From Sphingomicrobium sp. (GTDB lineage Bacteria; Pseudomonadota; Alphaproteobacteria; Sphingomonadales; Sphingomonadaceae): 64,000 nucleotides of DNA. The DNA is taken from the NCBI GenBank assembly GCA_030447545.1, contig JAUJOV010000001.1:186001-250000 (forward strand). The letters are read 5' to 3'. This document shows, one piece after another, positions 1 to 64,000 of the stretch (the first letter of the stretch is position 1; each line of letters begins with the position of its first letter). The notes under the pieces are model-generated. The model saw only the letters and a list, made by a program, of their open reading frames with translations, was not told the origin of the DNA and did no database searches. The position numbers and the translations under genes were made by a program.

Positions 1-35
1 GAGCGGCCTAAGGCGCGCTGCGAGACGCGTCCGAC

Positions 36-56
36 GTCACGAATTTACTTCGTGAC
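36..56. repeat. Perfect 8-bp inverted repeat (hairpin)
   Basis: GTCACGAA at 36-43 and TTCGTGAC at 49-56 are exact reverse complements around a 5-base TTTAC loop. It lies at the left edge, beyond the recombinase remnant. No T-run follows, so a terminator is not supported. It could be an operator or a recombinase-related site. The rest of 1-239 holds no gene I can support. Confidence 0.5.
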
Positions 57-239
57 AATGTTTATTTGTTGGTTGTTCCCTGACTTACGTCGCTGATCGC
101 ACGGTGCGTGGCTTCGTTCTTCAGGCTTGTCATGATTTTCTCCCTGAGCATGGTGATGCTGGGAAAACTGCGCATTGACCCTTTCGGAACAGCAAATCGC
201 TCTGTCGCGATCCTTTCTAAAGTCTTCCGAACGTCGCTG

Positions 240-734
240 TCATTCACGATATGGCGAATCTCGCCTGGCCTTAGAGCGCCGGCGCCTGCGATGCGCGAGG
301 CCGGCGCAGCCTTGGATGTGAGTCTTGCCGTCTGTGGTCCAGACATATGCCCCGAACCGCGGCGTCAACTGAAGGAGCGTGACCGCCTGCCGCGAGAGAG
401 GCACAAGGTGCGAGCGGGCGGACTTCGTCTCTTCACTACCCAGTACCCACGTCCCTCGCTCCAGGTCGAGCTGGGCCCACCGCATGGACGCAACCTCAGT
501 GCGCCTCTGGCCGGTTAGGAAGAGCATCCGAACGAAACCGGCATAAGGGTAGCCAAGTAGTTCAGAGGCTTTCCATGCGCGGGAAACCTCCTCCATATCG
601 AGGAAGCGGTCGCGCGGAGCCTCATCCTCTCCAGTTTTCCGATCACAGCGCCGACAAACCCTTGAGTCCTCGGTTGCGCTCCGCCCGGAGGGCTGCGCTG
701 GGGTTCGAATGCCTCCGCCCGCGTCGGCCGCCAA
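240..734 (-). pseudogene. Tyrosine recombinase / phage integrase remnant
   Basis: The reading frame keeps only the first part of a tyrosine recombinase catalytic domain: a TGQRRTEV segment carrying the first catalytic arginine, then MRWAQLDLE and a TKSARSHLVPLS hairpin segment with the catalytic lysine. The N-terminal DNA-binding domain is absent, and the downstream HxxR and tyrosine motifs are not found before the stop at 240. The first 35 or so codons do not look like recombinase. Without the nucleophilic tyrosine it cannot be active. It probably marks the scar of an old integrated element. A frameshift near 240-350 cannot be excluded, but the opposite frame shows no integrase C-terminus either. 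Confidence 0.55.
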
Positions 735-737
735 TGG

Positions 738-1847
738 TTACAGCGAGATGCTCGGGCTGTAGCGCATTTCGTGCTGGGCGATGGTGGCGCGGACCACGTT
801 CTGCATCAGCGCCATTCGGGTCGGGAGAGGAACCGAGGTCTTCCTGATCATCACCGCGACCGAATAGCTGCGCCCGTCGGGGGCGGTGAGGATGCCGATG
901 TCGTTGTACCCGGCCTGGGTGGCGCCGAGCACCTGGCCGGTGCCGGTCTTGTGGCTGAGGCTCCAGCCGGCCTTGAGGCCGCCCTTCAGCCTGTTCGGGC
1001 CGGTCCTGGTCTGGCTCATGATCGACAGCAGGCGCGCGGTCGAGGCGGGCGAGAGCAGTTCGCCCCGCTTCAGGCGCGCGAGCGCATTGACGATCGCGCT
1101 GGCCGAAGCGCCGTCATAGGGGTCCTCGAGGTAGCGGTTGAACGCCGCGCGGCGGACCGTCATCGGAAGCGCGTTCCTCGCCTGGTAAAAGGCATTGCCG
1201 ATCGAATAGCTCTGGGTCCAGGTGAGGCCGGCGATGCGCGCCTGGAGCGAGCGCTCGCCGTTGTAGAAGCGGATCGCGCCGAGGCCCTTGGTACGGATCA
1301 TCGCGCGCACCGCTTCGGGCCCGCCGACCGAGCGCATCAACTTGTCGTTGGCCGTATTGTCGCTCTTGGTCAGAGCTTCGCTCATCAAATTGGAGAGGCT
1401 CGTCGTATAGCCGCCACCGAGGATTTTGGAGCGGATCGGCTGGTGGAACAGCGTCAGGTCGCTTCGCCCGAGGCTAACCCTATCGGTCAGACTCACGCGG
1501 CCTTTGTCGACCGCGTCCAGCGCGGTGATCGCCACCCACAATTTGCTGACGCTCTGCTGCGGCGTGAGCACGGCTCCGTTCCAGTCGGTGGCCCAGCCCT
1601 CGTTGACCGACTTTACCGCGATCCCGACGCTGCCGTTGAAGCCGCGGCCGAGCTGGTCGATGCGGTTCGCGAGGTAGGCCGGCGCCTGCGGCGTGCGGAC
1701 TGCTTGAACCGGGCGCGGCGCAACCGGCCGCGGCTGCGCCGCGGGCTGCGCGGCGGCGGACCCGGCCATGCTCTGGAGAACCACGCCGGTCCCGGTTTGC
1801 CCAACCGAAAACAGCGCCATTCCAAGGCTGATCCAAAGCGACGTCAT
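738..1847 (-). CDS. Class A beta-lactamase-like serine hydrolase
   Basis: Exported serine hydrolase of the class A beta-lactamase (beta-lactamase2) family, about 369 residues. The start at 1847 is preferred over a GTG at 1868 because a GGGGGAA ribosome site lies just upstream of it. A hydrophobic signal segment and an Ala/Pro/Gln-rich linker precede the catalytic domain. The active-site elements are visible: SVSK near residues 99-102, SDN near 162-164 and KTG near 300-302. The SDN-KTG spacing is about 30 residues longer than in TEM-type enzymes, and I cannot identify a canonical ExxxN omega-loop glutamate. Whether it hydrolyses beta-lactams or is a peptidoglycan-related esterase is therefore open. 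It stands alone, with no LysR-type regulator beside it. Confidence 0.8.
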   Translation of the reverse strand: MTSLWISLGMALFSVGQTGTGVVLQSMAGSAAAQPAAQPRPVAPRPVQAVRTPQAPAYLANRIDQLGRGFNGSVGIAVKSVNEGWATDWNGAVLTPQQSVSKLWVAITALDAVDKGRVSLTDRVSLGRSDLTLFHQPIRSKILGGGYTTSLSNLMSEALTKSDNTANDKLMRSVGGPEAVRAMIRTKGLGAIRFYNGERSLQARIAGLTWTQSYSIGNAFYQARNALPMTVRRAAFNRYLEDPYDGASASAIVNALARLKRGELLSPASTARLLSIMSQTRTGPNRLKGGLKAGWSLSHKTGTGQVLGATQAGYNDIGILTAPDGRSYSVAVMIRKTSVPLPTRMALMQNVVRATIAQHEMRYSPSISL

Positions 1848-1968
1848 GACTGTACTTTCCCCCACCAAAACCCAAGCAATGCCAGCAGGTTAGCGTATCA
1901 TGCCTGAACGCAGCCTGTTCCACCCGGCGACTTGAGAATCGCACTGCGGAGGCGATTTGCCAAGCCCG

Positions 1969-2787
1969 TTATGACGCGGGCGGCGGGCTCCTGGCGAGCA
2001 AGGCGGCGGACTCGATCTCGTCGAGCGCGCGATGCACCGCGACATATTGCCGCGCCTTGGCGACCCAGGCTCGCGCATGCGGCGCGCCCGGGAGCCGCAT
2101 GGTCTCGGCGAGCGCAGGCTGCACCTCGCCGCCCTCCAGCAGCGACAAGGCGCGAAGGTAGCGCGCGTCAGGCTGGGTCGAGGGCCGGTCGGCCTGGCGG
2201 ATCTCGATCAGCGAGCCGAGCTCGCGCTGGAACTGGCTCCACCAGCCTTCGCTCGCAGCGCCGGAGCGCAGCTGAGGCCCGAGCCCGCGATATTCGGCGA
2301 GGAGGTCGTTGAGGCTGACCGGATCGCGCGATCCGGTGAGGAGGGTCGCGACCGCCGCCTGGTGGGTCGCGCCGAAGCGGTCGAGCAGAATCGGCTCGAG
2401 GTAGCCGAGCGGGACTCCGCGCTCGACGGCCCGGCGCGCTGCGAAGGCGACGAGCAAGGCGTCGGCCCGGCCGGCCGAGCCCTCGACCCGCTCGGCGGCG
2501 GTCTCGACGCGGGCAAGCCGTGCCTCGAGCTCGGCGAGGCGGGTGGCGTCGGCTGCGGATGGGTCGAGCGGCTGCTGAGCGAGCTGTGCTGGGCCGGACG
2601 CGCTCGGCTCGGGTGTCGCCACGGCGGTGAGCGCAGGTGGCTCGGGGGTGACCCCGAGGAAGCGCGCGGCCTGGTCGTAGCGGGCGAGCGCCCAGGCCGC
2701 GGTCGCGGCGCCGGCGAGGATCAGCGCGATTGCGATCAGCACGCGGGCGCTCCAGCTGAGGCCGGGGCGGGTCGAAGCAGTGGCCAT
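1969..2787 (-). CDS. Mitofilin/Mic60-like inner-membrane protein
   Basis: 272-residue protein with one N-terminal membrane anchor (about residues 13-35), a Pro/Ala-rich stretch, a predicted coiled coil (about residues 80-110, LAELEARLARVETAAERV) and a helical C-terminal domain. This is the architecture of alphaproteobacterial Mic60/mitofilin (COG4223), the bacterial relative of the mitochondrial crista-junction protein. The family is typically found behind hemC and hemD, as here; this gene begins 6 bases after hemD ends. A role in shaping inner membrane or tethering it to the envelope is inferred from the family. The C-terminal segment with ALAETMRLPG and HARAWVAKARQY fits the mitofilin signature region but is divergent. 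The alternative is a HemX-like anchor of the same operon position. Confidence 0.7.
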   Translation of the reverse strand: MATASTRPGLSWSARVLIAIALILAGAATAAWALARYDQAARFLGVTPEPPALTAVATPEPSASGPAQLAQQPLDPSAADATRLAELEARLARVETAAERVEGSAGRADALLVAFAARRAVERGVPLGYLEPILLDRFGATHQAAVATLLTGSRDPVSLNDLLAEYRGLGPQLRSGAASEGWWSQFQRELGSLIEIRQADRPSTQPDARYLRALSLLEGGEVQPALAETMRLPGAPHARAWVAKARQYVAVHRALDEIESAALLARSPPPAS

Positions 2788-2793
2788 GTGCGC

Positions 2794-3456
2794 CTAGCTT
2801 TCGCACAGCCGGGCGGCGAGGGCCAGAAGCTCGGCATCGCTCGGCGCCCGCGCCGCTTCGAGCCGGCACCAGCCGCTGCCCGCCGCCTCGGCCGCAGCCT
2901 CGCTGATCGCGGCGATGCAGATGCTCGGCCGGTCGGCTTCGCGGACGAGCTCGGCAAGGCGGCGCGCGGCGCGCGGCGAATGGACTGCGGCGACCTGTCC
3001 GGCGAGCTGGTCGAGCGCGGCAGGCGGGTGGAGCGGCGTTGCGCGATAGACGCAGAGGCAGGCGATGGCGTGGGGAGGCTGGTCGGGCATCCGGCGGTCC
3101 TCGCCGCATGGATGAAGCAGCCGCGCGCCTTGCGGAATGGCACCGAGCAGGGCGTCGACTCCTCGGTGGCCGACGCTCGCCAGGCCGAAGCCCGCGACCT
3201 CGGCGGCGCGCGCGGTGGCTTCGCCGACCGCGTGGACCGGAAGTGCTCGAATCCGGTCGAGGTGGTCGCCGCCGAAGCGGAGCGCATTGGCGCTGGTCAG
3301 AAGGAGGGCGTCGAACTCTTGCGGGTCGGGGGCGGCCCACTCGACCGGCTCGAGCTCGAACAAGGGGATGGTCGTCACCTGGAGGCCGAGCTGCCTGGCG
3401 CGGTCGGCGCTGTGGCGCGCGCCTGGGTCGGGGCGGAACAGGAACAGGCGCCTCAT
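2794..3456 (-). CDS. hemD: Uroporphyrinogen-III synthase
   Basis: Cytoplasmic enzyme that closes hydroxymethylbilane with inversion of ring D to give uroporphyrinogen III. About 220 residues, the normal size. The protein starts MRRLFLFRPDPGA, the usual N-terminus, and shows the family's LLLTSANALRF segment and VGEATARAAEVAGF turn. Sequence conservation in this family is weak, so the call leans on position. Its ATG overlaps the TGA of hemC by four bases (ATGA), implying translational coupling, and the mitofilin-like gene follows. The frame is open far upstream but that part is antisense to hemC coding and is not used. Confidence 0.88.
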   Translation of the reverse strand: MRRLFLFRPDPGARHSADRARQLGLQVTTIPLFELEPVEWAAPDPQEFDALLLTSANALRFGGDHLDRIRALPVHAVGEATARAAEVAGFGLASVGHRGVDALLGAIPQGARLLHPCGEDRRMPDQPPHAIACLCVYRATPLHPPAALDQLAGQVAAVHSPRAARRLAELVREADRPSICIAAISEAAAEAAGSGWCRLEAARAPSDAELLALAARLCES

Positions 3457-4373
3457 TGGCGCAAAAACAGGCTCCAGATCGATTCCGGGGCCTTTTCCAG
3501 CATGGCGCGCGCAAGCTCCGCCGGGGCCTCGCGATCGCTGCAGTCGAATATCACCTCGTCGCGGACCTGCTCGCGCCCGTCCTCGGACAAGAGCTGCGCT
3601 CGAAGGCGGACCTTGCCCTCGACGATCTCGGCATAGGCTGCGACCGGCGAGTGGCAGGTCCCGCCGAGCGCCGCGGAAAAGGCGCGCTCCGCGCGGATGA
3701 TCGCATGGGTGGTGCGATCGTCGATGATCGTCAGCACCGCGGCGGTGAACGCATCGTCCGAGCGGCATTCGATCGCAATCACCGCCTGGGTTGGCGCGGG
3801 CAGCATGATCTCGATCGGGATCGGCGTTCCCACGTTGGCAATGCCGAGCCGCCGCAGGCCGGCTCCGGCGAGCAGGGTCGCGTCATATTCGCCCGACTGG
3901 ACCTTGGCGATTCGCGTCTGAACGTTGCCGCGGATCGGCACGACGTTGAGGTCGGGGCGCATCGACAGAAGCTGTGCCTTGCGCCGGGGCGAGGACGTGC
4001 CGACGGTCGCGCCCTGCCGGAGCGCGTCGATCGACTCGGCGCCGATCAGCCGCTCCTCGACCTCGCCGCGGGGACGCACCGCGGCGATGCTGATGCTCCT
4101 CGGCCGAACGGCCTCGACGTCCTTGAGGGAATGGACGCAGAAGTCGACCTGCTTGTCGAGCAGCGCGCGGTCGAGCTCCTTGGTCCACAAGGCCTTGCCG
4201 CCGATCTCCGCAAGCGGGCGGTCCTTGACCCTGTCGCCGGTGGTCTCGACAGCCTTGACGTCGATGAAGTCGGCGGGCCAGCGGTTCGCGACCTCGAGCG
4301 CCGAGGCGACCTTGTGGGCCTGGGTGAGAGCGAGCGGCGAGCCGCGCGTTCCGAGAATCGGGGACCGGATCAT
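3453..4373 (-). CDS. hemC: Hydroxymethylbilane synthase (porphobilinogen deaminase)
   Basis: Joins four porphobilinogen molecules into hydroxymethylbilane, the third step of the C5-type tetrapyrrole pathway in the cytoplasm. 306 residues, standard length. Visible hallmarks are TRGSPLALTQA near the N-terminus, HSLKDV at 81-86, GTSSPRRKAQL, RGNVQTR, and GGTCHSPV with Cys240 as the dipyrromethane-cofactor attachment site. The start at 4373 begins the conserved core directly; the frame continues upstream only as antisense of tsaD. It is divergently transcribed from tsaD, with about 93 bases between the two starts for both promoters. Confidence 0.96.
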   Translation of the reverse strand: MIRSPILGTRGSPLALTQAHKVASALEVANRWPADFIDVKAVETTGDRVKDRPLAEIGGKALWTKELDRALLDKQVDFCVHSLKDVEAVRPRSISIAAVRPRGEVEERLIGAESIDALRQGATVGTSSPRRKAQLLSMRPDLNVVPIRGNVQTRIAKVQSGEYDATLLAGAGLRRLGIANVGTPIPIEIMLPAPTQAVIAIECRSDDAFTAAVLTIIDDRTTHAIIRAERAFSAALGGTCHSPVAAYAEIVEGKVRLRAQLLSEDGREQVRDEVIFDCSDREAPAELARAMLEKAPESIWSLFLRQ

Positions 4374-4466
4374 TGTTCCCCTGACTAGCCGGGAACCCGG
4401 TTGCGGTCGAGCATGAGCCCTCCTTCCACCTAGCGAAGCGAGGCCGCGTCGGGCAAAGGCGCGAGC

Positions 4467-5498
4467 ATGGCGCTGGTCCTGGGCCTTGAATCCTCGTGCG
4501 ATGATACCGCCGCGGCGCTGGTCGGCAGCGACCGCGCAATCCTCGCGCACGCGCTCGCCGGGCAGAACGAGGCCCACCGGCCGTTCGGCGGAGTGGTGCC
4601 CGAGATCGCCGCCCGCGCCCATGTCGAGATCCTGCCCGAGTTGATCCGGCGCGTCCTCAGCGAAGCGGGCAAGACCATCGGCGAGGTGGACGCAGTGGCC
4701 GCCACCGCCGGGCCCGGCCTGATCGGCGGAGTGATGGTCGCGCTTCTCGCCGGAAAGGGGCTGGCGCTCGCGACCGGCAGGCCGCTGATCGCCGTCAACC
4801 ACCTCGAGGGCCATGCGCTGTCGCCGCGGCTGGTCGATCCCGAGCTCGAATTCCCATACCTGCTGCTGCTCGTCTCGGGCGGCCATTGCCAGCTGCTCGA
4901 GGTGCGCCGAGTCGGCGAGTACCGGCGGCTTGCGACGACGATCGACGATGCGGCGGGCGAGGCGTTCGACAAGGCGGCCAAGCTGCTCGGCCTGCCTTAC
5001 CCCGGGGGACCTGCAATCGAGACGCTGGCGGCGCAAGGCGATCCGCACGCCGTCCCGCTGCCGCGGCCGCTGGCCGGCTCGGGCGAGCCGCATTTCTCCT
5101 TCGCGGGCCTGAAGAGCGCGGTGCAGCGCGCCGCCGCTTCCGGCGAGCACCGGCCGGCCGACATCGCCGCCTCGTTCCAGCAGGCGATCCTTGACTGCCT
5201 TGTCGACCGCACGAAGCTGGCGCTCGAGCGGACGAACGCCCGGACGCTGGTGGTCGCGGGCGGAGTAGCGGCAAACGCCCGCGTGCGCGCGGCGCTCGAA
5301 CGGCTTGCGATCGACGAGGGCCGGAGCTTCGCGGTTCCGCCGGCCTGGCTGTGCACCGACAATGCGGCGATGATCGCCTGGGCCGGCGCCGAGCGCTTCG
5401 AGCGCGGGCTTACCGACCCGCTCGACGCTCCGGCGCGGGCGCGCTGGCCGCTCGACGCTCAGGCCGAGAAGGTGCGTGGAGCGGGGGTCAAGGCGTGA
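4467..5498 (+). CDS. tsaD: tRNA threonylcarbamoyladenosine biosynthesis protein TsaD
   Basis: Transfers the threonylcarbamoyl group to A37 of ANN-decoding tRNAs, working with TsaB, TsaE and TsaC. 343 residues in the ASKHA fold. It starts MALVLGLESSCDDTAAAL, the typical TsaD N-terminus, and carries the metal-binding NHLEGH motif at His112 and His116. The VSGGHCQL and VAGGVAAN motifs are also present. TsaB and TsaE are not in the window. Its stop overlaps the GTG start of gpsA (GTGA), so the two are probably cotranscribed. This adjacency is common in alphaproteobacteria. Confidence 0.97.
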   Translation: MALVLGLESSCDDTAAALVGSDRAILAHALAGQNEAHRPFGGVVPEIAARAHVEILPELIRRVLSEAGKTIGEVDAVAATAGPGLIGGVMVALLAGKGLALATGRPLIAVNHLEGHALSPRLVDPELEFPYLLLLVSGGHCQLLEVRRVGEYRRLATTIDDAAGEAFDKAAKLLGLPYPGGPAIETLAAQGDPHAVPLPRPLAGSGEPHFSFAGLKSAVQRAAASGEHRPADIAASFQQAILDCLVDRTKLALERTNARTLVVAGGVAANARVRAALERLAIDEGRSFAVPPAWLCTDNAAMIAWAGAERFERGLTDPLDAPARARWPLDAQAEKVRGAGVKA

Positions 5499-6484
5499 GC
5501 TTCGAGCGGATCGGCGTGATCGGCGGCGGCGCCTGGGGCACTGCGCTGTCGCAGGTCGCGGCGAGCGGCGGCGGCCACGTCCTGCGGTGGGCGCGCGAGC
5601 CCGCGGTGGGCGGGGCGGTCATCGCGAGCCCCGGCAGCCCCTGGGTCGTGCGCGGCGGGCGGCTGGACCCGGCGATCCGCGCGACCGGTGAGCTCGACGA
5701 GCTTGCCGGGTGCGACGCCTGGCTGGTGGTCACGCCCGCGCAGCACATGCGCGCGGTTCTCGAAGCCTCGCCCAGGTGCGGCAAGCCGCTGGTGCTGTGC
5801 GCCAAGGGCATCGAGGAGCGCAGCGGTCGGCTGCTCCACCATGTGGCGCGGGAGGCCTGCCCGGGCTCGCCGATCGCGGTCCTGTCGGGGCCGACCTTTG
5901 CCCACGAGGTCGCCGCAGGGCTGCCGACGGCAGTCACGCTCGCGGCCGAGGACGAGGCTGTGGCCGAGCAGCTTCGCGAGCGGATCGCGCTGCCGACCTT
6001 CCGGATCTATTCGACCGACGACGTCGCCGGCGCGGAGATCGGGGGGGCGGTCAAGAACGTGCTGGCGATCGCCTGCGGCGTGGTCGAGGGCAAGGGGCTC
6101 GGCCAGAACGCGCGCGCCGCGCTGATCGCGCGCGGCTTTGCCGAAATGACCCGCTTCGGGATCGCCAACGGGGCTCGGGCGGAGACGCTCGCGGGCCTGT
6201 CGGGGCTCGGCGACCTGGTGCTTACCTGTTCCTCGACAAGCTCGCGCAACTTCTCGCTCGGCGTCGGAATCGGGCAGGGGCGGCCCGCGGCCGAGCTGAT
6301 GGCCGACCGCCGCACGGTCGCCGAGGGAGCGTTCACCGCGCCGGTGCTCGCGCGGCTTGCGGCGCAGATGGATGTCGAGATGCCGGTGGTTGCCGCGGTC
6401 GAGAGATTGCTGTCGGGCGAAGCCGACGTCGACCAGGTTCTTCTGGAGCTGCTTTCGCGCCCGCCGCGCGCGGAAGCGTTCTGA
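5495..6484 (+). CDS. gpsA: NAD(P)-dependent glycerol-3-phosphate dehydrogenase
   Basis: Reduces dihydroxyacetone phosphate to sn-glycerol-3-phosphate, the phospholipid backbone precursor. 329 residues. The Rossmann motif GVIGGGAWGTALS is at the N-terminus, followed by CAKGIE, LSGPTFAHEVA, the EIGGAVKNVLAIACG segment with the catalytic lysine, and GLSGLGDLVLTC. I place the start at the GTG at 5495, which overlaps the tsaD stop and puts the Rossmann motif at the usual distance. The frame extends upstream but only as a shadow of tsaD. Confidence 0.95.
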   Translation: MSFERIGVIGGGAWGTALSQVAASGGGHVLRWAREPAVGGAVIASPGSPWVVRGGRLDPAIRATGELDELAGCDAWLVVTPAQHMRAVLEASPRCGKPLVLCAKGIEERSGRLLHHVAREACPGSPIAVLSGPTFAHEVAAGLPTAVTLAAEDEAVAEQLRERIALPTFRIYSTDDVAGAEIGGAVKNVLAIACGVVEGKGLGQNARAALIARGFAEMTRFGIANGARAETLAGLSGLGDLVLTCSSTSSRNFSLGVGIGQGRPAAELMADRRTVAEGAFTAPVLARLAAQMDVEMPVVAAVERLLSGEADVDQVLLELLSRPPRAEAF

Positions 6485-6495
6485 GCGCCGTGGCG

Positions 6496-6657
6496 TCAGA
6501 AGTCGATCGCGACGCCCTTCTTCTCCCAGTCGCCGTAGCGCGTCGGGTCGAGGCGCTTTTCCTCGCCTGCGGGCGGAGCGCCGGGCTCGGCGTCCTCCGG
6601 CTGCGGGACCGGAGGCGATTTGGAGAGATAGGCGGGGACCTTGGGCCGCTTGGTCAT
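6496..6657 (-). CDS. DUF1674 protein, SDHAF4-like succinate dehydrogenase assembly factor
   Basis: 53-residue protein ending in RYGDWEKKGVAIDF, which matches the conserved C-terminal signature of DUF1674 and its mitochondrial homologue SDHAF4. That family binds the flavinylated SdhA subunit and helps assemble succinate dehydrogenase. The N-terminal half is Pro/Lys-rich and probably disordered. It sits antisense in the gap between gpsA and the rsmB-type gene, and no sdh genes are in the window. The start is the ATG giving MTKRPKVPAYL; a longer upstream extension of the frame only shadows the methyltransferase gene. Confidence 0.85.
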   Translation of the reverse strand: MTKRPKVPAYLSKSPPVPQPEDAEPGAPPAGEEKRLDPTRYGDWEKKGVAIDF

Positions 6658-6676
6658 GGCCGCAAGATGAGGGCCG

Positions 6677-7942
6677 GTGACGCCAATGCCAAGCACTGAA
6701 GGTGTCGCCGCCCGCCGGGCGGCGCTGCAGATGCTCGATGCAGTGCTTCGCCGCGGGCGGACGCTGGACAGCGCGGCCGACGCTGCGAAGGGCCTGCAGG
6801 CCAACGACCGCGCGCTTGCTGTGGCCATTGCCGGCGAAGTGCTCCGCCGTATCCCGGACCTCGACGCACTGGTCGACGGCGCCACTCGCCAGCGCCTGCC
6901 GGACGACAGCAAGGCGCGCATGGTGCTGCGCATCGCGCTTGCGCAGAAGGTCGCGCTCGCAACGCCCGATCACGCGCTGGTCGCCACCGCATTGCCACTG
7001 GTCGACGGCGGACCGCGGCGGCTGGTCCACGGCGTGCTCGGCACGCTTCTGCGGCGCGGGCTTACGCCGATCGATGCACCGCGGCTGCCGGAGCCCGTCG
7101 AGCAGCGCTGGCGGCAGGCCTGGGGCGAGGAGATGGTCATGGCCGCGCGGCGGCTGATCGGACATCGTCCGCCGCTCGACCTCAGCTTTGCCGACGAGGC
7201 CGAGGCGCTGGACTTCGCGAAGGCGCAGGGCGGCGTCTCCCTCGCGCCGCGGCACGTGCGGCTGCACGATGCGGGTGCAGTGCACGAGCTGCCCGGGTTC
7301 GGCCAGGGGCGGTGGTGGGTGCAGGACCTCGCCGCCTCCGTCCCGGCCCGGCTGATCCCGAGCGACGCTCGCGACGTGCTCGATTTGTGTGCAGCGCCGG
7401 GGGGCAAGTCGATGCAGCTTGCCGCGGCCGGGCACCGCGTGACGTCGCTCGATCGGTCCGAAGCGCGGCTCGAGCGGCTGCGCGAGAATTTCGAGCGCAC
7501 GGGTCTAAGCGCCGAGCTGATCGCCGGCGACGCGCGCGAATGGGAGCCGGATCGGAGCTTCGACGCGATCCTGCTCGACGCGCCCTGCTCGGCGACCGGC
7601 ACCTTCCGGCGCCATCCGGAGGTGCTCTACCGCGCGCGGCCGCAGGTCATCGCCGACAGCGCCGAGCTTCAGAAGCGCCTGCTCGAGCGCGCGGCGCAAT
7701 GGCTGAAGCCGGGCGGTGCCCTGGTCTATTCGGTCTGCTCGATGGAGCCCGAGGAGGGCGAGGAGGTCGTCGCCGGCGTGGCCGGCGCAAGCGTGGATCC
7801 GGCGATCGGCCCGGCGCGTGAATTGCCCGACTTCGTGACGCCATCGCCGGACGGCGGGGTGCGCATCCTCCCGGGGCTGATCGAGGAGCAGGGCGGGCTC
7901 GACGGCTTCTTTGTCGCGCCCCTTGTCCGGAGCGGCGATTAG
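6677..7942 (+). CDS. RsmB/NOP-family rRNA (cytosine-5) methyltransferase
   Basis: 421-residue RNA m5C methyltransferase with an N-terminal NusB-like helical domain (about 1-140) and a C-terminal Rossmann methyltransferase domain. Motif I is LDLCAAPGGKSMQLA. The two catalytic cysteines are visible: Cys304 in LLDAPCSATGT and Cys354 in YSVCSMEPEEGE. The likely substrate is 16S rRNA, as for RsmB (C967 in E. coli), but the exact site cannot be read from sequence. The start is GTG at 6677 with GAGG four bases upstream, or ATG at 6686. The gene leads directly into rpe. Confidence 0.9.
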   Translation: MTPMPSTEGVAARRAALQMLDAVLRRGRTLDSAADAAKGLQANDRALAVAIAGEVLRRIPDLDALVDGATRQRLPDDSKARMVLRIALAQKVALATPDHALVATALPLVDGGPRRLVHGVLGTLLRRGLTPIDAPRLPEPVEQRWRQAWGEEMVMAARRLIGHRPPLDLSFADEAEALDFAKAQGGVSLAPRHVRLHDAGAVHELPGFGQGRWWVQDLAASVPARLIPSDARDVLDLCAAPGGKSMQLAAAGHRVTSLDRSEARLERLRENFERTGLSAELIAGDAREWEPDRSFDAILLDAPCSATGTFRRHPEVLYRARPQVIADSAELQKRLLERAAQWLKPGGALVYSVCSMEPEEGEEVVAGVAGASVDPAIGPARELPDFVTPSPDGGVRILPGLIEEQGGLDGFFVAPLVRSGD

Positions 7943-7957
7943 CGCTTAATCGGTTCC

Positions 7958-8614
7958 ATGCCGATCATCGCCCTGTCGATCCTGTCCGCCGACTTCGCCA
8001 GGCTGGGCGAGGAAGTGCGCGCGATCGACGAGGCCGGCGCCGACTGGATCCACATCGACGTCATGGACGGCCATTTCGTGCCCAATTTGACGATCGGGCC
8101 GGGCGTGGTGAAGGCGCTTCGGCCCCACACCAGCAAGCCGTTCGACGTCCATTTGATGATTTCGCCCGTCGACCCGTTCCTCGACGGCTTTGCCGAGGCG
8201 GGCGCCGACCTGATCACCGTCCATCCCGAGGCTGGGCCGCACCTTCACCGCACGATCCAGCGGATCAAGGCGCTCGGCAAGAAGGCGGGCGTGTCGCTCA
8301 ACCCGGCCACTCCGGCCAAGATGCTCGACTATGTGCTCGAGGACGTCGACCTCGTGCTGGTGATGAGCGTCAATCCCGGCTTCGGCGGGCAGAAGTTCAT
8401 TGCAAGCCAGCTCGGCAAGATCGAGGCGGTGGCGAACCGCATCGGCAAGCAGGGGCTGAACGTCGACCTCGAGGTCGACGGCGGGATCGACCCGCAAACC
8501 GCGCGCCAGGCGGTCGAGGCCGGAGCGACCGCACTCGTAGCCGGGACACCGGCGTTCCCCGGCGGCCCAGCCTCCTACCAATCAAACATTCGAGCGCTCC
8601 GGGGAGAGGGATGA
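7958..8614 (+). CDS. rpe: Ribulose-phosphate 3-epimerase
   Basis: Interconverts ribulose-5-phosphate and xylulose-5-phosphate in the pentose phosphate pathway. 218-residue TIM barrel of normal size. Hallmarks are [12 protein letters not shown], the metal-binding [32 protein letters not shown] and [11 protein letters not shown]. It starts 15 bases after the methyltransferase gene and its stop overlaps the ATG of the heparinase-like gene (ATGA). The three probably form one transcript, an order seen often in sphingomonads. Confidence 0.97.
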
Positions 8615-10261
8615 GCGCCGACGCCGCCGCTCAAAGCGCGGTCGTCCGGAAGCTCGCCAAGGGGCCGCTGCTGTCGCGGCTGTTCGGATCGGGGCGCCAG
8701 CCGCTCAAGCTGGTCGCCGTCCCGCGCGACCATGTGCAGGGCGAGCGCCGGCGCGGCGAGGCGCTGCTCGCGGGGCGGTTTACGCTTGGAAGCGAGAGCG
8801 TGCCGCTGGCCGATCTCGACTTCGCAGCGCTCGGCACCGCGGGTGCGGCCGCCGAGCAGCTGCAGTCCTTTTCCTGGCTGCGCGACCTTGCCGCCGCGGC
8901 CTCGCGCGAGAAGGGCGCGCGGATCGCGGAGGGCCTCGCCGGCCGCTGGCTGCTCGCGCACGGGACCCGGGTCGACGAGGCGTGGCGGCCGGACCTGTGG
9001 GGGACACGAATCCTCTACTGGACCGCCTACGCGCCCTATCTGCTGTCGAGCCGCGACAGCGGATACCGATCCGCGCTTCTCAACACCTTGGTGCGCGGTG
9101 CACGTCACCTCGATTCGAGCGCCGACAAGGCGCCCGCGGGGCTCAAGCGGATCACCGCCTGGGCGGGAGTGGTCGCGGCCGGGCTGCTGGTGCAGGGCGG
9201 AGTGCCGCGGGTCGCGCGCGGCGAGCTCGGGCGCACCCGGGCGCTGTCCAACGCGCAGTTCGAGGATGGTGGCCTGATCAGCCGCACCCCGTTCGAGCAG
9301 ATGCTTCTGGTCGACCGCCTCGCGCTTCTGCGGAATGCCTATTTCGCCGCACGCCAAAGCCTGCCCGACGGGATCGAGGCGGCATCGGCAGCAGCGCTTG
9401 CGGCGCTTCATGGCGTCACCATGGGCGACGGCGCGCTGTCGAGCTGGCAGGGCGGCAATCCCGGCGAGGCCGCGCGGATCCATGCGCTGGTCGAAGGCTG
9501 CGGGCTTCGCGCCCGGCCGCTGCGCAATGCCCGCGGCTGGGGCTATCATCGGATGTCGGCGCTCGGCACGATCCTGGTGATCGACGCCGCTCCGCCGCCC
9601 GCGGCGAAGGTCGCGCCGTCGGGCTGCGCATCGACGCTGGCTTTCGAGCTTTCGGACGGGGCGCAGCGGCTGGTGATCAACTGCGGGGGCCTGTGCCGAT
9701 TCCGACCGAGCTTGGGAGGAGCTGGTGACGGCGCTTCGCACGACCGCCGCGCACAGCACGCTGACCCTTGGCGACATCAATGCGACCGCGATCCTGCCCG
9801 ACGCCTCGCTTGGCAAGGGGGTCGAGGACGTGAAGGTCGAGCGCAACGAGGACAATGACTGCAGCCGGCTGGAAGCGAGCCACGACGGCTATGTCCGCGG
9901 CTTCGGCCTGATCCACAAGCGAAGCCTGATGCTCGGCAATGACGGCAAGGAATTGCGCGGCGCCGACCAGCTCATCCCCAAGGGGCGCCGCAAGATCCGC
10001 GGTTCGGCCGCTTATGCGGTGCGCTTCCATCTGGCCCCCGGGGTCGAGCCGGTGATTACCGCGGACGGAATGGGCGCGATCCTGCGTTCGCCGGGCGCTC
10101 CGCCGTGGAAGTTCCGCTGCCGGGGCGCGAACCTGGCCGTCGAGGAAAGCCTCATGGTTGACGGGGCCGGCGAGCCGGTGCGCACGTCGCAGCTGGTGAT
10201 CCAAGGCGAAGTGGCGTCGCTCGGCGGGGAAATCGGGTGGCAGTTCCGCCGCTCGAGCTGA
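8611..10261 (+). CDS. Heparinase II/III family protein (frameshifted)
   Basis: Member of the heparinase II/III-like family, about 550 residues when repaired. The N-terminal part forms the alpha/alpha toroid ([25 protein letters not shown]), and the C-terminal beta-sheet domain follows with [29 protein letters not shown] and GIGWQF-like ending. Reading passes through three frames: it leaves frame after INCGG near 9686 and shifts again near 9713. Adding one G in the run after TGC and one base before TGGGAGG restores a continuous [24 protein letters not shown]. Both sites look like base-call indels. The family cleaves uronic-acid polysaccharides, but no substrate can be assigned. It overlaps rpe by four bases. 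Confidence 0.85.
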
Positions 10262-10276
10262 CATGAGGACGAGAAG

Positions 10277-11869
10277 ATGACCGACCTGGTGCCGGTAAGG
10301 CGCGCGCTGGTTTCGCTTTCCGACAAGAGCGGGCTGGAAGGCCTCGCCGGAGCGCTTGCCGCACGCGGGGTGGAGCTGGTGTCGACCGGCGGGACTGCGG
10401 CGAGGCTGCGCGAGCTGGGCCATCAGGTGCGCGACGTTTCCGACCTCACCGGCTTTCCCGAGATGATGGACGGGCGGGTGAAGACGCTTCACCCGAAGGT
10501 TCATGGCGGGCTTCTCGCGGTACGGGACAATGCCGAGCATGTTGCGGCGATGGAGGCGCACGGAATCGCGGCGATCGATCTGGTGGTCGTCAATCTGTAC
10601 CCGTTCGAGGCGACCGTCATGCGCGGCGCGGACCGCGACGAGATCATCGAGAATATCGACATCGGCGGGCCGTCGATGGTGCGGTCGGCGGCGAAGAACC
10701 ATGCGCATGTCGCGATCCTCACCGACCCGGCGGACTATGACGCGCTGATCGAAGAGGTTGAGAGGTATGACGGAGCGACATCACTCGCGCTTCGCAAGCG
10801 GCTGGCGGCAAAGGCTTTTGCGCTGACGGCGGCCTATGATTCGATGATCTCGCAATGGTTCGCCTTTGGCGACCAGGGCGAGCGGTTTCCCCAGACCTGG
10901 ACCTTCTCGAGCAAGCTCAGGATGGGCCTGCGTTATGGCGAGAACCCGCACCAGCAGTCCGCGCTCTACGTGCCTGTCGGGCCGCACGCGCCGGGGATCG
11001 CTCAGGCGGAGCAGGTCCAGGGCAAGGAGCTCAGCTACAACAATCTCAACGATGCGAATGCGGCGCTCGAGCTTGCTGCCGAGTTCCGCGACGGGCCGGC
11101 GGCCGTGGTGATCGTCAAGCATGCAAACCCGTGCGGAGTGGCGAATGGCGACACGCTGGTGGGGGCGTGGGAGGACGCACTCGCCTGTGACAGCGTCTCA
11201 GCCTTCGGCGGGATCGTTGCGACGAACCGGCCGCTCGATGCAGCGACGGCCGAAGCGATCACCCGGATCTTCACCGAGGTCGTGATTGCGCCGGGTGCCG
11301 ACGACGAGGCGAGGGCGATCTTCGCGCGCAAGAAGAACCTGCGCCTGCTGCTGACCGGCGGGCTTCCCGATCCAGCACGCGGCGGGCAGGCGATTGCCGT
11401 GATTGCCGGCGGACTGCTGGTGCAGGATCGCGACAATGGCTCGGTCACGCCCGACCAGCTCAAGGTGGTGACCAGGCGCCAGCCGACCGATGAAGAGCTT
11501 CGCGACTGCCTGTTCGCCTGGACCGTCGCCAAGCACGTGAAGTCCAACGCGATCGTTTATGCCAAGGGTGGAGTGACCGCAGGCATCGGTGCGGGCCAGA
11601 TGAACCGGCGCGACAGCGCCCGGATCGCGGCGATCAAGGCCAGGGAAGCGGCCGAGAAACATGGCTGGAGCGAGCCGCGCACCGTGGCCTCGGCGGTCGC
11701 GTCGGATGCCTTCTTCCCGTTCGCCGACGGGCTTCTTGCCGCTGCGGAAGCGGGCGCGACGGCAGTGATCCAGCCGGGCGGGTCGATCAGGGACGAGGAG
11801 GTGATCGCGGCCGCCGATCAAGCCGGTCTAGCGATGCTGTTCACCGGCGTTCGGCACTTCCGCCACTAG
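10277..11869 (+). CDS. purH: Bifunctional AICAR transformylase / IMP cyclohydrolase
   Basis: Carries out the last two steps of de novo purine synthesis, formylating AICAR and closing the ring to IMP. 530 residues, the usual length. The N-terminal cyclohydrolase domain shows [16 protein letters not shown] and [13 protein letters not shown]. The C-terminal transformylase domain shows [23 protein letters not shown] and the ending [31 protein letters not shown]. It begins 15 bases after the heparinase-like gene, which fits the common heparinase-purH order in this group, and is convergent with the flippase gene. Confidence 0.98.
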
Positions 11870-11873
11870 GCGC

Positions 11874-13417
11874 TCAGCGGGGCGCCTGAGGGCTCTCCGC
11901 CGGAGTCGGCAGGCTCATCTGCTCGATGTCGGCCTTGCGCATTCGAAACAGCTCGCGGTCCTCGGCGCCGAAGCCCCTGGTCCACAGCAAATAACCGAAC
12001 ACGAGCAGGATCGCGGGAATGCCGAACAGCAGCTCGGCCCATTCGGGCAGCAGGATGGCGAGCTGACCGACCACGGCGGCTGCCGCGGCCGCCCACACCA
12101 GCGGCCAGCGCCAGCCCGACACCGGGCCGCCGAGCAGGCGGTGCAGAAGCCAGCTCTTGGCGACCGCGGCAAAGGCGAGCGCGAGCAGAAGCCCGATCGC
12201 CGGGCCGGTCGCCTGCCACATCACCTCCAGCTCATAGTCGCGCATGATCAGGATCGCGGCGACCGACAGCCCGGCCTGGAGCACGATCATCGTCAGGCTG
12301 ATGACCATGTTGCGATGACGAGCGACATAGATCAGCGCGCCCTCGCTTACCGCGGCCATCGCCGCGACGACTTCGGCCGCAAGCAGAAAGGCGAGAGCGG
12401 CGGCGCCGGCGACGAAGGCCGGGCCCATCAGCCCGAGCACGTCCTCGCCCGGGATTCCGAGCGCAAGCGCGACCCCCATCTGCATGCCGATGACCCAGAA
12501 GCCGACCTGGCGAACCTGCCTTGCCACCCCCAGCCTGTCCCCGGCGGCGAGGTTGCGCGCGATTACGGGCCCGAGGATCGGGTCGAAGCTGGTCTTCAGC
12601 TTGGACGGAAGCGAGGCGACGTTCTGCGCGACATAATAAATGCCGACGACGGCCGGCGAGAAGAACAGCCCGAGCACCAATATGTCGACTCGGCGCGAGC
12701 CCCATTCGACCGCATCCGCGGCGGCGAGCGGAAAGTTGCGCCGCGTCATTCGCCACAGGGCGATCGGCTGCGGATTCCAGCCATGCGGCAGCCCGTAGCT
12801 TTTGAGGAACGGGATGGCCGAGGCGGCCAGCGCGGCGAGCATCGACAGCGCGTAGGCGAGGATCAGGCCGTCGCGCTTCGATACGAAGGCGAGGACCAGC
12901 GCGGCGATGCTGAGCACCCACGGCTCGACGATCGCGCGTGCGCGCACCGTTGCGCCGACGTCGTTGCGGTAGGCGAGCGCCGACAGCATCACGTCCGACC
13001 AGGCGAGCGCAATGACGGCGACCGGAAGCAGCCATTCGAGCCCGTGGATCTCGCTGTTCGGGAACATCGCCTGAGGAAAGGCGAACAGCAGGGCCATGCC
13101 GATCACCGAACCCATCGCGCCGACCAGAAGCGCGTCCCACACCACGCAGACGTGCGGCTTGTCGGTGTGCGCGAGCTGCTCGGCCAGCCCGCGCTTCAGC
13201 CCCAGGGTCGCGAGCTGGGCGGCGAACTCGACGATCATGATCGCATAGGCGAAGCGGCCGAGCGCCTCGGCGCCGTAGATTCGGCCGGCAATGAACAGGA
13301 AGGGCAGGCGCGCCGCGAGCCGGAGCACGAAGCCGAGGAAGTTGATCCGGCCGCCGCGGGCGAGGACCGCGAGGTCGGCAGCAGGCGGCGCCGCTGGGTC
13401 GGGCCTGGCGCCCGGGC

Positions 13418-13436
<19 letters not shown>
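11874..13436 (-). CDS. Oligosaccharide flippase (MATE/Wzx-like) family protein
   Basis: 520-residue integral membrane protein with about 12-14 hydrophobic segments, resembling the polysaccharide biosynthesis (Wzx/RfbX-like) flippases that move lipid-linked sugars across the inner membrane. The first membrane segment follows FLGFVLRLAARLPFLFIAGRIYGAEALGRFAYA, which is typical of the family. No glycosyltransferases adjoin it here, so its substrate is unknown. The 5' end overlaps the last codons of polA by 19 bases, implying cotranscription, and its stop lies 4 bases from that of the convergent purH. Confidence 0.83.
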
Positions 13437-16252
<2,816 letters not shown>

Positions 16253-16384
16253 CGCGCGGGTTTAGCAGGGTGGCGGCGCGATGCCAGTGAGCGCGGCAAA
16301 GCCGGTTCCTTAAGATGCATTGCGGCCGCCCTGGCAGGTCGGCCGCATGGTTGGGCGCAGTGGCCCGTGAGTGAGCCGGCTGGC

Positions 16385-16717
16385 TTACTTGCAATCGGCT
16401 CCGCGCTTGCTTGCGGACAGATTGGCGCGGGCCCTGGCGTTCACCATCGCCGAGACGTTCTTCCCGTGCTTCTGGACTCTCGCGGCAGCCTGCAGGCTCG
16501 CCGCGGCCGCGCCGGACACTGCGGCGTTGCCCGCGCGCACGTGCTTCGTCACGTTCAGATTGCCCGTGACAATCGCGTTGCCGCTGCCCAGCGTCCCGGC
16601 GCCGGGGCAACCAAGGCATTGAAGCACCTGGCGCGTGAGTGATGGCTTGCCACCCGCGTACGCCGGCGACGTGGCCAGTGCGAGTGCTCCCCCGGCAATC
16701 AGGATCAGCTTAAACAT
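16385..16717 (-). CDS. Small secreted protein of unknown function
   Basis: 110-residue protein with a clear signal peptide (MFKLILIAGGALALATSPAYA) and a mature part of about 89 residues rich in Ala, Asn and Gly. The mature part has a pair of cysteines near its start (QCLGCPG), a third near its end, and loosely repeated GNAIVTGNLNVTKHVRAGNAAVSG text that could form beta strands. I recognise no family. It is the last gene of a leftward run with the subtilase and the ShlB-like translocator, which suggests a shared role in the envelope or secretion. The antisense frame is also open but has no signal peptide. Confidence 0.65.
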   Translation of the reverse strand: MFKLILIAGGALALATSPAYAGGKPSLTRQVLQCLGCPGAGTLGSGNAIVTGNLNVTKHVRAGNAAVSGAAAASLQAAARVQKHGKNVSAMVNARARANLSASKRGADCK

Positions 16718-16807
16718 TGCAATTCTCCTTGTTACCGACCGGGTCCAGGGATTGGGCCCTTATCAAGGAGAACGACAGCGGATCCTGATTTCATCCGGAA
16801 TGGATGA

Positions 16808-18370
16808 TTAGTTGGCGCGAACTCGCTCGGGCTCGACCCGGCAGCTGTTGCACACGATCCCGCGACCCACTCGGCCGACGCCCGGCCGAGCTTCCGCCGA
16901 CAGCTTCTGCAGCGACCCGAGCAGCGCCAGCCGACCAGCCGCAAGCGGCGCAGCGAAGCTCGTTCCGCGCACTCGCGCATAGCCGTTGCGGGGGCGCGCT
17001 GCCGCCATGTGGGCGGCCGGCGCGGCGAAGTCGATGTGCGCCGCATTGCCCGCTTCGGGGAGCGCTCGCCCGCGTGCATCGACGCCGGTGATGGCGATCA
17101 CGCCGGGGTAGGAGGCGGGAAATTGCGGCGGGGATGCGGGCCCGTCGTTGCTGACTGCAGCGACGATCTGGATGTTGCGCGCTCGAACGCCCTTGATTGC
17201 TGCCGCAAGCAGCCGGTTCGAAGGGCCGACCAGGCTGATGTTGATGACTGAAGGCCGCTTCGAGGCGAGCCAGCCGAGCGCCCAGACGATCGCGCTTGTC
17301 GAGCCCGCGGAGCGCTTGCCGCCGTACACGTCGGCGACCGCGAGGGAGGCGCTCTGAGCCGCGCCTTGGAACGCACCGTGGCGCCCGACGAGCAGCGACG
17401 CGACGGCGGTTCCGTGGCCGGTCGCGGCGACGGGGCCCGCGAAGCCCCTCTGTTCGATGGTCGCGGCGCCAAGCGCCGGATGAGCCCCGACGCCGCCGTC
17501 GATCATGCCGATGACGGGCCGTGCCGCTGTTCCCCGAGCGGCCGGAGCCCTGGCGGGCCGTAGCGCCCCACCTGCCGGCTGGTAGACGTGATCGAAGTCC
17601 GCCTGCGCTCCAGGCACGATCGACCGCAGCCGGCGCAATGCCTGGACCGCGCTCAGGCCGCGTGGCACCGCCAGCTCGGTGAAGCGAACCCCGAGCTGGG
17701 GCTCGACCATGTTCGAGATTACGAAAAATCCCCGTGCCCTGGCGCGGCGCAGGACGCTTTCGTCGGCATTGAGCAGAACGAGCTTGCCGCGCACGATCGG
17801 GTTACCCTGGGCGTCCGTTTCCAGCACCAGCGATTCCTCGCGCACAAGCTCCTGCAGCCGCCGCTTGCGCGCGGCCTCCAGCGTGGCGGGCGGGGCAGCC
17901 GATCGGTCGATGACGAAAGCCGGCCCGGAAAGCCGGTGCGTCGTGCTGCCGGCATGCGCGACCTGGCGGGTGACCAGCGAAGTCGTGCGAGGCAGATCGA
18001 GAGAGACGCTGGACCTGATTGCTTCAACCTCGTTCGGCAGCCCGGTCGCCGGCAGCGCCGTGCTCGGCAGCGGCGCGTTCGGCAGCGGCATGGTTCCTGT
18101 TGCAGTCAGCGCGCCCTGCTTGACCGAGGTGACGGTCCGGACGATCGGCAGCTTGCCGGCTTTGGGGAGCTTCGGCACGGCCACAGCGCCGCGAGGCGGA
18201 ACCGGCTTTTTGGTTTTGACGGGGACGGTCACGACCGGCGGCTTGGGCACGGCGGGGGTAGTCACCGGAGGCTTGGGGAGCGCGGGGAGCGGAGCCAGCT
18301 GGGCAGCCGCGCCGCCTGCAATCACAGCAGCAGCGACAACGCCGGTTGCCCATCGAGTGCAGCGTGGCAT
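16808..18370 (-). CDS. S8 family serine peptidase (subtilase) with Pro-rich N-terminus
   Basis: Secreted subtilisin-type protease, about 520 residues from the ATG at 18370, which has AGAGGAAG upstream and starts a signal peptide. Residues about 25-75 form a Pro/Val/Lys-rich stretch, followed by a roughly 180-residue region that may act as propeptide. The catalytic set is complete: Asp291 in GMIDGGVG, His319 in GHGTAVAS, Asn408 (oxyanion hole) in VSNDGP and Ser471 in GTSFAAPLAAG. It sits directly downstream of a ShlB-like outer-membrane translocator, so it may process the exported partner. That link is inferred from order only. Confidence 0.88.
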   Translation of the reverse strand: MPRCTRWATGVVAAAVIAGGAAAQLAPLPALPKPPVTTPAVPKPPVVTVPVKTKKPVPPRGAVAVPKLPKAGKLPIVRTVTSVKQGALTATGTMPLPNAPLPSTALPATGLPNEVEAIRSSVSLDLPRTTSLVTRQVAHAGSTTHRLSGPAFVIDRSAAPPATLEAARKRRLQELVREESLVLETDAQGNPIVRGKLVLLNADESVLRRARARGFFVISNMVEPQLGVRFTELAVPRGLSAVQALRRLRSIVPGAQADFDHVYQPAGGALRPARAPAARGTAARPVIGMIDGGVGAHPALGAATIEQRGFAGPVAATGHGTAVASLLVGRHGAFQGAAQSASLAVADVYGGKRSAGSTSAIVWALGWLASKRPSVINISLVGPSNRLLAAAIKGVRARNIQIVAAVSNDGPASPPQFPASYPGVIAITGVDARGRALPEAGNAAHIDFAAPAAHMAAARPRNGYARVRGTSFAAPLAAGRLALLGSLQKLSAEARPGVGRVGRGIVCNSCRVEPERVRAN

Positions 18371-18416
18371 AGGCCAGCGCTTCCTCTCATGCTCTAAACG
18401 TCTGGGCGGCGGGGGT

Positions 18417-18425
18417 TTATCCACA
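18417..18425. promoter_or_regulatory. Isolated perfect DnaA box
   Basis: TTATCCACA matches the DnaA box consensus exactly. It lies in the short gap between the ShlB-like gene and the subtilase start. There is a single copy, far from the origin candidate, so it may be a chance match or a DnaA titration or regulation site. Confidence 0.3.
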
Positions 18426-18439
18426 GATACGGCCGCGTA

Positions 18440-20044
18440 TCAAAAAAGGATGCTGTAGAAAAAGGACAGCCGCCGATCCTTGGTGTAGCCGGCGAAGGGC
18501 TTGTCGAGCACCGCGGCGCCCTCGACGCCGAGCTGGATGCGGTCCTTGTAGCGCGCGCGAACACCCATGCCGGCCGAGGCAAGGTCGAACTTCTGTTCGG
18601 GGAAGACGTCGCGCCGCCTGACCTTCAGCTTGGCTGCGTCGGCAAAGGCGTAGATCTCGCTCTGCGCAAAGTTCTCGGCGGAGATCGGCCGGTAGGCGAG
18701 CTCGAGAAACCCGCCATGGCCGGTGTCGCCGGTCAGGATGCCCGTGTCGAACGCGCGGCCAAGGGTTGCTCCGCCGATCGACAGGAGCTCGGCCGCGGGC
18801 AGTGCATCGCGCGTGAATGGGTCTGCGCGTGCGCCCGCCCGAGGAGGCGGGACGCAAGCTGACGTTCATAGGTGCCGGTCGCGTTGAACTTGGTGAAGGT
18901 CACGTCGGCAAGGTCGAGGGTCGTGCGCGCGTCGAAGATGTCGAGCCCGCGCGACAGCGTGCCGCCAAGCGTCAGGTCGTGCGTTTCGTCGGCATCGACG
19001 AAGGTGCCCGCGAGGCGCGCCGCGCGCGTGCGTTCGGTCGCGATCACATTGCCGAAGGCGGCATTGTTGCTGTTGATTCCGTCGATTGCGAAGCTCACGT
19101 CCGCGGCCTGCTCGGCGCGCCGGATCAGCGGGTAGGTCAGGGTCACCGCGGCGAGCTTCGCGCGGCCGCGCACGTCGAGATCGCGCGCCTTGGTGCGAAG
19201 GAAGCCCAGGCTTCCCGACAGGTTGAGCCCGCTCGCCCCGATGGGCAGCGAATAAGCGGTCTCGAGCAGCCGGTAGCGCTTCGGATTGGGGGTGGCGCCG
19301 GCGGTGAAGCTCAGCTGATCGCCGTCGGTCAGCAGCTTGTAGGCATCGACGCCGGCATTCAGCACGACGTCGCCGAGCAGGCTTGGGCCCCGGTTGTTGA
19401 TCCCGACCGCGCCCTGCACGCGCTCCTGCCTGGGCGTGATCGACACGTTGACCGACGCATCTCCCTCCGGGTCCTCGAACGAGGAGTCGAAGGTCAGGCC
19501 CGGGATCGACTGCATCAGCGCCGTATGGCGCTCGAGCCGGCCGCGGCTCAGCGGCCTTTGCCCGACGAGCCTCTGGGCACGCCTGCGCAGCAGCGGGAAG
19601 GCGTTCGGGTCGCCGGCAAAGGTGGTGGATTCAACCCAGCCTTCGGTCAGCGACACCGTGACGACGCCGTTGCTGAGGTCTGGTCGGGGACGGAGACGGT
19701 GAAGAGCGCGATGTCGGTACGCTCATAGGCCTTGGACAAGGCGCCGGCGAGCTCGGTCAGGGTCTCGCGGGTCGCCGGCCGGCCGATGAAGGCTCGCGCG
19801 GCCTCAGCCACCGCCGACGGCGCCTCGGCGCCCTCAAACCGGATTTCGCTGATCGGCTGCGCCACGCCCTGGCTCTCGACGGCGGCGGTGCCGCCCCGCG
19901 TGCGCCCGGACGGCGCGGTGGTGCGCGGCCGCTGATCGAGGCGGTTGCGGCGCAGGTCCTGCTCGACCGCCGGTTGTTGCGCAGCTGCCGCCGCCGCCAG
20001 GAACGATACGAGCACGAGCCCCTCCCGCTCTTCTTCAGACGCAT
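18440..20044 (-). CDS. ShlB/FhaC-like two-partner secretion translocator (frameshifted)
   Basis: Outer-membrane TpsB-type pore that exports a partner protein (type Vb secretion). Reconstructed length is about 535 residues. A start at 20044 gives a good signal peptide (MRLKKSGRG then LVLVSFLAAAAAA) if one G is added to a GGGG run. A POTRA region follows (ISEIRFEGAEAPSAVAEAARAFIGRPATRETL), then an ShlB-type barrel (ERVQGAVGINNRGP, YRLLETAYSLP). The C-terminal SIGGATLGRAFDTG replaces the usual VRGF/Y lid-lock motif, and the protein ends LSFFYSILF with an aromatic last residue typical of barrels. At least three frameshifts (near 20020, 19670, 18830) split it. No large TpsA exoprotein lies nearby. 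Confidence 0.8.
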
Positions 20045-20072
20045 TTGAGCACAGAGCGCGATTTACGCCTGA

Positions 20073-20770
20073 TTAACAGCAGGGCTTGCCGAGAGCTCCC
20101 TTGACGCTTCCGGTCGCACTAGTGGCTGCGCCGGCAACTCTGCCAGCGGCCGAGTTGCGAGGGAGCAATGTCCCTGCAGCGGTCCTTGCGCTCGTGACCG
20201 CGCTGGTCGCCGAGCCACGGCCGCCGCCGACCTGCGCCAGCGCTCCGCCGCCCGATCCGCCGCCGCGGCCGACCTGCACACGGCGCCCCGCGACCTGCAC
20301 CACCGCGCCGCCCCGGCTGCCGGCGGCTGCGATGCGCGTTCCACCGGCGCTGCCCAGCACGCTGTTGCCGAGCAGTGACACGGGACCACGGACCACGCGA
20401 CCCACCTTGAGATCGATGGCGACCCCGTCTCCGACCATCCCGCCGACGCTGTTGAGCAGGACCGAGGTGCCGCTCGCCAGCTGGACCACCGTCTGGCCGG
20501 TCGAGTGACGCGGGCCGGTGGCGGTGCCGCCCAGGACGACGGTGCGCGAGCCGCTGCCGATCAAAAGATTGCGGATCTTACGAGAGGGGCATTGCCGCCG
20601 GTTCGCGCAGTGCCGCCGAAAGGCGCTCTGCCGATCGAGGAATGCTCGTCCCCGGCGACTTCGAACGAGCCGTCCGAGCCGATCTCCGCAACACGAAACT
20701 CTCGGTGAGTGGAGCAGCCGGTAGAGGCGATTGCTGCCGCGGCTGCGAAAACCGTTCCAATTCCGGACAT
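20073..20770 (-). CDS. Gly/Val-rich exported protein of unknown function (frameshifted)
   Basis: About 230 residues after repair. It begins MSGIGTVFAAAAAIASTGC, either a lipoprotein-like or a plain signal peptide; the cysteine has Gly before it but a poor lipobox otherwise. The N-terminal part ends IRS-AIF, and the frame then shifts at a TTTT run near 20567; one extra T joins it to LIGSGSRTVVLGGTATG. The rest is low in charged residues and rich in Gly, Val, Ser and Ala, with beta-prone repeats such as LKVGRVVRGPVSLLGNSVLGSAGG. It ends with two cysteines. It starts the leftward run ahead of the ShlB-like translocator (28 bases away), so it is a candidate cargo, but lacks a recognisable TPS domain motif. 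Confidence 0.55.
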
Positions 20771-20993
20771 ACGCGTCACGGCGCTACTCCCGAAACTGGC
20801 AGGCAAACAGCGCCGCCGCGTGCTACTTCGTGCACCAACAGAACTGGACCAATAACGCACCACCGTGGTCTTCGGCCCCGCCTTGACGGCCAGCACTGCT
20901 TAAAAACGACCGCAGAGGGCAATTTCATCCGCCGTCGTGATCGATGCGCGGGAGCCGAACTGCCCATTTCGTTACTTCGCCGACCCGCTGCGC

Positions 20994-22584
20994 TCAGGGC
21001 ACCAGCACCGTGTCCTTCGCCTCGGCCAGCATCTCCGGGTAATGCGTGTAATGCAGCCCGCGGCTTTCCCGCCGCGCGAGGGCCGAGCGGACGATCAGGT
21101 CGGCGACCTCCACCAGGTTCCTCAGTTCGATGATGTCGGGCGTTACGCGAAAGTGCGCGTAATAATCGTGCGCTTCCTGGCGGATCAGGTCGATCCGCCG
21201 CTTGGCCCGCTCGAGCCGCTTGGTGGTGCGGACGATCCCGACATAGTTCCACATGAAGCGGCGGATCTCGCCCCAGTTCTGCTGGACGACGACTTCCTCG
21301 TCGCTGTCGGTCACCCGGCTTTCGTCCCACGCCCGGACTTGCGGAGGCTCGGCAAGGCTGGCCCAGCTTTCGAGGATGTGCCGCGCCGCGCCTCGCCGAA
21401 CACCAGGCATTCGAGCAGGCTGTTCGACGCGAGGCGGTTCGCGCCATGAAGGCCCGACTGAGTGACTTCGCCCGCGGCATAGAGGCCGGGAGCGTCGGTG
21501 CGGCCGTGCAAGTCCACGACCACGCCTCCGCAGGTGTAGTGCTGCGCGGCACCACCGGGATGGGCGCGCTGGTCATGTCGATGCCGAGCGACAGCAGCCG
21601 TTCGTAGATGGTCGGGAAATGGCTGCGAACGAAATCGGCGTCGCGGTGCGAGATGTCGAGGTGGACGTATTCGAGTCCCAGGCGCTTGATCTCGTGGTCG
21701 ATCGCCCGGGCGACGATGTCGCGCGGGGCAGCTCGGCGCGCTCGTCGAAGCGGGGCATGAAGCGCTCGCCCCCACCCTCGAAGCCGCCGGGATCCTGAGC
21801 TGCCCGCCCTCGCCGCGAACCGCCTCGGTGATCAGGAAGTTCTTGACCTGCAGATTGTAGAGGCACGTCGGGTGGAACTGCATGAATTCCATGTTCGAGA
21901 ATCGGCAGCCCGCGCGCCAGGCCATGGCGATCCCGTCCCCGGTCGCTCCGCGAGGAGCGGTCGAATAGAGATAGGCGCGCCCGCGCCCCGCCGGTCGCGA
22001 GCACGGTTGCGCGCGCGGTCAGCGCTTCGACGCGCCTGAGCGCCGGTTGTAGGCGTAGACCCGTGGACTGAGCCGCTGGTCGAGAAGCTCGCCGCGTGCC
22101 GGCCGGTGATCAGGTCGATCGCGACCATGTCGGGGATGAGCGTGATGTTCGGGTGCCGGGCCGCCGCGGCTTCGAGCGCCTGCTGGACCGCTGCTCCGGT
22201 CGCGTCGGCGACATGGACGATGCGCCGGTGGCTGTGGCCGCCTTCGCGGGTCAGATGCCAGCGCTTGCCCTCGGCCCCGCCTGCGAACGGGACGCCGAGC
22301 TCTGCCAGATGCTCGATCGCGCGCGGTGCCGCGGCGACCACGTGCTCGACGACCGCCTGGTCGTTGAGGCCTGCGCCGGCGATCATCGTGTCGTCGATAT
22401 GCGCCTCGAAGCTGTCGCCTTCCTCGAGCACCGCGGCGATGCCGCCCTGCGCCCAGCCGGTCGCGCCTTCGTTGGTAGCGCCCTTGGCGATCACCGCGAC
22501 CTTGCGGCTTTGTGCAAGGTTGAGCGCGGCGGTGAGGCCTGCGGCGCCCGAGCCGACGACGATCACGTCGGCGGTCGCGGTCAT
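20994..22584 (-). CDS. nadB: L-aspartate oxidase (several frameshifts)
   Basis: Flavoenzyme oxidising L-aspartate to iminoaspartate, the first step of de novo NAD synthesis. The N-terminal FAD motif is intact ([19 protein letters not shown]), with [14 protein letters not shown] and [16 protein letters not shown]. Other frames carry [20 protein letters not shown] and [20 protein letters not shown]. The C-terminal helical domain ends [20 protein letters not shown] and [16 protein letters not shown]. Together they make a full-length protein of about 530 residues, broken by at least four indels between about 21390 and 22070. No nadA or nadC is in the window. It follows the ABC ATPase with a four-base overlap. 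Confidence 0.85.
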
Positions 22585-23517
22585 TTGGTCGAGACCAGGC
22601 TCAGGAACACGTCCTCGAGGTCGGGCTCGCGGGTGCGCACGTCGACGATCGCGTGACCGTCACGCTGGACTGCGGCAAGCACTTCGCCGGCGTTCACCCG
22701 GTCCTTGCGGTAGGTGATCTCGATCGTGCGCTCGTCGAGGCGCTGGATCTTCTCGAAGCAGGGCGCATGCGGAGGCTGGTCGACGTCCTGGTCGAACGTC
22801 ACCAGCACCGATTTCTCCTGCGCCCTGGCGATCAGCTCTCGAGTCGGCTCGTTGGCGACGAGCCGGCCGTGGTGGATGATCGCGATCCGGTTGCACAGCT
22901 CCTCGGCCTCCTCGAGGTAGTGGGTGGTGAGGACGACCGTCACTCCGGCCGCGTTGAGCTCGCGAACATAGGCCCACAGCTGGCGGCGAAGCTCGACGTC
23001 GACGCCTGCGGTGGGCTCGTCGAGCACGAGGATCGGCGGGGAATGGACCATCGCCTTGGCGACCAGCAGCCGCCGCTTCATCCCGCCCGACAAGGTGCGC
23101 GCATAGGCGTCCGCCTTGTCGGTGAGGTGCATCGCGGCGAGCAGCGCGTTCGTGTTTCGCGCCGGGGCGGAACTCGCGTACAGGCCGGCGGATCTCGAGC
23201 GTCCTGCGCGGCGTGAAGAAGAAGGATCGAAGATGATCTCCTGCGGCACGATGCCGATCGCGCGCTTGGCGTTGCGCGGATGCTGGTCGAGGTCGAAGCC
23301 CCCCAGATCGACACCTTGCCCGAACTTTTGACGACGAGCGCGGCAAGGATGTTGATCAGGGTCGACTTGCCCGCGCCGTTGGGTCCGAGCAGGCCGAAGA
23401 TCTGCCCGCGCGGAACGTCGACGCTGACCGCGTCGAGCGCGAGCTTGGGCTTGGCACCGCTGGCAGCATAGGTCTTCGACAGCTGCTCGATGCGAATTGC
23501 GGGCTCGGGGTGTCCAT
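22581..23517 (-). CDS. ABC transporter ATP-binding protein (frameshifted)
   Basis: Single nucleotide-binding domain of an ABC-2-type exporter, about 312 residues. In order, the fragments give IEQLSKTYA, Walker A (LLGPNGAGKSTLINILA), the Q-loop region IGIVPQEI, signature LSGGMKRRLLVAK, Walker B ILVLDEPTAGVD and the H-loop TTHYLEEAEEL. The C-terminal extension has a YRKDRVNAGEVLAAV segment common to CcmA/NodI-like ATPases. Frame changes occur just after the start (adding one C gives MDTPSPAIRIEQL), near 23290 and near 23170-23215. No permease gene adjoins it; the partner must lie elsewhere. It overlaps nadB by four bases. Confidence 0.83.
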
Positions 23518-23621
23518 CGCCTCCCGCGCATAGCGGGCCGCGGCGGCAAGGCGACAAGGTAAACCGCTTACCCTGTCCGTCCAACTGGCCTTGACGCCAC
23601 TGGTTTACCGCACGCTGGCAA

Positions 23622-24139
23622 ATGAGCCGCGCGCGCACCTTCGCCCTCGCAATCTCGGGGCTGCTGTCCCTTGCGGCGACGGCGCCGGCCCATGCTGCGC
23701 CGCTCGGTCCCGACAAGAACGCGACCGCGACGGTGGTGATCAGGCGCCCGCCGAGCTGCGCAACCTGCAGGAGCTCGACTTCGCCTCTCTGGCGGTGGCC
23801 AGCGCCGGCACCGCCATCGTCGACCCGAACACCGACACGATGACGACGACCGGCGGAGTGCTGCACGCCGCCGGAACTCCGTCTGCAGCGTGTTCGAGGG
23901 CGTTTCGCCGGCCAAGGCGGTGGTGATCATCCGCCTGCCGACGACCCGATCACCGTCACCCGCATCGGCGGCACCGAGACCATGACCGTGTCCGACTGGA
24001 CGGTTTCGGACAACGCCAGGCGCACCGTCGCGGCCCGGGAGCCGTTCGACTTCAACGTCGGCGGGACATTGTACGTCAACGCGGACCAGGCCGAGGGAAC
24101 CTATGTCGGCACGTTCAGCGTGGACGTCAGTATCCCTGA
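23622..24139 (+). CDS. DUF4402 domain secreted protein (frameshifted)
   Basis: Signal peptide ([25 protein letters not shown]) followed by a domain of about 145 residues with DUF4402 hallmarks: [29 protein letters not shown], then a TMTVSDWTV segment and an ending [12 protein letters not shown] after repair. Proteins of this family are small exported beta-sandwich proteins, sometimes linked to pili or the cell surface, of unknown activity. The frame changes at least three times, near 23745, 23875-23945 and 24128. Adding one base at the last site gives the usual short C-terminus and a TGA at 24137. It is divergent from the ABC ATPase gene. Confidence 0.75.
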
Positions 24140-24191
24140 TTCATCCGCAGCCGCCGTTGAAGCGCGGCTGCGCCATCGCTACCTGCGGCCG

Positions 24192-24408
24192 ATGGATCGT
24201 CCGCCGCGTCCGCCAACGGCATCCCGCCGCCGGAGGTCTTCAAGGTCACAACCGTGCAGGTCGCCTGCGACGGGTCGGGCGAGTTTCGCCCGCGCTCGGC
24301 CACCCGCGCGTGTTCCTGCGCATCGAGCCCGACGTCGGCTTCGTCGAGTGCGGCTATTGCGACCGCCGCTTCATCTTCGAGGGCGGACCGGCGGACAAGC
24401 CCGCATGA
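24192..24408 (+). CDS. zf-CHCC zinc-finger protein, NDUFS6-like (frameshifted)
   Basis: Small zinc-binding protein of about 72 residues. The repaired reading is [19 protein letters not shown] then [17 protein letters not shown] and [18 protein letters not shown]. The expected zinc ligands are visible (Cys in VACDG, His in LGHPRV, and the CxxC pair in ECGYC). This is the bacterial form of the accessory subunit NDUFS6 of complex I, or a related small zinc protein. The frame shifts shortly after the ATG (one extra G restores it) and again near 24290. Its stop overlaps the tldD start (ATGA), so the two are translationally coupled. Confidence 0.75.
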
Positions 24409-25855
24409 GCGCCGATCCGCGCCGCTTCCTCTACCGCGACGGAGGGCTCGACCTCGACGGCGCCAGGCAGCTCGCGGCCACGCATTTGTCGGCGCACGAC
24501 GATGGCGAGCTCTACCTGCAATATTCGGCGCGAGGCGTTCGGCTTCGACGATGGCCGGCTGAAGACCGCCGACTACAACACCGCCTCGGGCTTCGGCCTG
24601 CGCGGAGTGTCGGGCGAGACGACGGCCTTCGCCCATGCCAACGAGATCAGCGCGGCCGCGATCGAGCGCGCCGCCGCGACCCTGAAACTGCTCGATCCGG
24701 TAAAGGGCGCGCCAGCGGCAGCGCCGCCGCGCACCAACCAGGCGATGTACGGCGCGGACGATCCGCTGTCGGCCATCCCGTTCGCGAAGAAGGTCGCTGT
24801 GCCAGGCGATCGACGCCGCCGCGCGCGCGCGACCCGCGCGTTGCCCAGGTCGCGGTTTCGCTCGCCGCGAGCTGGAGCGTGATCGACATCGTCCGCGCCG
24901 ACGGCTTCGTTGCGCATGACGTGCGCCCGCTGGTGCGCCTCAACGTGCAGATCGTCGCCAAGGACGGCAGCCGCCGCGAGACCGGCTCGCACGGCCTGGG
25001 CGGCCGCTATCTCTATGACAGCCTGTTCGACGAAACCGTGTGGAGCCGGACGATCGCCATCGCGCTCGCCCAGGCGCTGACCAACCTCGGTCGGTCGCTG
25101 CTCCCGCCGGCGAGATGCCGGTCGTGCTCGGCCCCGGCTGGCTGGAGTGCTTCTGCACGAGGCGGTCGGCCACGGGCTCGAGGGCGACTTCAACCGCAAG
25201 GGCACGTCGGCCTTTTCCGGACGGATCGGCGAGCGCGTCGCGGCGCCAGGGTGACGGTGATCGACGATGGCGCGATCGCCAGCGGCGCGGGTCGCCTGAC
25301 GATCGACGACGAGGGCACCCCGACCGGGCGGACGGTGCTGATCGAGGATGGCATTCTGAAGGCTATCTTCAGGACCGGCTGAATGCCCGGCTGATGGGCA
25401 TGGAGCCGACCGGCAACGGCCGCCGCGAAAGCTTTGCCCATGCGCCGATGCCGCGTATGACCAACACCTTCATGCTCGCCGGGAAGGACGATCCGGGCGA
25501 ACTCGTCAGCCGCGTGCAGGACGGCATCTACGCCAAGAAGCTTCGGCGGCGGCCAGGTCGACATCACCAGCGGCAAGTTCGTCTTCTCCTGCACCGAGGC
25601 GTACCGGATCCGCGGCAGGATTGCCGAGCCGATCAAGGGCGCGACGCTGATTGGCGACGGCCGACCGTGCTCAACCGGGTCAAGGGCATCGGCAACGACC
25701 TCGAGCTCGACGAGGGCGTCGGCGTGTGCGGGAAGGGCGGCCAGTCGATCCCGGCCGGCGTGGGCCAGCCGACGCTGCTGATCGACGGCCTCACCGTGGG
25801 CGGCACCGCGACCGCGCCGGAGAGCGGCTGGATGGCTTCGCTGAGCTCGCAATGA
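24405..25855 (+). CDS. tldD: Metalloprotease TldD (frameshifted)
   Basis: TldD acts with TldE in a cytoplasmic zinc protease that trims unfolded peptides and, in some species, RiPP precursors. Reconstructed length is about 484 residues. The active site is [14 protein letters not shown] (HExxxH), seen in the frame around 25150. Other family segments are [54 protein letters not shown] and the glycine-rich C-terminus [29 protein letters not shown]. At least five indels break the frame (near 24533, 24800, 25110-25160, 25247, 25370 and 25545). No tldE is in the window. The last 10 residues ([11 protein letters not shown]) are encoded by a REP-like element rather than by family sequence. Confidence 0.85.
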
Positions 25856-25857
25856 CG
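25828..25857. repeat. REP-like half element at the tldD/DUF924 junction
   Basis: The text CTGGATGGCTTCGCTGAGCT then CGCAATGACG closely follows the half-palindrome CTGGATTGCTTCGC...CGCAATGACG that is scattered between genes in many alphaproteobacteria. Here it supplies the final codons and stop of tldD and the ATG of the DUF924 gene. A related element lies at 54814-54900. Confidence 0.6.
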
Positions 25858-26383
25858 ATCGACTGGGTCGCGGACCTGCTGCGCTTCTGGTTCGGACTTG
25901 CCAAAGAGCAATGGTGGAACGGCGGGCCCGAAGTCGACGAGGAGATCCGCCGCCGCTTCCTCGACACCTGGACCGAGAAAAGCCAGCTTCCCGTGACGCC
26001 TTTCTTGTCGACCCGCTCAGCGCGCTCGGCGCAGTCATCCTGTTCGACCAGGTGCCGCGCAGCATCTTTCGTGGACACGCCGACCAATATGCGACCGACC
26101 ATCTCGCGCTTGGCATCGCGCGCGGCGGTAGAGCGCGGCTTCGACGAGGCGCTCGAACCTCGAGCGCGGCTTCCTCTACATGCCGTTCCAGCACAGCGAG
26201 AACCCGGCGGACAGAAGCAGTCGCTGCAATTGTTCACCGCGCTGGGTGACGGCGAGATGCGCCACTACGCGAAGCTCCACCACGACATCGTCGAGCGCTT
26301 CGGGCGCTTCCCGCACCGCAATGCGGTGCTCGGCGCAAGCCGCGGCCGCAGGAAGTTGCGGCGGGCGAGGTGGTCCCTGGTAA
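25852..26383 (+). CDS. DUF924 family protein (frameshifted)
   Basis: Predicted soluble all-helical protein of about 177 residues in the DUF924 (COG3803) family, of unknown function. Family text is clear across frames: DLLRFWFG and WWNGGPEVDEEIRRRF at the start, then LGAVILFDQVPRSIFRGHADQYATDHLAL, FLYMPFQHSENPADQ, and LHHDIVERFGRFPHRNAVLG. Breaks lie near 26005, 26120, 26165 and 26370. The repaired C-terminus reads PQEVAAGEVVPW and stops with TAA at 26381. The ATG overlaps the tldD stop and is contributed by the REP-like element. Confidence 0.8.
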
Positions 26384-26609
26384 TGGCGCTGGTGGAGCTC
26401 GCCCAGTTCCAGACCAAGGTTCAGGCCGACCTCGCCCGGCTGCTGCTCGAGCATGCCGACATCCACGTCGTGCTGTTCGACGAGGCGATCAACTATGTGC
26501 TCGGCCCGTTCATGCCGATCCGGCTGATGGTCCGGGAGCAGGACTATGGCTGCGGCAGAAATCCTCATCGACGAGGGGCTGCGCGAGAGCAGGTGCTCGA
26601 TCGGCGTGA
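26383..26609 (+). CDS. DUF2007 domain small protein (frameshifted near its end)
   Basis: Begins MALVELAQFQTKVQADLARLLLEHADIHVVLFDEAINYVL and continues GPFMPIRLMVREQDY, the pattern of DUF2007 (putative signal-transducing protein) with its small ferredoxin-like fold. Function is unknown. Its ATG shares one base with the TAA of the DUF924 gene. Near 26550 the frame shifts so that AAAEILIDEGLRES follows, as the family expects. The exact stop is unclear; I give the TGA at 26607. The 3' end is convergent with, and overlaps, the TIGR01244 gene. Confidence 0.7.
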
Positions 26610-26987
26610 GGTCGACGCCGGCCGCGGCGGCTCGGCGCTCGATCTCCCCGCGCGCAACCCTTCCCTGCTGCGCGCCATTGCCCAGGCGAGCGACGAGCGC
26701 ATGCCGCTCCGGCAGAAGGCGAGCAGCTTGCCGTCTTCGCATGCGTCGAACGCGTCGAGCATCGCCTCCGCATCGGCCGGGCCGATCCGCGGCTGATCGG
26801 GACGAACCGGTAGTCGATGCCGGCGGCTTTCGCGCGGCATGCTCGATGTCGGCGCGAGGGGCTGGCCCGGCTCCTCGCCGTCCGGGCGGTTGTTGACGAT
26901 CATCGTCACGCCCTCGCGCGCGAGCTCCGGAACGTGATCGGGCGCGATCTGGCCGCTGACCAGCACATTGTCGTCAAGCTGCCGCAT
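26565..26987 (-). CDS. TIGR01244 family sulfur transferase / phosphatase-like protein (frameshifted)
   Basis: About 140 residues with the dual-specificity-phosphatase-like fold found alone or fused to metallo-beta-lactamase domains (Blh/BigR-type sulfide metabolism). It starts MRQLDDNVLVSGQIAPDHVPELAREGVTMIVNNRPDGEEPGQP. The P-loop reads LLAFCRSGMRSSLAW with the catalytic cysteine. Frames shift near 26850 and 26690, and the C-terminus after repair is ARGEIERRAAAAGVDLTPIEHLLSR. The start overlaps the end of recQ by 14 bases. Whether it acts on sulfur species or phosphate cannot be told. Confidence 0.75.
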   Translation of the reverse strand: MRQLDDNVLVSGQIAPDHVPELAREGVTMIVNNRPDGEEPGQPLAPTSSMPRESRRHRLPVRPDQPRIGPADAEAMLDAFDACEDGKLLAFCRSGMRSSLAWAMARSREGLRAGRSSAEPPRPASTSRRSSTCSRAAPRR

Positions 26988-28755
26988 CCGTCTCCTCCGC
27001 CGCCGTGAGCGCGCGAGCATGAGCATGGCTTCGCCATAGCGTGCGAGCTTCGCCGCGCCGACGCCCTGGATCGCGCCGAGCTCGGCAAGGCTGCGCGGGC
27101 GCGCCTCGGCAATGCCGCGCAGCGTCGAATCGTGGAAGACGACATAAGGCGGGACTCCGGCGGTGGCGAGGATTTCCCGCCGCGCCGCGCGCAGCGCGTC
27201 GAACATCGGGGTCAGCCGGACCCTGGCTGCCCGGCGAGCCCTGCGCCGGCGCGGCGGTGGGAACGGCGATCACCAGCTGCTCCTCGGCCTTCAGGATGGG
27301 GCGGGCGCGCCGGCCCGAACGACAGCCCGCCATAGGCATCGGCGCGCGAAGCGTCGCGAGCGATCAGCGCCCGGGCGACGGTGCGCACCAGCGGCAGCTC
27401 GTCGGCCGTGGCGATGCCGAACACGCTGCAGGGCGATGATGGCCGAAGCTGCGCACCTTTTCGCTGTCGTTGCCGGCAAGCACGTCGGCGAGATGCGCGA
27501 CGCCAAAGCGCATCTCGGTCCGGAACGCGGCCGACAGCAGCTTGCGCGCAGCTCGGTCGCATCGAGGCTCGCCGGCGGCTCGAGGCAATTGTCGCAATTG
27601 CCGCATTGCTCGGGCGGGTGCTCGCCGAAATGGCGAAGCAGGATCGCGCGCCGGCAACTGGCGGATCTGACCATCGCGGCGAGTGCGTTCAGCCGGTCGC
27701 GCTCGGCCGGTCTGCGCTCGGGCTCGACCTCGGTCTCGATCCGGCGGCGGGCTCGGGCGAAATCCTCGGCGCCCCAGAACAGCCAGGCTTCGGCGGCTCG
27801 CCGTCGCGTCCGGCGCGGCCGGTTTCCTGATAAAAGCCTCGATCGACTTGGGGATGCCGGCATGGGCGACGAAGCGCACGTCGGGCTTGTCGATGCCCAT
27901 TCCGAAGGCGATCGTCGCGGCGACCACCATCTGCTCCGAGGCGACGAAGGCGGCCTGGTTGCGCGCGCGGACCTGGGGCTCGAGGCCCGCATGGTACGGC
28001 AGCGCCGGGCGGCCGCCGGCCGCGATCTGCTCGGCGATGCGCTCGGCCTTGTCGCGGCTCGGCGCATAGACGATGCCCGCGCCCGGCTGGCTGGCGAGCA
28101 GCAGGTCCGAGCTGTCGGTTGAGACCGTCGCGCGGCTGGACATGGTAGCGGATGGGGCGGTCGAAACCCGAGACGATCATCCCCTCGGCCGGAATGCCGA
28201 GCTGATCGAGGATGTCGGCGCGGGTGCGCTCGTCGGCCGTGGCGGTGAGCGCCAGCCGCGGCACATCGGGATGATCGTCCAGCAGCGGGCGCAGCTGGCG
28301 GTAGTCGGGCCGGAAGTCATGGCCCCACTCGCTCACGCAATGCGCTTCGTCGATCGCGATCAGCGCCAGCTCAGCGCGGTCCACAAGGCGGCGGAAGCCG
28401 TCGGTGGTTGCGCGCTCCGGGGCGACATAGAGCAGGTCGAGGTCGCCCGAGCGGAAGCGGTCGACCGTGCGCGAGCGGTCGGCGTCCGCGGACGTGAGCG
28501 AGGCGGCGCGGATGCCGGCCGCGTCGGCAGAGCGGATCTGGTCGTGCATCAGCGCGATCAGCGGCGAGATGACCAGCGCCGTGCCTTCGCGGGCGAGCGC
28601 CGGCAGCTGGTAGCACAAAGACTTGCCCGCGCCCGTGGGCATGACGGCGAGCGAATGCTGCCCGCCATCACGCGCCCGACGACCTGCTCCTGGACTCCTC
28701 GAAAGGACTCGAAGCCGAACACGCTCTTGAGCAGATTGTGGATGTTGCCCGTCAT
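26974..28755 (-). CDS. recQ: ATP-dependent DNA helicase RecQ (frameshifted)
   Basis: 3'-5' superfamily 2 helicase for recombination and repair, about 594 residues. It starts MTGNIHNLLKSVFGFESFRGVQEQVV. Helicase motifs appear across frames: PTGAGKSLCYQLPAL (Walker A), LIAIDEAHCVSEWGHDFRPDYRQL (DEAH box), ALTATADERTRADIL, and FGMGIDKPDVRFVAHAGIPKSIE. The RecQ-Ct zinc-binding cysteines show in CRRAILLRHFGE and CGNCDNCLEPP. The HRDC domain includes STLRGIAEARPRSLAELGAIQGVGAAKLARYGEAM. The repaired C-terminus ends ALTAAEETDAAA. I count at least five indels. It shares four bases with the upstream Atm1-like gene. Confidence 0.87.
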
Positions 28756-30572
28756 TCGGCCGCCTCCGCCGCCTCCTCAACCGAGCGTTCGGCAGCTTGG
28801 CGGACCCACAGCTCGGCGTAAAGCCCGCCGCGGGCGAGAAGCTCGTCGCCGAGTGCCGATCTCGACCACCCGGCCATGGTCGAGCACCGCGATCCGGTCG
28901 GCATCGACGACCGTCGAGAGCCGGTGGGCGATGATGATGGTCGTGCGGCTGCGGGCGATGCGCTCGAGCGTTTCCTGGATCGCCTGCTCGGTGCGGCTGT
29001 CGAGCGCGCTGGTCGCCTCGTCGAGCAGCAGGATCGGCGGGTTCTTGAGCAGGGTGCGCGCGATCGCGACGCGCGCTGCTTCTCGCCGCCGGACAGTTTG
29101 AGCCCGCGCTCGCCGACCATCAGATCGTAGCCGTGCGGGAGCGAGGCGATGAAGTCGTGGATCGCTGCGCCTTTGCGCCGCCTCGACGTCGGCCTGGGTC
29201 GCGCCGTCGCGGCCATAGGCGATGTTGTAGCCGATCGTGTCGTTGAACAGCACCGTGTCCTGTGGGACGATGCCGATCGCCGCGCAGCGAGAGGCGCTGC
29301 GCGACCGCCGTTATGTCGTGGCCGTCGATCAGGATCCGGCCCGCGGTTGGGTCGTAGAAGCGGTAGAGCAGCCGGCCCGAGCGTCGATTTGCCGGCGCCC
29401 GAAGGCCCGACGACGGCGAGGCTTCCGCCCGCGGGAATGTCGATGTCGAGGCCCTTGAGGATCTCGCGCCCGGGCTCGTAGCCGAAGCGCACGCCCTCGA
29501 AGCGCACCTGGCCGCGCCTGACGGCGAGCGCCGGCGCGCCCGGCCGGTCGACCACATCGGCCGGAGTGTCGAGCAAGCCGAACATCTGCTCCATGTCGAC
29601 CAGTCCCTGGCGGATCGAGCGATAGACCCAGCCGAGCATGTCGAGCGGGCTGAAGAGCTGCATCAGAAGCGCATTGACCAGCACCACGTCGCCCGGCGTG
29701 AAGCGGCCCTTGCTCCAGCCCCAGACGGTGAAGATCATCGCCCCGGCCATCATCAGGTTGGTGATCAGCGACTGGCCGATGTTGAGCCAGGCGAGCGAGG
29801 TCTCGTTGCGCGTGGCGGCGCGCGCAAAGGCGCCGACCGCCTCGTCGTAGCGCTTCGCCTCGCGCTCCTCGGCGCCGAAATATTTGACCGTCTCGTAGTT
29901 GAGCAAAGAGTCGACCGCGCGGCCGATCGCGCGATTGTCGACCTCGTTCATGTCGCGCTGGATCCGCGCGCGCCAGTCGGTCACCCAGCGCGTGAAGGCG
30001 ATGTAGGCCGCAACCATCACCAGCGTCGCGGCGACCAGGCCGGCACCGAACTTGACGAAGAAGATCACGCAGATGGCGGCGAGCTCGATGATCGTCGGAG
30101 CGATGTTGAACAGCAGGAAGTAGAGCATCATGTCGATGCTCTTGGTGCCGCGCTCGACGATCTTGGTCAGCGATCCGGTGCGGCGCTCGAGGTGGAAGCG
30201 CAGCGACAGATCGTGGATGTGGCGGAACATCTTGCCCGCCAGCCGCCGCGCAGCGTCCTGGCCGACCTTCTCGAACAAGGTGTTGCGCAGATTGTCGAGC
30301 AGCACGCCCGCGAAGCGCGCGGTCGCGTAGGCCGCGACCAGCCCCGCAACGACCGCGAACGCCACTGCTCCGCTCGACATGCGGTCGATCACCGCCTTGT
30401 AGGCGAACGGCATTGCCAGGACGACCGCCTTGCCCGCGAACACCAGCACGACGGCCGCGATCACCCGCGCCTTGAGCTCGCACTCGCCGCGCGGCCAGAG
30501 CATCGGGAGGAAGCGCAGCAGCGTGCGCCAGCCGCCGCCCGCCCCCTGGTTCTGCTCCGCCGCCTCAGCCAT
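28752..30572 (-). CDS. Atm1/ABCB7-type ABC exporter (hidden frameshifts)
   Basis: Half-size exporter with six membrane helices and one ATPase domain, 606 residues. In the membrane domain, ERGTKSIDMMLYFLLFNIAPTIIELAAICVIFF is characteristic of the Atm1/ABCB7 family, which exports glutathione-linked sulfur or metal species. Walker A (VVGPSGAGKST) is in frame. After that the protein is scrambled: FYDPTAGRILIDGHDITAV, LFNDTIGYNIAYGRDGATQADVEA, and LLLDEATSALDSRTEQAIQETLERI lie in other frames, while LKLSGGEKQR and the C-terminus are in the original one. Because no stop intervenes, the ORF looks intact though its ATPase half is partly out of frame. The indels cancel overall. Confidence 0.86.
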   Translation of the reverse strand: MAEAAEQNQGAGGGWRTLLRFLPMLWPRGECELKARVIAAVVLVFAGKAVVLAMPFAYKAVIDRMSSGAVAFAVVAGLVAAYATARFAGVLLDNLRNTLFEKVGQDAARRLAGKMFRHIHDLSLRFHLERRTGSLTKIVERGTKSIDMMLYFLLFNIAPTIIELAAICVIFFVKFGAGLVAATLVMVAAYIAFTRWVTDWRARIQRDMNEVDNRAIGRAVDSLLNYETVKYFGAEEREAKRYDEAVGAFARAATRNETSLAWLNIGQSLITNLMMAGAMIFTVWGWSKGRFTPGDVVLVNALLMQLFSPLDMLGWVYRSIRQGLVDMEQMFGLLDTPADVVDRPGAPALAVRRGQVRFEGVRFGYEPGREILKGLDIDIPAGGSLAVVGPSGAGKSTLGPAALPLLRPNRGPDPDRRPRHNGGRAAPLAARRSASSHRTRCCSTTRSATTSPMAATARPRPTSRRRKGAAIHDFIASLPHGYDLMVGERGLKLSGGEKQRASRSRAPCSRTRRSCCSTRRPARSTAAPSRRSRKRSSASPAAARPSSSPTGSRRSSMPTGSRCSTMAGWSRSALGDELLARGGLYAELWVRQAAERSVEEAAEAAE

Positions 30573-30687
30573 CGGCGCCTAGGTAGGAGCCCCGGTCAGC
30601 AGCAGCAAATAACGCCTGCGAAATGATTGGAACGCCGCCATTTTCCGGTTGTTATGGAGGGACTTGGCCTCGAGCGGGGAAGTTGAG

Positions 30688-30938
30688 ATGGGTCCGGCTT
30701 ATTACGTGATTGCGATCCTTGGTTGCGCCGACGGCGCAGCCCAGTGCACGCCGGTCGCGACCGTCCCGACCCGCTACGAGAGCGAGGCCACCTGCGCGCC
30801 GGCACCGCCGACGCGCTGGTCGCCAACAGCGACCTCGATTTTCCGACCCTGCTTGCCGAGTGCCGTGCTTCGCACAGCAAGGCTGGCGGCTCGGACGGCC
30901 AGCCCGAGCAGATGCCCGCCTTCGCGTCGAGGAGCTAG
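30688..30938 (+). CDS. Small conserved hypothetical protein (frameshifted)
   Basis: About 83 residues. It starts MGPAYYVIAILGCADGAAQCTPVATVPTRYESEATC, then after one indel near 30795 continues RAGTADALVANSDLDFPTLLAECRASHSK and ends at a TAG. Three or four cysteines are well spaced. I have the impression of a sphingomonad-specific family, but I know no function and cannot name a domain. The N-terminal YYVIAILGCA is mildly hydrophobic. It is divergent from the Atm1-like gene, with roughly 115 bases between starts. Confidence 0.6.
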
Positions 30939-31014
30939 GGCCGCGCGCGCGCCTGCGGCTTTCGCAGGAACAAGCCTCCCGGCGAAGTCGGTTCTGATCG
31001 CCGAGGAGCAATTG

Positions 31015-31182
31015 ATGAGCACTGACAAGAATAATCGCGACGGACGTGGTGGAGCCGCGCGCGTCGCACGCCGCCGCCCAAGGGCACCAACGCCCACGGA
31101 AAAGGCCAAGACGGGGCACCGAGGACCAGGCGACGGTCGAGGAATTCGACCGCGAAGGCATGGGTGTCGCTCCAGGGAGTAG
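31015..31182 (+). CDS. Small basic hypothetical protein (frameshifted)
   Basis: Short hydrophilic protein of about 55 residues starting MSTDKNNRDGRGG, with GAGGAGC just upstream of the ATG. Across two frames it reads KGTNAHGKGQDGAP and EDQATVEEFDREGMGVAP, a coherent acidic tail. I recognise no domain. It ends just before the short-chain dehydrogenase start, so the two may be cotranscribed. The indels lie near 31050 and 31120. Confidence 0.45.
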   Translation: MSTDKNNRDGRGGAARVARRRPRAPTPTEKAKTGHRGPGDGRGIRPRRHGCRSRE

Positions 31183-31186
31183 GATC

Positions 31187-32041
31187 ATGTCCGATACGCT
31201 CGAGCCGATGATCCACGAGGACCAGCTGCCCGGAAGCGAGAAGAAGCTCGATCCCAAGCCGCACTGGGAGCCGCGCTATCCGGGCTCCGGTCGGCTGACG
31301 GACAAGGTCGCGCTGATCACCGGCGCCGACAGCGGCATCGGCCGAGCGGTCGCCGCCTTGTTCGCGCGCGAAGGCGCCGACGTCGCCATCCTCTATCTGT
31401 GCGAGCACGAGGATGCCGCGAAGACGAGGCAGATCGTCGAGCAGGAGGGCCGCCGCGCGATCACCGTCGCAGGCGATGTCGGCGACAAGGCGTTTTGCGA
31501 ACGCGCGGTCCGGCAGGCCGTCGACCAGCTCGGCAGGCTCGACGTGCTCGTCAACAATGCCGCCGAGCAGCATCATGACGACGAGATCCGCGACATCACC
31601 GAGGACCAGCTCAAGCGCACCTTCCAGACCAACATCTTCGGCTATTTCTTCATGGTCCAGGCGGCGCGGCCGCACTGAAGGGCAGGGCTGCTCGATCATC
31701 AACTGCACGTCGGTGACCGCCTATCGCGGGTCAGGCGGGCTGCTCGACTATAGCGCGACCAAGGGCGCGATCACGGCCTTCACCCGCTCGCTTGCCCAGA
31801 ATCTGGTCGAGGACGGCATCCGGGTGAACGCCGTCGCGCCGGGACCGATCTGGACTCCGCTCAACCCGTCCGGCGGCCAGCCGCCGAGAAGATCCCCGAG
31901 TTCGGCAAGGACACGCCGATGGGGCGCGCCGGCCAGCCGAACGAGGTCGCTCCGTCGTTCCTGTTCCTCGCCTGCGAGGACGCGAGCTACATGACGGGCC
32001 AGGTGCTCCATCCCAACGGCGGCGAGATCGTCAACGCCTGA
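31187..32041 (+). CDS. Short-chain dehydrogenase/reductase with N-terminal extension (frameshifted)
   Basis: NAD(P)-dependent oxidoreductase of about 285 residues in the YghA-like branch, which carries an extra 40-residue N-terminus (LPGSEKKLDPKPHWEPRYPGSGRL). Cofactor motif ALITGADSGIGRAVA, the NNAAEQ motif and the catalytic YSATKGA are present, with the serine in NCTSVTAY. The C-terminus after repair reads MGRAGQPNEVAPSFLFLACEDASYMTGQVLHPNGGEIVNA. Frames shift near 31675 and 31885-31910. This branch is often linked to general stress, but the substrate is not known. Confidence 0.87.
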
Positions 32042-32143
32042 ACCGCACCTGGCTGGCGCAATTTCCCAAGGCGCGGCGCATCGCACTGGGACAATTCGCC
32101 AGGCCGCACCGGCCGCCACTGAAAACAAACGACTTTTTTGAAC

Positions 32144-32159
32144 TGGCACACTCCCTGCT
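32144..32159 (+). promoter_or_regulatory. Sigma-54 (RpoN) promoter
   Basis: TGGCACACTCCCTGCT matches the -24/-12 consensus TGGCAC-R-N4-Y-TGC-W at every defined position, with 10 bases between the invariant GG and GC. It lies 35 bases upstream of the ATG of the microprotein gene and reads toward it and the PspC gene. A T6 run sits just upstream. An enhancer-binding activator such as PspF would be needed; no such gene is in the window. Confidence 0.75.
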
Positions 32160-32193
32160 GGCCCAATCACGGGCCGCGCCAAAAAAGGCCACC

Positions 32194-32303
32194 ATGCACA
32201 CCATCTTCACCACCGGCCGCGAGACCGCCAGCGCCCTTGCCGCCGCCTTCTCACGGCGATCCTGTTCGTCAGCAGCGCCACCAGCACCCTGCCGGTCGCG
32301 TGA
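32194..32303 (+). CDS. Predicted membrane microprotein upstream of pspC (frameshifted)
   Basis: A 36-residue peptide when one C is added near 32252: MHTIFTTGRETASALAAAFL then TAILFVSSATSTLPVA. It has a short polar N-terminus and a single hydrophobic segment, so it could be a membrane peptide or a short exported one. It is the first gene after the sigma-54 promoter. I know no named family. The unrepaired frame continues into the PspC region, which would be unlikely for a real protein. Confidence 0.5.
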
Positions 32304-32329
32304 CCCGCGCTCGCTCAAAGGAACGGCAA

Positions 32330-32515
32330 TTGAACTCTCGTTTTCTCCTCAACCGCCAGGACGGCAAGGTCATGGGCGTCGCCGCCGGCCTTGCCGACTG
32401 GAGCGGGATCGACGTGCTTCTGGTCCGGCTCGGCCTCGTCGCCGCGCTTCTCCTGACCGGGCCCGTCGTGATCCTGTTCTACCTGCTCACCGGCTGGCTG
32501 GCCGCCGATCGCTGA
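32330..32515 (+). CDS. PspC domain membrane protein
   Basis: 61-residue PspC-domain protein from a TTG start, supported by AAAGGA seven bases upstream. It begins LNSRFLLNRQDGKVMGVAAGLADWSGIDVLLVRLG, the standard PspC pattern, followed by one strong membrane segment (LVAALLLTGPVVILFYLLTGWL). PspC proteins sense inner-membrane stress in the phage-shock response. It lies 26 bases after the microprotein and shares the sigma-54 promoter. No pspA, pspB or pspF is seen here. Confidence 0.85.
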   Translation: MNSRFLLNRQDGKVMGVAAGLADWSGIDVLLVRLGLVAALLLTGPVVILFYLLTGWLAADR

Positions 32516-32538
32516 TCGCGCGCCAGCCGCCCACCCCT

Positions 32539-32845
32539 TTAGTCGAACAATTCCTCGAGGAAGGATTTGCGCCTTTTGTACGGCTTGTGGCCGTAGCCAT
32601 GGCCGTAGTTCTGCTGCGGCGGGCCTGCCCATGGAGTGCCTGCGACTGCGGCGGCGGAAAGCTTGCGGCGCCTGCTGCTGGGACGCCTGTGAGGCGGCGT
32701 TGCGCTCGATGATCTTGTCGAGCTCGCCGCGATCGAGCCACACTCCGCGGCAGGTCGGACAATAGTCGATCTCGATCCCCGACCGCTCGCTCATCACCAG
32801 AGCCGTGCCGTCGACCGGGCAGGCCATCGGTCCTTGGTTCGCCAT
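32539..32845 (-). CDS. zf-TFIIB zinc-ribbon protein (frameshifted)
   Basis: About 102 residues. The N-terminal domain ACPVDGTALVMSERSGIEIDYCPTCRGVWLDRGELDKII is a zf-TFIIB zinc ribbon with two cysteine pairs. A Gln-rich linker follows, then after one indel near 32670 a Gly/Tyr/His-rich stretch and the charged tail HKPYKRRKSFLEELFD ending at TAA (32539). The tail is shared by similar proteins in the family. Function is unknown. It is convergent with pspC; the stops lie 24 bases apart. Confidence 0.78.
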
Positions 32846-32897
32846 TGTTGCTCCCTTCATGATTGTTGGCCCAAGGTGGGAGCCGATCGGGCGATTG

Positions 32898-33766
32898 CTA
32901 GAGCGGCTCGGCGCAGCCGCTGCGCTGCTCGCCGGCGACGCTCAGCGAAACGGCGATCGGGTAGCGCTTGTCGGACATGCCGTCCGAGCAGCCCGCTTGC
33001 GGACTCGTCCTGAGCACGAAGCGCTGGTTCGCGTGGAAGCCGGTCCACACCCTGTTCACTCGAGCCCGTAAACTTGGTCCAGATGCGGTTTCCTTCTGGT
33101 CGTCGGGCGTCATGTAGGTGACGCAGCGCCCGTCGATCCGAGCGGCCCAGAAGGGCTCGGTGCCGACCGCCTTGAGGAGGTTGGGCGCAATTGGCTTGCC
33201 GTCCTGAGTGCGGCACGCGCCGGCGGCAGCCTCGTTCACCTGCGGAGCGTCAGCCGAGGAGCTTCGCTGCAGGCAGAGGCGAAGGCGCGGACGGCGTCGG
33301 CCGGCGGCGGCGCCGGGTGCGGCCCGCTGTTCTGCGACCCGTAGTTCACCGCGACTGGGCCGCCGATCAGCGCCGGCAGATCGTCCGGCACCGGGCCAGT
33401 GCCGCCGACGCCCTGCTGAGCGTCGCCGCGGCTGTCGGCGACGAGCGCGACGGCGTTGCCGCCGCTGCCGAACGACATGCGCTCCTCGCTTCCGACTGGC
33501 CGGAAGGCGGGCACGTTGACGAGCAAGCGGTCGGCAACGGCCGGGCAGAACAGGCGCACGGCCGTTCCTCCGCCGCTGCCAAGCAAAGCGAGCGCGACGC
33601 CTTCGCCGCTCGACTGCAGGTGCCAGCCCGCAACCGCGCCCTGGGCCGGGCGCTCGGGCTGGTCGATGTTGGCCGTCGGCGAGGCGTTCGTCTCGCCTGC
33701 CGGCTCGCTGGCCCTGCAGGCGCCGAGCGAAATGACAAGACAAGCCATCAGGATCGCTGCGCGCAT
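32898..33766 (-). CDS. Lipoprotein with C-terminal COG3650-like domain (frameshifted)
   Basis: Begins MRAAILMACLVISLGAC, a lipoprotein signal with lipobox LGAC, so it is anchored to a membrane. The first part of about 175 residues contains RLFCPAVADRLLVNVPAFRPVGSEERMSFGSGG and ends near a stop at 33236. The second frame goes on with KAVGTEPFWAARIDGRCVTYMTPDDQ, a short shifted piece RIWTKFTGSSEQG, and AGCSDGMSDKRYPIAVSLSVAGE, which resembles COG3650 lipoproteins. One gene with indels near 33250 and 33075 is my preferred reading. Two separate genes are possible, but the second would lack a good start. Confidence 0.65.
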
Positions 33767-33774
33767 GGCTCTTC

Positions 33775-35550
33775 CTAGCGCACCACGCGCCACATGCGGA
33801 ACGGCGAATCCTTCGGGAGCTCGACCGGCTCAAGCCAGGCCGGCACTCGGCCGCGCTGGAGCTGGCCGTAGAAGCCCTTGGGAGCCTCGGCCATGAAGAT
33901 CGTCGCGGTCGACATGTTCGGGCAGGTCAGCAGATAGTCGGAAGCGTATTTGCCGACGATGATCGAGCGCGCCTGCCGCTCGTCGCCGCGGAATGCCTTC
34001 ATGACGTCGGCGATCTGCTCGCCGTTCCGGTGGTACGGGCCGGTCACTGCATTGTGATGCGTGACGGTGATCAGCCTGGGGCCGAGGTCGACGAAGCTGA
34101 ACACCACCCCTTTCGGCTGCCGCGCGATCGGCTTCAACCCCCACAGCGAGGGGCACTGGCGGTTGGCCTTGTCGACCGCGATCTGGCTGGAGGTTCGCGG
34201 CTTTTCGGGCATGAAGGAGTCGACGAAGGGAGCCGCCGCTCCGAAGCCGACCACGGCGAGCACGGTGACGCCGACTGTCCGCATCAGCCACAGCTTCGAA
34301 CGCATCGCCCATGGCACGCCGATCCACAGGAGCGCGGCGGTGCCGGGCAATGCGAGCATCTGGGCCGCGGGCCCGGTGCGGGTCTGCCACAGCAGGAGCA
34401 CGGTCGCCGCAAGGCAGGGGAGCGCGGCCGCGATCGTCCGCCGCAGAACTTCGGGCTCGCGCCGATTCCAGGCGACGAGCAGCGCCCAGCCGATCACTCC
34501 AGTGACCGGAAGTGCGGCAATCAGCGATGCGATCTCTGCGCCGTGGCGGTACACGGGGCGTGCTTCGCGCACCTTGCTCAGCCACAGCTCCTGGACTTCG
34601 GGCGATACGCCTTCCAGACGCGTCAGGCAGTGCGGCCAGACTAAGGCGTGGAAAGCGGCGATGGCGAGGCCGGCGACGACCGCGAGCGCCAGCCGCCGCT
34701 TCCAGTCCGGCGGAGTGAGCATCGCAAGGCCAAGCAGCAGGCCGCTTCCGAGAAGCGCGTTCGATAGCCAGACCGGCGACAAGGCATCGCACACCGGCTG
34801 GCGGTTCGCGTAGGACGCGAACAGCAGGAAGCCGAGCGCGGTGCCTCCGCCGAGGCTCGCCGCATAGGCCGCGACGCGCCTTCGCTCGGCGGCATCGACG
34901 ACCCAGAACAGAGCCATCGCCGAGCCCGCAATCGCGAGGTAGATCAGCATCTCCAGCCCGATCGCAAGCGACGCCGCAGTCGCGAGCCCGACCACCGCGC
35001 CGCCACGTGCGCGCCTCGGATCGGCAATTCCCGCGACGGTCAATGCAAGCAGCGCGAGCTGCCAGCCGTGGTGGTCGATCCGGGTCGGCATGAACATGCC
35101 GGTCGCCGACCCGGCGAAGAACAAGGCGACGAATGCGACGGGATAAGCGCTCGGGTGGACCAGCCGGCGCACGACCAGCGCGACCGAGAAGAGCAGCAGC
35201 AGCAACGGCAGCAACGGTGCAATCGCGATTGCGGCGCGCTCCGCATCCACGCCGCCGACCAGCGGCCGCAGCAGCAGGATGATCCCGGCCAGCGGCAGGT
35301 CGACGATACGCGACCAGTGGACGTTGGCGCCCGTCGGCGGGTTCAACCGATACTGCCTGAGGTCGTACCAATCCTGTCCGCCGAGCAGCGCCCGGACCTG
35401 GCTCATCCTCAGATTATCGTCGGTGTCCGACAGCGCAAAATAATGGATCGCGTCCCAGCGGCTGATCACGAACCAGGTGCAAAGGCCGAGCCAGACTGCG
35501 ACCGTCACCCATTTCCAGTAGCGGTCGAGCAGGTCGAGAACGCGATGCAA
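33775..35550 (-). CDS. GT-C-like multispanning membrane protein
   Basis: About 591 residues from a TTG at 35550 with AGAGGAA six bases upstream. It has roughly 12-14 membrane segments and a C-terminal soluble domain of about 120 residues. The first long periplasmic loop carries SDTDDNLRM and the second a conserved-looking RIDHHGWQ, placed like the acidic motifs of GT-C glycosyltransferases such as STT3/AglB. I infer transfer of a sugar from a polyprenyl phosphate donor, but the exact family is not certain. The gene is divergent from gtrA, about 71 bases between starts, and its stop lies 9 bases before the lipoprotein start. Confidence 0.65.
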   Translation of the reverse strand: MHRVLDLLDRYWKWVTVAVWLGLCTWFVISRWDAIHYFALSDTDDNLRMSQVRALLGGQDWYDLRQYRLNPPTGANVHWSRIVDLPLAGIILLLRPLVGGVDAERAAIAIAPLLPLLLLLFSVALVVRRLVHPSAYPVAFVALFFAGSATGMFMPTRIDHHGWQLALLALTVAGIADPRRARGGAVVGLATAASLAIGLEMLIYLAIAGSAMALFWVVDAAERRRVAAYAASLGGGTALGFLLFASYANRQPVCDALSPVWLSNALLGSGLLLGLAMLTPPDWKRRLALAVVAGLAIAAFHALVWPHCLTRLEGVSPEVQELWLSKVREARPVYRHGAEIASLIAALPVTGVIGWALLVAWNRREPEVLRRTIAAALPCLAATVLLLWQTRTGPAAQMLALPGTAALLWIGVPWAMRSKLWLMRTVGVTVLAVVGFGAAAPFVDSFMPEKPRTSSQIAVDKANRQCPSLWGLKPIARQPKGVVFSFVDLGPRLITVTHHNAVTGPYHRNGEQIADVMKAFRGDERQARSIIVGKYASDYLLTCPNMSTATIFMAEAPKGFYGQLQRGRVPAWLEPVELPKDSPFRMWRVVR

Positions 35551-35621
35551 GCGGTTCCTCTGGGTAAAAAGGGCTCCCTGCTCTAGCGGGGCGCGGCTAC
35601 AGAGCAAGCTTGCCTCCCGCC

Positions 35622-36026
35622 ATGCTGTCCACCCTAGATCCTGAGCGCCGCCAGTTGCTGGGCCAGCTCGTCCGCTTCCTGATCAGCGGAGCGCTCGTCA
35701 CCGCGCTCGGCGTCGGCGTCTATGCGATCGTCGCCGTTGGGCTGCGCTGGCACCCGCAGCTCGGCAATTTGCTCGCCTACTTGGTCGCGATGGCCACGGG
35801 CTACGTCATGCACAGCCGCTGGAGCTTCCGCGGGCACGGGCGAAGGACCCCGGGCACTGCGGTCAAGTTCGTCGGCGTGTCGCTGGTCAGCCTTGCGCTC
35901 AACGCCTTGTGGGTCGCGCTGATTACCGGGCCGATGGGGCTCGGCCCGGCCTGGCCGATCGTGCCCATGCTGTTCGTCACTCCGGCCGTGACCTTCGTCC
36001 TCAACCGCTACTGGGTGTTCGGCTGA
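35622..36026 (+). CDS. GtrA family membrane protein
   Basis: 134 residues with four membrane helices, matching the GtrA-like family (QLVRFLISGALVTALGVGVYAIV, HSRWSFRG, and the C-terminal VTFVLNRYWVFG). GtrA proteins are thought to move polyprenyl-phosphate sugars across the inner membrane for surface glycosylation. The start is the ATG at 35622. The frame is open from a TTG at 35610. The stop overlaps the methyltransferase ATG (TGATG). Its likely partners are the Dpm-type glycosyltransferase at 36655 and the GT-C proteins either side. Confidence 0.88.
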   Translation: MLSTLDPERRQLLGQLVRFLISGALVTALGVGVYAIVAVGLRWHPQLGNLLAYLVAMATGYVMHSRWSFRGHGRRTPGTAVKFVGVSLVSLALNALWVALITGPMGLGPAWPIVPMLFVTPAVTFVLNRYWVFG

Positions 36027-36754
36027 TGGAGCGCGCGGTCTATGACGCGATGGCCGATCTCGACCAGCGGCACTGGTGGTACCGCGCGCGCCGCGAGGTG
36101 CTCGCTGAGCTGATCCGGCGCCGGGTGCGCCCGCCACAGGGAGCGCGGCTGCTCGAGATCGGCTGCGGCACCGGGCACAATCTGGCGATGCTGTCCCAGT
36201 TCGGCTCGGTCGACGCGCTCGAGGTGGACGCGCCGGCGCGCGCGCTTGCCGAGAAGCGGCTTGGGCGAAAGATCTTCGACGCGCCTCTGCCCGAGCTCAG
36301 CGGAGTTCCCGAGCACGCCTATGACCTGGTCGCAGCGCTCGACGTGGTCGAGCATATCGATGACGACTCCGCGACGCTGGAGGCGATCGCCCGGCGGCTC
36401 AAGCCCGGCGGCAGGGCGCTTGTGACGGTCCCTGCGCATCAGTGGATGTGGTCGGCGCACGACGTCGTCAATCACCACAAGCGCCGCTATTCCAAACGCG
36501 CATTGAAGGCGCTGATCGACCGCTCGGTACTGCGGCTCGAGGCGATCGGCTATTTCAACAGCCTGCTGTTCCCGGTCGCCATCGCCGAGCGGTTCGCGTC
36601 GAAGCTGCGCGGCAAGGAACAGGCGGACCTGTCGCTTCCGCCCGCGCCGATCAATCAGGCGCTCGAGCGCCTGTTCGCGGCCGAGCGCGCACTGATCGGA
36701 CGGGTGCCGCTGCCGCCCGGGCTTTCGCTGTTCGCGGTCGCCTCGGCGACATAG
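36026..36754 (+). CDS. Class I SAM-dependent methyltransferase
   Basis: 242 residues. Motif I is LLEIGCGTGHNLAML, followed by VAALDVVEHIDDD and LKPGGRALVTVPAHQWMWSAHD, a pattern common in methyltransferases acting on lipids or sugars. It opens MERAVYDAMADLDQRHWWYRARREVL, typical of those beside glycosyltransferases. Target unknown; a surface glycan or its lipid carrier is likely given the neighbours. The 3' end overlaps the convergent GT2 gene by 100 bases. Confidence 0.85.
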   Translation: MERAVYDAMADLDQRHWWYRARREVLAELIRRRVRPPQGARLLEIGCGTGHNLAMLSQFGSVDALEVDAPARALAEKRLGRKIFDAPLPELSGVPEHAYDLVAALDVVEHIDDDSATLEAIARRLKPGGRALVTVPAHQWMWSAHDVVNHHKRRYSKRALKALIDRSVLRLEAIGYFNSLLFPVAIAERFASKLRGKEQADLSLPPAPINQALERLFAAERALIGRVPLPPGLSLFAVASAT

Positions 36755-37704
36755 CCGAGCTGACCCTCGCGGACCTCCCCGCCCGCGACCTCCTGAACGA
36801 TGTACAGCGGCCGCCGCTTCACCTCGTTGTAGAGGCGGCCGATATATTCGCCCATTAAGGCCAGAACGAACATTTGGACTGCTCCGAGCACGACCACGAC
36901 GAACATCAGCGAGGTCCAGCCCTGGATGCTCCGGCCGGCGAGCCAGCCCCAGGTGATGTAGGCGAGGATCAGGAGCGAGCTCAGCGACAAAGCGAGGCCC
37001 GCGTGGCTGGCGAGCTTCAGCGGCGCGGAGGAAAAGCCGGTCAGTGCGTCGAACGCGAAGCGCATCATACGACGCAGTGGATATTTGGTGCGGCCGGCGA
37101 AGCGCTCCTCGCGGTCATAGGCGAACGGCACCTGCCGGAAGCCGATCCAGGCGACCATCCCGCGGATGAAGCGCGACTGCTCGGGCATCGCCAGCAGCGC
37201 CTCGAGCGCTCGGCGGCTCATCAGCCGGAAGTCGCCGGTGTCGAGCGGGATGTCGATCTCGGTCGCGCGCGAGAGCAGCCGGTAGAAGCCGTGCGCGGTC
37301 GCGCGCTTGAACGCGGTCTCGCCCGCACGGCTCCGGCGCACGCCATAGACCACGTCGGCTTCCTCGCGGTGCATGGTTTCGAGCATCGCCGGGAGTAGCT
37401 CCGGGGGATCCTGGAGGTCGGCGTCGATGATCAGGATCGCATCGCCGCGGCACAGGTCGAGCCCGGCGGTCAGCGCCAGCTGGTGCCCGTGGTTGCGCGA
37501 CAGGTTGATCGCGATCACGCGGCGGTCCTCGCTCGCGAGCCGCTGCATCACGCCCCAGCTCGAGTCGCGCGAGCCGTCGTTGATCAGCAGGATCTCGTAA
37601 TCCTCGCCCGCCGCCTCGCGCGCGGCGAGGGTCAGCCGGCGGTGAAGCTCGGCCAAGCAATCCTGCTCGTTGAAGCAGGGTATGACGATCGAAAGCGCGG
37701 TCAT
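36655..37704 (-). CDS. Family 2 glycosyltransferase, DPM1/GtrB-like
   Basis: 349 residues. The N-terminal GT2 domain starts MTALSIVIPCFNEQDCLAEL and has the donor-binding IIDADLQDPPELLP (DxD) and GVRRSRAGE. Two C-terminal membrane helices (about residues 230-300) carry the ALMGEYIGRLYNEVKRRPLYIV motif. This is the layout of polyprenyl-phosphate glycosyltransferases such as GtrB and ArnC. It should load a sugar onto undecaprenyl phosphate for use by the GT-C proteins, with GtrA as flippase. It overlaps the GT-C-like gene upstream by four bases. The tail past residue 310 overlaps the methyltransferase gene and may be unusual. Confidence 0.9.
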   Translation of the reverse strand: MTALSIVIPCFNEQDCLAELHRRLTLAAREAAGEDYEILLINDGSRDSSWGVMQRLASEDRRVIAINLSRNHGHQLALTAGLDLCRGDAILIIDADLQDPPELLPAMLETMHREEADVVYGVRRSRAGETAFKRATAHGFYRLLSRATEIDIPLDTGDFRLMSRRALEALLAMPEQSRFIRGMVAWIGFRQVPFAYDREERFAGRTKYPLRRMMRFAFDALTGFSSAPLKLASHAGLALSLSSLLILAYITWGWLAGRSIQGWTSLMFVVVVLGAVQMFVLALMGEYIGRLYNEVKRRPLYIVQEVAGGEVREGQLGYVAEATANSESPGGSGTRPISARSAANRRSSA

Positions 37705-39257
37705 GGCTGGCGCACGTGATAGAGCATCGACCCCGGGCCTTTCCAGACGAGCTTCATGTCGCGCGTGAGCTCGGGGTCGTGCGGCGGCGCATCGATCAGC
37801 CAGACATAGTCGATCGCATCGCGCGGGATGGCCTTCAACGCCGTGTCGATCGTCCAGCGCGCCCAGGGCAGGCGCCCGCAATAATTGGGGAAGACCATCT
37901 GCGACGGGTCGCGCTGGAAGATCCCGGCGGGCGGGTAGCGCACGGTCAGCAGGTTCGTGCCCTCGATCGCCCACTGGTCGTTGGCCAGCCCCTCGCGGCG
38001 GGTGATGACCATGCCGGGCAAGTGACTGTTGCGCGGCAGCTCCCACTCGCGCCGGCAGTCGCGCCCGACGAGCGATGCAACCCTCGCGCCGCGCGGCACA
38101 TGGTCGAGCGCCTCGAGCTTGGCCTGCTGGTCGCGCGCGGCCAACGCCATGCTCGCCGTGGTCGCGCCGAACCGGACGAGGACCAGCGCGAGCCCGACGA
38201 TCGCGATCACTCGTGCCGTGGGCAGGTGGGTCTCCGCCCGGAAGCGCATTGCCAGCGGCACCAGCGCGATCATGTAAGGCGCAAGGCGCATGTCGGCATA
38301 GGCCGAGCCGAACATCGTCCAGGGCAGCAGGATGAAGCAGGCGATCAGCACGATCGCCGAGAACAGCAGGTTGCGCGACAAGGCCAGCCGGGGGTGGAAC
38401 AAGGCGAACAGCAAGAGCAGCGGGATCACTGCGACGGTCGCGATGTCGAACGTGCGCCAGCGGTCGCGCACGGCGGAATAGACCCATTCCCACTTGAGAT
38501 CCCATTCGAACCAGTTGCGCGTCAGGTCCCCCTGCGTACCGGCACGCCAGGCGAACATCACGAGCAGCGGCAGCGCCATCACCGACGCATGAAGCGCCGC
38601 GAGCACAGCCGAGCGGAACCAGCCGCGGCCGCTGTCGTGCTGGCGGACCGCTTCGGCGGAAAAGGCGAGCAGGCCGAGCGAGCCCCAGCCGAACGCATGG
38701 GCGAAGAACAGCACGAAGGAGATCGGCACGAACAGGATCGCGCGAAGCTTGAGGCGGCCGAGCCGCCCAAGCCTCAGCCACAGGCCGAACGCGAGAAAGG
38801 CGAGCGCCATCGACAAGGCGAAATTGACGAACCCGAAGTGGAACGGGTGGTTGTAGACGAACAGCAGAGCGAACAGCGACGTGGGCGGAAGCCGGTGGTG
38901 AACCTCGCGCGCGACCCACAAAAACCCCGCGACGGTCATCGGCGGGATCGAAAGCACGATCAGCTTTACGGCAAGCTCGAGCCCGAGGATCGGCCCGAGC
39001 AGCTGGACGAGCAGGTCGACGCCCAGGTTGCCGATCGGCGCCCAGTCATAGTCGTAGTAGCGCTGCAGCATTTGCGACGTGCCAAGGTCGAGCTGCACCC
39101 GGTAGCGGCCCAGGTGGCCGAACAGATCGACCAGCGGCGGGTTGGCCGGGTAGAGCAGCGGCACCGTCGACAGCAGCATCAGCACGGCGACGAAGGTCCT
39201 GGTTTCCCACCAGGCGCGTGCCTCCGCCGTGCTTTCCAGTCCCGCCTGTTCGCGCAT
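37701..39257 (-). CDS. GT-C-like membrane protein, second copy type
   Basis: 518 residues with about 11-12 membrane helices and a C-terminal globular domain of about 120 residues. The first periplasmic loop has PLVDLFGHLGRYRVQ and YYDYDWAPIGNLGVDLL, and a later helix LFVYNHPFHFGFVNFALSMALAF. The acidic first loop and topology fit GT-C glycosyltransferases, though I cannot name the family. It is transcribed with the Dpm-type GT2 gene (four-base overlap), so it is the probable user of that enzyme's lipid-linked sugar. Confidence 0.6.
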   Translation of the reverse strand: MREQAGLESTAEARAWWETRTFVAVLMLLSTVPLLYPANPPLVDLFGHLGRYRVQLDLGTSQMLQRYYDYDWAPIGNLGVDLLVQLLGPILGLELAVKLIVLSIPPMTVAGFLWVAREVHHRLPPTSLFALLFVYNHPFHFGFVNFALSMALAFLAFGLWLRLGRLGRLKLRAILFVPISFVLFFAHAFGWGSLGLLAFSAEAVRQHDSGRGWFRSAVLAALHASVMALPLLVMFAWRAGTQGDLTRNWFEWDLKWEWVYSAVRDRWRTFDIATVAVIPLLLLFALFHPRLALSRNLLFSAIVLIACFILLPWTMFGSAYADMRLAPYMIALVPLAMRFRAETHLPTARVIAIVGLALVLVRFGATTASMALAARDQQAKLEALDHVPRGARVASLVGRDCRREWELPRNSHLPGMVITRREGLANDQWAIEGTNLLTVRYPPAGIFQRDPSQMVFPNYCGRLPWARWTIDTALKAIPRDAIDYVWLIDAPPHDPELTRDMKLVWKGPGSMLYHVRQP

Positions 39258-39360
39258 TCAGTCCAGCCGCTCGATGCCGGCTCCGGCCTCTAGCTGAGGC
39301 GGGGCGTTTGTCCACGCGCATTGGGATTGCATTAACCAAGCCGCTTTACTTCGCTCCATT

Positions 39361-40380
39361 ATGGACCTTGGGCTCAGCCCGGAAGCGCAGGCGAAGGAAA
39401 GCGACTGGCTCGTGCCGGGCGCGGCGATGACGTTCGTGCTGGGCGGCTTCGCGCTTGCGTTGAGCCCCAACCATTCGAACGTGATGCCGGCGCTCGGGCT
39501 TCTGCCGCTGTGGATGTTCGTCGCCGTCGGGCTTGCGGCAATCTGCGGGTTTGCGGGGCTGGTGCGCATGGGGCTTGCCGGGGTCAGGAGCCCGGTCATG
39601 CGCATCGCGGGGCTCGCGCTTCGCCACTGGCGGCCGCTTGTCGTGGTGACCGTCGGCACTGGGCTTGCCGGCCTCAACATGGTCACCTTCATGTGGACCA
39701 AGCCGCTGCTGAACTTCCTGGTGCCCTTCTGGGCCGACCCGCTGCTGGCCGATCTCCGGGCTTTGTTCCTTGGCAACGACCCGTGGAAATTCCTCGGCTG
39801 GCTCAACAGCATGCCGATGGCGATCTTCTACCACCGCGCGTGGTTCGGGTTGATGATCGTCACGCTGATGCTGGTGCTCTCGAAGCCCGCCTCGAGCGAG
39901 AAGTCGGCGCTGATGCTCACCTATTTCCTGCTCTGGTCGGTCGCCGGGCCGCTGATCCATGTGCTTCTGCCGGCCGGCGGGCCGATCTTCTACGAGCAGC
40001 TCGGCCATGGCGATCGCTTCGCCGGCATCATCGTCCCGGGCGAGGTCGCAAAGATGTCGGCCTTCCTCTGGACGGTCTATTCTTCGGGCGAGCAGTTCGC
40101 TCCGGGAAGCGGAATTTCGGCAATGCCCTCGCTCCACATTGCCACGACCGCCTGGATGGTGATGGCGCTTTGGGTGCTCGAGCGTCGCTGGGCAGCGCCG
40201 ATGGTGGCCGCGGGGCTGCTTATCTTCCTGCTCTCGATCTCGCTCGGCTGGCATTATGCGGCCGACGGAATTGTCGGCGCAGCGGTCACGCTCCTTGCCT
40301 ACGCGATGTGCAGGTCGATGCTCGAGCGAGTCCGCACAAGCTCGAGCGAACCCCGGCCGGCACTCGTCGCCGCGGAGTAA
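39361..40380 (+). CDS. PAP2 superfamily protein, inositol-phosphotransferase-like
   Basis: 339 residues with about seven membrane helices. The PAP2 motifs C2 and C3 are clear: SAMPSLHIATTAW and SLGWHYAADGIVG. The wider layout, with a long N-terminal membrane part and the LPAGGPIFYEQLG segment before the motifs, is that of the Aur1/Ipt1-type (PAP2_3) branch, which transfers phosphoinositol or phosphoryl groups to ceramide. Sphingomonads make sphingolipids, so a sphingolipid headgroup enzyme is attractive but unproven. A plain lipid phosphatase is the alternative. It is divergent from the GT-C gene. Confidence 0.8.
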   Translation: MDLGLSPEAQAKESDWLVPGAAMTFVLGGFALALSPNHSNVMPALGLLPLWMFVAVGLAAICGFAGLVRMGLAGVRSPVMRIAGLALRHWRPLVVVTVGTGLAGLNMVTFMWTKPLLNFLVPFWADPLLADLRALFLGNDPWKFLGWLNSMPMAIFYHRAWFGLMIVTLMLVLSKPASSEKSALMLTYFLLWSVAGPLIHVLLPAGGPIFYEQLGHGDRFAGIIVPGEVAKMSAFLWTVYSSGEQFAPGSGISAMPSLHIATTAWMVMALWVLERRWAAPMVAAGLLIFLLSISLGWHYAADGIVGAAVTLLAYAMCRSMLERVRTSSSEPRPALVAAE

Positions 40381-40450
40381 CCGCAGGCATTCAAGCGCGA
40401 TACACATTGCCGAGCCTAGTCGAACAAGGAGATTTCCAGGGAGACGTTCG

Positions 40451-41086
40451 ATGAAGAAGCTTCTGATCGGCGCGGCTGCGCTCGGCCTCGTCGCGCCTGC
40501 GGTTGCGCAGGTCGCCGCTCCCGCGCCTGCTGCGCAGCAGCAGCGAGCGCAGGCCCAGCGCCCGCTCGCGACCAAGGCTCACACGCGCGCCGAAGTTCAG
40601 GCGCATGTCGCGCAGATGTTCGCCCGGCTGGCCGCCGACCGCGACGGCTTTGTGACCAAGGCAGAGGCCAGTGCCGCGCCCGCGGCGATGAGCGCGCAGA
40701 TGCGCGAGCGCGTCAAGCAGCGTCTCGGCGAGCGAGGCAGCGGCGGCGACGTTTTCGCGCGGCTCGATGCGAACAATGACGGCGCGATCACCCGCGCCGA
40801 ATGGGATGCCGGGCGCGCGCAGCGCAAGGAGCGCGTGGTCGAGGTCGCCCGGCGCGTCGAGGGCGCGCACGCGATGGGCGGCGCTCACCGCATGGCGATG
40901 ATCGGCGGGCGCATGTTCGAGACTGCGGACGCCAACCGCGACGGACGCCTATCGCTCCAGGAGGCTCAGGCCGGCGCGCTGCAGCACTTCGACTCGATGG
41001 ACGCGAACCGCGACGGGCAGATCACGCGCGAAGAGCGCATGCAGCAGATGCGCAAGCGCCTGCGCACGGCGCCGAGCGCCGGCTAG
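40451..41086 (+). CDS. Exported EF-hand calcium-binding protein
   Basis: 211 residues with a signal peptide (MKKLLIGAAALGLVAPAVAQ) and four EF-hand loops: AADRDGFVTKAE, DANNDGAITRAE, DANRDGRLSLQE and DANRDGQITREE, each with the Asp/Asn-Gly-Glu pattern. A Gln/Ala-rich linker follows the signal peptide. It is probably periplasmic and calcium-binding; the role is unknown. It is followed by a strong hairpin terminator at 41117-41149. Confidence 0.87.
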   Translation: MKKLLIGAAALGLVAPAVAQVAAPAPAAQQQRAQAQRPLATKAHTRAEVQAHVAQMFARLAADRDGFVTKAEASAAPAAMSAQMRERVKQRLGERGSGGDVFARLDANNDGAITRAEWDAGRAQRKERVVEVARRVEGAHAMGGAHRMAMIGGRMFETADANRDGRLSLQEAQAGALQHFDSMDANRDGQITREERMQQMRKRLRTAPSAG

Positions 41087-41110
41087 CCCGCGCCTTAGCT
41101 CAAGCGACGA

Positions 41111-42376
41111 CTATCCAAAGGCCCGGCGGCTCTCCCGCCGGGCCTTTTCACTGGACCCGCTCGCGCGGTAGCGCGCCTCGGCCTCGGCCATATAGTCGCG
41201 CGTGATCGGCAAAGCCTGGCGGTCGCGGACGTACTGCACCTGGTAATTGCAGCCCGAACCGTTCTCGAACATGACGACGGCGCCGGCCAGGTACACTTCC
41301 CACATGCGAAAGAAGCGCTCGTCGTACATGGCAGTGATGCGCTCGCGCGCGTCGGTGGTCCGCCGCAGCCATTCGCGAAGCGTGTAGGCGTAGTGCAGCC
41401 GAAGGATCTCGAGATCGCTGACGATCAACCGCGCCTTCTGGCTGGCGGCGGTCAGCTGGCTGATCGAGGGGATCTGGTAACCTGGAAAGATGTATTTGTC
41501 GGTGAAGGGGTCGGGCGCGCCGCTGGTCGCGCCGACGCGGCCGATGGTGTGAAGAAGCATCACCCCCTCACGCTTCAGCAGCGCCCGGCACTGCATGAAG
41601 AATTCGTCATAGTGCGCCGCTCCGACATGTTCGAACATGCCCACCGAGACGATCCGGTCGAACTGCCCTTCGAGCTGCCGGTAGTCGACCAGCTCGAAGC
41701 GGACATGGTCCGACACGCCGGCTTGCTCGGCGCGCTGCCGGGCTACCTTCAGCTGCTCCTCGGAAAGCGTAATTCCGAGCACGTCGACGCCGGCGACCTC
41801 ATGCAGGTACAGCGCCATTCCGCCCCAGCCGCAGCCGATGTCGAGCACCCTCTGGCCCGGCTGCAAATGGAGCTTGGCTGCGATGTGCGCCTTCTTGTCC
41901 AGTTGCGCCTGCTCGAGGCTGTTCGACGGGTCGGTGTAATAGGCGCAGCTGTACTGGAGATCCTCGTCGAGGAAGAGCCGGTAGAGATCGTTGCCGATGT
42001 CGTAATGGTGCGCGGCGTTGCGCCTCGCGCGGCGCGGGTCGTTGCGGTGGATCAGCGCCTTCAATCGCTTGAGCCTGCCCTTCGCGTAGAACTTGCGTGC
42101 CTTGCCGCCGTCCTCCCAGCGATTCGAGCTCGTGATCATCTCGAGAAGGTCGAGGATCGTGCCATCCTCGATCACCATCCGCCCGTCCATATAGGCTTCC
42201 CCAACGGCCAGGCGCGGGTTGCGCATCAGCTCGACAGGAACTTTGCGGTCGGTGATTCGGACGGTGAGCGCGCGCTCGCCGCCGGGGCCGTATGTCTCGC
42301 GAGTCCCGTCCGGCGAGATGATGGTGATGCTGCCCTGCGTGAGCAGCCGGTCCACAATCGACCCGATCAGCGCCAT
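41111..42376 (-). CDS. cfa: Cyclopropane-fatty-acyl-phospholipid synthase family protein
   Basis: 421 residues. The enzyme adds a methylene bridge from SAM to unsaturated acyl chains in membrane phospholipids. The N-terminal lipid-binding part (about 1-110) has RNPRLAVGEAYMDGRMVI. The catalytic part starts HHYDIGNDLYRLFLDEDLQYSCAYY and has motif I VLDIGCGWGGMALYL, VGMFEHVG and MWEVYLAGA, with FENGSGCNYQVQ at the end. The start at 42376 (MALIGSIVDRLL) is chosen over an upstream run-in with no similarity. The last codons form part of a terminator hairpin shared with the EF-hand gene. Confidence 0.92.
   Translation of the reverse strand: MALIGSIVDRLLTQGSITIISPDGTRETYGPGGERALTVRITDRKVPVELMRNPRLAVGEAYMDGRMVIEDGTILDLLEMITSSNRWEDGGKARKFYAKGRLKRLKALIHRNDPRRARRNAAHHYDIGNDLYRLFLDEDLQYSCAYYTDPSNSLEQAQLDKKAHIAAKLHLQPGQRVLDIGCGWGGMALYLHEVAGVDVLGITLSEEQLKVARQRAEQAGVSDHVRFELVDYRQLEGQFDRIVSVGMFEHVGAAHYDEFFMQCRALLKREGVMLLHTIGRVGATSGAPDPFTDKYIFPGYQIPSISQLTAASQKARLIVSDLEILRLHYAYTLREWLRRTTDARERITAMYDERFFRMWEVYLAGAVVMFENGSGCNYQVQYVRDRQALPITRDYMAEAEARYRASGSSEKARRESRRAFG
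41117..41149. terminator. Bidirectional hairpin terminator
   Basis: AAAGGCCCGGCGG and its complement CCGCCGGGCCTTTT flank a short TCTC loop. The rightward strand ends in TTTTC and serves the EF-hand gene. The leftward arm lies inside the last codons of cfa, so the two convergent genes share it. Confidence 0.8.
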
Positions 42377-42432
42377 GTCTTCTCCAATTCGCGCCGATCG
42401 CGCCCAGCCGTGCAAGTTGGGCAAAAAAGCCG

Positions 42433-43635
42433 TCAGGCGGCCTCGCGGTTCCTTCGCCGACGTTCCGCAGCGGTCTTGAGCTGCCCGCAGGCCGCGTCGA
42501 TGTCGCGCCCGCGCGGGGTGCGCACCGGGGCGGAGATCCCCGCCTCGAAGATGATATTGGAGAACGCTCGGATCCGCTCGGGGCTCGAGCATTCGTACGG
42601 AGCGCCGGGCCATGGGTTGAACGGGATCAAATTGACCTTGGCGGGAAGCCTGTACTGGCAGATCAGCCGCACCAGCTCGCGCGCGTGCTCGTCGCTGTCG
42701 TTCTTACCTTCAAGCATCACATATTCGAACGTGATTCGCCGCGCATTGTTCGCGCCCGGATAGGCTGCGCAGGCCTCGAGCAATTGCTCGATCCCGTACT
42801 TGCGGTTCAAGGGCACGATCTCGTCGCGGATTTCCTTGGTGACTGCATGCAGCGAGACGGCGAGGTTGACCCCGATCTCCTCGCCTGCGCGCGCCATCAT
42901 CGGCACGACGCCCGAGGTGGACAAGGTGATTCGGCGCTTGGACAGGCCGAGGCCGTCGCCGTCCATCACGATCTTCAGCGCGTCGCGGACATTGTCGAAA
43001 TTGTACAGCGGCTCGCCCATGCCCATCATCACGATGTTGGTCAGCATCCGCCCTTCGGGCTGATAGTTGTTCGCCGGCTCTTCGCCGGGTTTGGGCCACT
43101 CACCGAGCCCATCGCGCGCGAGCATCACCTGGCCGACGATCTCGCCCGCCTCGAGGTTGCGAACCAGCTGCATCGTGCCCGTGTGGCAGAAGCGGCAATT
43201 GAGCGTGCAGCCGACCTGGCTCGACACGCACAGGGTGCCGCGGTCGGCGTCGGGGATGAACACCATTTCGAAGTCGTGGCCGTCGTGCGTGCGAAGCAGC
43301 CATTTGCGCGTGCCGTCGGACGAGACCTGAGCCTCGACGACCTCGGGCCGGGTGATCGCGAAGCTCTCGGCGAACCAGCCGCGCTGCGGCTTGGCCACGT
43401 CGCTCATCGCTGCAAAGTCGCTGACGCCGCGGTTGTAGATCCAGTGCCACAGCTGCTTGGCGCGAAGCTTCGCCTGCCTCGGCTCGAGCCCTGCTTCCTC
43501 GAGCGCTGCGCGGATCTGCTCCCTCGACAGGCCGACGAGCTCGGTGCGGCCGTCCGCGCGCGGCTTGCCGGCCCGCGGCACAGGCACAGGATCGACCGGG
43601 CCCGGAATGGGCATGATGGCGGTGTCGGCACTCAT
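42433..43635 (-). CDS. rlmN: 23S rRNA A2503 / tRNA A37 C2-methyltransferase
   Basis: Radical-SAM methyltransferase, 400 residues. The [4Fe-4S] cluster cysteines are Cys143, Cys147 and Cys150 in [15 protein letters not shown]. Further hallmarks are [29 protein letters not shown] and IPFNPWPG. Cys383 in [12 protein letters not shown] is the expected methyl-carrying cysteine. The reader of this adenine mark is the ribosome tunnel. The gene is 56 bases upstream of cfa and follows the IalB-like gene, the usual sphingomonad order. Confidence 0.96.
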
Positions 43636-43654
43636 GGCAGGTGCGCTTATCTAG

Positions 43655-44146
43655 TTATCGCGCCGCGGTTTTGCCAGCGCAGGCGGCGGCGGCGGCGTCG
43701 ATCGCGGTCGGCGCCCCGTCGAGCAGATAGCGGTCGGCCATTCGCCGCCCCGAGGCATCGCGCGACTCGATCCGCATTCCGCCGGCGGCCCGTGCGGCGG
43801 CGATGATCGCCAGGTCCTGCGCGGGCGCGCGGCTCCACACCCAGCGACCTTGGGCAACGAGCAGGAACGGCCGAGTGCCGACGGTGAGGATGACGGTGGA
43901 TCCGGCACGCGGCGGCGAGCTCAGCTCGGCGAAGAACTGGCCGCGGCGGGGACCTGCGGCGTCGAACGCGAAGCCCGCGCGCGCCTGGGGCTTGCCCCTG
44001 GGTGCGACGCGCAGCGCTCGGCTCGCCGCTTCGCAGCTCCCGCCGCGGTCGAGCGCCGCCCACTGGCCGCCCGCGAACAGCAGCCGCTGCGCGTCGGCGC
44101 TTGCCGGTGCGACGAGTGCAGCCGCGAGAAGAGCCCAGCGCATCAC
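43655..44146 (-). CDS. Secreted protein, possibly IalB-like
   Basis: 163 residues with a signal peptide (MMRWALLAAALVAPASADA). The mature part has two cysteines 120 residues apart (GGSCEAAS near the start and AAACAG at the end) and a beta-rich middle (GSTVILTVGTRPFLLVAQGRWVWSR). This resembles invasion-associated locus B family proteins, which are periplasmic, but similarity is weak. It lies directly upstream of rlmN. Confidence 0.6.
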   Translation of the reverse strand: MMRWALLAAALVAPASADAQRLLFAGGQWAALDRGGSCEAASRALRVAPRGKPQARAGFAFDAAGPRRGQFFAELSSPPRAGSTVILTVGTRPFLLVAQGRWVWSRAPAQDLAIIAAARAAGGMRIESRDASGRRMADRYLLDGAPTAIDAAAAACAGKTAAR

Positions 44147-44162
44147 TTCAGCCTAGCCTGCC

Positions 44163-44819
44163 TCAGTCCTCGAACAAGGCGGTTCCGACGCGCACCGCGG
44201 TCGCGCCCAGCATGACCGCCGATCGGAAGTCGCTCGACATGCCCATGCTCAGGCCCTCGACGCCGTGTTCGCGCGCGATCTTGGCGAGGAGCGCGAAGAA
44301 GGGCGCGGGTTCGAGGCCGAGCGGCGGGATGGCCATCAGGCCGGCGAGCGGCAGGGGGGAAGCGCGCACCGCCTCGACCAGCGCGCCGACCTCGCCAAGC
44401 GCGCAGCCGCCCTTCTGCTCCTCCTCGCCAATGTTCACCTGCACGTACACTGCGGGGAAGCGGCCCGCCTTGTCCGCCTCCCTGACCAGCGCCTCGATCA
44501 GCGACGTCCGGTCGAGCGAATGAATGACGTCGAACAGCCGCACCGCCTCGCCCGCCTTGTTCGACTGCAGGCGCCCGATCCAGTGCAGGCGAATGGCCTG
44601 GTGCCGAGCAAGGATCGCCGGCCATTTGCCCAGCGCCTCCTGAACCCGGCTCTCCCCGAAATCGCGCTGCCCGGCCGCGATCAGCGCCTCCATGTCTTCC
44701 GCGCTGCGCGTCTTGCTGACGGCAATCAGCTCGATGTGGCCGGGGTCGCGCCGCGCGAGCCGCGCCGCTGCGGCGATCTCGTCCAGAATCTTCTGCCGGC
44801 GCTCGGCGGCACTGCTCAT
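44163..44819 (-). CDS. YggS/PLPBP family pyridoxal-phosphate protein
   Basis: 218-residue single-domain PLP protein involved in vitamin B6 and amino-acid balance, not known to be a catalyst. Key segments are ELIAVSKTRSAEDMEALI with the PLP lysine, DFGESRVQEAL, LHWIGRLQSNKAGEAVRLF, VYVQVNIGEEEQKGGC and LSMGMSSDFRSAVMLGATAVRVGTALF. It ends 17 bases before the IalB-like start and is divergent from the thiE-like gene. Confidence 0.95.
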   Translation of the reverse strand: MSSAAERRQKILDEIAAAARLARRDPGHIELIAVSKTRSAEDMEALIAAGQRDFGESRVQEALGKWPAILARHQAIRLHWIGRLQSNKAGEAVRLFDVIHSLDRTSLIEALVREADKAGRFPAVYVQVNIGEEEQKGGCALGEVGALVEAVRASPLPLAGLMAIPPLGLEPAPFFALLAKIAREHGVEGLSMGMSSDFRSAVMLGATAVRVGTALFED

Positions 44820-44841
44820 TGCGCTGCGCTATAGCGAAGCC

Positions 44842-45303
44842 ATGCAGCGCCGCCAGAACCTGCCGAGCGAGTGGCTTCTTACCGACGAGCGAATGGGCGA
44901 CGAGCTGTGGCCGGCGCTCCGGCGGCTGCCGCGCGGCAGCGGCGTCGTCGTGCGACACCAGGGCGTGCCGAACCGGAGCGAGCTTGTCAGGCGCGTCCGG
45001 GCAATTGCGCGCGCCCGCGGACTGCTGGTGCTCGACGAGGCGGAGGGCGAGGTCGAGCGCGTCCACAATGTGGCCGAGCTCCGCCGCGCGCTTAGCCGCA
45101 ACGTGACGCTGATCTTTGTCTCGTCGCTTTACCCGAGCCAATCGCATCCTGGTCGGGACCCGCTGCCGCGGATGCGGGCAGCGACGTTGGCGCGGCTCGC
45201 GAAGCGACGAGTGTTCGCCCTCGGAGGGATGGATGCAGAGCGCTTCCGCTCAGTTCAGCGGCTCGGCTTTGTTGGATGGGGAGCGATCGACGCCTGGCTG
45301 TAG
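44842..45303 (+). CDS. Thiamine-phosphate-synthase-like protein (short)
   Basis: 153 residues resembling ThiE/TenI TIM-barrel proteins: SEWLLTDERMGDELWPALRRLPRGSGVVVRHQGV at the start and FALGGMDAERFRSVQRLGFVGWGAIDAWL at the end. Full ThiE is about 200 or more residues; the middle strands with the phosphate and pyrimidine sites are shortened, and the usual GxxHLGQxD motif is missing. It may be a degenerate or regulatory homologue. The start at 44842 is 22 bases from the divergent YggS start. It is convergent with the outer-membrane protein gene. Confidence 0.75.
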   Translation: MQRRQNLPSEWLLTDERMGDELWPALRRLPRGSGVVVRHQGVPNRSELVRRVRAIARARGLLVLDEAEGEVERVHNVAELRRALSRNVTLIFVSSLYPSQSHPGRDPLPRMRAATLARLAKRRVFALGGMDAERFRSVQRLGFVGWGAIDAWL

Positions 45304-45369
45304 CGGCCGTGACGCGACTGAATCGCGTGACGTCGGACGGGCCCAGCTCCGCTGACCCGCCGGCCGGCC

Positions 45370-46081
45370 TTAGAACTTGAAGGCGGTGCCGACGTAGACC
45401 GCCTTGCTGTCGCTGCGGTTGTCGTTGACCACGACGTTGCGGTCGCGCTCGATATTGTAGCGCACGCCGCCGGTGACGGCGATCCGGCGAGTGAGGTTGA
45501 ACGCTCCGCCGACGTCGACCGAAACATTCTCGCGATCCCGGATGGCCGGAGCCCGGTCCCGGTTGCGTTCGGCGCCGAGTGCGACGCGGCCGGTGAAGCG
45601 CTTGAGCGAATAGCTGACGCCCACCACCGCAGCTTCGCTCTTGCCGATCGCCGGATCGCGCGATTCGGTCTTCGCGACATCGCCGGAGACGGCGAAGCGC
45701 CGCCAGCCGACGGCCGCACCCAGATTGTAGCTGGCCGGCGTAAGCGCGGTGACCGGCGAGGCCGACGTGACGCCGGCTTCGGCGACGCGGGTGCGCACGG
45801 GCGCGTCCGGCCGGGCGCGGATCGCAACCCGCAACTGGGAGGACGGCTCTTGGCTGCAGCGGGAGAACCTGGAAGCCGGCGAGCGACAGGCCGCGGCCGC
45901 GCTGAACGAGGCGAGCTTGGGATCGGCGCCGGCCGGAGTGAAGGTCGAGGTCGGGTCGAAGCTTACCGAAACCGCGGAGCCCTGCGCTTTCGCCGGCCGC
46001 GAACGCAGGAGTCAGCAACAGCCCCGCCGCGGAAATCGCGGCGAGCAGCTTTGCGCTCCTTGAACGGCCGACACTGGGCAA
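45370..46081 (-). CDS. Small outer-membrane beta-barrel-like protein (one frameshift)
   Basis: About 236 residues. A TTG start at 46081 with AGGGAG upstream gives MPSVGRSRSAKLLAAISAAGLLLTPAFA, a good signal peptide. A single indel near 45990-46000, just after the signal, joins it to SAVSVSFDPTSTFTPAGADPK and the rest. The C-terminal half alternates strands (YNLGAAVGWRRFAVSGDVAKTES, VSVDVGGAFNLTRRIAVTGGVRYNIERD) and ends VYVGTAFKF with a terminal phenylalanine, as in porin-like barrels. Function unknown. Confidence 0.68.
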
Positions 46082-46288
46082 GGCACACTCCCTGTTACGA
46101 GTCCGATATAGTCCGGGCAGGCCGAAGGTTCCATGAGACGAATCGTTTCCCTCCCGGCCTGTTGCAGGGGCAACACAGAATCCCGAGTCGCGGGGCAAAA
46201 TCCGCGGCTTCCAGCCTTCTTGCGGCTGAACCGCCAGCTTCTATAACGCGCTTGTCCACGCCCGTTCGCGATTAGCCAAGGATTGCCG

Positions 46289-46723
46289 ATGCCCCGCCTC
46301 AAACCCGCCGCCGCTGCGCTCCTCGTCCTGGCCGTCGTTGCGTCCGGATGCAGCCGCAACCGCGTCGCTCCGGTCCAGCTCGCGCCCGCGCGAATGACCG
46401 CGATCGGCGTCAACGCCTATCTGTGGCGCGCGGCGCTCGACACCGTCTCCTTCGCACCCTTGCTTCAGGCGGACGCGAACAGCGGAGTGATCATCACCGA
46501 CTGGTACGCCAACCCGCAGTCGCCGACCGAGCGGGTCAAGCTGACGGTCACCATTCTCGACCAGGAGCTTCGCGCCGACGCGCTTCGCGTCGCGGCGTCG
46601 CGGCAGGTCAACCAGAACGGCGCCTGGGTGAGCGCTCCGGTTTCGGCCGCGACCGTCCAGAAGCTCGAGGACATCATCCTTACGCGAGCCCGCGACCTGC
46701 GCCGGACCACCGTCAGCGGATAA
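46289..46723 (+). CDS. DUF3576 lipoprotein
   Basis: 144 residues with a lipoprotein signal (lipobox VASGC). The body (IGVNAYLWRAALDTVSFAPLLQADANSGVIITDWYANPQ) is the DUF3576 pattern. The family is envelope-associated and of unknown function, and regularly precedes leuS and lptE in alphaproteobacteria. It ends 9 bases before the leuS start, so the four genes DUF3576-leuS-lptE-holA probably form one operon. Confidence 0.88.
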   Translation: MPRLKPAAAALLVLAVVASGCSRNRVAPVQLAPARMTAIGVNAYLWRAALDTVSFAPLLQADANSGVIITDWYANPQSPTERVKLTVTILDQELRADALRVAASRQVNQNGAWVSAPVSAATVQKLEDIILTRARDLRRTTVSG

Positions 46724-46732
46724 GGCCGAGCG

Positions 46733-49249
<2,517 letters not shown>

Positions 49250-49253
<4 letters not shown>

Positions 49254-49747
49254 AGCGCATCCTGATCCTCGCCGCCGCCTTGCTTTTGCCCGCCTGCGCG
49301 TTGCGGCCGCTCTATGCGGGCGGCTCGGGCGGGCAGGTCGCGACCACCTTGTCCGCGGTCGCCGTCACTCCGATGCCGGGTCGCGTCGGATGGCTGATGT
49401 ACAACGGGCTCAAGGACCGCCTCGGGGACACGGGCACTGCCCAGCCGCGCTACCGGCTCGACGTCGAGCTCGACGACGACATCGTCGGCCTGGGCATCCG
49501 CGGCGACCGAGCGGTGACTCGCCAGCGGCGCTCGATCCGCGCCCGCTATCGCCTGACCGAGCTCGCCAGCGGCCAGGTGGTGCTCGACGCGACTGCCGGA
49601 TCGGACGCGGGCATCGACGTCGTGAGCTCCGAATACGCGACCGTCGCGGCCGAGCAGACCGCGGCCGAGCGGCTGTCCGAAGTCGTCGCCGACCAGATCG
49701 TCGCGCGCCTCGCTTTGTTCGCAGCCCGGACGCAGCCGGCCCAGTGA
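49250..49747 (+). CDS. lptE: LPS-assembly lipoprotein LptE
   Basis: 165 residues. Signal with lipobox [14 protein letters not shown], typical of alphaproteobacterial LptE, followed by [16 protein letters not shown] and [23 protein letters not shown]. LptE plugs the LptD barrel that inserts lipopolysaccharide or equivalent glycolipid in the outer membrane. Its presence says that this organism keeps an Lpt pathway. It overlaps leuS by four bases (ATGA) and holA by four (GTGA). Confidence 0.9.
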
Positions 49748-50763
49748 AAGCCGCCAGGGGCAGCATCGGCCGATCGGTCGACCAGCCCGACCGCAAGATC
49801 CGCTTCTACTTGTTCCACGGGCCCGACGAAGCGCAGTCGAGCGCGCTCGGCGATCGGCTGGTCTGCGCGCTTCAGGCTGCCAGGCACCCGGTCGCATCCG
49901 GCGCCTTGCGCGGCGATCCGGCCCTGCTCGCCGACGAGGCGGGAGCGATCGACATGTTCGGCGGCGCTCGGGTGATCTGGATTCAGCCGGCTGGCGAGGA
50001 AATCGCGGCCGCGCTCGACGCCTTGCTCGACGCGCCAGCGTGCGAGAGCCCGGTCGTCGCGATCGCCGGCCGCTTGGCCAAGGGCTCTGCCTTGCTCAAG
50101 AGGGCGGAAAGCCATCCGCTGGCGCTTGTGCACGTGTCCTATGAGCTCGACGCCCGCGACGCCGAGCGGCTGGTGATCGAGCTTGCCCGCGCCGAGGGCC
50201 TGCGCGTCGAGCCCGACGTTGCGGCGCGCCTGGCCGAAGCCTGCCTTAACGACCGCAGGATGATTGTTCAGGAGCTTGCCAAGCTCGCGCTCTACCTCGG
50301 TGCGTCGCCCGCGCGCCCGGGCCAGCTGACTCACGACGCCCTCGATGCGGTGGGCGCGGACATGGGCGGGGATTTCCTCAGTATCGCCGACCTTGCACTC
50401 GCCGGCGACGTGAGGACGCTCGGCGACGAGCTTGCGCGCCTTCCGCCGGGCGGCCGCGAGGCGATCCCGGTGATCCGCTCGCTCCAGCGGCGGCTTTTGA
50501 TGCTCGCCCCGATGCGCGCTCGCGTCGAGAGTGGCGGGGGCCCCCAAACCGTCATGACGTCACTGGGCAAGTCCTTGTTCTTCAAGGACAAACCACTGGT
50601 CGAAAAGCTGATCGGCCGCTGGGACTCAGCCGGGCTGGCGCGCGTCGCGGAGCGGGCCGGAGCGCTCGAGCGGCGGCTGATGCAACCGGACTCGCCGCCG
50701 GCCGGGGAAGCGCTGGGCGAGGAGCTGATCGCCATCGCACGCCAGGCCGGACGGCGGCGTTAG
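49744..50763 (+). CDS. holA: DNA polymerase III delta subunit
   Basis: Clamp-loader subunit, 339 residues, from a GTG overlapping the lptE stop. It starts with a long basic segment and KIRFYLFHGPDEAQSSALGDRLV. Mid-protein LAEACLNDRRMIVQELAKLALYLG and C-terminal EAIPVIRSLQRRLLMLAPMRARVESG match alphaproteobacterial HolA. It is convergent with parB, 76 bases between stops; that gap holds nothing I recognise. Confidence 0.92.
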   Translation: MKAARGSIGRSVDQPDRKIRFYLFHGPDEAQSSALGDRLVCALQAARHPVASGALRGDPALLADEAGAIDMFGGARVIWIQPAGEEIAAALDALLDAPACESPVVAIAGRLAKGSALLKRAESHPLALVHVSYELDARDAERLVIELARAEGLRVEPDVAARLAEACLNDRRMIVQELAKLALYLGASPARPGQLTHDALDAVGADMGGDFLSIADLALAGDVRTLGDELARLPPGGREAIPVIRSLQRRLLMLAPMRARVESGGGPQTVMTSLGKSLFFKDKPLVEKLIGRWDSAGLARVAERAGALERRLMQPDSPPAGEALGEELIAIARQAGRRR

Positions 50764-50839
50764 CCGGTGTATTGCCGTGCTCTTGCGCAGGCGGGAAGCC
50801 TAGACCAGCGAAGCCGTTGAACCGCTACGCGCGAGTGGG

Positions 50840-51726
<887 letters not shown>

Positions 51727-51728
<2 letters not shown>

Positions 51729-52506
51729 ATGCCACCCGCGCCGGCGCGGCAGCCGCCGCGATGAGCTCGCGCGAGGCTGATGGGCCTCGGACCCCCGGGC
51801 ACCTGAGGTCGTAGATCGGCGCAGGGAGCCCGTGGCTGGGCGCTTCCGACGGCGCACGTTGCGCGGGACGACCGTGTCGAACACGGTCTTGCCGAGGCCA
51901 GGCACGCACATCTTCGGCGACCTGCTGCGGGGTTTGTTGCGGCGGTCGAACATGGTCAGCGCAATCCCAGGATCTGGAGCTCGGGGTTGAACGCCTGCCG
52001 GATCCGCTCGACGGTCTGGAGCAGCTGGCTAAGGTCCTCGAGCGCGAAGAACTCGCTCTGCAGCGGCACCAGGAGGTGACGAGCTGCGACCAGGGCATTG
52101 ACCGTGAGCAGGCCGAGCGAGGGCGAACAGTCGATCAGGCAGATGTCCCAGCGGGCCGGCGGCGCCGGTCGAGTGCGCGCTCGAGGCGGCGGGCGCGGTC
52201 GGCAAGGGCAACCAGCTCGACCTCTGCGCCCGACAAATCCGCATCACTGCCGGCAGCTCGAGCCGCGGGACCCGCGTGGCGACTGCGCTGTCGATCAGCC
52301 GCGCACTGCCGATCAGCACGTCGCCCAAGCTCGACGCTCTTGCTGCGAATGACCGACGCCGGGCCGGTCGAGGCATTGCCCCTGCGGATCGAGGTCGATC
52401 AGCAGCACCTTCCAGCCGATCACCAGCGAGAGCGGTTGAAAGGTTGATGGCAGTCGTCGTCTTGCCGACTCCGCCCCTTCTGGTTCGCGACGGCGACCGT
52501 GATCAT
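51727..52506 (-). CDS. parA: Chromosome-partitioning ATPase ParA (frameshifted)
   Basis: Walker-type ATPase of about 260 residues that positions ParB-parS complexes. It begins MITVAVANQKGG; removing one G from the GGGG run near 52480 restores the deviant Walker A KGGVGKTTTAINLS. Later in-frame pieces give LLIDLDPQG-like text near 52400, IDCSPSLGLLTVNALVAAR near 52110, VPLQSEFFALEDLSQLLQTVERIRQAFNPELQILGIALTMFDRR and GKTVFDTVVPRNVR. At least six indels are present. The essential role in this group argues that the damage is technical. The ATG overlaps the rsmG stop. Confidence 0.9.
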
Positions 52507-53116
52507 CTGCGCCTGGTCCCCACCCTCGTCAGCACGACAATCCGAAGATCCGGATCCGTGCGCGCTTGGTTCCACCCGTGCGTCACAGTGCCAGCTTCGC
52601 TGCGCTTCTGCCAGTTCGGATTGTGCCCCGCCCTTCGGGGCACCCCGGACGGCGTTTTTGTGGACAGATGGTGGGATATTTCGAGGAATTTCCCGAGCGA
52701 GGACACCGCGCGGCCGGTGATCACGTCGAATTTTCCGCTCGCACGCTCGGCCTTCGCCTGAACGACCGTGACCCGCTCGCCAAGCTGGAGGGCCGAGGCG
52801 GTCTGCCTAAGGAACTCGGCGCGGAGGCGGCGCGGCTCGACCAGGGCGACGGGCCCCTCGACGAGGCAGGCGACGACGATGCCGGGCAAGCCGGCGCCCG
52901 AGCCGATATCGATCCACAACGCGCCCGGGCGAGGCTCGAAGCGACCAGCTGGGCCGGAGTCGAGGATGTGACGGTCCCCACGGTTTCGAGCGTGGAGGCG
53001 GAGACGGATTCTGTTCGCGCGCGGCGCTGGTCAGGAGGCGCAACGTAGGCATCGAGCCGCTCGAATGTTTCACGTGAAACAGGACGGCCGGCAGCTTCGG
53101 CCAGCGCCTCGATCAT
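52503..53116 (-). CDS. rsmG: 16S rRNA G527 N7-methyltransferase (frameshifted)
   Basis: About 205 residues. It starts MIEALAEAAGRPVSRETFERLDAYV. Motif I is WIDIGSGAGLPGIVVACLVEG, followed by RRLRAEFLRQTASALQLGERVTVVQAKAER and FDVITGRAVSSLGKFLE. Indels near 53030, 52920 and 52650 break the frame. VSRET is encoded by a perfect parS palindrome. The ATG overlaps the mnmG stop (ATGA), in the standard mnmE-mnmG-rsmG-parA-parB order. Confidence 0.9.
53066..53081. promoter_or_regulatory. parS: parS site 1 (inside rsmG)
   Basis: TGTTTCACGTGAAACA is an exact match to the bacterial parS palindrome bound by ParB. It lies within the first 20 codons of rsmG and encodes the VSRET residues, so coding and centromere functions share the bases. 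Confidence 0.95.
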
Positions 53117-54789
53117 GCGGCCTTGCGGCAGGCGGCGACATAGAGCGCCGACAGCGCCGCCGGAGTGACCCCGCGGACTCGCGATGCCTGGTCGAGCGTC
53201 TCGGGCCGCGCGGCTTCGAGCCGCTCGGCCATTTCGGTCGACAGACCGGCAATGGCGGCAAAGTCGAGCTCGGCAGGGATTGCCACGCGCGAATCGCGTT
53301 GGACCGCGTCCCACTCGCGCTGCTGGCGCTCGAGATAGGGCGCGTAGAGGGCGTCGGCGCGGCCCTCCTCGGTCTCGGCCCAGGCGGAGCTTGCGCGCAG
53401 AGCGAAATGCGCCTCGATCGCTGAGCGGCGGCGACCCGAGAGGCAGCCCGCCGCAAGCGCGGCTTGCCCGAGGCGGCTGACGGCGTTGTCCGCGCGCAGC
53501 GACAGCCGGTACTCGGCGCGCGCGGTCATCATCCGGTAGGGCTCGCTGACGCCCTGCAGAGTGAGGTCGTCGATCATCACGCCGATGTAGCTGGTGCGGC
53601 GGTCGAAGCGGACGGGCTCGAGCTCGAGCGCATGCGCGGCGGCGTTGAGGCCCGCGGCCATGCCCTGGGCTGCCGCCTCCTCATAGCCGGTGGTGCCGTT
53701 GATCTGGCCGGCAAGGAACAGGCCGGCGAGGTCGCGGGTCTCGAGCGTCGAGCCGAGCCGCCGCGGATCGACGAACTCATACTCGACCGCGTAGCCGGGC
53801 CGCGCGATCTCGACGCGTGCGAGCCCCTCGATGCTGCGCACGAAGTCGAGCTGGATCTCGGCCGGGAGTGAGGTCGAGATGCCGTTCGGGTAGACGAGCT
53901 GGTCGGCCAGGCCCTCCGGCTCGAGGAAGATCTGGTGGCTGTCCCGGTCGGCGAAGCGCTTCACCTTGTCCTCGATCGACGGGCAATAGCGCGGGCCCCT
54001 GCCCTCGATCGCCCCGGCGAACAAGGGCGAGCGCGAAAAGGCCGAGCGGATGATGTCGTGGGTGCGTTCGTTCGTCCGCGCGATCGCGCAGGCGAGCTGC
54101 GGCCGGCGCACGCGATCGTCGAGCGCCGACATGGTCCACGCGGTCGAGTCGCTCGGCTGCTCCTCGAGCCGCGCCCAGTCGATCGTGCGCCCGTCGAGCC
54201 GCGGCGGAGTGCCGGTCTTCAGCCGTCCCTGCGCAAGGCCGATCTCGCGAATTTGGCTGCCGAGCGGCACCGACGCCCGCTCGCCGCGGCGGCCGCCCGC
54301 GCGCACCTCTTCGCCCACGAAGATGCGGGCGTCGAGGAACGTGCCAGTGGCAATCACGAGGGCTCGGCAAGGGAGGAGCCCGACGCTCGTCTCGACTCCG
54401 GCGATCCGGCCTGCGTCGACACGCATCGCCAGCGCGTCGCCAGTGACCAACTCGACGCCGCTCTCGTCCACCAAATGCGCCATCGCCTGGCGGTAGAGCG
54501 CACGATCGGCCTGGATGCGGGGGCCTTGCACCGCGGGGCCCTTGCTTCGGTTGAGCATCCGGCGGTGGATCGCGGCACGGTCGGCGGCGCGGGCCATCAG
54601 CCCGTCGAACACGTCAAGCTCGCGCACGAGATGGCCCTTGCCGACCCCGCCGATCGACGGATTGCAGCTCATCTGCCCGACGTCCTCGGCGCGAAAGGTG
54701 ACGAGCCCGACGCGCGCACCGCGGCGGGCGGCCGCGGCGGCCGCTTCGCAGCCGGCATGGCCGGCGCCGATCACCAGGACGTCGTACAT
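53113..54789 (-). CDS. mnmG: tRNA U34 carboxymethylaminomethyl-modification enzyme MnmG (short C-terminus)
   Basis: FAD enzyme that, with MnmE, modifies wobble uridine of several tRNAs. It starts MYDVLVIGAGHAGCEAAAAA, with the FAD motif at 8-13, SCNPSIGGVGKGHLVRELD, GPAVQGPRIQADR and QINGTTGYEEAAAQG. The C-terminal helical domain ends RVRGVTPAALSALYVAACRKAA. The length is 558 residues; E. coli MnmG has 629. The missing part is between RRRSAIEAHFALRAS and AETEEGRADALYAPYLERQ, where about 55-65 residues of the usual linker are absent without loss of frame. Confidence 0.95.
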   Translation of the reverse strand: MYDVLVIGAGHAGCEAAAAAARRGARVGLVTFRAEDVGQMSCNPSIGGVGKGHLVRELDVFDGLMARAADRAAIHRRMLNRSKGPAVQGPRIQADRALYRQAMAHLVDESGVELVTGDALAMRVDAGRIAGVETSVGLLPCRALVIATGTFLDARIFVGEEVRAGGRRGERASVPLGSQIREIGLAQGRLKTGTPPRLDGRTIDWARLEEQPSDSTAWTMSALDDRVRRPQLACAIARTNERTHDIIRSAFSRSPLFAGAIEGRGPRYCPSIEDKVKRFADRDSHQIFLEPEGLADQLVYPNGISTSLPAEIQLDFVRSIEGLARVEIARPGYAVEYEFVDPRRLGSTLETRDLAGLFLAGQINGTTGYEEAAAQGMAAGLNAAAHALELEPVRFDRRTSYIGVMIDDLTLQGVSEPYRMMTARAEYRLSLRADNAVSRLGQAALAAGCLSGRRRSAIEAHFALRASSAWAETEEGRADALYAPYLERQQREWDAVQRDSRVAIPAELDFAAIAGLSTEMAERLEAARPETLDQASRVRGVTPAALSALYVAACRKAA

Positions 54790-54813
54790 GCGCGGGGCTT
54801 AGTAGATGAGCTC

Positions 54814-54900
54814 CGTCATTGCGACCCCGGCGCATGCCGGGAGAAGCAATCCAGAGCACCGTTTAGCAGATCGTTTCGGCGCTAGCCCTCCTCGCAATGG
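54814..54900. repeat. REP-like extragenic palindrome
   Basis: CATTGCGA at 54817-54824 pairs with TCGCAATG at 54892-54899. Inside lie a GCCGGG-type inner stem and GAAGCAATCCAG, words of the extragenic repeat common in alphaproteobacteria. It fills the gap between mnmG and the parS site. Confidence 0.65.
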
Positions 54901-54907
54901 CGACGCC

Positions 54908-54923
54908 TGTTTCACGTGAAACA
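54908..54923. promoter_or_regulatory. parS: parS site 2 (between mnmG and mnmE)
   Basis: A second exact TGTTTCACGTGAAACA, 1.84 kb from the first. Its last base abuts the stop codon of mnmE at 54924. Two perfect copies confirm a real ParB nucleation region here, about 5-7 kb from the origin candidate. Confidence 0.95.
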
Positions 54924-56204
54924 CTATTTGCCGAGGCAAAAGCGGGCGAAGAGCGCGTTGAGCACGTCCTCCACACCGGCGCGGCCGGTGAGGCGGTCGA
55001 ACGCGGCTCGCGCTGCGCGGAGGTTCTCGGCCACCAGTACAACATCCTCGACCGTTCCCGCAGCCTGAAGGGCGTCGCGGGCCTCCGCGAGGTGCGCTGC
55101 CTGCCGGCGGTTGAGGGCGAGTGCGTCTTCGGCGGGGATCAGCGACCGCGCCAGACGGCCGACCTCAAGCAGCAGGGCATTCAGGCCCTCGCCCGTCACG
55201 GACGATACCGGGAGTGTGCCTTCGAGCGGTAGGATGCAGCTCGGAAGATCGGCTTTCGGATGGACCAGGATGAGCCGTGGATGATCGGGCGCGTCGTGCA
55301 CATCGCCGAGCCAGACGAGAACGTCCGCCGCCTCTGCAAGCGCCCGGGCGCGGTTAACTCCGATACGCTCGACCGGCTCGTCCGTGTCACGCAGACCGGC
55401 AGTGTCTGTAAGGAGTATGGGCACGCCCTCAAGCGCCAGCGGCACATCGATAGCATCGCGCGTGGTGCCTGGGATATCCGTCACGATCGCCCTATCGGCG
55501 CCCGCTATCACGTTGATAAGGCTAGATTTTCCCTCGTTAGTGGGCCCCGCGACGATCACTCGCACGCCGTCCTTGAGAGGCTCGATTCGAGGCCGATCCA
55601 GGCAGCTTGAAAGGGTCGTTGCTAATGTGACGCAATATCGAGAAAGGTCAGCATTCCCTTCGACATCCCCTTCGTCGGCATAGTCAATTGCCGCTTCGGC
55701 TCGTGCGGACAGGTCGAGGAGCTGTGCTTGCCATTCTTCGACCTGGCGCCTCAGCCCGCCCTCGGCGAGCGCCAGCGCCGCCTTGCGCTGGGTCTCGGTT
55801 TCGGCCTCGATCAGGTCGGCCAGGCCCTCGGCTTCGGTGAGGTCGATGCGGCCGTTGTCGAAAGCCCGGCGGGTGAACTCGCCTGGCTGAGCGGGCCGCA
55901 GGCCGCCGAGCCGGGTGAGCGTGGACAGCACCGCGTCGACGACGGCACGGCCGCCGTGGCAGTGGAATTCGACCACATCCTCGCCGGTGGAGCTTGCCGG
56001 ACCGTCAAAGCGCAGCACCAGAGCGTCGTCGAGCACCGCACCGTCGGGGTCGCGCAGCGTGCGTAGCGCGGCCTCACGGGGCTGGGGAAGCGTCCCGGCG
56101 AGGGCGCAGCCTACCGCGTGGGCCCCGGGGCCGCTTACGCGGATGATGCTGATCGCTGCCGGCGGACGGCCGGTCGACAGAGCAAAGATGGTGTCGGTGG
56201 GCAC
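54924..56204 (-). CDS. mnmE: tRNA modification GTPase MnmE
   Basis: 426 residues. N-terminal formyl-THF-binding domain (TIFALSTGRPPAAISIIRVSGPGA), a helical domain, and an inserted G domain with P-loop GPTNEGKS at 220-227 and DIPGTTRDAIDV. The C-terminus ends FCLGK, matching the conserved C-[ILV]-G-K motif. Most MnmE proteins have GPPNAGKS or GRPNVGKS, so the T and E in the P-loop are mildly unusual. It partners MnmG in wobble U34 modification. Confidence 0.95.
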   Translation of the reverse strand: MPTDTIFALSTGRPPAAISIIRVSGPGAHAVGCALAGTLPQPREAALRTLRDPDGAVLDDALVLRFDGPASSTGEDVVEFHCHGGRAVVDAVLSTLTRLGGLRPAQPGEFTRRAFDNGRIDLTEAEGLADLIEAETETQRKAALALAEGGLRRQVEEWQAQLLDLSARAEAAIDYADEGDVEGNADLSRYCVTLATTLSSCLDRPRIEPLKDGVRVIVAGPTNEGKSSLINVIAGADRAIVTDIPGTTRDAIDVPLALEGVPILLTDTAGLRDTDEPVERIGVNRARALAEAADVLVWLGDVHDAPDHPRLILVHPKADLPSCILPLEGTLPVSSVTGEGLNALLLEVGRLARSLIPAEDALALNRRQAAHLAEARDALQAAGTVEDVVLVAENLRAARAAFDRLTGRAGVEDVLNALFARFCLGK

Positions 56205-56265
56205 TTGCTCGCGCCTGTAGCGGAGGCCTCACCCCACCCCAACCCCCCAGGGGAGGGCTTGCGTT

Positions 56266-56994
56266 TTAGGCGAACAGCTTACCCAGGCCGACCTGCGGAT
56301 CCACCCAGCCGTCGTAGATCATCTTGCCGGCGACATAGATGATCACTGCAAGGCCGACCCAAGCGATCCAGCGGTAGCGCTCGATATATTTAGCGATGAC
56401 GTTCGCAGCGATGCCCATCAGCGCGACTGCGAAGATCAGGCCGACGATCAGGATCCCGGGATGGTCGCGCGCTGCTCCGGCGACCGCCAGCACATTGTCG
56501 AGGCTCATCGACACATCGGCGATCGCCACCGCCCAGACCGCTCCGGCGAAGCTCTTGGCCGGCTTCAGGCCCGAATTCTCATCGCCGGCGACCTCGGCAG
56601 AGCCGGGACTTTCGGCCGTATGACGAAGATCGCGCCACATCCTCCAGGCGACCCACAGAAGGAGCAGCCCGCCGACCAGGATCAGGCCGATGATCTGTAG
56701 CAGCTGGGTGACGATGAGCGCGAACAGGATCCGCAGCACCAGCGCGGCGATCACTCCGATCAGGATCACCTTGCGCCGCTGCTCCGCCGACAATCCCGCC
56801 GCGAGCGCTCCGACGACGATCGCATTGTCGCCGGCGAGCACCAGGTCGATCATCAGCACCTGAATGAAGGCCGCAAAGGCGGCGGGCTCGGTGATGTTCG
56901 AGAAATCCGTGACGATCGAGTTCCAGATGTCGGCGGGCGAGCCGAAGCCGGCCGGTGCGCCATGCGCTGCAGCGGCGAGCAGAAGGTCGATCAT
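56266..56994 (-). CDS. TerC/YjbE family membrane protein
   Basis: 242 residues with seven membrane helices. The TerC pattern is clear: IDLVLAGDNAIVVGALAAGL in the first half and AIADVSMSLDNVLAVAGAA in the second, each with an Asp in the membrane. The family is linked to manganese export and tellurite tolerance. It sits between mnmE and rho, which are adjacent in many other alphaproteobacteria, so it may be an insertion at that junction. Confidence 0.88.
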   Translation of the reverse strand: MIDLLLAAAAHGAPAGFGSPADIWNSIVTDFSNITEPAAFAAFIQVLMIDLVLAGDNAIVVGALAAGLSAEQRRKVILIGVIAALVLRILFALIVTQLLQIIGLILVGGLLLLWVAWRMWRDLRHTAESPGSAEVAGDENSGLKPAKSFAGAVWAVAIADVSMSLDNVLAVAGAARDHPGILIVGLIFAVALMGIAANVIAKYIERYRWIAWVGLAVIIYVAGKMIYDGWVDPQVGLGKLFA

Positions 56995-57128
56995 TCGCTA
57001 CGTTCCCCTATTCTCTTCGCCTTCGCGCGCAGCGAAGTGGCCGCGAGCCCAAAGCGGGAAACGCGGTTCGCCGTCAAGGCATGCTGCGGGGGTGACAATG
57101 GTCTTGCGAGGCTGGAAGCGCGAACTGG

Positions 57129-58385
<1,257 letters not shown>

Positions 58386-58579
58386 CTGGTCGACCGATTG
58401 AAGGGGAGGGGCACGGCTTTGGTTCAAAGCACGGGAGCGGCAGGACGCCGCATCCTTAAGGGCAACGGTTGATCGGAAGATCGCTTGGAAGTGGCCGATT
58501 CAGCCGTCGCGGCCGGGGTATGACTCGCGGCGGACGAAGTCAATCGGCGGGCGAAGTCAATCGGCGGCGAGCGGCTCGA

Positions 58580-59032
58580 TCAGAAGGGCTTCACGATCAC
58601 CAGCACGACGATCAGCGCGGCGGCGATGCCGGGCAGCTCGTTGATCAGCCGGAGCGTCTTGTTCTCGAGCGGGCGCTTGCCCGCGGCCAGCCGCTTTCCA
58701 TAGACCGAGAGCCAGCCCTGATAGGCGCTGAGCGCGATCACCAGCGCGAGCTTGCCGTGGAACCAGCCCATCGCGAACGCATCGATGTGAAGCGCGAGCA
58801 TCAATCCGAGCACCCACACGACCAGCATTGCCGGCATGAGGATGATCCTTCGCACCCGGTCCTCGCGAGCGGTCCAGGCGCGGTCCTCGGCCGATCCCGG
58901 CGCGGTCTCGTGGTGATAGACGTAGAAGCGGGGGAGCAGGAACAGGCCCGCGATCCAGAACAGGACGAAGGTTACGTGCGCGGCCTTCACCCACAGATAG
59001 GCGAGCCCGAGGAATCCGGCCATTTCGCTCAT
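58580..59032 (-). CDS. hemJ: Protoporphyrinogen oxidase HemJ
   Basis: 150 residues with four membrane helices. Conserved HemJ text includes LWVKAAHVTFVLFWIAGLFLLPRFYVYH (with the key His), WFHGKLALV and KRPLENKTLRLINELPGIAAALIVVLVIVKP. It oxidises protoporphyrinogen IX to protoporphyrin IX in place of HemG or HemY. The start overlaps the hemE stop by four bases, so two heme genes are coupled here, far from hemCD at the other end of the window. Confidence 0.93.
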   Translation of the reverse strand: MSEMAGFLGLAYLWVKAAHVTFVLFWIAGLFLLPRFYVYHHETAPGSAEDRAWTAREDRVRRIILMPAMLVVWVLGLMLALHIDAFAMGWFHGKLALVIALSAYQGWLSVYGKRLAAGKRPLENKTLRLINELPGIAAALIVVLVIVKPF

Positions 59033-60093
59033 CCGCGCCCCTTTAGCAGGCTCAGCAATTGCTCGACATGGGCAATCGGCGTGTCCGGCAGGATCCCATG
59101 GCCGAGGTTGAAGATGTGCGGGCGCCCGGCAAGCGCGTCGAGGATGTGCGTGGCGGCGGTTTCGAGCGCCGCGCCGCCCGCGATCAGCGCGAGCGGGTCG
59201 AGATTGCCCTGGACGGGGAGGGCCTTGGGAAGCTCGCGGTGCGCCCAGGCGGGGTCGACGGTCTCGTCGAGGCCGATCGCGTCGACGCCCGTCTCGCTGG
59301 CGTAGGCGCCCAGCTTGCCGCCGGCGCCCTTGGGGAAGCCGATGACGGGCACGTGCGGGTGGCGCGCCTTGAGCGCCCCGACCAGCCGCGCGGTCGGAGC
59401 GATCACCCAGCGCTCGAACTCTGCCGGAGCGAGGCTTCCGGCCCAGCTGTCGAACAATTGAACGGCTTCGGCGCCGGCCTCGATCTGCCCCGAGAGATAA
59501 TCGAGCGTGACGTCTTCGATGCGCTCGACCAGCGCCTGCAGCCGCTCCGGCTGCGCATAGGCGAGCCGGCGCGTCTCGGACTGGTCGCGGATGCCCTGGC
59601 CGGCAACCATGTAGGTCGCGACCGTCCACGGGGCTCCGGCAAAGCCGATCAGGGTCGTGCGGGGTGAAAGCCGCGCCTTTACCTTGCGGACCGTGTCGTA
59701 GATTGGCGTGAGGCGCTCGGGGAACGGCTCGAGCTGGTCGAGCTCGGCGTCGCCCAACGTCGGAGTGAGCCGCGGGCCTTCGCCGGCGACGAAGGTCAGG
59801 TGCTGGCCGATCGCGAAGGGCACGATCAATATGTCGGAAAAGAGGATCGCCGCGTTGAGCCCGCCGAAGCGCTCGAGCGGCTGGAGCGTGACCTCAGCCG
59901 CGGCCGCGCTGTCGTAGACCAGCTCGAGAAAGCTTCCCTTGTGCTCGCGAAGCGCCCGGTACTCGGGCAAATAGCGGCCTGCCTGGCGCATCATCCAGAC
60001 GGGCGTCGGCTCCACTCGGCTGCCCGACAGGACGGCGAGCAACGGCTTGTCCGCGGGCGCGGTTCGGGCACGCTCGACAGGCGAGGAGGCCAC
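59029..60093 (-). CDS. hemE: Uroporphyrinogen decarboxylase
   Basis: 354 residues. Converts uroporphyrinogen III to coproporphyrinogen III. Conserved text: PVWMMRQAGRYLPEYRALRE, the FSDIL metal-free active-site region, GFAGAPWTVATYM, FDSWAG and GNLDPLALIAGG. In several alphaproteobacteria, Caulobacter among them, hemE borders the chromosome origin; the 297 bases upstream of its start have oriC-like features. Confidence 0.97.
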   Translation of the reverse strand: MASSPVERARTAPADKPLLAVLSGSRVEPTPVWMMRQAGRYLPEYRALREHKGSFLELVYDSAAAAEVTLQPLERFGGLNAAILFSDILIVPFAIGQHLTFVAGEGPRLTPTLGDAELDQLEPFPERLTPIYDTVRKVKARLSPRTTLIGFAGAPWTVATYMVAGQGIRDQSETRRLAYAQPERLQALVERIEDVTLDYLSGQIEAGAEAVQLFDSWAGSLAPAEFERWVIAPTARLVGALKARHPHVPVIGFPKGAGGKLGAYASETGVDAIGLDETVDPAWAHRELPKALPVQGNLDPLALIAGGAALETAATHILDALAGRPHIFNLGHGILPDTPIAHVEQLLSLLKGRG

Positions 60094-60390
60094 CCTCTTT
60101 TCTCCTTTTATATATTAGAATCTAAGAAGACTGATGATGTTGTTGTGCGGCGGGACGCGGGGTTTAGGCACGGCTTCCGCTTTTGCCAACAAGGAGCCCG
60201 AGCGAAGGCTCCAGGCAAAGCGGCGATTCGCTGCGGTTCGTTCCCGCGATTCACAGGCTGGGGACGGTTTGCGGCTCCCGTGGATGATTTGTGGGAACAG
60301 CCGTAATGGAGGTCGAATGGCAGTCCCGCCGAGCCGCTCCCCAGCGTCGCGCATGAGCCCCGCACCCACTTGTCCACAGGGTTTGCCGGA
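60094..60390. other. oriC: Candidate chromosomal replication origin (oriC)
   Basis: Gap between divergent hemE and maf. An AT-rich stretch lies at about 60095-60145 (CTCTTTTCTCC, TTTTATATATTAGAATCT). TTGTCCACA at 60370-60378 is one base off the DnaA box, and weaker boxes occur at 60279-60287 and 60247-60255. Three GANTC sites (60118, 60225, 60248) fit CcrM methylation. The position beside hemE, the parS pair and parAB support an origin. The call needs GC-skew or experimental proof. Confidence 0.6.
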
Positions 60391-60969
60391 GTGCTGATCC
60401 TCGCCTCGGCAAGCGCGATCCGAGCGAAGATGCTCGGCGATGCGGGCGTCGCGCACCAGGTGCTGCCGGCCGCCGTGGATGAAGCGGCGATCAAGGCCGA
60501 GGGCGAAGATCCGCAAGCGCTGGCGGCGCGGCTGGCGGAGGCGAAGGCGCTTGCCGTCAGCGCCAACCATCCGGGCTTTTGGGTGCTCGGCGGGGATTCG
60601 CTCGTGACGGTCGAAGGCCGCAGGTTCGACAAGCCCCGCACGCGAGAGGAGGCGGCCGAGCACCTGCGCCTGTTTTCCGGCCGAACCATGCTTCTGACCA
60701 GCGCGGCGTCGCTCGCGCGTGACGGGCGGGTCGACTGGACCCGCTCGGACACGGCCGAGCTCCGCGTCCGGGCCTTGTCGGACGAATTCATCCTGACCTA
60801 TCTCGCTGCCGAATGGCCGAGCGTCGCCGAGTGCGTCGGCGTGTTCCGGATGGAGGCGCTCGGGGTGCAATTGTTTGAGCGCGTCGAGGGCAGCCATTTC
60901 ACCGTGCTCGGAATGCCGCTGATCCCGCTACTCAACGCGCTCAGGGAGAGGGGCGTGCTGGCGTCGTGA
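60391..60969 (+). CDS. maf: Maf family nucleotide pyrophosphatase
   Basis: About 192 residues from GTG at 60391; a TTG at 60370 inside the DnaA box would add 7 residues. Maf hallmarks: [14 protein letters not shown] at the start, [18 protein letters not shown], and [10 protein letters not shown] with [14 protein letters not shown]. Maf-type enzymes hydrolyse non-canonical or pyrimidine nucleoside triphosphates. The stop overlaps coaE (GTGA). The frame is intact. Confidence 0.9.
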
Positions 60970-61574
60970 CGTCAACCCGCCCGCTGCGCATCGCGCTCAC
61001 CGGCTCGATCGGCATGGGCAAGTCGACCGTCGCCAAGATGTTCGAGCGCGCAGGCGTGCCGGTGTTCGACGCGGACGCTGAGGTCCGTCGGCTGCAGGGA
61101 CCGGGCGGCACGCTGGTCGATCGGATCGGCGCGCGCTTCCCTGGCGCGGTCAGCGGCGGAGTGCTCAATCGCGAGCGGCTCGCTCAGATCGCGCTCGAGG
61201 ATCCGGCGGAGCTCGCCGCCCTCGAGGCAATCGTCCACCCGGCGGTCCGCGCTGCTCGCGAGGAGTTCATCGACAGCCATTGCGCAGCACCCGCGCTAAT
61301 CTTCGAGATCCCGCTGCTGTTCGAGACCGGCGGCGAGACGGAGTTCGACCATGTGATCGTCGTCTCCGCGCCGGCCGAGGTGCAGCGCCAGCGAGTGCTT
61401 GCCCGGCCCGCAATGACCGCCGAAAAGCTCGATTCCATCCTCGCCCGCCAGCTGCCCGACGAGGAGAAAAGGGCGCGCGCCGACTTCGTCATCGACACCG
61501 GCACCCACCTATCCACAACTGAGGCCCAGGTCGGCGACATTCTTGCTTGTCTCAAGATTGGCGCGGGAGGATAG
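60966..61574 (+). CDS. coaE: Dephospho-CoA kinase
   Basis: 202 residues, from GTG overlapping the maf stop. Last enzyme of CoA synthesis. P-loop [14 protein letters not shown] at about 13-26, [38 protein letters not shown] and [18 protein letters not shown]. The 3' part contains CTATCCACA at 61509-61517, one base off a DnaA box, possibly an outlying site of the origin. Confidence 0.95.
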
Positions 61575-61579
61575 TAGCC

Positions 61580-62302
61580 ATGGGAGAGATGGCTAAGCGC
61601 ATGCGGGAAATCGTCTTCGATACCGAGACCACCGGGCTCAACCCGGCGACCGGCGACCGCATCGTCGAGATCGGCTGCATCGAGATGGTCAACCGCTGCG
61701 AGACCGGCCGGCACTTCCACGCTTATTTCAATCCCGAGCGGCCGATGCCGGTCGAGGCCGAGGCGGTGCACGGCCTGTCGACCACCTTCCTCTCGGCGCA
61801 GGCGAGGTTCTCCGAGCGGGTCGAGGAGCTGCTTGAGTTCATCGAGGATTCGCCGCTGGTCGCGCACAATGCGGGCTTCGACTTCGGCTTCCTCAACCAC
61901 GAGCTCCAGCTGTGCGGCCGCCCGTCGGTGTGCACCAGCCGGATGATCTGCACCTTGGTGCTCGCCCGATCGAAGCACCCGGGCGCAAAGCACAGCCTCG
62001 ACGCCTTGTGCACCCGCTTCGGCGTCGACCGCAGCCTTCGAGTGAAGCACGGCGCGCTGCTCGACGCCCAGCTGCTTGCGCAGGTCTATGTCGAGCTGAC
62101 CGGCGGCCGGCAGATCGGCCTCGGCCTGGTCGCCGACACCGCGGCGCAGGCCGCCGCGGCAGCCGCCGGGGCAGTCACCGTGCGCCAGCAACGCCCTGCC
62201 CGGCCGCACTTCGCTAGCGCGGAGGAACTCGAGCGGCATCGTGCGTTTATCGCACGGATCGCCAACCCGCTGTGGGAGCGCTTCGTACCGATCGCCACTT
62301 AG
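61580..62302 (+). CDS. dnaQ: DNA polymerase III epsilon (proofreading) subunit
   Basis: About 240 residues. 3'-5' exonuclease with Exo I FDTETTG (Asp14, Glu16), Exo II LVAHNAGFDFGFLNHEL and Exo III KHGALLDAQLLAQVYVEL, so it is a DEDDh type. The C-terminal stretch likely binds the polymerase. Start taken at ATG 61580; ATGs at 61589 and 61601 are also possible. Order maf-coaE-dnaQ is typical next to hemE. Confidence 0.94.
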   Translation: MGEMAKRMREIVFDTETTGLNPATGDRIVEIGCIEMVNRCETGRHFHAYFNPERPMPVEAEAVHGLSTTFLSAQARFSERVEELLEFIEDSPLVAHNAGFDFGFLNHELQLCGRPSVCTSRMICTLVLARSKHPGAKHSLDALCTRFGVDRSLRVKHGALLDAQLLAQVYVELTGGRQIGLGLVADTAAQAAAAAAGAVTVRQQRPARPHFASAEELERHRAFIARIANPLWERFVPIAT

Positions 62303-62406
62303 CGTTCGGACGGGGCGCCGACCGGCGCTTGAGCGATCCCGCGGCCACCGCCCAGGCGGCCGCGCAATCCAGCCCGCAAATGGGCCAGCAAGGAGGGCCA
62401 GCTCAG

Positions 62407-62982
62407 GTGGACGTACGAGTGACGGGCCATCAGGTCGACGTCTCGGATCCCGTTCGGGATCAGTCCGTCAGCCGGATCGAAGCCATTGCCGATAAATATT
62501 TCTCCCGGGCGGTCGGAGCCAATGTGACCTTCAGCCCCGGGCCGCAGAACGACTTTGTCTGCGACATCGTCGCGCCGGTTGGCCAGGGCGTGGTGCTGAA
62601 GGCCAATCACCGCGGTCCGGAGGCCAATGTTGCGTTCGACGGAGCGGCCGACAAGATCGAAAAGCAGCTTCGGCGCTATGCCGGGCGGCTTCGCGAGCAT
62701 CGCGGCAATGGCGCCAGCAGCGATCAGCTGGTCGAAAATGCGGGCTACAGGATCCTGGGCGCACCGGCCGATGGCGAGTTGGACGAGCAGGACTCCCATC
62801 CGCCGATCGTCGCCGAGACCCGCGTCGACATTCCCGACGCGAGCGTGTCCGATGCGGTGATGCTGATGGACCTTCGCAACACGAGCGCGCTGATGTTCAA
62901 GAACAGCGCGTCGGGCGAGTTCAACATGATCTACCGGCGCGAGGACGGGACGATCGGCTGGGTCGAACCGCAAAACAGCTGA
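62407..62982 (+). CDS. hpf: Long-form ribosome hibernation-promoting factor
   Basis: 191 residues from GTG at 62407, chosen because AGGAGG lies 10 bases upstream; an ATG at 62380 is the alternative. The N-terminal domain (VDVRVTGHQVDVSDPVRDQSVSRIEAIADKYF) is the S30AE/YfiA fold. The C-terminal domain (SVSDAVMLMDLRNTSALMFKNSASGEFNMIYRREDGTIGWVEP) drives 100S dimer formation. It is followed by ptsN, the usual partner order. Confidence 0.92.
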   Translation: MDVRVTGHQVDVSDPVRDQSVSRIEAIADKYFSRAVGANVTFSPGPQNDFVCDIVAPVGQGVVLKANHRGPEANVAFDGAADKIEKQLRRYAGRLREHRGNGASSDQLVENAGYRILGAPADGELDEQDSHPPIVAETRVDIPDASVSDAVMLMDLRNTSALMFKNSASGEFNMIYRREDGTIGWVEPQNS

Positions 62983-63064
62983 CTGCCCAGCTGGTCCTTT
63001 TTGGAGCGAGGTGAATTTCCGGGCTTGCGTTGGCCGGTCGCGGAGTAGTTAGAGTGCCGGGCCA

Positions 63065-63529
63065 ATGCAGATTGCCGACTTCCTCGACTTCGACGCGATC
63101 AAGCCGTCGCTCCCGGGCGGCAACAAGCGCGCCCTGCTCCAGCAGCTTGCGCAGCTTGCCGGGCAGCGGCTCCGGCTCGACGCGGGGGAGATTCTCGCCA
63201 GCCTCGCCGAGCGCGAGCGGCTGGGCTCGACCGGCTTTGGCCAGGGAGTCGGGATCCCGCACGGAAAGGTCGAGGGGATCGGCCGCATCTACGGGCTGTT
63301 CGTCCGATTGGGCGAGCCGATCGATTTCGGCGCGATCGACGGGCGCAGGGTCGACCTCGTCTTCCTTTTGCTCTCCCCGCCCGATGCCGGGGCCGAGCAT
63401 CTCAAAGCGCTGGCCTCGATCAGCCGCGTGGTCCGCCACGGCCCGACGCTCGACAAGATGCGCGGCGCAAGGAGCCGCGACGCGCTCGCTGCAGTGCTCA
63501 TGGGAGCGGATGAGCGGGACGCCGCCTGA
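63065..63529 (+). CDS. ptsN: PTS IIA-like nitrogen-regulatory protein
   Basis: 154 residues. IIA(Ntr) fold: FLDFDAIKPSLPGGNKRALLQQLAQLA, then ERERLGSTGFGQGVGIPHGK with the phosphorylated His66, FGAIDGRRVDLVFLLLSPPDAG and HLKALASISRVVRH. It receives phosphate from PtsP/PtsO and controls potassium, carbon and nitrogen balance. No EI(Ntr) gene is in view. Confidence 0.94.
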   Translation: MQIADFLDFDAIKPSLPGGNKRALLQQLAQLAGQRLRLDAGEILASLAERERLGSTGFGQGVGIPHGKVEGIGRIYGLFVRLGEPIDFGAIDGRRVDLVFLLLSPPDAGAEHLKALASISRVVRHGPTLDKMRGARSRDALAAVLMGADERDAA

Positions 63530-63541
63530 CGGCGCTTAGCT

Positions 63542-63883
63542 GTGGGCGAGCGGCTCCCCGCGCATCTCGAAGCCATGGCGATCATTCGCCGGGTGCAGGC
63601 CCAGGGCGACTTCGCCGCGGTGCTCAAGCGCGGCGATCCCGACCGGGGCGCTCTGACCCTTCTCATTCGCGCGCGCGGGCAGCTCAAGGGCATCCTCGAG
63701 CGCGAGCTCGGCCCCGACTTCGAGTATCGCTGGGCGCTCAGGAAAGCCGACGAGGCGCTTTGTTCCACCGGATTTGACGAATTCATCGCTTTGAGGACGC
63801 GATTCGACGCCGATTCGTGGCTGATTGAACTGGATATCGCGGACCCGGAACGATTCATCGCTGAAACGACCGCTTCGGGTTGA
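63542..63883 (+). CDS. DUF1491 family protein
   Basis: 113 residues from GTG at 63542, 12 bases after ptsN. Pattern LPAHLEAMAIIRRVQAQGDFAAVLKRGDPDRGALTLLIRARG and DSWLIELDIADPERFIAET is DUF1491, a small alphaproteobacterial family with no known function. The gene usually lies next to a cell-wall hydrolase gene, which would be just outside the window. Confidence 0.85.
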   Translation: MGERLPAHLEAMAIIRRVQAQGDFAAVLKRGDPDRGALTLLIRARGQLKGILERELGPDFEYRWALRKADEALCSTGFDEFIALRTRFDADSWLIELDIADPERFIAETTASG

Positions 63884-63931
63884 CCCCCGGAGCAGGTGCA
63901 GAGATGAACGCTTCATAACAACAGAGCGGGG

Positions 63932-63965
63932 GGCATCCTCCGACCGGAAAGAACCGGCGGAGATG
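63932..63965 (+). ncRNA. Possible structured RNA leader (imperfect hairpin) at window edge
   Basis: GCATC-c-TCCG-a-CCGG at 63932-63945 pairs with CCGG-CGGA-GATGC at 63952-63965 around an AAAGAA loop, 13 pairs with two bulges. Flanking words CAGAGCGGGGGG and GACGGGGAACCAACC recall the ydaO-type (c-di-AMP) leader, which often precedes cell-wall hydrolase genes. The gene it would control is outside the window. Positions 63884-63931 hold no gene. Confidence 0.3.
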
Positions 63966-64000
63966 CCACGCGAGACGGGGAACCAACCAGGACGCGAGCG

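Follow-up and report, generated by a model that had tools for sequence, protein, structure and literature searches.

The chromosomal origin of Caulobacter crescentus (Cori) lies beside hemE and is described as containing an AT-rich segment and DnaA boxes, weak ones among them (PMC1914354, PMC4468827). Five CtrA sites of the form TTAA-N7-TTAA are reported for this origin and none for some other members of the hemE type, and the Wolbachia origin of this type is listed with COG1253 as a border gene (PMC1914354). Nearer to the DNA studied here, an oriC beside hemE with conserved DnaA boxes and a DNA unwinding element (DUE) has been described for Sphingopyxis. According to the same paper, DoriC places oriC on the hemE side in most Sphingomonadaceae; the DoriC entry for S. 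alaskensis is elsewhere, and a move was proposed (PMC4741004). One Sphingomonas oriC was placed by its proximity to dnaA, recA and rnpA (PMC9716278), and dnaA is reported not to be kept near ori in Sphingomonadales (PMC8116508). A literature search for Sphingomicrobium together with oriC found no paper on the origin of this genus.

We analysed a stretch of 64,000 nucleotides (the window) that spans positions 186001-250000 of contig C3 (293,641 bp) in a Sphingomicrobium assembly of 2.32 Mb, 99 contigs and 70% completeness. The gap between hemE and maf, at ~246 kb of C3, is very probably the chromosomal origin of this sphingomonad and positionally homologous to the hemE-side origins of other alphaproteobacteria. 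What we observe are the sequences, their conservation and a location near a strand-polarity switch in relatives, and it is the comparison with relatives, not the window alone, that carries the conclusion. Since a hemE-side oriC with boxes and a DUE has been published for Sphingopyxis and resembles the present locus in all three respects, the origin is of an already recognised type. What is unusual is a likely DnaA site that has been frozen within the coding sequence of a nearby gene. The features are collected in Table 1.

Table 1. Features in and around the hemE-maf region (window coordinates).
Feature	Position	Strand	Basis
Predicted chromosomal origin (oriC), between hemE and maf	60094..60390		Boxes in 68/70 genus regions; polarity flip near locus in complete relatives
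AT-rich segment, candidate DUE	60095..60145		Lowest-GC 30-mer and 50-mer of the window; AT-rich in genus alignment
Candidate hemE promoter: -35 TTGGCA (60189-60184), 17 nt, -10 TAAACC (60166-60161)	60161..60189	-	Conserved pattern; reads left through AT-rich segment
TTGCCAACA, most conserved 9-mer of the region	60183..60191	+	Exact in 69/70 genus and 22/73 other regions; contains candidate -35
GCGATTCGC, near-palindrome around GANTC site	60223..60231		Block conservation 0.90 (70 genomes); exact GCGANTCGC in 36/70
Weak DnaA box CGATTCACA	60247..60255	+	3 mismatches; GATTCACAG block conservation 0.90
CTGGGGA, reverse of TCCCCA, resembling Caulobacter W-box	60258..60264	-	Sequence likeness to that motif
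Weak DnaA box TCATCCACG	60279..60287	-	2 mismatches; block conservation 0.83
CTCCCCA, W-box-like	60337..60343	+	Sequence likeness
Best DnaA box TTGTCCACA	60370..60378	+	One mismatch; box here in 66/70 regions; block conservation 0.94
CCTATCCACAACTGA inside coaE, with DnaA box CTATCCACA at 61509-61517	61508..61522	+	Box in 24/27 readable genus members
hemE	59029..60093	-	TIGR01464 above cut-off
maf	60391..60969	+	Maf family matches, all below curated cut-offs; probable start GTG 60391
coaE	60966..61574	+	TIGR00152 above cut-off; carries conserved internal DnaA box
dnaQ	61580..62302	+	TIGR01406 above cut-off; start ATG 61580 or 61601
parS TGTTTCACGTGAAACA	53066..53081		Exact match to presumed consensus
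parS TGTTTCACGTGAAACA	54908..54923		Exact match to presumed consensus

The genus alignment comprises the hemE-maf region of 70 of 71 genomes, the window's own included; G067 gave no HemE match and was left out. The first 30 genus loci were the best HemE matches; for the coaE position, 20 further genomes were taken from the 40 that had no locus among the first set. A set of named genomes contributed 80 loci, four of which (L010, L025, L040 and L071, with no maf found) were left out of the box counts. Removal of three duplicates of genus members from the remaining 76 (L002, L003 and L005, which duplicate G055, G046 and G006) leaves 73 regions from other sphingomonads. The regions of 340 and 350 bp start at hemE codon 18 and thus include ~50 bp of hemE.

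The intergenic region is bordered by hemE (TIGR01464), as an oriC of the hemE type requires. The second border gene of Cori, COG1806 (ppsR, PF03618), is missing, and maf is the neighbour instead in the window and in 69 of the 70 genus regions, the remaining one being cut by a contig end. This absence is not disqualifying, because accepted members of the type also lack COG1806, such as Wolbachia with COG1253. Among the named-genome loci, the hemE-maf gap exceeds 900 bp in 73/76 and the maf-coaE gap exceeds 600 bp in 70/71, the exceptions being genus members; other sphingomonads thereby differ from the window in mostly having room for ppsR and aroE. In L063, the hemE-maf gap holds a kinase-pyrophosphorylase gene (PF03618, ppsR) and the maf-coaE gap holds aroE. 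The genus region is also shorter than Cori. In 69 of 70 genus members only 298-377 bp separate fixed codons of hemE and maf, so ppsR is gone from the genus, and the window's subclade also has no room for aroE.

An earlier note on this DNA had reported one DnaA box with a single mismatch and two weaker boxes between the genes, and all three are present. Three additional sites with three mismatches also lie in the window's hemE-maf region, which has only one box within one mismatch. Over the whole 64-kb window, four sites fall within one mismatch of TTATCCACA compared to a shuffle mean of 1.44, and four were reached in 5 of 100 shuffles. Since four sites are barely above chance, the window by itself is weak evidence for a box cluster, and the proof is supplied by conservation in relatives. 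The sole perfect TTATCCACA of the window is at 18417-18425, far from the origin.

A search for conserved boxes in sphingomonads, as the earlier note had proposed, found them. In the genus, 68 of the 70 regions contain a box within one mismatch (107 boxes versus 2.4 expected from shuffles), which in 66 of the 70 takes the same place immediately before maf. The four regions without a box at this place are those of G017, G021, G046 and G048, the last of which is cut by a contig end. In the named-genome set, at least one box was found in the 340 bp adjoining hemE in 73 of 76 loci. Across the 65 sphingomonad loci longer than 9 kb, boxes occur at 6.6 per kb in these 340 bp versus 0.11 per kb elsewhere. 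Among other sphingomonads, 27/73 have a strong box pair (two mismatches or fewer to TTATCCACAGNCTGTGGA) versus 6/70 genus regions, and the window's version has four mismatches. Of the 70 genus regions, 29 carry a box of the T-to-G class (TGATTCACA or TGATCCACA) and 44 a TCCCCA on one strand or the other; both are likenesses to Cori, with its G-boxes and W-boxes. In five of 20 genus genomes, all with coaE displaced by ~0.85 kb (presumably by aroE), a box within one mismatch lies 64-79 bp past the end of the maf match and 942-984 bp from hemE (L257, L261, L262, L267 and L268; positions in the last two counted on the reverse strand).

The best box had been thought to overlap a possible maf start codon. 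This was not borne out, as the distance from box to maf falls in all three reading phases (17, 22 and 27 of 66 regions). The box therefore stands outside the coding frame, and its TTG was rejected as the maf start by this phase test across the 66 regions; maf probably starts at the GTG at 60391. The basal unwinding system is described as a DnaA box, a spacer of at most 16 bp and DnaA-trios, at least three NAN trinucleotides by the box (PMC8287927). By eye, a TAA-GAA-GAC run is readable in the window's AT-rich segment, with no box within 16 bp.

The near-perfect box that the earlier note had placed in coaE was confirmed as CTATCCACA. It occurs at the same codons in 24 of the 27 genus members with coaE directly after maf, the 27 being the readable genomes in which coaE is within ~1.5 kb of hemE. 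Could this box be a product of chance or of the encoded protein, and no DnaA site? Its distribution would fit: at that position it is absent from G013, G017 and G044 (3/27), from the 18 examined genus genomes with a displaced coaE and from 63/63 loci outside the genus (L002, L003 and L005 counted as genus). G017 and G044 belong both to the 27 and to the 20 further genomes, and in the remaining 18 of these 20, coaE is displaced by ~0.85 kb, presumably by aroE. We nevertheless regard this explanation as unlikely, since the codons CTA TCC ACA are identical in all 24 carriers despite the rarity of CTA (1.9% of Leu codons) and ACA (6.0% of Thr codons; gene calls on C3 from a crude script), and the neighbouring codons vary. 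The carriers were chosen for a box within one mismatch, a choice that alone would not force codon identity. The box is the most conserved four-codon window of coaE. The 14-mer YTATCCACAACTGA is found in 20 of 71 genomes, once in each, and in 19 of them at ~1.4 kb from hemE; the match in G051 is on a different contig from its hemE.

The coaE box is frozen at the DNA level in these 24 genomes and is probably a DnaA site for dnaQ, ~60-85 bp upstream of which it lies. We prefer DnaA control of dnaQ because boxes upstream of dnaQ have been reported in Caulobacter, where dnaQ is described as DnaA-regulated (Hottes 2005 as cited in PMC8203912). Both species have a predicted DnaA box upstream of dnaQ. 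Unlike in C. crescentus, the box here is part of the coding sequence of coaE, and the relatives in which it was seen all have coaE directly after maf. Alternatively, it may be a distal part of the origin or a titration site. In the literature cited here, we found no sphingomonad description of the coaE box or of the embedded promoter discussed below. As a likely regulator site frozen within coding sequence, the coaE box offers a case that can be tested.

The AT-rich segment claimed by the earlier note proved to be the least GC-rich part of the window: 60095-60144 is its lowest-GC 50-mer (GC 0.28) and 60096-60125 its lowest-GC 30-mer (0.20). The hemE-maf region as a whole has a GC content of 0.59 versus 0.67 for C3. 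The three GANTC sites that had been noted were found at 60118, 60225 and 60248 (1.1 expected by shuffling). Blocks were ranked by the conservation of 9-mers across the 70 genomes. The first four were TTGCCAACA at 60183-60191, the box at 60370, GCGANTCGC at 60223 and GATTCACAG at 60248, and they were followed by CGCGCTAGG at 60348, which has diverged in the window, and CGGGGTTTA at 60158; the hemE start and GTGGATGA at 60280 came next. A terminator-like stem with a T-run is located at 60083-60100, at the hemE start and the AT-rich segment (0.6 expected by chance).

The highest-ranking block, TTGCCAACA, is probably the -35 element of a predicted hemE promoter that would read through the unwinding element. 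A scan of the region with the E. coli consensus promoter found none. The pattern TTGG[CA]N-17-TANNNC is present on the hemE strand in 67/70 genus and 31/73 other regions, and outside the origin it has 12 matches in 1.69 Mb on both strands; another control, with origins included, gave 54 matches in 1.74 Mb. The promoter claim rests on this conservation, and the pattern was chosen after the alignment was seen. We read TTGCCAACA as part of a promoter because its spacing to TANNNC is fixed at 17 nt, and given this spacing a site for an unknown protein is less likely. The arrangement TTGGCA-17-TAAACC, which TTGCCAACA and the sixth-ranked block CGGGGTTTA form on the hemE strand, resembles Caulobacter promoters. 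Caulobacter Cori has a promoter inside it.

Across the 70-genome alignment, the likely embedded promoter, the GANTC near-palindrome and the box beside the downstream gene are kept, whereas full CtrA sites are absent and the IHF consensus and the strong box pair mostly so. TTAA-N7-TTAA was found in 0/70 genus and 2/73 other regions, and a looser form in 3/70 and 6/73. With no full CtrA site at the origin, CtrA is probably no direct gate on it. In Sphingomonas melonis, loss of ctrA reportedly impairs neither growth nor viability (PMC8116508). The IHF motif WATCAN5WTR was found zero times in the window's region, in 4/70 genus regions and in 7/73 others.

To follow strand polarity we used GGGNAGGG, the E. 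coli KOPS, and its subset GGGCAGGG as markers. Whole chromosomes were covered in three complete genomes using forward-strand GGGCAGGG sites only, and polarity was also sampled in stretches of G038, G026, G063, G071 and G013. In G038, 83 of 93 forward sites fall within 241398-1254590, with hemE at 240933-241964. The corresponding counts are 76 of 81 within 1033553-2191085 for G063 (hemE at 1024620-1025660) and 85 of 97 within 306660-1542444 for G026 (hemE at 295527-296582). Each of these site-rich stretches covers about half of the chromosome and switches off within ~40 kb of the point opposite hemE, and the sampled stretches agree with a flip near hemE-maf. In G013, GGGNAGGG occurs four times on the minus and never on the plus strand in 1.072-1.132 Mb, is mixed in 1.138-1.1725 Mb, and occurs 13 times on the plus and never on the minus strand in 1.174-1.263 Mb; hemE is at 1172943. 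Farther out, polarity in G013 is mixed beyond 1.27 Mb (6 plus and 6 minus sites to 1.351 Mb) and already minus at 2.0 Mb. In Erythrobacter NAP1, the flip sampled at one site per stretch lies at 2.825-2.970 Mb versus hemE at 2.677 Mb (~150-290 kb off), and the other flip is near the opposite point. A dif search with the E. coli sequence found none in the sampled stretches of G038, G071, G026 and G063; the best match to this query (20/28) is in the NAP1 stretch at 2.145 Mb, outside the expected terminus. Together, the flips in complete relatives and the genus-wide conservation of boxes support the proposal of the earlier note that replication starts between hemE and maf. In the genomes checked, dnaA is far from the origin, at 0.921 (G038), 1.989 (G063) and 1.749 Mb (G026), which is 66-83% of the distance between the origin and the point opposite it.

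Polarity resolves the origin only to the gaps between forward sites (205-241 kb in G038, 997-1034 kb in G063 and 182-307 kb in G026), and the hemE-maf region contains a likely promoter. The gap might accordingly be only a divergent regulatory region with DnaA-responsive promoters, with the true origin nearby, for example beside parS. We consider this very improbable. In the named-genome loci, box density in the 340 bp adjacent to hemE is ~60 times that of the remaining sequence, and the window's lowest-GC segment sits in the hemE-maf region. Moreover, the box stays beside the downstream gene, be that gene ppsR or maf, as expected if it belongs to the origin.

An origin at 246 kb of C3 predicts that the left arm has the opposite sign. 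The earlier note had suggested computing the cumulative GC skew and had held that a minimum elsewhere would speak against its proposal. On C3 the skew has no minimum at 246 kb; it climbs to a peak at ~268 kb and declines beyond it, which by that criterion counts against the origin. Likewise, 1-212 kb has 17 copies of GGGNAGGG on the plus strand versus two on the minus strand, a sign opposite to that of a leftward fork, and polarity is mixed over 212-293 kb. The 186-218 kb segment of C3 is inverted relative to G026 and G063. Compared with G013, C3 is collinear over 207-292 kb (one gene apart) and inverted over 186-199 kb, and its 75-93 kb segment corresponds to DNA at the beginning of the G013 contig. 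A synteny break at ~218-230 kb, drawn from G026 and G063, was superseded by this collinearity down to ~207 kb. Over 1-207 kb, neither polarity nor synteny is consistent with the origin block. Because collinearity with G013 holds only to the right of ~207 kb, synteny indicates that the left flank of the origin block is displaced on C3, by rearrangement or misassembly, and that the origin block itself is shared. Still less probable than a purely regulatory gap is an ancestral hemE-maf site from which the working origin has moved in the window's lineage: the wrong-signed polarity left of 212 kb, the weak boxes and the diverged CGCGCATGA in place of the genus consensus CGCGCTAGG would fit, but TTGCCAACA, the boxes (best and weak) and the GANTC near-palindrome all persist in the window, C3 is collinear over 207-292 kb with G013, whose polarity flips there, and the assembly is too fragmentary for its skew to be used.

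With the hemE-maf gap as the origin, its sequence elements suggest how initiation might proceed; DnaA binding, promoter activity, methylation control and dnaQ control are all predicted from them. DnaA would load at the best box, next to maf (60370), with cooperative loading at the weak boxes near 60247 and 60279, and would melt the AT-rich segment adjoining hemE (60095-60145). The putative hemE promoter inside the origin (60161-60189) would transcribe leftward through this segment and may help to open it. The GANTC sites, through CcrM methylation, may signal whether initiation has already taken place. Through the separate box in the 3' part of coaE, DnaA probably influences transcription of dnaQ. 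A more speculative scheme, which we put forward only tentatively, is that initiation in this lineage is wired without CtrA: an invariant hemE promoter would fire through the unwinding element and, after the loss of ppsR and aroE, a new DnaA site would have become fixed within coaE, where it would either couple initiation directly to the expression of dnaQ or act as a distal origin element. An origin fixed for a genus with many closed genomes anchors read-depth estimates of growth rate and replichore maps.

From this origin, the forks would run rightward through maf, coaE and dnaQ and leftward through hemE, rho, the par genes and parS. Profile matches identify maf, coaE, dnaQ and an hpf/yfiA-like gene to the right of the gap, all on the plus strand, and rho, a YjbE-like gene, mnmE and mnmG to the left of hemE, all on the minus strand. 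Farther left are fragments of rsmG (gidB) and parB, detected with Pfam, and of parA, detected by homology to G026. The neighbours by which the earlier note recognised an origin region (parS, parAB, rsmG, mnmG, mnmE and rho) are thus all alongside, the par genes and rsmG as fragments. Two perfect parS sites (TGTTTCACGTGAAACA) lie 5-7 kb from the hemE-maf region; an exact search for parS found none in 3 of 4 genomes tried. At 50808-52515, the homology to the intact ParA and ParB proteins of G026 is broken across several reading frames, which suggests consensus errors in the assembly or broken genes. One named-genome locus of 13 kb (L040) has hemE without its usual neighbours maf, coaE, dnaQ and rho. 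Among the 80 named-genome loci, maf is divergent and upstream of hemE in 76 and rho is downstream in 71.
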